A stretch of 35,263 nucleotides of DNA from an uncultured Porphyromonadaceae bacterium (GTDB lineage: Bacteria; Bacteroidota; Bacteroidia; Bacteroidales; Muribaculaceae), in assembly GCA_947176995.1 (NCBI GenBank), contig CAMWSY010000005.1, positions 1 through 35,263 on the forward strand, written 5' to 3'. The first letter of the stretch is position 1. Each line of letters starts with the position of its first letter. Positions 1 through 35,263 of the stretch are shown here, piece by piece. The translations under genes were made by a program, and so were the position numbers. The notes below the pieces were generated by a model. That model was not told where the DNA came from, searched no databases, and saw only the letters and a program-made list of their open reading frames with translations.

Positions 1-852
1 GGTATCGGGATTAAGTATTTCGTGATAGATCGAATTGTCCCAAACGATTTCAGCCACATTCATCCCCGGCGTTTTGCGGCTTACCGTCTCCATGCGGCGG
101 TATTCGTTTCCACCTTTGTAGGTCAGCTCCGGCAGATGCGCGTATGTGGCTTTGTTTCCCGCTGTTTGCGATGGGTGGGGGAGTCGTCGGCGTGTCGGTT
201 CATCACCGTTCTGCACCGTTTCCACCCTCAGGTCTTGCAGTGCCACTCGTCGGTCAAGCCCCCGGTTTGTCACCTCGATTTCAAGTTGTTGCGATTCACC
301 GTTCCAGTCGCTGTCAGTGCGGCTTGTCACCCCTCCGCCGATCCCTACGCTCCCTTCCTCGATTGCAAAAGGAGCGGTTATCATCACCTTGTCAGGCTTC
401 TCCGACTCATAGACCTCAAGAACGTAATTCCCCGACAGCTTTGCTTTCACCTCAGCCGGTGGCACCTTCACGCTGTAGTGCCGGTAGAGCACCGTCGTCA
501 TTCCCGGTTCCGAAGCCTCCCCGTAACCAATTTCAGCAAGATTGAAACCGTCGAGATATTCGCTTTCCACCAGTCCGTCATCCAGTCCGTCGGCATCAGT
601 GTGGCGCACGCGGCAGCGCAGAAAGGGCATCCACGACTCATCCTCACCATCGGGAGCTATCAGGTCAAACGTCAGGCGCAGCCCGTCGCTCTCTCCCGCC
701 ATTGTCACGGGTGTCGTGGCCGCCATGTCACCGTTGCGCCACTGCACGCATCCCACCCTGCCGTCATGCACCTTTACGGTCATTTTCGCCTCGACAGCGA
801 TTGTCAGGGCGGTAAGCAGAGCGGCAAGCAGAGTTGTTATTCGGGCTATCAT
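1..852 (-). CDS. DUF5103 / type IX secretion plug-like protein, 3' end outside window
   Basis: The minus-strand frame is open for 284 codons from an ATG at 852 to the window edge, so the C-terminus is missing. The start encodes a short hydrophobic signal (MIARITTLLAALLTALTIAV). Then come features I associate with the DUF5103 family: a beta-rich N-terminal domain with LRLTFDL, CRVRHTDAD, SEYLDGF, YRHYSVKVP and SGNYVLEVY, followed by GGNEYRRMETVS and MNVAEIVWDN. In Bacteroidetes this family is exported and has recently been linked to the plug of the type IX secretion translocon; that role is carried over by family and not shown here. The gene diverges from argD across 94 bp. A TAAATTTG -7 box ends only 5 nt before the ATG, so the message may be nearly leaderless. 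Family assignment is from motif memory. Confidence 0.72.
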   Translation of the reverse strand, partial: MIARITTLLAALLTALTIAVEAKMTVKVHDGRVGCVQWRNGDMAATTPVTMAGESDGLRLTFDLIAPDGEDESWMPFLRCRVRHTDADGLDDGLVESEYLDGFNLAEIGYGEASEPGMTTVLYRHYSVKVPPAEVKAKLSGNYVLEVYESEKPDKVMITAPFAIEEGSVGIGGGVTSRTDSDWNGESQQLEIEVTNRGLDRRVALQDLRVETVQNGDEPTRRRLPHPSQTAGNKATYAHLPELTYKGGNEYRRMETVSRKTPGMNVAEIVWDNSIYHEILNPDT

Positions 853-857
853 AATCG

Positions 858-901
858 CAAATTTAGCAAATTCATTCCTTGCAATTCTGCGAAATTGGCC
901 A
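858..901 (-). promoter_or_regulatory. Promoter of the DUF5103 gene with upstream TGGCCAATTTCGCA block
   Basis: On the minus strand a TAAATTTG -7 box occupies 865-858, followed by CGA. A block TGGCCAATTTCGCA lies at 901-888, with 22 nt between the two conserved blocks. The same two blocks with the same spacing precede the porin gene (27920-27874). A classical TTTG at -33 is not evident. Confidence 0.5.
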
Positions 902-946
902 TAAAATATTAATTTTATCCCATCAAAAAATCAACACGCTTTTAAG

Positions 947-2080
947 ATGAAACTATTTGACGTTTATCCTCTGTTCGACATAGAGATAACCCGTGGCAAA
1001 GGTTGCCGCGTGTGGGATGCGCAGGATCGTGAATATCTCGACCTCTATGGCGGCCACGCTGTGATTTCTGTCGGACACAGTCATCCGCGCTATCTTGAGG
1101 CACTCAACGATCAGGCGTCGAAACTGTTGTTCTACTCCAACTCAGTAGTTAATTCACTTCAGCAGAAACTCGCCGACCGTCTCGGCAAGGCAAGCGGCTA
1201 CGACGATTACGCCCTCTTCCTCGTCAACTCAGGAGCTGAGGCCAACGAGAACGCTATAAAACTCGCTTCTTTCCACACTGGCCGCAGCCGTGTCATCGCT
1301 TTAGACAAAGCTTTCCATGGCCGCACATCGGCTGCAGTCGAGGCGACCGACAATCCTAAGATTCAGGCTCCTGTCAACCATTCCGGTCATGTCACCTTCC
1401 TTCCGCTCAACGACATTGAGGCCGTTAAGACCGAGCTCGCCAAGGGCGACGTGGCAGCCGTCATCTTCGAGCCTATTCAGGGCGTGGGGGGCATACGCAT
1501 GGCTACCGACGACTTCATGCGTCAGTTGCGCGAAGTCACCGAGCAGACAGGCACGGTTCTTATCGCCGACGAGATTCAGTGCGGCTACGGACGTTCAGGC
1601 AAATTCTTCGCCCATCAGTGGGCAGGCATCCGTCCCGACATTATCACCGTCGCAAAAGGCATAGCCAACGGTTACCCCTTCTCAGGCGTCCTTATCTCTC
1701 CGAAATTCGAGCCCGTCTACGGTATGCTCGGCACCACATTCGGCGGAAACCATCTTGGATGCGCGGCAGCCTGTGCGGTACTCGACATCATGGACGATGA
1801 AAAACTTGTCGATAACGCTCATGAGATCGGTGAATACCTCATATCCCGCCTGAAAGAGATACCCGGTATAAAAGAAGTGCGCGGCCGTGGCCTCATGATC
1901 GGCATTGAGTTTGATCAGCCCGCCAAAGACCTGCGCCGTCGTCTCATCTTCGACGAACACGTCTTCACCGGAGCAGCTGGAACCAACATCATTCGTCTGC
2001 TTCCGCCCCTCTGTCTCTCCCGTGCCGAAGCCGACGAGTTCCTTGACAAATTCACCCGTCAGCTCGAGAAAGGATTATAA
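947..2080 (+). CDS. argD: Acetylornithine (or succinylornithine) aminotransferase
   Basis: A class III PLP-dependent aminotransferase of 377 aa that converts N-acyl-glutamate semialdehyde and glutamate to N-acylornithine and 2-oxoglutarate in arginine synthesis. Visible motifs are the N-terminal LDLYGGHAVISVGHSHP, the PLP-phosphate region NSGAEANENA (about 94-103), the Asp of IADEIQCGYGRSG (D208) and the Schiff-base lysine of ITVAKGIANG (K237). Some Bacteroidetes run the pathway with N-succinylated rather than N-acetylated intermediates, so the acyl group is left open. The arginine genes are not clustered here: argD is followed 18 bp later by ssb, and argE lies 9 kb away behind glmM. The promoter is unclear; TAATTTTA at 910-917 is a weak -7 candidate. 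Confidence 0.93.
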   Translation: MKLFDVYPLFDIEITRGKGCRVWDAQDREYLDLYGGHAVISVGHSHPRYLEALNDQASKLLFYSNSVVNSLQQKLADRLGKASGYDDYALFLVNSGAEANENAIKLASFHTGRSRVIALDKAFHGRTSAAVEATDNPKIQAPVNHSGHVTFLPLNDIEAVKTELAKGDVAAVIFEPIQGVGGIRMATDDFMRQLREVTEQTGTVLIADEIQCGYGRSGKFFAHQWAGIRPDIITVAKGIANGYPFSGVLISPKFEPVYGMLGTTFGGNHLGCAAACAVLDIMDDEKLVDNAHEIGEYLISRLKEIPGIKEVRGRGLMIGIEFDQPAKDLRRRLIFDEHVFTGAAGTNIIRLLPPLCLSRAEADEFLDKFTRQLEKGL

Positions 2081-2098
2081 GTTAAGATCTCTCCATAA

Positions 2099-2434
2099 GT
2101 GTCAGTAAACAAAGTCATACTTGTAGGGAATGTCGGGCGTAAACCCGACATTCGCTATATCGGGCAACGTCCGGTTGCCACATTTTCGTTTGCCACCACT
2201 GAGCGCGGCCGACGCACTCCCGACGGAACTGAGACTCCCGACCGCACCGAGTGGCACAACATCGTCATGTGGGATCACGCCGCTGAGATAGCCGAGCGTT
2301 ACATCGACAAAGGCACCAAACTATTCATTGAAGGAAAACTACGCACCCGCGTTTGGCAGGACGCCAACGCCATCAAGCACAACATCACTGAAATCATCGT
2401 CGACACCTTCGACATCCTCTCCCGCCCCTCCTGA
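2099..2434 (+). CDS. ssb: Single-stranded DNA-binding protein, short form
   Basis: A 111-aa OB-fold protein beginning at GTG (2099), with the typical SSB opening SVNKVILVGNVGRKPDIRY, then ATFSFATTE, RTEWHNIVMW and KGTKLFIEGKLRTR. It binds and protects single-stranded DNA during replication and repair. It ends right after the OB fold (FDILSRPS) and lacks the acidic DDIPF-type C-terminal tip by which classical SSBs recruit partner proteins. It could therefore be a secondary paralogue, or the short form common in Bacteroidales. The GTG is preferred because the family sequence begins exactly there and it follows the argD stop by 18 bp, suggesting co-transcription. Confidence 0.9.
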   Translation: MSVNKVILVGNVGRKPDIRYIGQRPVATFSFATTERGRRTPDGTETPDRTEWHNIVMWDHAAEIAERYIDKGTKLFIEGKLRTRVWQDANAIKHNITEIIVDTFDILSRPS

Positions 2435-2464
2435 CTCTGCATTTTCACCTCCCTTCCTTTCCCT

Positions 2465-2504
2465 CTCCGATGTCTCTGAGTACTCTGAGTTCTCCGAGTT
2501 CTCC
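2465..2504. repeat. Tandem 9-nt repeat, consensus CTCCGAGTT
   Basis: Four head-to-tail 9-mers run from 2465 to 2500 (CTCCGATGT, CTCTGAGTA, CTCTGAGTT, CTCCGAGTT), followed by a further CTCC. They lie between the convergent ssb and kor operons. A second array of the same unit is at 24720-24755, also between convergent genes. No coding function is apparent. Confidence 0.7.
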
Positions 2505-2510
2505 TTCTAC

Positions 2511-2537
2511 AAAAAAATGACCTCGCAAGAGGTCATT
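2511..2537 (-). terminator. Intrinsic terminator of the kor operon
   Basis: A perfect 9-bp stem (2516-2524 with 2529-2537, AATGACCTC/GAGGTCATT) closes a 4-nt loop. On the minus strand it is followed by a run of seven U (2517-2511). It lies 23 bp beyond the korC stop. A near copy, lacking the long U run, ends the solute-binding protein gene at 24942-24963. Confidence 0.85.
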
Positions 2538-2560
2538 CCTTCATTTCGTTACAATTCGAT

Positions 2561-3097
2561 TTACCCCACCAGCTCCATGCCGCGGCGTATGGCCTTTTCA
2601 TTGTCGCCGAGCAGATGATGGTGACGCTCCGGCAGAGTCTTTTTCAGTCCCTTCATCACATCCTCCACGCTTACTATTCCGCGGGCCTTGATCAGTGCCC
2701 CGAGGAGCAGCATATTGTAGGTTTTCGGGTTACCTAACTCAAACGTTGCCTCCATCGCGTTGACTGGAATGATATTTATGTCAGTGCGTGTTGGCTTGTG
2801 GTGGATACCGTAAGGGTCATAGATCAGCGTGCCCCCCGGTTTCACAGTCCTCTCAAATTTATCAAGACTCTGCTGGTTGAGTATCACCGCCGTGTCATAT
2901 TCGTCGAGTATCGGCGAGCTGATTTCGTTATCCGACAGAATCACAGTCACATTAGCAGTGCCACCGCGCTGTTCTGGTCCGTAAGAAGGCATCCATGTCA
3001 CCTCCTTGCCGTCGAGCAGAGCGGCGTAAGCCAGAATCTTACCCATCGACAGAACCCCTTGTCCGCCGAAACCTGCCATGATTATTTCCTCTTTCAT
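2561..3097 (-). CDS. korC: 2-oxoacid:ferredoxin oxidoreductase, gamma subunit
   Basis: A 178-aa protein of the pyruvate/ketoisovalerate oxidoreductase gamma family, part of the complex that oxidatively decarboxylates a 2-oxoacid to acyl-CoA and reduces ferredoxin. It starts MKEEIIMAGFGGQGVLSMG, the conserved glycine-rich opening, and continues with MPSYGPEQRGGTANV and SPILDEYDTAVILNQ, both typical of the subunit. It overlaps korB by 4 bp (ATGA), implying translational coupling, and is the last gene of the operon before the terminator at 2511-2537. Substrate choice (2-oxoglutarate or branched-chain oxoacids) cannot be decided from this subunit. Confidence 0.92.
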   Translation of the reverse strand: MKEEIIMAGFGGQGVLSMGKILAYAALLDGKEVTWMPSYGPEQRGGTANVTVILSDNEISSPILDEYDTAVILNQQSLDKFERTVKPGGTLIYDPYGIHHKPTRTDINIIPVNAMEATFELGNPKTYNMLLLGALIKARGIVSVEDVMKGLKKTLPERHHHLLGDNEKAIRRGMELVG

Positions 3098-3873
3098 TTT
3101 TTCGGCGTGTTATTTTTGAGATCCCCGAGCGGGTATTTTGCTTCCATGTGTTCCACAAGCCATTCGTTGGATTTGACAGGCGACATTTTCCATCCCGAAT
3201 TACACTGGCTCACAACCTCGACAACCGACGTGCCCAGCCCGTCCATTGAGTTCTGAAAAGCCTTCTTGATAGCGTTTTTGGTCTTGCGCACGGCAGCCGC
3301 ATCGTTCACTGCCTGACGCGTCACATAGCACGTTCCGTCAAGTTGGGCGAAAATATCGGTGATTGCCAGTGGGTAACCATTCAGATCCACCCGGCGCCCG
3401 TAGGGAGTTGTTGAAGTCTTCATCCCCTCAAGCGTGGTAGGCGACATCTGGCCTCCCGTCATGCCATATATACCGTTGTTTATGAAGATTATGGCGATAT
3501 TTTCACCACGGTTGGCCGCGTGGATTGCCTCGCCTGTGCCGATAGCCGACAGATCACCGTCGCCCTGATAGGTGAACACCAGTTTCTTGGGCCAAAGGCG
3601 TTTCACTGCCGTAGCCACTGCGGGTGCACGACCGTGGGCGGCCTCGATCCAGTCCACGTCGATGTAGTTGTAGGCAAACACTGCGCAACCCACCGGAGCG
3701 ATTGCAACGGCACCGGTCTTGTCAAGTCCCATTTCGTCGATGACTTCGGCGACAAGTTTGTGCACCACTCCGTGACCGCAGCCGGGGCAATAATGCATCA
3801 CATTGTCGTTCAGCAGTCGCGGACGCGAAACGACCTTATTCTCCGGTTTGACTATATCTTCGCGATTCATCAC
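3094..3873 (-). CDS. korB: 2-oxoacid:ferredoxin oxidoreductase, beta subunit (TPP-binding)
   Basis: A 259-aa thiamine diphosphate-binding subunit. The N-terminal part contains HYCPGCGHG and APVGCAVFAYNY. The TPP/Mg motif is seen as GDGDLSAIGTGE, with NNGIYGMTGGQ completing it about 25 residues later. The small size and absence of extra iron-sulfur cysteines fit the four-subunit KorABCD or VorABCD class, in which the ferredoxin-like clusters sit on a separate delta subunit (encoded here at 4992-5237). It overlaps korA and korC by 4 bp on each side. In anaerobes the enzyme serves a partial TCA cycle or reductive carboxylation; direction and substrate are not determined by sequence. Confidence 0.93.
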   Translation of the reverse strand: MMNREDIVKPENKVVSRPRLLNDNVMHYCPGCGHGVVHKLVAEVIDEMGLDKTGAVAIAPVGCAVFAYNYIDVDWIEAAHGRAPAVATAVKRLWPKKLVFTYQGDGDLSAIGTGEAIHAANRGENIAIIFINNGIYGMTGGQMSPTTLEGMKTSTTPYGRRVDLNGYPLAITDIFAQLDGTCYVTRQAVNDAAAVRKTKNAIKKAFQNSMDGLGTSVVEVVSQCNSGWKMSPVKSNEWLVEHMEAKYPLGDLKNNTPKK

Positions 3874-4973
3874 TTCACTTCAATTAGAGAGTTAAGAGCT
3901 GTGAGCACTTCCGAGGGACTCGGGATGATTCCACCCATTCTGCCGCAGTGCTTCACCGGCACGCGCCCTTCGGTGGCGAGACGCACATCCTCGATCATCT
4001 GGCCGGCGTTCATCTCCGGCACAAGTATTCCCTTCACTTGGCGTGAAAGCTCGCTGATTCTTTCGTAGGGGAAAGGCCAGAGGGTGATCGGTCGTAGCAG
4101 ACCCACCTTTATGCCCGCTTCGCGCGCGGTGTGGATAGCCGCTTGGCTTATGCGTGCCATAGAGCCGAAAGCCACCATCAGCCATTCGGCATCATCGGTC
4201 ATATATTCCTCATAGCGCACCTCGTTAGCCTCGATGCGGCGGTAGGTTTCCTGAAAACGCTCGTTGTTTTTCTCCATCACATGCGAGTCAAGCTCAAGCG
4301 TGGTGATGATATTGTTGCGGCCGCGCTTGTCGGCATCCCCCGTGGCTGCCCACGGGCACTGCTCGAGCACCTCCTCATCGGTGCGGCGCGGTCGTTGCGG
4401 CGGAAGCACCACCTTCTCCATCATCTGACCCACCATGCCGTCGACAAGTATCATTGCCGGAGTGCGGTATTTGAAGGCGAGGTCAAAACCGAGCCCCACG
4501 AAGTCCGCCATCTCCTGTACCGATTTCGGTGCAAGCACGATCAGGTGATAGTCGCCGTGACCTCCACCCTTGGTGGCTTGGAAATAGTCGCTCTGCGACG
4601 GGTGTATGGTGCCCAGTCCCGGGCCGCCGCGCATCACGTTCACAATCAGAGCCGGCAGCTCGCCGGCGGCTATATAGGAGATACCCTCCTGCATCAGCGA
4701 GATGCCGGGGCTGCTCGACGAAGTGAACACCGCTTTGCCGGTAGCTGCTCCGGCATATACCATGTTGATGGATGCAAGCTCGCTTTCTGCTTGAAGCACA
4801 ACCATTCCGGTGGTCTCCCACGGCATCAGGGCCTCAAGAGTCTCAAGCACCTCACTCTGCGGGGTGATGGGATATCCGAAATATCCGTCGCATCCGTAGC
4901 GCACTGCGGCATGGGCGATTGCCTCATTGCCTTTCATCAGCACTACATCTCCTTTTGTTCCGTTATTACTCAT
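3870..4973 (-). CDS. korA: 2-oxoacid:ferredoxin oxidoreductase, alpha subunit
   Basis: A 367-aa alpha subunit carrying the PYR domain of the complex. It shows KGNEAIAHAAVRYGCDGYFGYPITPQSE at the N-terminus (about 14-41), the cofactor-side QAESELASINMVYAGA, TSSSSPGISLMQEG, and MRGGPGLGTIHPSQSDYFQATKGG, all hallmarks of the KorA/VorB family. The C-terminal half (MVAFGSMARIS, GLLRPITLWPFP) matches the domain II fold of this family. It lies 18 bp after korD and overlaps korB by 4 bp, so the whole complex is one transcription unit in the order D-A-B-C. Confidence 0.93.
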   Translation of the reverse strand: MSNNGTKGDVVLMKGNEAIAHAAVRYGCDGYFGYPITPQSEVLETLEALMPWETTGMVVLQAESELASINMVYAGAATGKAVFTSSSSPGISLMQEGISYIAAGELPALIVNVMRGGPGLGTIHPSQSDYFQATKGGGHGDYHLIVLAPKSVQEMADFVGLGFDLAFKYRTPAMILVDGMVGQMMEKVVLPPQRPRRTDEEVLEQCPWAATGDADKRGRNNIITTLELDSHVMEKNNERFQETYRRIEANEVRYEEYMTDDAEWLMVAFGSMARISQAAIHTAREAGIKVGLLRPITLWPFPYERISELSRQVKGILVPEMNAGQMIEDVRLATEGRVPVKHCGRMGGIIPSPSEVLTALNSLIEVK

Positions 4974-4991
4974 GCGTGCGCTCTATCTTTT

Positions 4992-5237
4992 TCATTTAGG
5001 CATTTCACCGCGGTCGATCACGCGGTAGACTTCAATGCAGGCGTCCGGGCATACTGCCGAACATGCCGCACATCCGATGCATGCCGCCTGATTCTTGGCA
5101 TAGGCATAGAGATAGCCCCGGTCATTCACTTCGCGGGTCTGGAGTGCCAACACGTCACACGGACAGGCAACCACACAAAGGCTGCAACCCTTGCAACGCT
5201 CGCGGTCTATCTCGACCGCCCCATATACTTTTGCCAT
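4992..5237 (-). CDS. korD: 2 x 4Fe-4S ferredoxin-like delta subunit
   Basis: An 81-aa dicluster ferredoxin starting MAKVYGAVEIDRERC. Two cysteine motifs, CKGCSLCVVACP and CIGCAACSAVCP, would bind two 4Fe-4S clusters and pass electrons from the TPP subunit to free ferredoxin. The frame is open upstream to a possible start at 5333, but the extra 32 residues resemble no ferredoxin. The ATG at 5237 has an AAGGAAC purine run about 7 nt upstream and fits the family length, so that start is chosen. It is the first gene of korDABC; a minus-strand -7 box (TAGTTTTG) at 5308-5301 would give a leader of roughly 57 nt. Confidence 0.9.
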   Translation of the reverse strand: MAKVYGAVEIDRERCKGCSLCVVACPCDVLALQTREVNDRGYLYAYAKNQAACIGCAACSAVCPDACIEVYRVIDRGEMPK

Positions 5238-5300
5238 AATAGTTCCTTTTCTGCTTTGAAGTCGGCACGGCGATTTTATGCCGCACCCTTTACTCTGATG

Positions 5301-5308
5301 CAAAACTA
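5301..5308 (-). promoter_or_regulatory. Candidate -7 box of korDABC
   Basis: TAGTTTTG on the minus strand fits TAnnTTTG exactly. No good TTTG lies 19-20 nt upstream, so the call rests on the -7 box and its position before the operon. Confidence 0.4.
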
Positions 5309-5490
5309 AGGATTTATTTTTTGAGTTACACACCTTTTAACACTTTCTTAACCTATTGCACACTATGTCTTAAAGTGAGCAATGTTCACGGTGGCAAAGT
5401 TTTACGTTAGGCGTCATCTTTGTGCAAGGTTTTGATAGATATGTTAACAACTATTAACCCGGCTTGATGGTTCTTATTTTTGAGTTGGGT

Positions 5491-5498
5491 TAAATTTG
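5491..5498 (+). promoter_or_regulatory. Candidate -7 box of the helicase gene
   Basis: TAAATTTG matches the Bacteroidetes -7 consensus 58 nt upstream of the helicase ATG. The -33 position has no clear TTTG (nearest CTTG at 5463-5466, spacing 24). Confidence 0.4.
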
Positions 5499-5556
5499 TA
5501 AAATCATTGTGGACCCGCTTCGGTAAAACATCTCTTTAATCTATTTAACTGAATAT

Positions 5557-6894
5557 ATGTCAGACTCTTCTACTATAAAGAAACAGATATTGTCACTCAC
5601 TGGGTTTCAGAAACTGAACCCGATGCAGCTTAAAATGGCTGAGACCGACGACAGGCGGATAATTATGCTTGCTCCCACTGGCTCGGGCAAGACAATCGCA
5701 TTTTCGATAAGACTTCTCCGTTTCATGCGCCGCCCCGGTTCTGGCACGCAGGCGATCATTCTTGCACCTTCGCGTGAACTGGCGTTGCAGATTGCAGGAG
5801 TGTTGAAGAAAATTGCTCCGGCCTATCGCACAACGCCGCTTTTCGGCGGACATTCATTCCGCGATGAGTCCAATTCCATGTCCTCAAACACTCCCGACAT
5901 AATTGTGGCCACTCCCGGTCGTCTGCTCGACCACATCGGACGCCGCAATATCGACCTGACCACGGTCTCGGCGCTTGTCATCGACGAGTACGACAAGTGC
6001 CTTGAGCTCGGTTTCATGGAGGAGATGAAGCGCATAATCCACAAGATAAAGAATGCGCGTCTTACCATACTCACCTCAGCCACGGCTATCGAGAGCCTTC
6101 CTCAGGAAGTCTCGCTTGAGAATATCGTGACCTTTGATTACCGCGAGGACACCAAGGAGGAGGCTGCCGCAAAGCCCGATATCGAGATTATCGAGGTGCC
6201 CTCGCCGTTGCCCGACAAACTGGCGACACTCATTGATCTGCTTCGTGCATTGGAGCCCGGCACACGTTCCATAATCTTCACAAATCATCGTGAGAGCGCC
6301 GAGCGTGTTCATCAGGAACTGCGCAAGGCCGGACTCCCGGCGGGGCTCTATCATGGCGGCATGGAGCAGCAGGATAGGCAGCTTGCAGTCTCGCTTCTGC
6401 GCAACGGCACGACTCCGGTTCTGTCAGCTACCGACCTTGCGGCCCGAGGTCTGGATATTCCCGATATTGATGCTGTGATTCACTACCATGTCCCGGTATC
6501 GCCCGAAGCGTGGACACATCGCAACGGCCGCACGGCACGTGCGGGGGCTTCGGGTAAGGTCTACACGATTCTCTCCGACAAGGATGACCGTCCAGAGTTT
6601 ATGGATGCCGACCGCGTCTGGGCGCCCCCTCATTCCGAGGGCATAGCTGCCTCGGCTTCCCTTCCTGTCACATTGCTGATAAATCTCGGTAAGCGTGACA
6701 AAGTTTCCCGTGGCGACATACTCGGTTTTCTCACCAAGCAGGCGGGACTTGACGGTGCCGATGTTGGCCGCATTGAGGTCGACGATCGTTTCTCCACGGT
6801 AGTGCTCACCCCCGCAGCGGCAAAGCAGCTTGCCGAGTCCTCGCAGCCGCAGAAAATCAAGGGACATCGCTTCCGCCCCGAATTTATTTCCTGA
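5557..6894 (+). CDS. DbpA-like DEAD-box RNA helicase with DEYD motif II
   Basis: A 445-aa ATP-dependent RNA helicase. Seen in order are the Q-motif region (GFQKLNPMQLKM), Walker A APTGSGKT (39-46), PSRELALQIA, ATPGRLL, motif II DEYD (143-146) in place of DEAD, motif III TSAT (173-176), then the second RecA domain with FTNHRE, ATDLAARGLDIP and HRNGRTARAG (motif VI). The last 75 residues (LINLGKRDKVSRGDILGFL..., RIEVDDRFSTVVL) resemble the DbpA RNA-binding domain, which in Escherichia coli DbpA targets 23S rRNA during large-subunit assembly. A ribosome-assembly role is thus the best guess. The downstream glycosyltransferase is in the same reading frame, separated by this gene's TGA. Confidence 0.85.
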   Translation: MSDSSTIKKQILSLTGFQKLNPMQLKMAETDDRRIIMLAPTGSGKTIAFSIRLLRFMRRPGSGTQAIILAPSRELALQIAGVLKKIAPAYRTTPLFGGHSFRDESNSMSSNTPDIIVATPGRLLDHIGRRNIDLTTVSALVIDEYDKCLELGFMEEMKRIIHKIKNARLTILTSATAIESLPQEVSLENIVTFDYREDTKEEAAAKPDIEIIEVPSPLPDKLATLIDLLRALEPGTRSIIFTNHRESAERVHQELRKAGLPAGLYHGGMEQQDRQLAVSLLRNGTTPVLSATDLAARGLDIPDIDAVIHYHVPVSPEAWTHRNGRTARAGASGKVYTILSDKDDRPEFMDADRVWAPPHSEGIAASASLPVTLLINLGKRDKVSRGDILGFLTKQAGLDGADVGRIEVDDRFSTVVLTPAAAKQLAESSQPQKIKGHRFRPEFIS

Positions 6895-6975
6895 TCACTT
6901 CATTTCGCAGGTCTGCTCACAGTCGCCGTACTCATATCCACTATTGGCAATGACGGCATAGCCCGCGTTGCTTCG

Positions 6976-7713
6976 ATGGCACTCCCGCCCGCTGTCGGCG
7001 TGAGCTATCTCGTTGTGTGGCAGATGCCCGACATGACTCGTGAGGCTATCGTCCCTCCTGAACTTAATCGTCCTGACATTAGTGTAATCATTTCAGATTC
7101 ACGTGGATTGAGCGTGTCGCGCAACATTGCCATAGACACCTCCGCTTCTGATATATGCCTGATTGCCGATGACGATACAGTGATTTTGCCCGAGGCGTTT
7201 GCCCGTATCCGTGAAGTGTTTGAGGTCGGTGATGCTCCTGACATAGCGTTATTCCGCATAGTCGGTAAAAACAAGAAATACCCGTCATACCCTCTCAGGA
7301 TTGGCCACCGTTTACCGCGCGGGTATTGGGTCACATCCTCCGAGATTGCATTTCGCACCAGCTCTGTCTGTGGCAAGCTCCGTTTTCGGCCTTGTTTCGG
7401 GCTGGGCGCGCCTCGCTTCACGGCGGCTGAGGAAGCCTTCTTTATAGCCGACGCATTGCGTCTTGGCTTGTCGGTCGATATGATTCCCGTCGGTATATGT
7501 AGTCAGCCGTCACTTTCATCCGGGGAGCGTCCCTATTCTCCCGACGGTGGATTTGCGGCATCGCAGGGAGCTTATATCCGTTATGTGCATGGCATTCTGC
7601 CGGGTTTGCCACGTCTCATCCTTTTTTCGTGGCGTGCCTTCAGGACGCATAAAGCCCCCTTCTTTCACACCCTGAACCATGCTTTTCAAGGTTTCGTTTG
7701 CAAAACTGCTTAA
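6976..7713 (+). CDS. Family 2 glycosyltransferase; true N-terminus probably upstream
   Basis: The protein from the first ATG is 245 aa and shows the GT-A family 2 core: GLSVSRNIAIDTSASD followed by the metal-binding LIADDDTV, and later AAEEAFFIADALRLG. The sugar donor and acceptor are unknown. The frame is open upstream from the helicase stop at 6892-6894. Codons 6913-6975 encode LLTVAVLISTIGNDGIARVA, which looks like the first beta strand and nucleotide-binding turn of this fold. No ATG, GTG or TTG occurs in frame in 6895-6975; CTG at 6913 and ATT at 6943 are the nearest possibilities. So either a rare start codon is used, the helicase stop is read through, or the gene is N-terminally impaired. 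Its 3' end overlaps the nrnA promoter. Confidence 0.7.
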   Translation: MALPPAVGVSYLVVWQMPDMTREAIVPPELNRPDISVIISDSRGLSVSRNIAIDTSASDICLIADDDTVILPEAFARIREVFEVGDAPDIALFRIVGKNKKYPSYPLRIGHRLPRGYWVTSSEIAFRTSSVCGKLRFRPCFGLGAPRFTAAEEAFFIADALRLGLSVDMIPVGICSQPSLSSGERPYSPDGGFAASQGAYIRYVHGILPGLPRLILFSWRAFRTHKAPFFHTLNHAFQGFVCKTA

Positions 7714-7727
7714 TTGTTGTAACTTTG
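7697..7727 (+). promoter_or_regulatory. Promoter of nrnA
   Basis: TTTG (7697-7700), 19 nt, TAACTTTG (7720-7727) is an exact fit to the Bacteroidetes primary-sigma consensus. Its -33 box lies inside the last codons of the glycosyltransferase gene. Transcription would begin about 7734, leaving a leader of about 36 nt before the ATG at 7770. Confidence 0.8.
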
Positions 7728-7769
7728 CATATTCCTAACAAAATTGAGCATTGCAATAGTAATCCAGCC

Positions 7770-8804
7770 ATGATAGGTAACGACATAGACAAGAAATCGG
7801 TCAGGACACTGGCGCAGCTTATCGAGCAGTGCAACACAGTGGTCATCACCTGTCATGTAAAGCCCGACGGTGATGCGGTGGGGTCGACGCTTGCACTGAT
7901 GCACATTCTATCCACGCTCGGGAAGGCTGTGCACATTGTCACTCCCGATTCTCCGCCACGTTCACTCCGTTTCTTGCCCGGATGTAAGGATGTTGTTGCA
8001 GTCTCCTCTCAGGAAGATTTTTGTCGCTCGCTTGTCAGCAAGGCGGAACTCATCTTCTGTCTTGACTTTAACGCCCTAAACCGCATTGACCGGCTCGCTC
8101 CCTACATCAGGCGGGCGAAAGCAAAGAAGGTTCTTATTGACCACCATCTCGATCCCGAGTCGTTTGCCGATATAACTATCTCGCATCCTGCTGAGTCCTC
8201 GACATGTGCGTTGCTGTTCAAAGTCATTTGTGCGCTTGGGCTGCGCCCGATAATCGACAAAAAGACAGCCATGTGTCTCATGACCGGCATAATGACCGAT
8301 ACGGGCAATTTATCCTACAACGCCAACGACCCCGATCTTTACATCATAGTCGCTGATCTCTTGCGCCTTGGAGTCAATAAAGTGCGTCTGTGGGAGCGGC
8401 TTAACATAAAGACTCAGAGTCAGCTTCGTCTTAATGCGTTTGCAGTCGACAGCCGCATGGAGCTGCTCATGAACGGACGTGCCGCACTCATCACCCTTAA
8501 TTCCGACGATCTTGCCCGCTATGATTATGTTAAGGGCGACACTGAGGGGCTTGTGAACGTTCCGCTCACTATTCCCGAGGTTGCGGTTTCCGTCTTTATG
8601 CATCAGGAACCGGGATTCATAAAGGTTTCTATGCGTTCCAAGGGAGAATTTCCGGTAAATAAAATTTGTTCCGCGCACTTTGGTGGCGGCGGTCATCTGA
8701 ACGCAGCCGGAGGCGAGTTTAAGGGACACATGCGCGAGGCTGTCGACACACTCCGCAAAGTCCTTCCCGATTATGCGCAGTATCTTCCCATAGTTGAAAA
8801 ATAA
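7770..8804 (+). CDS. nrnA: DHH/DHHA1 phosphoesterase, nanoRNase / pAp phosphatase
   Basis: A 344-aa DHH-family phosphoesterase that removes residues from 2-5-nt RNAs and dephosphorylates 3'-phosphoadenosine 5'-phosphate in characterised NrnA proteins. Motif I is seen in ITCHVKPDGDAVGSTLAL, an Asp motif in CLDFNALNRID, the DHH triad in LIDHHLDPE, and the C-terminal DHHA1 substrate-binding motif in HFGGGGHLNAAGGEF. The frame is open back to 7698, but that start would lie upstream of the transcription start predicted from the promoter at 7697-7727, so ATG 7770 (MIGNDIDKKS) is chosen. It probably forms an operon with the DUF4827 lipoprotein gene 59 bp downstream. Confidence 0.9.
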   Translation: MIGNDIDKKSVRTLAQLIEQCNTVVITCHVKPDGDAVGSTLALMHILSTLGKAVHIVTPDSPPRSLRFLPGCKDVVAVSSQEDFCRSLVSKAELIFCLDFNALNRIDRLAPYIRRAKAKKVLIDHHLDPESFADITISHPAESSTCALLFKVICALGLRPIIDKKTAMCLMTGIMTDTGNLSYNANDPDLYIIVADLLRLGVNKVRLWERLNIKTQSQLRLNAFAVDSRMELLMNGRAALITLNSDDLARYDYVKGDTEGLVNVPLTIPEVAVSVFMHQEPGFIKVSMRSKGEFPVNKICSAHFGGGGHLNAAGGEFKGHMREAVDTLRKVLPDYAQYLPIVEK

Positions 8805-8863
8805 ATTAGTTAACAATCCAATATAAACCGATCACTGAAATCTCACTCTTCCACGATAAGGTC

Positions 8864-9451
8864 ATGATAAAAAGCAAATCATCCCTGTTCACTGTCATCG
8901 CTCTGCTGCTTCCGCTATTTGCGGCGATGATGTCATCATCCTGCTCGAAACGCAAGAGCTATGCCGAGCTGCTTAATGATGAAAACTACGCTGTCAACGC
9001 TTTCCTTGCAAATCATAGGGTCATAAATTCCATTCCTGCCGACTCCGTGTTTGAGTATGGTGAGAATGCGCCATATTATCGTCTTAACGAGGAGGGCACT
9101 CTTTATATGCAGGTACTTGATCCCGGAACTCGCACCGATAAGGCTGTCTATGATGAGCTGATCTATTTCCGCTTCATGCGCACCAATCTCAGCGAACTGT
9201 GGCAGACAGGTGAGTCAATACCCGAGGGCAACGATGTGGACATGTCTATCGAGCCCACAAGCTTCAGGTATCAGAACTTCACCCTCCAGTCCTACACCAC
9301 CTATGGTACAGGTATTCAGGAACCTCTCAAGTTCCTTGGTATCGACTGTCGCGTAAATCTGGTAGTAAAGTCGCAGCTTGGTCTCACAAGTGAGATCGCG
9401 TCTGTGGTGCCGTTCCTCTACAATTTGCGATACTTCCGCGCACAGACCTGA
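8864..9451 (+). CDS. DUF4827-type lipoprotein
   Basis: A 195-aa protein with a signal sequence ending in a lipobox-like SSSC (cysteine 27 from the ATG), so it is probably membrane-anchored in the envelope. After the cysteine it reads KRKSYAELLNDENYAVNAF and VINSIPADSVFEYGENAPYY. The fold is reminiscent of FKBP-type domains, and the opening matches what I recall of DUF4827, a Bacteroidetes family of unknown function; that assignment is from memory. Gene order (nrnA, this gene, glmM-like) and short spacing suggest co-transcription with nrnA. No catalytic residues can be named. Confidence 0.65.
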   Translation: MIKSKSSLFTVIALLLPLFAAMMSSSCSKRKSYAELLNDENYAVNAFLANHRVINSIPADSVFEYGENAPYYRLNEEGTLYMQVLDPGTRTDKAVYDELIYFRFMRTNLSELWQTGESIPEGNDVDMSIEPTSFRYQNFTLQSYTTYGTGIQEPLKFLGIDCRVNLVVKSQLGLTSEIASVVPFLYNLRYFRAQT

Positions 9452-9517
9452 TTCTGTGCCGCTTGAAATAATTTATAGAAATCTGTCTCTCCCTCCGTTC
9501 ATTACTTCTTTGCACAA

Positions 9518-10912
9518 ATGTCTTTAATAAAATCCATTTCCGGTATTCGCGGAACGATCGGCGGGAAAACTGGCGAAGGGCTTTCTCCTGTCGACATAGT
9601 GAAGTTTACGGCAGCTTATGCTGCTTTCATCGACAAGTCAACACCTGCCGACAAGCCCCGCCGCGTGGTTGTCGGACGCGATGCGCGTCTCTCAGGCCCG
9701 ATGGTTTCCAACCTCGTTACGTCCACGCTTGCAGCAATGGGTTTTGATGTGGTTAATATCGGGTTGGCCACAACCCCGACCACAGAGATCGCTGTTACAG
9801 GTGAGGGAGCATGTGGTGGTATTATCATAACCGCATCCCACAATCCCGCTCAGTGGAATGCTCTGAAGCTTCTTGACGCCAACGGCGAGTTCCTGAACGA
9901 TGCGCAGGGAAAAGAGGTGCTTCGCATTGCAGCTGAAGAAGATTTCTCTTTTGCCGGAATAAATGAACTCGGATCGGTGTCAACCAACGACACTTGGCTG
10001 CGCCGCCACATCGATGCCGTGCTTGCCCTTCCGCTGGTCGACCGTGAGGCTATCGCGGCAGCCGGATTCCGTGTGGCTGTTGATGCAGTCAATTCAATCG
10101 GGGGAGTGGCGATACCCGCTCTTCTGCGTGCGCTTGGCGTTAAGGAGGTAGTTGAACTTAACTGCGATCCCACCGGACGCTTTGCACACACTCCTGAGCC
10201 CATTCCTGAAAACCTCACCCAGATTTCCGACCTCATGCGCACCGGCATTGCCGATGTCGGTTTTGTTGTTGACCCCGACGTTGACCGTCTCGCCATAGTG
10301 ATGGAAAACGGTGAAATGTTTGTCGAGGAATACACCTTGGTGGCTATTGCCGATTATGTGCTGCGTCACACTCCCGGTGCTACTGTCAGCAACCTCAGTT
10401 CGTCGCGTGCCCTGCGTGACGTCACCGAAGCGCTCGGATGCACCTATTCTGCTGCCGCCGTGGGTGAGGTTAATGTTGTTACTGAAATGCGTCGCACTGG
10501 TGCCGTTATCGGCGGCGAGGGCAACGGTGGAGTAATTTATCCCGCCCTCCATGCCGGCCGCGATGCTCTTGTGGGGGTGGCTCTCTTCCTTTCGCATCTC
10601 GCCCATGAGAAAGTCTCGGTTACCGAGCTTAAGAAGCGTTATCCGGCCTATGCAATAGCCAAGAACAAGATTCAGCTTACCCCCGGCATTGATGTCGATG
10701 CCATTCTTGAGGCGATAAAGGGTAAATATTCAGGAGAGAAGATAACCGATATCGACGGTGTGAAGATTGATTTCCCCGATGCGTGGGTGCATCTGCGCAA
10801 ATCCAATACCGAGCCTATCATACGCATCTATTCTGAGGCTCACACCATGGAGGAGGCTCAGAAACTTGCCGAGGATATAATAGCTGTTGTCAACGAAATC
10901 ACTGGAAAATGA
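9518..10912 (+). CDS. glmM: Phosphoglucosamine mutase / phosphohexomutase
   Basis: A 464-aa alpha-D-phosphohexomutase. The phosphoserine loop is TASHNP (S107), the metal-binding loop DPDVDRLA, the sugar-binding loop GGEGNGG and the C-terminal phosphate-binding loop RKSNTEPIIRIYSEA. Bacteroidetes proteins of this type are usually called GlmM, which makes glucosamine-1-phosphate for UDP-GlcNAc and cell-wall synthesis. The GGEGNGG loop differs from the GGEQSGH of well-studied GlmM, so activity on mannose or glucose phosphates is possible. Its stop overlaps the argE start by 4 bp (ATGA). Confidence 0.82.
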   Translation: MSLIKSISGIRGTIGGKTGEGLSPVDIVKFTAAYAAFIDKSTPADKPRRVVVGRDARLSGPMVSNLVTSTLAAMGFDVVNIGLATTPTTEIAVTGEGACGGIIITASHNPAQWNALKLLDANGEFLNDAQGKEVLRIAAEEDFSFAGINELGSVSTNDTWLRRHIDAVLALPLVDREAIAAAGFRVAVDAVNSIGGVAIPALLRALGVKEVVELNCDPTGRFAHTPEPIPENLTQISDLMRTGIADVGFVVDPDVDRLAIVMENGEMFVEEYTLVAIADYVLRHTPGATVSNLSSSRALRDVTEALGCTYSAAAVGEVNVVTEMRRTGAVIGGEGNGGVIYPALHAGRDALVGVALFLSHLAHEKVSVTELKKRYPAYAIAKNKIQLTPGIDVDAILEAIKGKYSGEKITDIDGVKIDFPDAWVHLRKSNTEPIIRIYSEAHTMEEAQKLAEDIIAVVNEITGK

Positions 10913-11994
10913 GTGATAACCGCGATGAACTCTTTTATCAGGCCCTTGACTTGCTCAAGGGCTTGATTGCAATTCCACGCATCAGTCGCGACGAGACTGC
11001 CGCCGCCGATCTTGTGGAGAACTTTATGCGTGAGCAGTGCGGCAGCCGGGCCGTTGTCACCCGTCACGGTAACAATATCCTTGCTGTCCCTGTTGGTCAT
11101 GATGATCGCACCGACATTCCGGTGCTTCTTCTCAATAGTCATATCGACACGGTGAAGCCGGCTGCCGGATGGTCACGTGACCCATTCACGCCAGTGATTG
11201 ATGAGTCAACCGGTCGGCTCTACGGCATAGGAAGCAACGATGCAGGAGCATCGCTTGTCTCTCTGGCTGCCGCTTTCATTCATTTTCTATATTCCGAAGT
11301 TCCGTCATCCTATCGCCTGCTGTTTCTTGCATCCTGCGAGGAGGAGGTGAGCGGTAAAGGTGGTATGGAGATGATGGTGCCTTTGCTCCCTCATATCGAC
11401 AAAGCCCTTGTGGGCGAACCCACTGGGATGCGTCCCGCCATAGCCGAAAAGGGATTGATGGTGCTTGATTGCGAGGTGCATGGTGTGTCGGGACACGCCG
11501 CACGAAACGAGGGTGTCAACGCTATCTATAAAGCACTTCCCGCAATATCGGCCTTGCGTTCGCTTCGCTTCCCGGTTGTGTCAGAGATGCTTGGCCCAGT
11601 CAAGATTTCTGTAACGCAGATCGAGGCCGGCACCCAGCACAATGTTGTTCCCGACCTTTGCCGTTTTGTTGCCGACGTTCGCACGACCGACGCCTATTCC
11701 AACGTCGAAACGCTCGAAATGATATGCCGTGCTCTTCCCGACGTTGATGTGAAGGCTCGTTCAACGCGGCTGAATCCGTCAGGCATAGCGTCCGATGATC
11801 AGCTTGTGATGCGGTTTGCCATGCTTGGGCTCGAGCCGTTCGGGTCTCCCACGCTTTCCGATCAGGCTCTCATGCCGTGGCCGTCGCTCAAAGCCGGTCC
11901 CGGTGATTCTGCACGATCCCACTCCTCCGATGAGTACATTGTTCTTGACGAGCTGCGCGAGGCAATCGACATTTATATAACTGTCTTGCAATAA
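10909..11994 (+). CDS. argE: M20 metallohydrolase, N-acylornithine deacylase
   Basis: A 361-aa M20 peptidase-family enzyme. Metal ligands and catalytic residues are visible: H78 and D80 in LNSHIDTV, D111 in GIGSNDAG, the catalytic and bridging glutamates 144/145 in ASCEEEVSG, E170 in VGEPTGM, and the C-terminal His in GDSARSHSSDEYI. Best fit is ArgE, which releases ornithine from N-acetyl- or N-succinylornithine, consistent with argD elsewhere in the window. DapE-like activity cannot be excluded by sequence alone. It is translationally coupled to the mutase gene by ATGA overlap, although the two pathways are unrelated. Confidence 0.8.
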   Translation: MSDNRDELFYQALDLLKGLIAIPRISRDETAAADLVENFMREQCGSRAVVTRHGNNILAVPVGHDDRTDIPVLLLNSHIDTVKPAAGWSRDPFTPVIDESTGRLYGIGSNDAGASLVSLAAAFIHFLYSEVPSSYRLLFLASCEEEVSGKGGMEMMVPLLPHIDKALVGEPTGMRPAIAEKGLMVLDCEVHGVSGHAARNEGVNAIYKALPAISALRSLRFPVVSEMLGPVKISVTQIEAGTQHNVVPDLCRFVADVRTTDAYSNVETLEMICRALPDVDVKARSTRLNPSGIASDDQLVMRFAMLGLEPFGSPTLSDQALMPWPSLKAGPGDSARSHSSDEYIVLDELREAIDIYITVLQ

Positions 11995-12071
11995 AATTTT
12001 AGTCTTGTTCCGACAAAAAGTGCTTCCGAGTGGTTATATAAGAAGAAATAACTTTTAACACGCCCCCTATT

Positions 12072-12689
12072 ATGAAAAAGGCTCTTACCCTTCTCGCTGT
12101 GATATCAGCGATACTTTTTGCTCCCTGCGCGGCATCGGCTCAGTCGGCATCCGACATTCTCTCAAAACTCGGAACTGTGGCAAACAATGTGCTTGGCTCC
12201 GGAAAAGTCACAATTGCCGATCTTGAAGGCACATGGAGCTATGTGGAGCCTGCGGTGGAGTTCAAGAGCGACAATCTGCTGAAAAAGGCCGGTGGATCGG
12301 TTGCATCCACAACGATAGTCAATAAGCTGAAACCTTACTATCAGAAAGTGGGCATGGATAAAATGACCCTTTCGGTCGACTCTGCCGCTACATTCAAGAT
12401 GTCTGTTGGCAAGATTCCGCTCACAGGGCAGATCGTGGCATCGGAGACCGACGGCCAGTTTGTCTTTCAGTTCAAGGCTGCAAACAAGATCAACATGGGC
12501 AAGGTGAACGCCTATGTGTCGAAGACAGCCACAGGTCAGATAAAACTCACGTTTGACGTTTCCAAACTCATCTCGCTTGTCGAGACAGTGGCAAAAATAT
12601 CCGGTAATTCATCCATGAAGACTGTTTCATCGATGCTTACATCCTATGATGGTCTCACTGCAGGATTTGTTTTGAAAAAATCTAAATAA
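12072..12689 (+). CDS. DUF4923-type exported protein
   Basis: A 205-aa protein with a clear Sec signal peptide (MKKALTLLAVISAILFAPCAASAQS, cleavage after ASA). The mature part reads ILSKLGTVANNVLG, then TIADLEGTWSYVEPAVEFKSDN and KMTLSVDSAATFKMSVG. A LEGTW start followed by alternating beta-strands suggests a lipocalin-like barrel, and the pattern matches what I recall of DUF4923, a Bacteroidetes family of unknown function. It stands alone between argE and the trp promoter; no hairpin separates it from trp. TAACTTTT at 12049-12056 is a weak -7 candidate 15 nt before the ATG. Confidence 0.65.
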   Translation: MKKALTLLAVISAILFAPCAASAQSASDILSKLGTVANNVLGSGKVTIADLEGTWSYVEPAVEFKSDNLLKKAGGSVASTTIVNKLKPYYQKVGMDKMTLSVDSAATFKMSVGKIPLTGQIVASETDGQFVFQFKAANKINMGKVNAYVSKTATGQIKLTFDVSKLISLVETVAKISGNSSMKTVSSMLTSYDGLTAGFVLKKSK

Positions 12690-12692
12690 AAA

Positions 12693-12724
12693 TTTGCAGG
12701 GATTTATAAAAAAATATATTTTTG
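12693..12724 (+). promoter_or_regulatory. trp operon promoter
   Basis: TTTG (12693-12696), 20 nt, TATTTTTG (12717-12724) fits the Bacteroidetes promoter consensus. Transcription would start near 12730, about 20 nt before the leader-peptide ATG. The -33 box begins 4 nt after the DUF4923 stop codon. Confidence 0.75.
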
Positions 12725-12749
12725 CCTTTGTAAAAACAAAAACGTAATT

Positions 12750-12821
12750 ATGTCAACGACCACAAACTACAACAGCAAGTTTTATTGGTGGCGTCGGAAG
12801 GATCTCTTTCGATGGCGTTGA
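12750..12821 (+). CDS. trpL: trp leader peptide
   Basis: A 23-codon ORF starting MSTTTNYNSKFYWWRR and ending FRWR, stop TGA at 12819-12821. Three of 23 codons are TGG: two adjacent at 12786-12791 and one at 12813-12815. Trp is rare in proteins, so this density right after the trp promoter indicates a tryptophan-sensing leader. Ribosome position on it would decide between the antiterminator and terminator stems described in the next entry. No similarity to the E. coli TrpL sequence is seen beyond the WWR core. The length is typical of leader peptides. Confidence 0.85.
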   Translation: MSTTTNYNSKFYWWRRKDLFRWR

Positions 12822-12915
12822 CGTGCGATTTTACTTGATATAAGCACCATAAATTAAAATTAAAATAAATAAACCATCGATGGATCCGGTAAGACACTGA
12901 CCATCGATGGTTTTT
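12752..12915 (+). promoter_or_regulatory. trp attenuator (mutually exclusive RNA stems)
   Basis: Stem 1:2 pairs 12752-12758 plus 12760-12762 with 12813-12822 (GTCAACG, one bulge, CCA). Antiterminator 2:3 pairs 12809-12815 (TCGATGG) with 12874-12880 and 12800-12804 (GGATC) with 12883-12887. Terminator 3:4 pairs 12871-12883 with 12901-12913. Segment 2 overlaps the end of trpL: a ribosome stalled at the paired Trp codons (12786-12791) frees it to form 2:3 and transcription continues. A ribosome reaching the stop codon covers it and 3:4 forms. Without translation, 1:2 blocks the antiterminator. This probably corresponds to the Bacteroid-trp RNA family I recall from Rfam. Confidence 0.85.
12871..12915 (+). 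terminator. Attenuator terminator hairpin of the trp operon
   Basis: A perfect 13-bp stem (AAACCATCGATGG with CCATCGATGGTTT) encloses a 17-nt loop and is followed by a T run (12911-12915, then CATTT). It lies 53 nt upstream of trpB, inside the leader. Confidence 0.85.
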
Positions 12916-12958
12916 CATTTCGTGATTAATACTTTGTAATAAGTTTAGATCACTTCAT
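12915..12958 (+). repeat. 44-nt element shared by the trpB and aldose-epimerase leaders (copy A)
   Basis: This stretch is 33/44 identical without gaps to 20871-20914. Ends GTGAT (12922-12926) and ATCAC (12949-12953) can pair, with an inner ACTT/AAGT pairing (12931-12934 with 12941-12944). The trpB ATG follows 10 nt later. Function unknown. Confidence 0.5.
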
Positions 12959-12968
12959 TTATAATATA

Positions 12969-14162
12969 ATGAAATACAAAACAACACTTCCGGTCGACGA
13001 AAAAGGCTTCTACGGACGCTTTGGAGGAGCCTATATTCCTGAGATTCTCTATAGCAACGTCTCCAATCTTAAAAAGGCGTTTGCTGAGGCCATTGACGAC
13101 CCCGCTTTCATCAGCGAGGTTGAGACGTTGCTCGCCGACTATGTGGGGCGTCCATCGCCATTGTATAAGGCTGAATCCTTGTCGCGTCATTATGGTGCTA
13201 AGATCTATCTGAAGCGCGAAGACCTGAATCACACAGGCGCCCACAAGATAAACAACGCAATCGGGTCTGCGCTTCTGGCACGTCGCATGGGCAAGACACG
13301 TCTTATCGCCGAAACCGGGGCGGGGCAGCATGGAGTAGCCACGGCGACTGTTGCGGCGCTGCTGGGTATGCCGTGCGTGGTATATATGGGGGCGACCGAT
13401 GTGGAGCGTCAGCAACCCAACGTGCAGCGTATGCGTATGCTTGGTGCCGAGGTGCGCCCCGTTCATTCCGGCAACAAGACCCTGAAAGATGCCACCAATG
13501 AGGCTATCCGCGACTGGTGCTGCAATCCGGCCGACACATTTTATGTTATCGGAAGCACAGTCGGTCCGCATCCCTATCCCGAGATGGTCGCCTATTTCCA
13601 GTCGGTGATAAGCCGCGAGATCAAGGCGCAGCTTCTGGCCAAGGAAGGGCGTGAGAATCCTGATTATGTGATAGCCTGCATCGGAGGAGGAAGCAATGCT
13701 GCCGGAGCATTCTACCATTTTATTGATAACCCTGAGGTGAAATTAGTTGCGGTGGAGGCTGCCGGGCTTGGTACTGACACCGACATGACAGCCGCCTCGA
13801 TTCTTACCGGAACGCCGGGCATACTCCACGGCTCGCGCACACTACTGTTGCAGACCGACGACGGTCAGATCATCGAACCCTACTCTATATCCGCCGGTCT
13901 CGACTATCCCGGTGTAGGTCCGCTTCATGCGTTCCTTGCTGAGTCGGGACGCTCTAAGGTGCTTGCGGCGACCGATGACGAAGCGCTTGCGGCTGCCTAC
14001 TTCCTCACCCGCAACGAAGGAATAATTCCAGCCCTTGAGTCGGCACACGCGCTTGCAGGGCTTGAAAAGATAAAGTTCAACAAAGATGATATTGTCGTGG
14101 TTAACCTATCGGGACGCGGCGACAAAGATATGTCGACATATATCAGCCATTTGGAAAAATGA
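12969..14162 (+). CDS. trpB: Tryptophan synthase, beta subunit
   Basis: A 397-aa PLP enzyme joining indole and serine to make tryptophan, in an alpha2-beta2 complex with TrpA. Seen are [12 protein letters not shown], the PLP lysine K93 in [26 protein letters not shown], and the PLP-phosphate loop GGGSNAAG. Length is normal. It is the first structural gene after the attenuator, as in other Bacteroides-type trp operons where trpB leads and trpA is last, so the two partners lie at opposite ends of the operon. Its TGA overlaps the trpE ATG (ATGA at 14159-14162). Confidence 0.97.
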
Positions 14163-15550
14163 AAACAATAACCACACTTCTCCCGGCCGATCTGGAGACC
14201 CCGGTGGGGATATATCTTAAAGTCAGGGATATATACCCGCAGTCGGCACTGCTTGAGAGTTCTGACTACCACACCACGCAGAACTCCGTGTCGATTATCG
14301 GTGTGGATCCGGTAGCTCATTTCATGGTGCGCAATGATGAAATAGAGCAGACATGGCCCGATGGGCGGAGCACAAGCATGAAGGCCGACCACACCACCGT
14401 GGTTCGCGAGCTGCGCAATTACACAGCCTCATTCAGCGCTCTGGCTGTACCCGGTGTCACCAATGGGCTTCTCGGTTACACTGCTTATGATGCCGTGCGC
14501 TATTTTGAGCCGACAGTTCCTGTCAGCAAGCCGGCTCCCGAGTTCGCCCACATCCCCGACATACTCTATATTTTCTACCGCTTCATAATTCAGGTCAATC
14601 ACTTCCGCAACGAGATGACCATAGTGGAGAATATACCCGATGGCGGCGTGTCCGAAACTCCCCGGCTCATCAGCATCCTGAAAAACAACAATATGCCCCT
14701 CTATGGCTTTACGGCTGCCGATGACGTCACTTCCACACTTACCGATGAAGGCTTTATGTCTATCGTCGAGAAGTGTGTGGCTCACTGCAAGCGTGGCGAT
14801 GTGTTTCAGATTGTCCCTTCTCGCCGGTTTTCTCAGGGCTTCAAGGGCGATGATTTCAACGTCTATCGTGCTCTCCGTTCAATCAATCCCTCCCCTTATC
14901 TTTTCTACTTCGATTTCGCCTCTTTCAGGGTGTTCGGTTCATCTCCCGAAACACATCTGCGCGTTAAGGATGGCAAGGCCTATATTGATCCGATAGCCGG
15001 AACGTTCCGACGCACCGGCAATGATACCCGCGACCGCGAGCTCGCCGAAGCTCTCCTTCATGACGAGAAAGAAAATGCCGAACACATCATGCTTGTCGAC
15101 CTTGCACGCAACGACCTTAGCCGGTCAGGTGGAAAAGTCGATATCGAGTTCATGCGGCAGATTCAGTTCTATTCCCATGTGATCCACATGGTGTCGAGAG
15201 TACGTGCCGAGCTTCCTGCCGATGCTGACATCTTTGCGCTATTTGCCTCGACTTTCCCTGCCGGCACTCTTAGCGGCGCACCAAAAGTGAGAGCCATGCA
15301 GATCATCGACTCCCTTGAACCACATGCCCGCAAGATCTATGGCGGATGCCTCGGCTATCTCGGATTCGACGGCTCGATTAATCAGGCGATCACCATCCGC
15401 ACGTTTATCAGCACCGGTCAACGTCTTTACTCGCAGGCCGGAGCGGGAATCGTTGCGCACTCCTCACCCGCAACCGAATTGCAGGAGACAAACAATAAAC
15501 TCGGCGCTCTGCGCGGTGCCGTCGATATGGCCTCACGTTTCAACCCATGA
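14159..15550 (+). CDS. trpE: Anthranilate synthase component I
   Basis: A 463-aa chorismate-using enzyme, first committed step of tryptophan synthesis, acting with the TrpG glutaminase. Near the N-terminus ALLESSD matches the LLES motif at which tryptophan binds for feedback inhibition. The catalytic domain shows [66 protein letters not shown] and [12 protein letters not shown], all standard for TrpE. Overlaps trpB and trpG by 4 bp each (ATGA), so translational coupling is likely throughout. Confidence 0.96.
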
Positions 15551-16134
15551 TACCGACTGCTCAAATGAAACTACTTGTATTCGACAACTACGACTCGTTT
15601 ACCTACAACATAGTCCATGCTTTGCGTCAGCTCGGTGTCAATCCCGATGTGCGTCGCAACGATGCAATAACTCTCGACGAAATTGACGCTTACGATAAAA
15701 TCATAATCTCTCCGGGACCCGGTATACCCGAGGAGGCCGGTTTGCTCATGCCCATGCTTGAACGCTACGCCTCCGTCAAACCGATTTTGGGAGTGTGTCT
15801 CGGCCATCAGGCTATAGGTCAGCATTTCGGCGCACGTCTCCACAATCTCACCGACGTGTTTCATGGTGTGGCAACCCCCGTTGTTGTGACCGACACAACC
15901 GATTATCTCTTCGATGGACTTCCTACTGAGATAGAAGTCGGCCGTTATCACTCATGGGTGGTCGACCGTGAGAATTTCCCCTCCGATCAGCTTGAGATCA
16001 CGGCCGTCGATGAATCCGGCATGATCATGGCGATGCGCCACCGCTGGCTCGACATACATGGAGTGCAGTTCCACCCCGAGAGCGTCCTGACCCCGCAGGG
16101 CATGAAAATCATTGAAAACTGGCTTAGACACTGA
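15547..16134 (+). CDS. trpG: Anthranilate synthase component II, glutamine amidotransferase
   Basis: A 195-aa class I glutamine amidotransferase supplying ammonia to TrpE. The nucleophile C84 lies in GVCLGHQAIG; the His-Glu pair is in GVQFHPESVLTPQG; IISPGPGIPEEAG forms the oxyanion strand. Two starts are possible: ATG 15547, overlapping the trpE stop as ATGA, gives MIPTAQ before the core; ATG 15565 gives MKLLVFDNYDSFTYN, the more usual family start. The overlap pattern used elsewhere in this operon favours 15547, but the choice is uncertain. It does not carry the fused TrpD domain found in some TrpG proteins; trpD is separate. Confidence 0.95.
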   Translation: MIPTAQMKLLVFDNYDSFTYNIVHALRQLGVNPDVRRNDAITLDEIDAYDKIIISPGPGIPEEAGLLMPMLERYASVKPILGVCLGHQAIGQHFGARLHNLTDVFHGVATPVVVTDTTDYLFDGLPTEIEVGRYHSWVVDRENFPSDQLEITAVDESGMIMAMRHRWLDIHGVQFHPESVLTPQGMKIIENWLRH

Positions 16135-16145
16135 TACTGCGAATT

Positions 16146-17141
16146 ATGAAAAATCTTCTTTACCGCATGTTTGAGCATGGCAACCTGTCGCGCACCGAAG
16201 CGCGCGATGTTATGCTCAATATCGCCGACGGACGCTACAACGACTCTCAGCTTGCAGCCTTCATGACAGTCTTTCTCATGCGCAGCATCACTACCGATGA
16301 GCTTACCGGGTTCCGCGATGCGATACTTGAGCGTCGTCTGCCCGTTGATTTCGGCGATGTCGACGCTATCGACATTGTAGGCACTGGCGGCGACGGCAAA
16401 AATACCTTCAATATCTCCACCGCATCCTGTTTTGTCGTGGCCGGCACAGGGCGCAAGGTCGTGAAGCATGGTAACTATGGAGCCAGCTCCGTCTCGGGTG
16501 CATCCAATGTGCTGGAGCATCATGGAGTGAAGTTCTCCTCCGATATCGATAAACTGTCGCGTTCCCTCGACGAGAGCGGAGTCTGCTACCTTCATGCACC
16601 TTTTTTCAGTCCTGCGCTCAAGAGCGTGGCTTCGGTGAGGAAATCCCTTGCCGTGCGCACCTTCTTCAACATGCTCGGCCCGCTTGTCAATCCCGTTCTT
16701 CCGCGTCATCAGCTTCTCGGGGTATATAACCTCAAGCTCATGCGGCTTTACACCTACATAGCCCAGAACGAGGGCATAGCCTGCACGGTGGTGCATTCGC
16801 TCGATGGCTACGATGAAATCTCGCTCACATCGCCGTTCAAGGTGTCGGGCCCGACAGGGGAGCGCATCTACCGTCCCGAGGAGCTTGGTTGGGCAACTGC
16901 ATCGCAGCAGGAATTGTGGGGAGGCGACACCATAGCCGAGGCTGCAAAGATTTTTGATGACGTGCTCGACGGCAATGCAACTCCTGCGCAGGAAAATTGT
17001 GTGGTTGCCAACAGTGCCTTTGCGCTTGTCACCCTTGAGCCCCGTCTCTCCATTGCCGAGGCTCGTGCGCTTGCCGAGGAATCTATCCATTCGGGCGCGG
17101 CACGCAAAGTATTCAACAAATTCTGCGAGATAAACCGATGA
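16146..17141 (+). CDS. trpD: Anthranilate phosphoribosyltransferase
   Basis: A 331-aa enzyme transferring phosphoribose from PRPP to anthranilate. Motifs: GTGGDGKNTFNIST (PRPP-diphosphate loop), KHGNYGASSVSGASNVLEHHGV (anthranilate/PRPP region) and VRTFFNMLGPLVNPVLPRHQLLGVY. Starts 11 bp after trpG and overlaps trpC by 4 bp at 17138-17141. Confidence 0.96.
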   Translation: MKNLLYRMFEHGNLSRTEARDVMLNIADGRYNDSQLAAFMTVFLMRSITTDELTGFRDAILERRLPVDFGDVDAIDIVGTGGDGKNTFNISTASCFVVAGTGRKVVKHGNYGASSVSGASNVLEHHGVKFSSDIDKLSRSLDESGVCYLHAPFFSPALKSVASVRKSLAVRTFFNMLGPLVNPVLPRHQLLGVYNLKLMRLYTYIAQNEGIACTVVHSLDGYDEISLTSPFKVSGPTGERIYRPEELGWATASQQELWGGDTIAEAAKIFDDVLDGNATPAQENCVVANSAFALVTLEPRLSIAEARALAEESIHSGAARKVFNKFCEINR

Positions 17142-17926
17142 ACGATATCCTTCAGAAAATAGCCGCTAACAAGCGTCGGGAAGTCGCAGCCATTGATCCG
17201 GGCGACAGAGCGCTCCAGCATCTCATAGCTGTCTATGACAAACTGCCCGATACGCATTCCATGGCGGCCAGTCTGCGCTCTACTCCCGGCGGTATTATCG
17301 CCGAGTTCAAGCGCCGTTCTCCATCCAAGGGTGAGATCTTCCCTATGGCCGACGTTGCCGAGGTGATTCCGCAATACGTTCAGGGCGGTGCAGCCGCTTG
17401 CTCGGTGCTTACCGACACCCGTTACTTCGGAGGGGCTTCAACCGATCTGGCTGTCGCGCGCACATTGGCCGGCGGAGTGCCGCTTTTGCGCAAGGACTTT
17501 GTGGTCACCCCGGCGCAGATATATAACGCCCGTCTGCTTGGGGCGAGCGCGATTCTCCTTATTGCGGCTATTCTTACACCCGATGAGCTGGAGCAGTACA
17601 ATAACCTTGCCCATACACTCGGCATGGAGGCGCTTGTGGAGATACACGATATAAGCGAGCTCGATAAAATCAACTTCCACCCCGACATGCTTGGAGTCAA
17701 CAACCGCGATCTATCATCGTTCCACACCGATGTGAATCATTCGATGGAACTTGTCGCATCACTCCCCGCCGACACCCTGCTGGTAGCTGAGAGCGGAATC
17801 AAGACGCCTGCCGACCTGTGCCGACTGCGTGATGCCGGATTTACAGGATTTCTGATAGGGGAGGCCTTCATGTCGACTCCGGAACCCGGTGCAACACTAA
17901 AAAAATTTATCAATGCAACAGTCTGA
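17138..17926 (+). CDS. trpC: Indole-3-glycerol-phosphate synthase
   Basis: A 262-aa TIM barrel closing the indole ring of CdRP. Seen are GGIIAEFKRRSPSKGEI (catalytic lysine region), VPLLRKDFVVTPAQI, EALVEIHD, GVNNRDLSSF and VAESGIKTPADL, which carry the catalytic Lys, Glu and phosphate-binding residues. It is a single-domain enzyme, unlike the TrpC-TrpF fusion of E. coli; trpF is the next gene and overlaps it by 14 bp if the upstream trpF start is used. Confidence 0.96.
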   Translation: MNDILQKIAANKRREVAAIDPGDRALQHLIAVYDKLPDTHSMAASLRSTPGGIIAEFKRRSPSKGEIFPMADVAEVIPQYVQGGAAACSVLTDTRYFGGASTDLAVARTLAGGVPLLRKDFVVTPAQIYNARLLGASAILLIAAILTPDELEQYNNLAHTLGMEALVEIHDISELDKINFHPDMLGVNNRDLSSFHTDVNHSMELVASLPADTLLVAESGIKTPADLCRLRDAGFTGFLIGEAFMSTPEPGATLKKFINATV

Positions 17927-18629
17927 AAATCCGTCGGCACCCCGTCATGCTGACATGATGCTGAAAATATGCGGAATGTGCGATCCTGACAATATTGCTC
18001 AGGTTGCATGTCTCACTCCCATGCTCATGGGATTTATATTCTGGGAAGGCTCCCCGCGCAATGCCATAGGCATATCCCGTGACGTGTTCGACACCCTTCC
18101 CCCCTATGTGCGCTCCGTAGGTGTTTTTGTCAACGCTCCTCTTGAGGAGATTGTTGATACCACATCGCGCTACGGCATCCGCGTCGTTCAGCTCCACGGT
18201 GAGGAATCCCCGCAGTGCTGCAAGGAATTGCGCGACAGAGGTTATGCCGTCATAAAAGCAGTGAAAGTGCCCGCCGGAGCCAATAAGTTCTTCCTGTCAC
18301 TGCTTGAGCCTTATCGCGGGTGTGTCGATATGCTACTGTTCGACACTTCAGGAAGCAAGCCCGGAGGCAATGGCAGTAAATTTGACTGGGCGGTTCTCGA
18401 TGATTACACCCTTGGCATACCATATATGCTCAGCGGTGGCATAGGTCCCGATGATGTGGAGACGGTAAAAGCGGCCATGAAGCCCGGACTTGCCGGGATT
18501 GATCTCAACAGCCGCTTTGAGACCGCACCCGGCCACAAGGACGTCACCCGACTCGCCAACTTCATTCTTCAACTACGCAAACTCAACGAAAATGAACCGA
18601 TTGACCGCCCTTTTTGGGAAAAAGCATAA
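17913..18629 (+). CDS. trpF: Phosphoribosylanthranilate isomerase
   Basis: A TIM-barrel isomerase (238 aa from the ATG at 17913) converting PRA to CdRP. LKICGM holds the catalytic cysteine, and LLFDTSGSKPGGNG the catalytic aspartate with the phosphate loop; VQLHGEE, LSGGIGPDDV and GIDLNSRFE are also typical. The ATG at 17913 adds 14 residues before MMLKICGM and overlaps trpC by 14 bp; ATG 17955 would give the usual family start, 28 bp after the trpC stop. The C-terminus overlaps trpA by 38 bp. Confidence 0.93.
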   Translation: MQQSENPSAPRHADMMLKICGMCDPDNIAQVACLTPMLMGFIFWEGSPRNAIGISRDVFDTLPPYVRSVGVFVNAPLEEIVDTTSRYGIRVVQLHGEESPQCCKELRDRGYAVIKAVKVPAGANKFFLSLLEPYRGCVDMLLFDTSGSKPGGNGSKFDWAVLDDYTLGIPYMLSGGIGPDDVETVKAAMKPGLAGIDLNSRFETAPGHKDVTRLANFILQLRKLNENEPIDRPFWEKA

Positions 18630-19374
18630 CGACATTCTTTCTGTTTTCTTCACCGCCGGATATCCGCATATCGACAGCACTGTGCCCGTCATACAAGCTC
18701 TTGCCAGCAAGGGAGTCGATATGGTCGAAATCGGTATTCCGTTCTCCGACCCCATGGCCGACGGCCCTGTTATTCAGGCAAGCAGCTCAAAGGCTCTTGC
18801 TGGTGGCATGACACTGCGACGCCTTATCGGTCAGGTAAAGGAGGCGCGGGCTAAAGTCCCCGACATGCCCTTCATCCTCATGGGATATCTGAATCCCGTG
18901 ATGCACTACGGTATAGAAGACTTTTTCCGTGACGCGCATGAAGCGGGTGTCGATGGTGTTATTATCCCCGACCTTCCGTTCGACGACTATTTATCCGACT
19001 TCAAGGAACTCAGCCGGCATTACGATATACCCATGATCATGCTTATCACACCTGAGACCTCACCCGAGCGTATCAGGTTGATCGACAGCCATTGCGACGG
19101 ATTTATCTATATGGTGTCGGCGGCATCGACAACCGGTGCTAAAGACCGTTACAGTGAAGAGCAGCTTGATTACTTCCACCGCATCAACGCGATGAATCTC
19201 AAGCATCATCGCCTCATCGGTTTCGGTATATCCAACCCTGTCACATTCGGTCAGGCTCAGGCAAGTGCATCGGGCGCGATTATCGGCTCACACTTCATCA
19301 AGTGTCTTGACAAGGCCGATGGCGACCCCGACAAAGCCGTGGATATGCTTTTGCAATCGATAGGCCGCGCTTAA
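18592..19374 (+). CDS. trpA: Tryptophan synthase, alpha subunit
   Basis: A 260-aa TIM barrel releasing indole from indole-3-glycerol phosphate and channelling it to TrpB. Motifs: SVFFTAGYP, VDMVEIGIPFSDPMADGP (catalytic Glu and Asp), ILMGYLNPV, VDGVIIPDLPFDD, FIYMVSAASTTGA and GFGISNPVTF. The frame is open to 18490, but MNRLTALFGKKHND at 18592 matches the family start. The start lies 38 bp inside trpF in another frame. It is the last gene of the operon, followed at once by a palindrome that may end transcription. Confidence 0.96.
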   Translation: MNRLTALFGKKHNDILSVFFTAGYPHIDSTVPVIQALASKGVDMVEIGIPFSDPMADGPVIQASSSKALAGGMTLRRLIGQVKEARAKVPDMPFILMGYLNPVMHYGIEDFFRDAHEAGVDGVIIPDLPFDDYLSDFKELSRHYDIPMIMLITPETSPERIRLIDSHCDGFIYMVSAASTTGAKDRYSEEQLDYFHRINAMNLKHHRLIGFGISNPVTFGQAQASASGAIIGSHFIKCLDKADGDPDKAVDMLLQSIGRA

Positions 19375-19402
19375 GAGTAGGGACGCACGAACCGTGCGTC
19401 CT
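19374..19402. terminator. Palindrome between trpA and the efflux gene; possible terminator, repeated element
   Basis: Stem GGACGCACG (19381-19389) and CGTGCGTCC (19393-19401) with a 3-nt loop. Only three T follow on the plus strand before a mixed AT tract, so termination would be weak. The 29-nt sequence starting AGAGTAGGGACG recurs at 24867-24895 with two differences, both in the loop, so it may be a dispersed REP-like element. Confidence 0.6.
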
Positions 19403-19414
19403 GTTTAATATATT

Positions 19415-20575
19415 TCACATCCGCCGCGAGAACATCCACGATAAGATTCCGCAGGCAAGCATGATAAACGCCGAAGTCTGCGACATGTCACCGATTCCGG
19501 CGATCGGCGATACGATTCCTCCTGCGATAAATCCCGACGCTCCCACGATTGCCGACGAAGCTCCTATTGCCTTACGTCCGGCATTCATGGCGAGCGTTGT
19601 CACCGACGGGAAAATAAATCCGCACCCCGTTATGGCAACCCATGTGCAGCTTTCATAAAGCCAGAAGTTTTCCATCAGAAAAGCGTTAGCCACAAGTCCC
19701 GCGCTCGCTGCGGTAAGCATCACTGCACCCGTGAGTGTGGCCGCCTCGAGAGTCGGGAACTTCAGCGCGGCCACGCTCCCGAGCATAGTGCCCAGAGCGT
19801 TCACCCCGAACACTACCGCAAATGCTATCTCGCTGTAGCCGTATTTCTCCTGAACGATGAACGATGCCGATGATATGTAGCCGAAAAGAAGGGCCATTGC
19901 AAGGGCATACAGCACAATGTACCGCATGAATCTTCTGTCGCGCAGCATCATTCCGAACTGCCCGAAAAGCCCCTTGTAGCTTCCCCTGAAACGCTTTTCA
20001 CCCGGAAGTGACTCCTTGAAAAACAAAGTCATCACCAGCAGCACGATGCCGATTCCGAGCAGAGTCCAGAAAACACCCTGCCACCCCGCGGCCTCCGAGA
20101 CAAAGCCGCCGATAACCGGTGCTGTCACGGGCGCTACGCCGTTTATTGCGCCGATAAGAGTCATTATCTTCACAAGATCACGCCCCGAGTAGCAGTCGGT
20201 TGCCACCGATCTTGACAGGACTATGCACCCCGCGCCTCCAAGTCCTTGGAAGAAACGCAAAGTGTTGAATATGCTTATTGAAGTGCAGTATATTGAGGCG
20301 ATAGTAGCTACTGAGAAAAGGGCAAGCGATACCATCATTACCGGCCTGCGGCCGTAGCGGTCACTCACGGGCCCGAAGAATACCTGACCGAGCGCAAGCC
20401 CGAGAAGTGCTGTCGAGATGCCGCTCTGCACTGCCGAGGCCGAGGCATGGAATATCTCCGACATGGCGGGGAGCGAAGGCAGATACATGTCGGTGATAAA
20501 CGGCCCGAATGCCGACATCAGACCCAGAAACAGCATGAGAAAAACAAAATATAAATTTCCGTATCCTCTATCCAT
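19415..20575 (-). CDS. MFS drug/metabolite efflux transporter, Bcr/CflA type
   Basis: A 386-aa inner-membrane protein with about 12 hydrophobic segments. FITDMYLPSLPAM in TM1, QSGISTALLGLALGQVFFGPVSDRYGRRP between TM2 and TM3 and FFQGLGGAGCIVLSRS in TM4 fit the Bcr/CflA branch of the DHA1 family, which exports drugs, sulfonamides or amino acids such as cysteine. Substrate is unknown. It converges on trpA and follows the tRNA-Cys terminator on the same strand. TATGTTTT at 20589-20582 is a possible -7 box only 6 nt before the ATG, which would make the message nearly leaderless. Confidence 0.85.
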   Translation of the reverse strand: MDRGYGNLYFVFLMLFLGLMSAFGPFITDMYLPSLPAMSEIFHASASAVQSGISTALLGLALGQVFFGPVSDRYGRRPVMMVSLALFSVATIASIYCTSISIFNTLRFFQGLGGAGCIVLSRSVATDCYSGRDLVKIMTLIGAINGVAPVTAPVIGGFVSEAAGWQGVFWTLLGIGIVLLVMTLFFKESLPGEKRFRGSYKGLFGQFGMMLRDRRFMRYIVLYALAMALLFGYISSASFIVQEKYGYSEIAFAVVFGVNALGTMLGSVAALKFPTLEAATLTGAVMLTAASAGLVANAFLMENFWLYESCTWVAITGCGFIFPSVTTLAMNAGRKAIGASSAIVGASGFIAGGIVSPIAGIGDMSQTSAFIMLACGILSWMFSRRM

Positions 20576-20598
20576 TGCCTGAAAACATACTCTTGATT

Positions 20599-20632
20599 AA
20601 AAAAATTAGGACATCCCTTTTATGGGATGCCC
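20599..20632 (-). terminator. Terminator of tRNA-Cys
   Basis: On the minus strand GGGCATCCC (20632-20624) pairs with GGGATGTCC (20617-20609), 9 bp with one G-U, loop 6 nt. It is followed by TAA and a seven-T run (20605-20599). It lies 16 nt past the tRNA 3' end. Confidence 0.85.
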
Positions 20633-20648
20633 CTTACGCTTGATTGGG

Positions 20649-20719
20649 AGGTTCCTAGCAGAATCGAACTGCTGTAAACGGTTTTGCAGACCGGCGCCTA
20701 ACCACTCGGCCAAGGAACC
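20649..20719 (-). tRNA. tRNA-Cys (anticodon GCA)
   Basis: A 71-nt cloverleaf read on the minus strand: acceptor GGTTCCT/AGGAACC, anticodon loop CTGCAAA giving GCA, T-stem AGCAG/CTGCT with loop TTCGATT. The discriminator base is U73, an identity element for cysteine tRNA. The 3' CCA is not encoded, as usual in Bacteroidetes. The outermost anticodon-stem pair is a C-U mismatch. It has its own promoter and terminator. Confidence 0.93.
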
Positions 20720-20761
20720 TTTTTTGATGCAATCACAGGCGTTTTTCCCGCAAATGCACTG

Positions 20762-20793
20762 CAAAGGTAAAATCTTTCTTCTATATTCCCAAA
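20762..20793 (-). promoter_or_regulatory. tRNA-Cys promoter
   Basis: Minus strand TTTG (20793-20790), 20 nt, TACCTTTG (20769-20762) is an exact consensus match. Transcription would start about 37 nt before the tRNA 5' end. Confidence 0.8.
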
Positions 20794-20813
20794 ATTTTTT
20801 CTGAAAATGTTTT

Positions 20814-20821
20814 TATTTTTG
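20814..20821 (+). promoter_or_regulatory. Candidate promoter of the epimerase lipoprotein gene
   Basis: TATTTTTG fits the -7 consensus; no good TTTG is found 19-20 nt upstream. If used, the message has a leader of about 105 nt holding the inverted repeats at 20838-20877 and the shared 44-nt element. Confidence 0.4.
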
Positions 20822-20837
20822 CAACATAATTCTCAGT

Positions 20838-20877
20838 GAAGTGATTTAAGCTTAAATGCCGTGGCTCATTTCACTTC
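20838..20877 (+). repeat. Inverted repeat with nested 12-bp palindrome
   Basis: GAAGTGA (20838-20844) and TCACTTC (20871-20877) are exact inverted repeats. Between them lies a perfect palindrome, TTTAAGCTTAAA (20845-20856). It could be a protein-binding operator or a leader hairpin upstream of the epimerase gene. Confidence 0.5.
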
Positions 20878-20914
20878 GTGATTAGCATTGTGTAACAGGT
20901 TTGAATCACATCAA
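20871..20914 (+). repeat. 44-nt element shared by the trpB and aldose-epimerase leaders (copy B)
   Basis: 75% identical over 44 ungapped positions to 12915-12958. End pairing is GTGATT (20878-20883) with AATCAC (20904-20909). It ends 18 nt before the epimerase ATG. Confidence 0.5.
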
Positions 20915-20932
20915 CAAATCATCTTATATCAA

Positions 20933-22081
20933 ATGAAAAAAATCTATTCTGCCATTGCCGCTGCATCTGTTCTGGCTTTGGCTGCCTGCAACTCAGCCGA
21001 CAAGCAGGCGACAACCCTCTCAGGTCTTGACCCTGAAAACTTCGTGGCCGACGTCAATGGTAAGAAGACTGCGCTCTACACACTCAAGAACGACAAGGGC
21101 ATGGAGGCGTGCATCACCAACTTTGGCGGTCGCATCGTCTCTGTCATGGTGCCCGACAAGGACGGAAATATGACCGACGTTGTGCTTGGATTCGACAATA
21201 TCAACGACTATCTTCCCGAGAACAACCGCACTGACTTCGGCGCTGCAATCGGCCGTTACGCCAACCGCATCAATCAGGGACGCATCGTTATCGAGGGCGA
21301 CACCATTCAGCTTCCCCAGAACAACTACGGCCACTGCCTCCACGGTGGTCCCGACGGATGGCAGTATAGCGTCTATGACGTGCTCGAGGCTACCGACAAC
21401 ACCCTGAAGCTCGCCCTCACTTCACCCGACGGCGACGCAAACTTCCCCGGTAAGATCGATGTTGTGCTCACCTACACACTTACCCCCGACAATGCGCTCG
21501 ATATAAAGTATGAGGCAACATCCGATGCTCCCTCGATCATCAACATGACCAACCACTCCTACTTCAACCTCAACGGCAACCCCAACGAGGCTATCACCAA
21601 CAACACCCTTACTCTTGCTGCTGCCAACTACACTCCGGTTGACTCGACATTCATGACCACAGGTGAGATTCTTCCCGTTGCAGGCACTCCCATGGATTTC
21701 ACTTCGGGTCGCGTTATCGGTGACGACATCGACAACTTCGACTTCGTGCAGATCAAGAACGGTCTTGGCTACGACCACAACTGGGTGCTCGACAACCCCG
21801 GCAACGACAACATTCCCGCTGCCACACTTTATTCACCCACTACCGGCATCGTTCTTGAGGTGCTCACCGACGAGCCCGGCATTCAGGTCTACACCGGCAA
21901 CTTCCTTGACTCGACCGTGACAGGTAAAAACGGCATTGTCTACAATCCCCGTAACGCTATCTGCCTTGAGACTCAGAAGTACCCCGACACCCCCAACAAA
22001 CCCGAGTGGCCTTCGGCTGCTATCTCGCCTGAGAAGCCCTACTCGAGCCACACCGTGTTCAGCTTCTCGGTTCAGGAATAA
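20933..22081 (+). CDS. Aldose 1-epimerase, periplasmic lipoprotein
   Basis: A 382-aa galactose mutarotase-family protein that interconverts alpha and beta anomers of sugars. A lipoprotein signal (MKKIYSAIAAASVLALAAC, C19) places it on the periplasmic side. The epimerase body shows ITNFGGRIVSVMVPDKDG, AAIGRYANRI, HCLHGGPDGWQ, TNHSYFNL (catalytic His), AGTPMDF and CLETQKYPDTPN (catalytic Glu). The frame extends upstream to a TTG at 20888, but the lipobox sets the start at ATG 20933. It is a paralogue of the cytoplasmic GalM at 31393-32439 and probably handles sugars freed by surface or periplasmic glycosidases. It is monocistronic, with its own strong terminator. Confidence 0.9.
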   Translation: MKKIYSAIAAASVLALAACNSADKQATTLSGLDPENFVADVNGKKTALYTLKNDKGMEACITNFGGRIVSVMVPDKDGNMTDVVLGFDNINDYLPENNRTDFGAAIGRYANRINQGRIVIEGDTIQLPQNNYGHCLHGGPDGWQYSVYDVLEATDNTLKLALTSPDGDANFPGKIDVVLTYTLTPDNALDIKYEATSDAPSIINMTNHSYFNLNGNPNEAITNNTLTLAAANYTPVDSTFMTTGEILPVAGTPMDFTSGRVIGDDIDNFDFVQIKNGLGYDHNWVLDNPGNDNIPAATLYSPTTGIVLEVLTDEPGIQVYTGNFLDSTVTGKNGIVYNPRNAICLETQKYPDTPNKPEWPSAAISPEKPYSSHTVFSFSVQE

Positions 22082-22116
22082 AATACCGGCGTCACGCTCA
22101 GGCGTGTTAAAAATAT

Positions 22117-22154
22117 GCGGGATCCACCCTTTTTAGGCGTGGATTCCGCTTTTT
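22117..22154 (+). terminator. Terminator of the epimerase gene
   Basis: GCGGGATCCAC (22117-22127) pairs with GTGGATTCCGC (22139-22149), with one G-U; CCT/AGG can extend the stem inward. Five T follow (22150-22154). A smaller hairpin, CACGC/GCGTG, precedes it at 22093-22106. Confidence 0.88.
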
Positions 22155-22155
22155 A

Positions 22156-22187
22156 TTTGTCATTACAATTTAATTACGTTATCTTTA
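22156..22187 (+). promoter_or_regulatory. Promoter of the sensor gene
   Basis: TTTG (22156-22159), 20 nt, TATCTTTA (22180-22187), one mismatch from the -7 consensus. Expected start of transcription is about 22193, which argues for translation from ATG 22214. The -33 box lies directly after the U-run of the preceding terminator. Confidence 0.6.
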
Positions 22188-22213
22188 CAAGCATGACAAA
22201 TATCACCCATCTT

Positions 22214-24664
22214 ATGACCACATCTGTTATAACCGCCATATATCGCCGTCTGCTCCTTTTCATGGCAGCCCTGTTGTTGCTGCCGGTGGCTCTGGTTGCA
22301 GACGACAATGTTGCTCTGACTGACTCGGTTGCATCCGATACAACCGAGGTTGATTCCCGTCCGCTTCTTGTGGTGCTCAACAGCTACAACGAGGCCCGGC
22401 AGGGAGTGATTGATATTGAGCCGGTGGTGAAAGCGGCCAGTGAGCATAAGGTGCGGGTGAATATTGAGCATATCGAGATCGCGCGCGTGCGCAACGATTC
22501 TATTTATGATATAACCGCCAATGCCCTTTTTGATAAATATAGTGATGAGAAGCCCGACTATGTGGTGATAGTCGGAGGCATGGGCACGACCTTCATAGAT
22601 CGCATACGTCAGGAGTGGGGTGACCAGATTCCTATTGTGTTTGTGGGAGTGACCGAGTATGTCGGTGATCGCGACGACTATTATACCGGCACAGAGAACT
22701 TTGTGGATTACTCCACATGGCAGCATATCGATTCCGTCTACACCGGGGCCAATCTGCTTTATGTCTCGCAGCCTTATTTCCCTGAAAAAACGGTGGATCT
22801 CATGGCTGAGACCATATCCGGCTTGAAAGAGATAGTGTTTATCGGCGATGATAAGTGGATAAACCGTTATCTCGAAAATAAGCTGCGCACCTACATCAAG
22901 GAAAAATATCCCAAATTGAACTTCAGGTGGATGCTTTGCAATAGTGCTGAGAAGCGCGAGGAAATGGATAGGCTTATTGCCGATTATAAGAAAGGGCGTG
23001 GCTTGCTTCTGAGCACATGGAGCTACGAGCGTCCGTCGTTGCTTGGATTCCCTGTGCTCGTCACTCAGGATTATAATTCAATTGCCACATCACCTAATCC
23101 TATATTTGCGCTTACACCCATGTATTTGCAGCTTGGGGCTGTTGGCGGTCATTTCTATGACGAGGATATTTTCAGCCATAATATCAGGAGTGCGATAGAT
23201 CATCTGGTGACCGACAGTTATCTTGACACCATTCCCAATATTACTGTTGAGCGAGGGGCCAACATGATTAATTACGACCGTTATGTCGGCACAAGACACG
23301 CCTTTGAGCCGATACCCGATGATGTGGAGATTATCAATGAGCCGCCATCCTTCTGGGAACGCTACAAGTGGATCATTATCATTGCCCTCATTGTGATAGC
23401 ATCAATCATGCTTATCATGCACATTGTCACGAGAGATCAGAGAGCAAAAGCCAAGTTCTTCAAGCAGCTCGACACCATTCTTCAAGGGATGCCGGTAGCT
23501 TTCATGACAGTGGATGTAAAGTTGGATGAGAACAACAGGATTATTTCCTCAAGCTTTGAGCAGACCAACGAGCGTTACCGCGATGTGATCCTTGAAAACA
23601 ATCTCGCCATTAAGAAAGGCAAGTTTTATGAAGACACACGCGATCTACTTGTATCGCAGGTTCAGGCTGCGTTTGACGCCCCCGACAATAAAGCCGTCAC
23701 CTACACTAAGTATTTCCAGAGGTCGGGCAAGACCTACGAGTGGCTCTTCAAGCGCGACCCGCAGCTGCCGCGATGCTATGTCTATGGAGTGGATATCAGC
23801 GAGCTTGCGGCATCACGTCGCAACTTGGCTGCAACCAAGAGTCAGTTGGAGATAGCCCTCCTTTCCGCGCGGCTTATCCCGTGGGTATGGGATATAGCCG
23901 GCAAGCGGCTTGCCTATGACCGCATTCGTGCCACACATAATCGGGCTGGTTCAGTCGGCGAAGTGACAGTGTCACGCCGTGGCTACATCGATAACCGTCG
24001 TCTTGTCAACCTCATTCACCCCGACGATCGCATCAAGCTTGCAAGAAACTTCAACGACCTTGCTTCCGGCAAAATTAAGCGCTGGGAGGGATATATGCGC
24101 ATTGCCGACACCACGGCATCCGTCCCGGGACTATATCACAATGCCAGGATCACTGCTCTTGCCCTTGAGACCGATGAAAATGGCAGAGTCCTTACCATAA
24201 GCGGTGCATTACTCATCGACAAGCCCATTGAAGAAAATCACGCAAAGGAAAATGCCGTAGCGTCCTCATCCTCTCAGGCTGCTATTGCCTTGGGTACAGG
24301 CAGCAGCGACATAGTTATAGTGGAGCCTTATGAGAGCAACTACATCCTTTACGATGCCATTCTTTCAAAGAAATACACCACACATCGCGTATCATCGGCC
24401 GACGAAACACGTCAGTTGCTTGCCGATGTCGTTCCCGGGCTTGTGATAATCAACATCGACACCGAGGATGAAGAAGATATAATGAGCATATTGGATACCA
24501 TACATTCCCGTTATCCCGATGTGCCGGCCGTAGCCATAACCTCTCATGCTACCTCGCTCAATACCGTCGATGTCAGGATCAGGAGAAGCTTTGTTTCAGT
24601 GCTCACATTGCCCGTAACCCCGAGCAACCTCATCAACGAAATCTCCCGCCTTCTCCACCACTGA
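22214..24664 (+). CDS. Membrane sensor: periplasmic binding domain, two PAS-like regions, degenerate receiver, no kinase
   Basis: 816 aa from ATG 22214. In order: signal peptide (YRRLLLFMAALLLLPVALVA), a periplasmic domain like ABC-type substrate-binding sensors (LLVVLNSYNEARQG, DYVVIVGGMGTTF, IVFVGVTE, IVFIGDDKW, PVLVTQDYNSI), TM helix 386-406, PAS-like region about 418-530, a second about 535-668 (NLIHPDDRIKLA, KRWEGYMRI), a Ser/Ala-rich linker, then a receiver-like domain from 699. No HisKA H-box or HATPase N/G boxes occur. The receiver lacks its key residues: VIVEP replaces the acidic pair, N747 (VIINI) stands at the phospho-Asp, and L799 (TLPV) replaces the Lys. It looks like a hybrid kinase without its kinase core, so probably a ligand-responsive scaffold or decoy. 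ATG 22193 is an alternative start. Confidence 0.75.
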   Translation: MTTSVITAIYRRLLLFMAALLLLPVALVADDNVALTDSVASDTTEVDSRPLLVVLNSYNEARQGVIDIEPVVKAASEHKVRVNIEHIEIARVRNDSIYDITANALFDKYSDEKPDYVVIVGGMGTTFIDRIRQEWGDQIPIVFVGVTEYVGDRDDYYTGTENFVDYSTWQHIDSVYTGANLLYVSQPYFPEKTVDLMAETISGLKEIVFIGDDKWINRYLENKLRTYIKEKYPKLNFRWMLCNSAEKREEMDRLIADYKKGRGLLLSTWSYERPSLLGFPVLVTQDYNSIATSPNPIFALTPMYLQLGAVGGHFYDEDIFSHNIRSAIDHLVTDSYLDTIPNITVERGANMINYDRYVGTRHAFEPIPDDVEIINEPPSFWERYKWIIIIALIVIASIMLIMHIVTRDQRAKAKFFKQLDTILQGMPVAFMTVDVKLDENNRIISSSFEQTNERYRDVILENNLAIKKGKFYEDTRDLLVSQVQAAFDAPDNKAVTYTKYFQRSGKTYEWLFKRDPQLPRCYVYGVDISELAASRRNLAATKSQLEIALLSARLIPWVWDIAGKRLAYDRIRATHNRAGSVGEVTVSRRGYIDNRRLVNLIHPDDRIKLARNFNDLASGKIKRWEGYMRIADTTASVPGLYHNARITALALETDENGRVLTISGALLIDKPIEENHAKENAVASSSSQAAIALGTGSSDIVIVEPYESNYILYDAILSKKYTTHRVSSADETRQLLADVVPGLVIINIDTEDEEDIMSILDTIHSRYPDVPAVAITSHATSLNTVDVRIRRSFVSVLTLPVTPSNLINEISRLLHH

Positions 24665-24719
24665 CCATCCCCCTCACGGCGCCTCCACCAAATTCTCCGC
24701 CCCCTAAACCTTCAAAGCT

Positions 24720-24755
24720 CTCCGAGTTCTCCGAGTCCTCCGATATCTCCGCGTC
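24720..24755. repeat. Tandem 9-nt repeat, second array
   Basis: Four units: CTCCGAGTT, CTCCGAGTC, CTCCGATAT, CTCCGCGTC. Same unit as the array at 2465-2500. Confidence 0.7.
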
Positions 24756-24866
24756 CTCCCCTCAAGCCCGTGTAACGGGCGAAACAAGTGCCAGCACCCG
24801 GTGACCGGAGGGAACCGGGTGTAAGTCGTGCATTTTGTGTGAGCTGCGGAGCTGCGAAACAGCCAT

Positions 24867-24895
24867 AGAGTAGGGACGCACGGCCCGTGCGTCCT
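24867..24895. repeat. 29-nt palindromic repeat (copy of 19374-19402)
   Basis: Stem GGACGCACG/CGTGCGTCC with loop GCC; 27 of 29 positions match the copy after trpA, and both differences are in the loop. Confidence 0.75.
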
Positions 24896-24941
24896 CCTGA
24901 TTATCAACACGCAACGCGTGTGACTCATTCGTCAAAAGCAA

Positions 24942-24963
24942 AATGACCTCGCAGGAAGTCATT
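24942..24963 (-). terminator. Terminator overlapping the stop of the solute-binding protein gene
   Basis: AATGACCTC (24942-24950) and GAAGTCATT (24955-24963) form a 9-bp stem with one C-A mismatch and a 4-nt loop. On the minus strand it is followed by TTTGCTTTT. The gene's TGA (24961-24959) lies inside the stem. Nearly the same hairpin ends the kor operon. Confidence 0.6.
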
Positions 24964-25819
24964 TATTACCCACATACTTGCTCACCAGCTCCTTATAACT
25001 CTTGCTCTTTACAAAATCGCTGATCCACAGATTCATTGAGTCGAGAAGCAAAGAATCCCCCTTATTGGTGGTCCAGCATTTGAGCTGTGAGAACGACAGG
25101 TCGACCGACGTGTCGAGTTGCGGATAATCGGCCGCCATGCGTTGAGCCACAAATTGCCCCGCTGCCGCGCGCGGTATGTCCCCTAAGACCACTGAGATTA
25201 AAAGTTGTTCCTCGGTGTGGTTCATATCCTCGTGCACATGGATGGTATCACCGATTTCGCGGCCTAAGGTGTGCAGACGCGCCACGACAGGTGTTCCGGC
25301 AGCAGCCCACACATCCTTTCCGCCGAGTTCCTGCTGGGAGCTCAGTGCCACGTTGCCGGCCGAGTCTGCCAGTTGCACCAGCACCTGCTTGTCGCGGTAC
25401 ACCGGCACTGTGAAACCATATTTTTCTTTGAGCGATGCGGTCACAGGCATGTCAGAGACAATCATGTCATATCTTCCAGAGGTGAGTTTCGACAGAGCTT
25501 CGGGGAGCGAGCTGAAAGCGTTTATTTTTACCGGCACATCATGGGCGCGGGTAATTTCCATCAGCATTTCATATCCGAAACCGTCAAGCGAGTCTGAGGC
25601 CGTCGACAGTGTCATTGGCGACAGTTCGATAGCCACATTAAGAGTGTCCCCACCGGCGGGAACGTCACTCACAGTCATCACAGGCACGCTGCACAGCCTC
25701 ATGAGGTAAGATGTGCCCGTGGCGGCAGCGCACACGGCGGTTACGGTAAGTATAATCCGTAGCAGGCGATATCTTGATACCGTCTTGACCGAATGAAAGG
25801 AAAATTTAGGTTGCCTCAT
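24959..25819 (-). CDS. Membrane-anchored family 3 solute-binding protein
   Basis: A 286-aa protein with one N-terminal hydrophobic segment (RLLRIILTVTAVCAAATG), likely an uncleaved anchor, then a periplasmic SBP_bac_3-like domain: LNVAIELSPMT, GFGYEMLMEI, LPEALSKLTSGRYDMIVSDMPVTASLKEKYGFTVPVY, and a final KSKSYKELVSKYVG. Such domains bind amino acids or other small ligands, often for ABC importers; they also occur in MltF-type enzymes and sensors. No permease or ATPase gene is adjacent. Its start shares one base with the porin stop (TGATG), indicating translational coupling and joint function with the porin. Confidence 0.78.
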   Translation of the reverse strand: MRQPKFSFHSVKTVSRYRLLRIILTVTAVCAAATGTSYLMRLCSVPVMTVSDVPAGGDTLNVAIELSPMTLSTASDSLDGFGYEMLMEITRAHDVPVKINAFSSLPEALSKLTSGRYDMIVSDMPVTASLKEKYGFTVPVYRDKQVLVQLADSAGNVALSSQQELGGKDVWAAAGTPVVARLHTLGREIGDTIHVHEDMNHTEEQLLISVVLGDIPRAAAGQFVAQRMAADYPQLDTSVDLSFSQLKCWTTNKGDSLLLDSMNLWISDFVKSKSYKELVSKYVGNK

Positions 25820-27831
25820 CAGTTGCGGAACTCTATTGACAGGCCGAGTTGAAAACGTCGTGGGTTGAGCGGGTAATGCGGAAGCGAGAAATAGTCAGGC
25901 TTGCCGAAAAGTCCCTGATTGACGTGCGACATCATCACATAGAATCGTGTGCGTCCGAGTTTCATGTTCAGGTAGGCGTTCATAAACGGGAAACCGCCGC
26001 ATTCAGTCTCGTCCTGCGTATAGAATGTCATTGTTGCGGGCTGGTAGCCGTAAGCCTTGTACTTGGTGTAGAAGTCGCAGTCCACACCCATCTGCACGGC
26101 CAGCACACGTGCGATTTTGAAAAGTATGTAGAGATTGCTGTTTATCGCTATCGACGGCATCGGCAGAATCGCCTTATCCGAAGTCTTCTGCCAGATTACG
26201 CGGTTGTCCCAGTGCAGGGCGCGGTAAGCAAGATTCTGATAGAGTTGCAGAGTGAGAACCTGAATGTTGCCGCCGTATTGTGTAGGCAGGCACTCGTTGT
26301 TGAAGTACACCAGATTCTGTATATTCTCCACATCGGCCGAGATGCGTGTTTTTGTCAGTGGGAAAGCAATTTCACCACCTAATTTCACGCGCCTTGTTTT
26401 TCCGAAATCATTTTCCCAGATAAAGTGATTTGAAATATAGTTTTCGGCGAAATATGAAGGCGTTGAATTTGTGAAACGTCCTCTCACGTTCACATCCAGC
26501 GAATCGCGTCCGAGCGGAATGCGGGTTTCGGCATGACCGTCGAGGAGCACATCCCCTGCCGTGCGCCCCGAGATACCGAGCTCGCCCGTAGCTCCGTAAT
26601 GCAGTATCGATCCCTGCTGCTTGGTCAGTTGCGCGCCTATGGTCAGGCGGCCGTCCTTTTTCTTTGCCGCGGGTATGGGGCCGTCGTAATCGGTGAGTGA
26701 GCCGCGGTTCTCAAGAAACAGCGCGGAGTCGGCATTCTGTTTGTACGACCGCAGGTCAAAAGTTGCATACGCCGACAATCCGAACTTGGCATACTTGTTG
26801 AAACCTTCGAGAAGCGATAGACCCACCGTGTTGCTTAGCGACGAGTAGGTTGTCAGGTCTTGCGATCCATCCTCGTTGAGATAGGTGTTTTCCCAGAAAC
26901 TTTGATCCTGCGAGGCATTTGTGTTGCGGAAACGGTGTTTACCCTCCTTCCAGTTGAAAGTGTAGATGATTGCTGTGACAGGCACAAACTCCACTCTATC
27001 CACTGTATCCTCTTCAGTTGTCACATCTCGCCAGAAACCGAGTTTGTATCGGCCGTTGACATAGATATCCGTTCCTTTGTTGCGGTTTGATGCGCGGTTG
27101 AGCCGGGTCGGTATGGTTTTGGGGTCTATTGCCGTTGAACCTCCCTGCATTTCTGCCGGGTCGGTGATATACAGGTCATCCGTTATGCCGCCGTTCTCTT
27201 TATTGAGGAGGTTGTAATGGTACTGGTAAGCCTGAATGTCAAATCTTTCGCCGATATACGATGTCGAGAATCCCCATGTGAAACATTTTGCGGCCTGATT
27301 GTCATAGCTTCCCTTTGAGTAGAGATAATCCGTCATTGCCCCTATTTGCAGACGCTTGTTCACATTACCCGAGAAGATTCCCTTCAGTCGGTCTTGCGAG
27401 TTGTAGCGTCCGCCGCCGAAGTTGTAGCTCAGGAAAGTCAGCGGAATGCGGGAATTGTAGTAACGCATTTTCGACTGCGACGGCAACCATGCTTCAAGAG
27501 CGTCTTTGAAAAAGAAATCGCTCATGCTGCTTCGGTCAGTGTAGATCATGTTGATACCCGGCCCACCGAGATTACCGGTCGTGGCGTATGCAGGGCTGAT
27601 TGCCGACGGAACCGACTGCATCGAGTAATTGATGTAGTTGGTGTCGACAACCGCAGGCTCCTGAAGGCCGAGTGGTTCCACGAGCTTCCATGCGTACACC
27701 TTCGGCTCGATAGCCTCCGTGTGGCTGTGCGACGTTTCGCCCGGCCGCCCGGCACCCGATTGGGCGTTGGCGGTCAATACGGCCGTCAGCAACAGCATTA
27801 TAGCGCAGATATATCGGTAGATCAGTTTCAA
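25819..27831 (-). CDS. Putative outer-membrane porin (Porin_10-like)
   Basis: A 670-aa exported protein with a Sec signal (MLLLTAVLTANAQ region) and a body rich in alternating beta-strands with aromatic girdles (YNSRIPLTFLSYNFGGG, RLQIGAMTDYLYSKGSYDNQ, FTWGFSTSYIGERFDIQAYQYHY), ending in the C-terminal strand FQLGLSIEFRN, as in outer-membrane barrels. This fits the Bacteroidetes putative porin family (PF14121 as I recall). Translation appears to start at TTG 27831, giving MKLIYRYICAI with basic residues before the hydrophobic core. The first in-frame ATG (27798) would remove them, and an in-frame TAA upstream excludes longer forms. Confidence 0.82.
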   Translation of the reverse strand: MKLIYRYICAIMLLLTAVLTANAQSGAGRPGETSHSHTEAIEPKVYAWKLVEPLGLQEPAVVDTNYINYSMQSVPSAISPAYATTGNLGGPGINMIYTDRSSMSDFFFKDALEAWLPSQSKMRYYNSRIPLTFLSYNFGGGRYNSQDRLKGIFSGNVNKRLQIGAMTDYLYSKGSYDNQAAKCFTWGFSTSYIGERFDIQAYQYHYNLLNKENGGITDDLYITDPAEMQGGSTAIDPKTIPTRLNRASNRNKGTDIYVNGRYKLGFWRDVTTEEDTVDRVEFVPVTAIIYTFNWKEGKHRFRNTNASQDQSFWENTYLNEDGSQDLTTYSSLSNTVGLSLLEGFNKYAKFGLSAYATFDLRSYKQNADSALFLENRGSLTDYDGPIPAAKKKDGRLTIGAQLTKQQGSILHYGATGELGISGRTAGDVLLDGHAETRIPLGRDSLDVNVRGRFTNSTPSYFAENYISNHFIWENDFGKTRRVKLGGEIAFPLTKTRISADVENIQNLVYFNNECLPTQYGGNIQVLTLQLYQNLAYRALHWDNRVIWQKTSDKAILPMPSIAINSNLYILFKIARVLAVQMGVDCDFYTKYKAYGYQPATMTFYTQDETECGGFPFMNAYLNMKLGRTRFYVMMSHVNQGLFGKPDYFSLPHYPLNPRRFQLGLSIEFRN

Positions 27832-27876
27832 AACAAGTCGTTGATGGAGAGATTTAATTTAATAACTTCTTTCTCG

Positions 27877-27920
27877 CAAATTTACACAAAAAAAACGACT
27901 TGAAATTGCGAAATTGGCCA
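27877..27920 (-). promoter_or_regulatory. Promoter of the porin operon with upstream TGGCCAATTTCGCA block
   Basis: Minus strand -7 box TAAATTTG (27884-27877) followed by CGA, and TGGCCAATTTCGCA at 27920-27907. These are the same two blocks, in the same spacing, as before the DUF5103 gene. A consensus -33 is absent. Confidence 0.55.
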
Positions 27921-27926
27921 CTCGAT

Positions 27927-29159
27927 TTATTTCGACGGCATGAATCTCACCGTTATCTGGTGCGATGGATTGAGTATCAGCTTCGCTGCATGTTGTATAT
28001 CGTTGGGCGTCAATGTGAAATATCGCGACATGACCTCTCGTGTGTCACGGCCGTATATTTCATTCTGAGCCATGTCGATGCAGCGTGGCAGGCAACCGAG
28101 ATTGTCAAGAGTCCGTGCGCTCTCATAGAGATTTATGGCGCGTTGCAGAGTCGCATCGTCCACCCCGTCTGCCACAAGTGAGGCAACCTCATGTTCAATA
28201 GCTTCGGTCGCTTCCTCCGGGTTGATCCCGTCACGCAGTTTGGCATTTATGTGCAGCAGTCCGGGATCACGGCTTCCGTCAATTGATGCATCGATGTTGT
28301 GAAACATCTTGGTTCTCCTCACAAGCCGGTCATAGAGAACCGACGATGTGCCTGTGCCGAGAATATCCGAGAGAATATCCGCAGCCACATAGTAGGGTGA
28401 ATCCTGACCCGGCATGGGGTAGTTTATTGCCACAAGAGCCGACGGCACATTACCGGTCGTTTCTGCCTGCCGCGGTGCATCGGGCAGCGCTTCTGTAGGC
28501 AGACAGCGCGCTGTGGTCGGGCGGTCAGGAATCGGTGCAAACCACTTCTCGGCCAGCCGCAATGTTTCCTCCCACGATATGTTGCCGCACACCGACAGCA
28601 CAGCGCGCGACGGGGAGTAATGTGTGAAATAGAAGTCCTTTACATCCTCAAGCGTTGCCGCCGCCACGTGATCAGGTGTGAGACCTATCACAGGCCAGCG
28701 GTAGGGATGCTCCTTGAATGCCGTTGACCGGGTGATATGCCCGAGTGTTCCGTAAGGGCGGTTGAGGCATTGCTGTTTGAATTCCTCTATCACAACCCCC
28801 TTCTGCACATCGAGCGTCTTTTGCGAGAATGCGGGCGAGATCATCCGGTCACTCTCGAGCCAGAAAGCAGTCTCGGCGTTATGTGCCGGCACGAGGTCGT
28901 AGTAGCAGGTCAGGTCAGGCGACGTCCACGCATTGTCAGTTCCTCCGGCACGCTCTATCTCCCGGTCGAACGACGGGATGTTCACCGATCCGCCGAACAT
29001 CAGATGCTCCATCAGGTGGGCGATTCCGGTCAGTTCTGGCCGTTCGTCGGCCGAACCGGTGTCATAGATGACGGACAGTGCCACCATTGTGGTGGCACTG
29101 TCGTAGGAGTGTATGACGCGCAGACCGTTGGCAAGCCGGGCGCGGTTGATCTCATTCAT
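27927..29159 (-). CDS. M16 family zinc metallopeptidase
   Basis: A 410-aa insulinase-type peptidase. The inverted zinc motif HLMEH (H48, E51, H52) sits in GIAHLMEHLMFGGS, and the third ligand region is VVIEEFKQQ (about 123-130). The second half (SALVAINYPMP, DILSDILGTGTSSVLYDRLVRR) is the non-catalytic M16 repeat. No signal peptide is seen, so it is probably cytoplasmic or exported by another route. Its ATG overlaps the cyclophilin stop by 4 bp. A protein-quality role is suggested by its partner gene but not shown. Confidence 0.9.
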   Translation of the reverse strand: MNEINRARLANGLRVIHSYDSATTMVALSVIYDTGSADERPELTGIAHLMEHLMFGGSVNIPSFDREIERAGGTDNAWTSPDLTCYYDLVPAHNAETAFWLESDRMISPAFSQKTLDVQKGVVIEEFKQQCLNRPYGTLGHITRSTAFKEHPYRWPVIGLTPDHVAAATLEDVKDFYFTHYSPSRAVLSVCGNISWEETLRLAEKWFAPIPDRPTTARCLPTEALPDAPRQAETTGNVPSALVAINYPMPGQDSPYYVAADILSDILGTGTSSVLYDRLVRRTKMFHNIDASIDGSRDPGLLHINAKLRDGINPEEATEAIEHEVASLVADGVDDATLQRAINLYESARTLDNLGCLPRCIDMAQNEIYGRDTREVMSRYFTLTPNDIQHAAKLILNPSHQITVRFMPSK

Positions 29160-30049
29160 TTCACAACGCTCATCGATATGATGCGCACATCCTCTTTCGG
29201 ACGGTCGTTGCGGTCGGTCTCGACCTTTTGGATCTTGTCGACCACGTCCATACCCTTGGTGACTTCGCCAAACACGGTGTAGGCACCGTCAAGATGCGGT
29301 GTGCCGCCGATAGTGGTGTAGTCCTGACGGGCCTGATCCGAAAGCTTCGCAGGATTCTCCGCAGCCTTCTTCTCTGCCTCGGCGATAAGCTCCTCCTGAA
29401 GTTTCTGGAGGCCGGCCTGATCGCGGTTCTTGCGCAATTCCTTCACCTTGTCGGCTTGCTTTTGGGCAAGCTCTTGGAAGATGGTGCTCACCTGCTGCAT
29501 CTGCATGTTGCGCTCCATCTGTGTCAGGGTCGAGTCATTGAACACCTTGCCAGTCACGATGTAGAATTGCGAGCCCGACGAGCGGCGCTCGGGATTCACA
29601 TTGTCGCCGGTGCGTGCGGCGGCCAGAGCGCCACGCTTGTGGTAGTGCTTCGGGTAGTCGATCTCGGCGGCGAGAGTGTAGCCGGGATCACCTTCGCCGA
29701 GCATCTTTCCCGCAGGAGCCGTGCGGCTGTCGGGGTCACCTGCCTGCACCATGAAGTCGTTTATCACGCGGTGAAACAGTGTGCCGTCGTAATATCCCTC
29801 TTTGGCGAGTTTTGCGAAATTGTCGCGGTGGCCCGGAGTGTCGCCGAAAAGACGCACCTGTATGTCGCCCATCGTGGTCTTGATGTCGACAAGGATGTCA
29901 TCCTGCTTGGCGGCAGTGTCTGCTGGCTGTGTCGTTGTCATGTCGTTAGAGTTGTCGCTCTCGGTTTTCCCTGAATTGCCGCTCCCGGCGCAGCCCGACA
30001 GAGCTGTCACGGTTAGGCATAGAAACCCGAAACGCTGAAATCTGTTCAT
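29156..30049 (-). CDS. Cyclophilin-type peptidyl-prolyl isomerase, lipoprotein
   Basis: A 297-aa protein with a lipoprotein signal (lipobox LSGC, C20), a Ser/Asn/Asp-rich linker, then a cyclophilin domain from about 52. Active-site features are YYDGTLFHRVINDFMVQAGD and SSGSQFYIVTG, and the domain closes with LDGAYTVFGEVTKGMDVVD. An insertion of about 80 residues (168-248), rich in Lys, Glu, Gln and Arg and probably helical or coiled-coil, splits the barrel between QFYIV and GGTPHLDG. It should act on envelope proteins in the periplasm. It lies in the likely operon galK to M16 peptidase. Confidence 0.9.
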   Translation of the reverse strand: MNRFQRFGFLCLTVTALSGCAGSGNSGKTESDNSNDMTTTQPADTAAKQDDILVDIKTTMGDIQVRLFGDTPGHRDNFAKLAKEGYYDGTLFHRVINDFMVQAGDPDSRTAPAGKMLGEGDPGYTLAAEIDYPKHYHKRGALAAARTGDNVNPERRSSGSQFYIVTGKVFNDSTLTQMERNMQMQQVSTIFQELAQKQADKVKELRKNRDQAGLQKLQEELIAEAEKKAAENPAKLSDQARQDYTTIGGTPHLDGAYTVFGEVTKGMDVVDKIQKVETDRNDRPKEDVRIISMSVVK

Positions 30050-30075
30050 TGTGTCGTGTCAGTGGAAAGAGTTTC

Positions 30076-30453
30076 TCAGAGCCGGTCAGGGAAGACACGC
30101 TTGTATATGCGGCGGAAATTGTCGTCCGAAGCCGTCAGCTCCGCGGCACGTTCCTTGTAGTCTTTTCCCCAGATGCTTTCGAGAAGATCGCCTATGTAGC
30201 GGCGTTCGCGGTCACGCTCTATGGCACCTTTGACGAGCCGGTCTATAGGCTCGGCGTTTGCCACGGGATTGATAGCGTTGAGATATCGCGCGGCACTGAC
30301 ACTGAATTGGCCGTTCAGATCGGCTCGCATGAGCAGATCAATCACTTTTCCCAGTGTTGCGGCATCGATTCGGTCAATGTGGTTGGCGATATACTCGTAG
30401 GCTGCCAGCCCGTCTGTCGCATTCTCAAGCCTTTGAAGGTCGTCGTTGGTCAT
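30076..30453 (-). CDS. Conserved-looking hypothetical protein, 125 aa
   Basis: Not recognised. From ATG 30453 it starts MTNDDLQRLENATDGLAAYE, is largely helical and charged, and contains LMRADLNGQFSVSAARYLNAI, DRERRYIGDLLESIWGKDYKERAAEL and a terminal DDNFRRIYKRVFPDRL. No signal peptide or TM segment is seen, so it is probably cytoplasmic. The frame opens at 30522, but the upstream part overlaps the nucleotidyltransferase gene and has no protein-like character. Spacing of 19 bp from the upstream gene and 26 bp to the cyclophilin gene suggests it is an operon member. Confidence 0.7.
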   Translation of the reverse strand: MTNDDLQRLENATDGLAAYEYIANHIDRIDAATLGKVIDLLMRADLNGQFSVSAARYLNAINPVANAEPIDRLVKGAIERDRERRYIGDLLESIWGKDYKERAAELTASDDNFRRIYKRVFPDRL

Positions 30454-30472
30454 TGCTCTGGAAGATCGTTGT

Positions 30473-31378
30473 TTATGCAAAGAGAGGTGAGGGGTACACG
30501 CCTTCTTTGGTGAGCTCTGCAAATTTCTCCACTACCGAGGGACGGTCAGCTGCGTATGTCACGCCAAACCATTTGCTGTCGGTGTCGAGCACCTTCACTG
30601 TTGCCTCGCCGCTGTTGATGAGAGTGTCGATGGCAAGCGGGATGAAGAACTCCGCCTTAGGTTTCTCGATGTTTGAGTCAAGGAATTTCTTGAACTCGCG
30701 CTCCGAGTAGTCGAAATAGTCGGGAGTGAAGCCCCAAAGGTTCATCGATACCGGGGTGGCGGGATCAAGTTTCTGCTCCTTACCATCCTCGTCGGTGAAG
30801 ACGATCTCATGCTCGGGATTGTAGGAGATGGCTGTGCGCTCCACAACCGATGTGAGAAGACCATCCTTGGTCTCGCACACGCCGCGTGCCACAGAGCCGT
30901 TCTCGGTCATCGTGTTGCCTACGCGGAAACCTACCATGCAGTAGTCACCCTTGCGGTCATGCTCGCGTGAAAGCTCTTTGGCGATAACCTCAAAGGCATT
31001 GCGGCCGTAGAAGTCATCGGCATTGATTACTGCAAACGGTTCCTTGATCACATCCTTACCCATCAGCACGGCGTGGTTTGTGCCCCACGGTTTGGTGCGG
31101 TCTGCCGGGCAGGTGTAGCCCTCGGGGAGAGCATCGGTCGACTGGAACACTACTTCAACAGGGATATGTCCCTCATATTTCTTGAGAACTTTCTCGCGGA
31201 AGTCCTGTTCGAAGTCTTTACGGATTACAAACACGATCTTTCCGAAACCGGCCTTGATGGCGTCGTAGATCGAGTAGTCCATGATAGTCTCACCTGAAGG
31301 CCCGAGCGGATCGAGCTGCTTGAGACCTCCATAGCGGCTGCCCATACCGGCAGCCAGCACAAAGAGTGTAGGTTTCAT
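30473..31378 (-). CDS. Sugar-phosphate nucleotidyltransferase
   Basis: A 301-aa NTP_transferase-family protein. The nucleotide-binding signature is VLAAGMGSRYGGLKQLDPLG, followed by SGETIMDYSIYDA, PWGTNHAVLMGKD and the metal-binding AVINADDFYGR. These resemble UTP-glucose-1-phosphate uridylyltransferases, but the exact sugar phosphate is not decided. It follows galK and galM by 14 bp, and no galT is present in the window. It may therefore activate galactose-1-phosphate or glucose-1-phosphate for this pathway; that is inference from context. Confidence 0.75.
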   Translation of the reverse strand: MKPTLFVLAAGMGSRYGGLKQLDPLGPSGETIMDYSIYDAIKAGFGKIVFVIRKDFEQDFREKVLKKYEGHIPVEVVFQSTDALPEGYTCPADRTKPWGTNHAVLMGKDVIKEPFAVINADDFYGRNAFEVIAKELSREHDRKGDYCMVGFRVGNTMTENGSVARGVCETKDGLLTSVVERTAISYNPEHEIVFTDEDGKEQKLDPATPVSMNLWGFTPDYFDYSEREFKKFLDSNIEKPKAEFFIPLAIDTLINSGEATVKVLDTDSKWFGVTYAADRPSVVEKFAELTKEGVYPSPLFA

Positions 31379-31392
31379 CTTGAGATTTTATA

Positions 31393-32439
31393 TTAAGCTT
31401 TGAAGCTGAATACGATTGTTTCATCAAACACCTCTCCCTCGCGGAGCACCGTGTTGGGGAAGTTCTGATGATTGGGGCTGTCGGGGAAATGCTGGCACTC
31501 GAGTGCTACACCCTCGCGGTTCTGGTAGGGGCGTCCTTCGGGGTTGAGAGGAGTTTCTCCGCCAAACCAGTTGGCTGTGTATAGCTGCACTGCCGGCTGG
31601 GTGGTCGAGATCGTGAGCTCGCGGCCGGTCTTCGGGTCACGCAGCCATGCTATCGGTGCGAGTCGGCCCGGTACCCAGTTGTCGGCTACAAAGCAGTGAT
31701 CATATCCGCGCCCTATGTGCAGAGCCTCAAAATCCTCGTTGATGTCGCGGCCGATTGGCTTGGCTGTTGTGAAGTCCATCGGTGTGCCCTCTACGGTAGC
31801 GATTTCGCCGGTGGGAATTTGTCCCTCATCGGTGGGAAGCCAGCGCGAGCAAGCCAGCTTCAGCTCATGGTCGAGTATGTCGCCGCTGTTCTCACCTGCC
31901 AGATTGAAGTAAGTGTGGTTTGTGAGGTTGAGGATCGTGGGAGCGTCCGTCACGCCGGTGTAGTGGATTGTGAGCTCGTTGTCGTCATTCCATGTGTACG
32001 CCACTCTCACGTCGAGTGCGCCGGGATAACCCTCTTCGCCGTCAGGACTGATGCGTGTGAATGCCACCGTGTCGTCATCCTCTACCGTCGTGTCCCATAT
32101 TCTGTTCTGGAACCCCGTGGGGCCGCCGTGCAGATGGTGCGGGCCGTTAGTGGCCTTGAGCTTGTACTCCTTGCCGTCGATCGAGAATGTGGCGTTGGCT
32201 ATGCGGTTGGCATAGCGGCCCGGTGTCTTGCCTGCGCACGGGCCGTCGGCCATGAAGTCAGCGGGATCGGCATAGGTTGTGATCACGTTCTGTATGTTGC
32301 CGGTAGCGTCAGGGACATTGATTTCCGTCACTCCTGCTCCGAGGGAGCTGAGCACTACGCTCGCTCCCTTGGAGTTGGTGATGGTGGCAAGTGTGATTTC
32401 CCCAAATTTTGAGGCTACCTTTTCAATTTTTACTGCCAT
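31393..32439 (-). CDS. galM: Galactose mutarotase (aldose 1-epimerase), cytoplasmic
   Basis: A 348-aa mutarotase without a signal peptide, supplying alpha-D-galactose to galactokinase. Motifs: TPGRYANRIANA, HHLHGGPTGFQNR, LNLTNHTYFNLAG (catalytic His), EGTPMDFTTAKPIG, GYDHCFV and ALECQHFPDSPN (catalytic Glu). It lies 39 bp after galK and 14 bp before the nucleotidyltransferase. It differs from the periplasmic lipoprotein paralogue at 20933-22081 in location and context. Confidence 0.92.
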   Translation of the reverse strand: MAVKIEKVASKFGEITLATITNSKGASVVLSSLGAGVTEINVPDATGNIQNVITTYADPADFMADGPCAGKTPGRYANRIANATFSIDGKEYKLKATNGPHHLHGGPTGFQNRIWDTTVEDDDTVAFTRISPDGEEGYPGALDVRVAYTWNDDNELTIHYTGVTDAPTILNLTNHTYFNLAGENSGDILDHELKLACSRWLPTDEGQIPTGEIATVEGTPMDFTTAKPIGRDINEDFEALHIGRGYDHCFVADNWVPGRLAPIAWLRDPKTGRELTISTTQPAVQLYTANWFGGETPLNPEGRPYQNREGVALECQHFPDSPNHQNFPNTVLREGEVFDETIVFSFKA

Positions 32440-32478
32440 GTGTGTTAAGCGTTGGTGAAAGAGTAGGGGAGCGGCTTT

Positions 32479-33612
32479 TTAGCCGATGCGGTGTGCGCCG
32501 TCGCTGATCACAACGTCATACACGCGGGGCTCGTGGCCATACTTGGCGGCAAACTTCTCGCGTGCTGTGGCGATGAACTTGTCATAGAGCTCATCCTTGA
32601 CGAGGTTGATGGTGCAGCCGCCGAAACCGCCGCCCATGATGCGCGAGCCGGTCACGCCGCACTCTTTGGCTATGTCGTTCAGGAAATCTAGCTCCTCGCA
32701 TGAAACCTCGTAGTCAGCCGACAGACCGTGGTGTGTTTCATACATGCGCTTGCCCACTGTCTCGTAGTCGCCACGCATGAGAGCGTCACACACGTCGAGC
32801 ACTCTCTCCTTCTCGCCGATCACAAACTTTGCGCGGCTGTAATCCTCCGCACTGATTTCATCCTTGATTGAATCGAGCATTTCCATGTTGGCGTCGCGCA
32901 GAGTCTCGATACCGAGTTTGGCGGCAACGCGCTCACATGATTCGCGGCGCTTGTTGTAGGGTGAGTCAACCAGCTCATGCTTGACCACTGAGTCAAGAAG
33001 CACGAGTTTGTAGCCTACGGGATCAAACGGGAAGTACTCGAACTCGCTTGAACGGCAGTCCAGACGCATCAGGTTGCCCTTCTTGCCGAAGATCGAGGCA
33101 AACTGGTCCATGATGCCGCAGTTCACACCGCAGTAGTTGTGCTCGGTGCTCTGGCCGATGCGGGCAAGCTCAAATTTGTCGATCTTGTTGTCGTTGAACA
33201 TATCGTTCAGCGCAAATGCAAAACAGCTCTCGAGGGCTGCCGACGACGACAGGCCTGCGCCAAGAGGAATGTTGCCTGCAAAAACAGCGTCAAAACCTTC
33301 GACCTTGCCGCCACGCTTGATGATCTCGCGGCATACACCGAAGATGTAGCGTGCCCACTGCTGTGCGGGAGCATCCTCCTCATTGAGGCCGAATTCCACA
33401 TACTCGTCGATGTCAACCGAGTAAACGCGCACTTTGTCAAGACCGTTAGGCTTGATTTCTGCTTCAATTACTTTGTCAATAGCTCCGGGAAACACAAACC
33501 CGCCGTTGTAGTCGGTGTGTTCGCCGATAAGGTTGATACGGCCTGACGATGCGTAGCGGACGCCCTCGGCGCCGAAGCGGTTTTTGAACTCTGCTCTGAT
33601 TTTGCTGTCCAT
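32479..33612 (-). CDS. galK: Galactokinase
   Basis: A 377-aa GHMP kinase phosphorylating galactose at C1. The galactokinase signature GRINLIGEHTDYNGG (about 24-38), the ATP loop NIPLGAGLSSSAALE, CGIMDQFAS and the C-terminal GHMP motif RIMGGGFGGCTINL are all present. It is the first gene of the probable operon galK-galM-nucleotidyltransferase-hypothetical-cyclophilin-M16. A -7 box (TATATTTG) lies about 53 nt upstream, directly after the rpoD terminator. Confidence 0.96.
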   Translation of the reverse strand: MDSKIRAEFKNRFGAEGVRYASSGRINLIGEHTDYNGGFVFPGAIDKVIEAEIKPNGLDKVRVYSVDIDEYVEFGLNEEDAPAQQWARYIFGVCREIIKRGGKVEGFDAVFAGNIPLGAGLSSSAALESCFAFALNDMFNDNKIDKFELARIGQSTEHNYCGVNCGIMDQFASIFGKKGNLMRLDCRSSEFEYFPFDPVGYKLVLLDSVVKHELVDSPYNKRRESCERVAAKLGIETLRDANMEMLDSIKDEISAEDYSRAKFVIGEKERVLDVCDALMRGDYETVGKRMYETHHGLSADYEVSCEELDFLNDIAKECGVTGSRIMGGGFGGCTINLVKDELYDKFIATAREKFAAKYGHEPRVYDVVISDGAHRIG

Positions 33613-33664
33613 GATATAGAAATATAGATAGTTTTTGAGAATTTTCTTAATGATGATTCTGTAG

Positions 33665-33672
33665 CAAATATA
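33665..33672 (-). promoter_or_regulatory. -7 box of the galK operon
   Basis: TATATTTG on the minus strand is an exact -7 match. The -33 position falls inside the rpoD terminator stem and has no TTTG, so an activator may be needed. Confidence 0.5.
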
Positions 33673-33675
33673 ACA

Positions 33676-33704
33676 AAAACCCGCCGTTAATCACGGCGGG
33701 TTTT
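33676..33704 (-). terminator. Intrinsic terminator of rpoD
   Basis: A perfect 12-bp stem, AAAACCCGCCGT (minus strand, 33704-33693) with ACGGCGGGTTTT (33687-33676), loop 5 nt, then TGTTATATTT. It sits 69 nt past the rpoD stop. Confidence 0.88.
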
Positions 33705-33772
33705 ATGAAAAATTATGAGAAAATGGTTCTCAGTAATATCTTTTTTACAATGCGGCTTTGTGAGGAAGTCTG

Positions 33773-34633
33773 TTACTGTCCCAGATATGCCTTCAGGTGC
33801 TTGCTGCGGGGGCCTTTAAGGCGGCGGATTGCCTTTTCCTTGATCTGGCGGACGCGTTCGCGTGTCAGGTCAAATTTTGCACCGATCTCCTCGAGGGTCA
33901 TCTCTTGGCAGCCTATGCCGAAGAACATCTTGAGTATCTCACGCTCGCGTTCGTGAAGCTGGCGGAGTGCGCGCTCCACTTCGCGCGACAGTGATTCCTG
34001 ATTCAGCGAAGCGTCGGCCGAGGGGGAGTCGTCGTTCGACAGCACATCGAGCAGGCTGTTGTCCTCGCCCTCTACAAAAGGAGCGTCCACCGAGATCGAG
34101 CGTCCCGAGACCTTGAGCGTGTCGGCGATTTTGTCCACAGGCACATCAAGCGAGGCGGCGAGTTCCTCGGGAGAGGGACGGCGCTCGTTCTCCTGCTCGA
34201 ACTTCGACAGGGCTTTGCTTATCTTGTTGAGGGTTCCTACCTGATTGAGCGGCAGACGCACGATGCGCGACTGCTCGGCGAGTGCCTGAAGGATCGACTG
34301 GCGGATCCACCACACTGCGTATGAGATAAATTTGAAACCCCTCGTCTCGTCGAATTTCTGAGCGGCCTTGATCAGCCCCATGTTACCCTCGTTTATGAGG
34401 TCAGGAAGGCTGAGTCCCTGATTCTGGTACTGTTTGGCCACAGAAACCACGAAACGCAGGTTGGCGCGTGTGAGCTTGTCGAGAGCTCTCTCGTCACCCT
34501 GTTTAATGCGCTGAGCGAGTTCGACTTCCTCCTCTACGGTGATCAGGTCCTCACGGCCTATTTCTTGGAGATATTTGTCGAGAGATGCGCTCTCGCGATT
34601 TGTGATTGAACGTGTAATCTTCAGCTGTCTCAT
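33773..34633 (-). CDS. rpoD: Primary RNA polymerase sigma factor, Bacteroidetes type
   Basis: A 286-aa sigma-70 that starts directly before region 1.2 ([20 protein letters not shown]) and lacks region 1.1, as is usual for the Bacteroidetes primary sigma. Region 2 includes [34 protein letters not shown] and [19 protein letters not shown]. Region 3 includes [20 protein letters not shown]. Region 4 includes [14 protein letters not shown] and the helix-turn-helix [20 protein letters not shown]. This sigma should recognise the TTTG/TAnnTTTG promoters found through the window. Its own promoter is not clear; TAGATTTT at 34687-34680 is a weak -7 candidate. Confidence 0.95.
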
Positions 34634-34762
34634 GGTTCGTCTCTTTCTTTTCGCGGATATTAAACGTGCGAAATTACGAAAAATCTAACAATTTCCGGCT
34701 ATTAAAAGCCTTCTAATTTTGTTAAACTTTGCCAAACCTCAGTTGCTCAGGATTGTGTGGCC

Positions 34763-35263
34763 TTATTCGAAAATCGAGAGAACAGGGCGTCCGATCCACA
34801 CCTGCGGAGTCTCGAGTCCGAAGATGCGGGCGATGGTGGGGGCTACGTCAAACTGCATCATGCTCTCGGGAATCTCATTGCCTCCTTTGCGTATTCCCTT
34901 GCCGAGAATGATAAACGGAGTCTCCATCTCCTGCATTGTTTTGCCGCCATGTCCCTTGCCGATACCGCCGTGATCGGCAGTGACTATGATGATTGAATTG
35001 TCATATATTCCGGCCTCCTTAGTTGCCTGAACGATCTCGGCCACGCATGAGTCAAGTTCATGAAGCTTGGCGTAATATTGCGGTGTGTCGTGCCCTGCGA
35101 CATGTCCGGCATGGTCTGGCTCGTCATAAACGATGTTGAGCAGAGTGGGTTTGGCCGACTTGATATATTCGCAGGCAGCTTTTGTAGTTGACTGGTTGAG
35201 CGGCTTTTCGCTTATCACACGGTCGAGATTGAGAGCGAGGGTGTCACACACATAGCGTATGCC
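34763..35263 (-). CDS. Alkaline-phosphatase superfamily protein, 5' end outside window
   Basis: The frame is open from the right window edge to a TAA at 34765-34763, 166 residues, with no need for the internal GTG at 35251. YDEPDHAGHVAGHDTPQYYA carries metal-binding Asp and His of the type I phosphodiesterase / nucleotide pyrophosphatase branch, and VTADHGGIGKGHGG carries the second Asp-His metal pair. The C-terminus reads PFIILGKGIRKG, QFDVAPTIARIFGLETP and WIGRPV, as in sulfatase and phosphatase-like enzymes. The substrate cannot be inferred without the N-terminal nucleophile region. It is upstream of rpoD on the same strand with 129 bp between. Confidence 0.85.
   Translation of the reverse strand, partial: GIRYVCDTLALNLDRVISEKPLNQSTTKAACEYIKSAKPTLLNIVYDEPDHAGHVAGHDTPQYYAKLHELDSCVAEIVQATKEAGIYDNSIIIVTADHGGIGKGHGGKTMQEMETPFIILGKGIRKGGNEIPESMMQFDVAPTIARIFGLETPQVWIGRPVLSIFE

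Follow-up and report, generated by a model that had tools for sequence, protein, structure and literature searches.

A predicted ribosome-mediated transcription attenuator in front of the trpBEGDCFA operon of a Muribaculaceae bacterium

We propose that the leader of the trpBEGDCFA operon, found in the window (the whole stretch of 35,263 nucleotides of DNA that was analysed), is a classical ribosome-mediated transcription attenuator. Considering its sequence parts, conservation, covariation and computed structures together, we put the probability of this reading at roughly nine in ten. The leader RNA is thus very likely a switch which stops transcription unless a ribosome stalls for lack of tryptophan. 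Its parts all lie at positions 12693-12968, immediately 5′ of trpB; by computation and by comparison with relatives they comprise a leader with tandem Trp codons, a terminator before the first gene, an antiterminator which takes up the 5′ arm of that terminator, and a 1:2 protector hairpin (Table 1).

Operon, promoter and leader peptide

NCBIfam matches give a tryptophan operon in the order trpB-E-G-D-C-F-A, in a genome whose completeness is estimated at 71%. Upstream, a DUF4923 gene (Pfam) ends at 12689, and 279 nt lie between it and the trpB start at 12969. Two aldose 1-epimerase genes are also present in the 35-kb window, at 20888-22078 (+) and 31393-32436 (-).

An earlier, sequence-only reading of this DNA had recognised a consensus promoter here. 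Both boxes, TTTG and TAttTTTG, are indeed present, and the predicted promoter is of the Bacteroidota sigma-A type, TAnnTTTG class, from which transcription would be expected to start near 12730. TAnnTTTG is the -7 box in Flavobacterium (PMC9723704). Of 84 relatives, 76 have such a box no more than 90 nt upstream of the start of the leader, whereas it occurs there in 5.7% of shuffles.

The same reading had reported a 23-codon ORF with TGG TGG and a third TGG, all of which are found where it placed them, and had held that loss of the Trp codons from orthologous leaders would speak against attenuation. The trpB upstream regions of the family were compared: 92 of the 397 Muribaculaceae-family genomes searched bear trpB, and these gave 90 non-identical regions, 89 of them evaluable (one ends at a contig edge); 80 further trpB loci were taken besides this family set. 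An ATG-started ORF with in-frame TGGTGG is present in 84 of the 89 evaluable regions, and tandem Trp codons also stand upstream of trpB in many other Bacteroidales. The pattern ATG-N9-39-TGGTGG has hundreds of matches genome-wide and is uninformative at that scale. The small share of genomes with a trpB match (58 of 222 among those of high quality) suggests that most Muribaculaceae-family genomes may lack the ability to synthesise tryptophan.

Some relatives depart from the common form. In five loci (L019, L021, L030, L115 and L126) the leader carries the motif (N/S)WRWWR and a different segment 2/terminator pair, GCGGCA with UUGCCG. In another member of the window's genus (L007, from genome G026, contig 45) leader and promoter are absent and the orthologue of the upstream gene apparently abuts trpB with a TAATG overlap; either the attenuator has been deleted naturally or the assembly is at fault.

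Table 1. Features of the trp leader and operon (positions in the window)
Feature	Position	Strand	Details and basis
Promoter (predicted)	12693-12724	+	TTTG 12693-12696, 20-nt spacer, TAttTTTG 12717-12724; sequence
Leader peptide ORF (predicted)	12750-12821	+	23 codons, MSTTTNYNSKFYWWRRKDLFRWR and stop; sequence; Trp-Trp leader in 84/89 relatives
Outer helix	12750-12824	+	12750-12758 : 12816-12824; folding; own-versus-foreign test
Tandem Trp codons TGG TGG (W13-W14)	12786-12791	+	predicted stall site; conservation; ribosome-position folding
1:2 protector hairpin	12792-12814	+	12792-12800 : 12806-12814; folding; own-versus-foreign test; pair counts
Segment 2, antiterminator 5′ strand	12800-12815	+	GGAUC 12800-12804, UCGAUGG 12809-12815; folding, comparison
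Third TGG (W22)	12813-12815	+	lies within segment 2; mostly reflects the RNA segment CGAUGG
Intrinsic terminator hairpin 3:4	12871-12913	+	followed by U-rich tract 12911-12921; compensatory changes in 6/10 pairs
Segment 3, antiterminator 3′ strand	12874-12887	+	CCAUCGA 12874-12880, GAUCC 12883-12887; overlaps terminator 5′ arm
trpB, first operon gene	12969-14162	+	TIGR00263 above cutoff
trpE, trpG, trpD, trpC, trpF, trpA	14159-19374	+	NCBIfam matches; Pfam TrpA

RNA stems and ribosome positions

The leader RNA as a whole folds with z = -4.0, none of 200 shuffles being equally stable, and the terminator hairpin by itself has about -22 kcal/mol (z = -4.5 against shuffles). The U tract of the terminator is short and interrupted, TTTTTCATTTC. 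A stock terminator scan did not detect the hairpin, presumably because the scan permits loops of at most 8. Both terminator arms (12874-12910) are the palindrome CCATCGATGG, each able to pair with itself or with segment 2, which is otherwise the case only in locus L003.

Folding and comparison agree with the earlier proposal of pairing between segment 2 and the terminator 5′ arm: the antiterminator core, UCGAUGG:CCAUCGA (7 bp), is lengthened by GGAUC:GAUCC, and segments 2 and 3 are separated by an A/T-rich spacer of 58 nt. For the window alone, the terminator 5′ arm and the 40 nt that follow the Trp codons are complementary at p = 0.005 by shuffling; the segment 2-segment 3 signal is far stronger among the relatives. 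Stem 1:2 had been drawn as starting at the leader ATG. A helix does lie at the ATG, but instead of a single stem we find two stacked helices, and the outer one, with no ribosome present, encloses the start codon and the Trp codons.

We then considered where a ribosome would have to stand, folding only the RNA ahead of it and only up to a segment 4 not yet made; the results hold for both footprint lengths tried. With no ribosome the 1:2 hairpin has a probability of 0.96, the outer helix 0.89 and the antiterminator 0.01, in keeping with the earlier suggestion that an untranslated leader would also terminate. With the A site at W13 or W14 the antiterminator core reaches at least 0.99, the first base of GGAUC (12800) lying just past a ribosome stalled with W13 in its A site; from codon 18 onwards, W22 and the stop codon included, the antiterminator is at 0. 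The computed energies are -10.6 (1:2), -13.7 (antiterminator) and -22.2 (terminator) kcal/mol. Since the antiterminator is less stable than the terminator, the switch has to be a kinetic one, decided before segment 4 appears; the switch of the E. coli trp attenuator is likewise kinetic.

The events would run as follows. RNA polymerase would start near 12730 and a ribosome would translate the leader. Where Trp-tRNA is sufficient, the ribosome would reach the stop codon and mask segment 2, so that 3:4 forms and transcription ends near 12915. Where Trp-tRNA is short, the ribosome would stall at codons 13-14 and mask segment 1; the freed segment 2 could then pair with the terminator 5′ arm before the 3′ arm is made, and the polymerase would enter trpB. 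Were the leader not translated at all, 1:2 and the outer helix would sequester segment 2, which would lead to termination too. We infer that ribosome and polymerase are coupled and that the cell responds to tryptophan in this way.

In most relatives segment 2 starts 20-23 nt downstream of the first Trp codon, a spacing which matches the requirement of a ribosome footprint. This near constancy argues against tryptophan being sensed without translation (by a T-box, a TRAP-like protein or a riboswitch), with the ORF incidental. Hairpins such as these could in principle serve any antitermination device, but in the window neither the T-box nor any other Rfam family reaches threshold, and we regard sensing of that kind as extremely unlikely. 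The T-box and RF00513 (Trp_leader) models give no match in the window at gathering or at E up to 10. Weak Rfam scores were taken as chance: those of microRNA and snoRNA models, and that of Ocean-V, which reaches 31 bits, below its cutoff of 75, on the minus strand within the upstream gene.

Conservation and covariation among relatives

The sequence-only reading had named a lack of compensatory changes in the three alternative stems, 1:2, 2:3 and 3:4, as evidence that would refute ribosome-stalling attenuation. All three stems covary, so that covariation joins folding in strongly backing the mechanism. Pairs were counted in an alignment of 55 leaders. In 2:3, 95.0% of cells are paired (90.3 when shuffled, 7-57 when slid) with 25 double changes (8.7 shuffled), a count which is favoured by the choice of these leaders for a fully pairing core. 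The terminator, 3:4, has 93.8% paired (83.3 shuffled) and 72 double changes (21.7 shuffled). Stem 1:2 is the least supported, with 84.0% paired (81.2 shuffled), 8 double changes (1.9 shuffled) and a covariation score matched by 14 of 500 shuffles. In the same leaders compensatory changes occur in 6 of 10 pairs of the terminator, 4 of 8 of the antiterminator and 3 of 6 of 1:2, and the fit is lost in all three stems when the partner is slid by 1 to 3 columns. Matched changes can be read off single loci: CGACGG with CCGTCG in L121, and CGGCGG with CCGCCG in L027, L029, L036 and L124.

A second test, in which each species' segment 2 is set against its own and against other species' terminators, is independent of the alignment and without the bias of core selection. 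In 83 family leaders segment 2 fits its own 5′ arm with a median of -15.3 kcal/mol, versus -13.2 for foreign arms (p = 2.4e-13), whereas its fit to its own loop + 3′ arm is no better than to foreign ones (p = 0.20). For 1:2 the test gives p = 1.5e-8 (60 relatives) and for the outer helix p = 5.8e-6; like those from shuffling, these p-values ignore relatedness and are therefore optimistic. The null result for loop + 3′ arm, obtained under equal relatedness, is the best guard against such inflation.

These comparative data bear directly on whether the arrangement could be chance, namely the terminator of the upstream gene together with a random small ORF. The DUF4923 gene does end only 4 nt before the promoter and no other terminator for it is in view. 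However, the leader is conserved before trpB, there is covariation in its stems, and the terminator of the same species suits segment 2 better than foreign ones do, by which the chance explanation is refuted; we give it practically no weight beside attenuation.

A covariance model of the family leaders (R1) finds the window leader at E = 5e-16, the window itself being part of the model, and nothing else convincing in its own genome. A second match there, on contig 78 (E = 0.006), is a terminator without tandem Trp codons or a trp gene and was rejected. In a search of 198 genomes of the order, most of the better-scoring R1 matches beyond the family were Trp-Trp leaders of trpB, trpE or trpG. 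The R1 matches L184, L188, L190 and L206 were set aside as terminators downstream of unrelated genes.

From the comparison of about 84 related sequences we conclude that a trp attenuator of the classical type has been kept across Muribaculaceae, a gut family.

The third Trp codon

The sequence-only reading had further suggested that the third Trp codon gives graded control at different degrees of starvation. This we could not sustain, and a second sensing step at that codon now appears unlikely. Only 48 of the 84 leaders have a further Trp codon after TGG TGG; among family leaders with full-length trpB, the trpB tree implies at least 7 changes in the state of the in-frame third Trp; and in L005, L158 and L167 a stop codon stands in place of TGG. 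Moreover, in the ribosome walk a ribosome with W22 in its A site covers segment 2, which means termination, not antitermination. The codon is nevertheless well kept where it is read: TGG is retained in 40 of the 41 leaders with segment 2 in frame, but in 12 of the 19 which have segment 2 in another frame or beyond the stop codon (Fisher p = 8e-4, in a test which ignores relatedness, and the in-frame state may simply be commoner and less diverged). TGG is also retained through G-U pairing with an altered terminator.

Segment 2 encodes Arg-Trp in the window; among relatives all three frames occur, and in some segment 2 follows the stop codon. It is read as Ile-Asp-Gly or Ile-Gly-Gly in L011, L116, L147, L161, L027 and L036, as Ser-Val-Ala in L127 and L134, and it stands after the stop codon in L006, L010, L018, L029 and L135. 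Across relatives its pairing is retained, the encoded amino acid is not. This frame variation, the repeated state changes and the masking of segment 2 suggest that the third Trp is mostly a by-product of the RNA sequence; its retention in frame raises a small doubt as to whether it is purely passive. Since segment 2 occurs naturally in different frames, selection acting on RNA pairing can here be told apart from that acting on the peptide.

Bacteroid-trp and the wiring of Bacteroidales leaders

The Bacteroid-trp RNA (RF01692) was described by Weinberg et al. 2010 (PMC2864571), and the sequence-only reading had proposed both kinship with it and a search with its covariance model. That search found nothing in the window, even when E was allowed to rise to 10, and nothing in the window's own genome (gathering score 49 bits); of 7 family leaders tested, none matches. 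RF01692 does match two Phocaeicola loci (L080, L093) and locus L083, that is 3 of the 11 non-family Bacteroidales Trp-Trp leaders tested, which suggests that the model (Rfam 15) misses most such elements.

These three matching loci, with the shared site before trpB and a similar Trp-rich leader, could be taken to mean that the window holds an RF01692 element, whose segment 2 would, judging by the leaders which match the model, capture the terminator loop + 3′ arm; the palindromic arms would in principle allow segment 2 to pair with either arm. We consider this very unlikely, given that RF01692 fails to match, that in the window segment 2 pairs with the 5′ arm at -19.7 versus -6.2 for loop + 3′ arm, and that the 5′ arm is preferred in 75 of 83 family leaders. 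The proposed kinship is weakened: the position before trpB and the Trp-rich leader are shared, the RF01692 match and the probable antiterminator partner are not, and a 5′-arm antiterminator is preferred for the window.

Other Bacteroidales differ in this respect. Loop + 3′ arm is preferred in 33 of 35 of their leaders, with an own-versus-foreign p = 2.7e-5, while the 5′ arm carries no such signal in these 35 leaders (p = 0.53). Loop + 3′ arm pairing is predicted for leaders of the range L043-L111, for example L093 (near 1302-1451) and L098. On the trpB tree a branch (SH-aLRT support 99%) separates the two wiring groups, and there are 4 wiring changes in all, some of them near ties. Two Muribaculaceae of one genus (L166 and L173) have the loop + 3′ arm wiring; L096, a long-branch row without a scored wiring, falls among the family rows.

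We lean towards the view that orthologous Bacteroidales trp leaders may exist in two wirings, with the 5′ arm used in Muribaculaceae and loop + 3′ arm in the others, RF01692 members included, the wiring having been exchanged while stall codons and target gene stayed unchanged. A loop + 3′ arm antiterminator, if true, would be unusual and would need to trap the loop ahead of hairpin closure. Such a clade-wise difference in antiterminator geometry would allow us to ask how attenuators get rewired in evolution, and the family leader alignment would extend Rfam.

Comparison with known systems

The E. coli trpL leader has tandem Trp codons, alternative 1:2, 2:3 and 3:4 stems and a 5′-arm antiterminator, and it terminates when untranslated; in each of these the window leader is like it. 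Unlike trpL (RF00513), the window leader lacks an RF00513 match and has a Bacteroidota promoter, a trpB-first operon and a 58-nt spacer between segments 2 and 3. In the literature we searched, mostly without subscription papers, no trp attenuator of Muribaculaceae or Bacteroides had been shown by experiment. Lopatovskaya et al. 2010 (cited in PMC4833913) may describe attenuators of Bacteroidetes.

Attenuators of Flavobacterium amino-acid operons share with the window leader the phylum, a proposed leader-peptide mechanism (for Flavobacterium, inferred from structure and a database match) and TAnnTTTG promoters (PMC9723704, PMC6414381); Flavobacterium belongs to another class of Bacteroidota than the window's bacterium.

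Bacteroid-trp is also a Trp-rich leader before Bacteroidota trp genes, in the orthologous position before trpB, with a long hairpin closing over its Trp codons. RF01692-type leaders differ: most have three Trp codons in a row, and their segment 2 (AAGUCGUAAG, across the stop codon) fits the terminator loop + 3′ arm, where that of the window fits the 5′ arm. The window leader very likely represents a known mechanism of textbook type which is unseen by the existing Rfam model, and it and Bacteroid-trp are probably a homologous element before the same gene.
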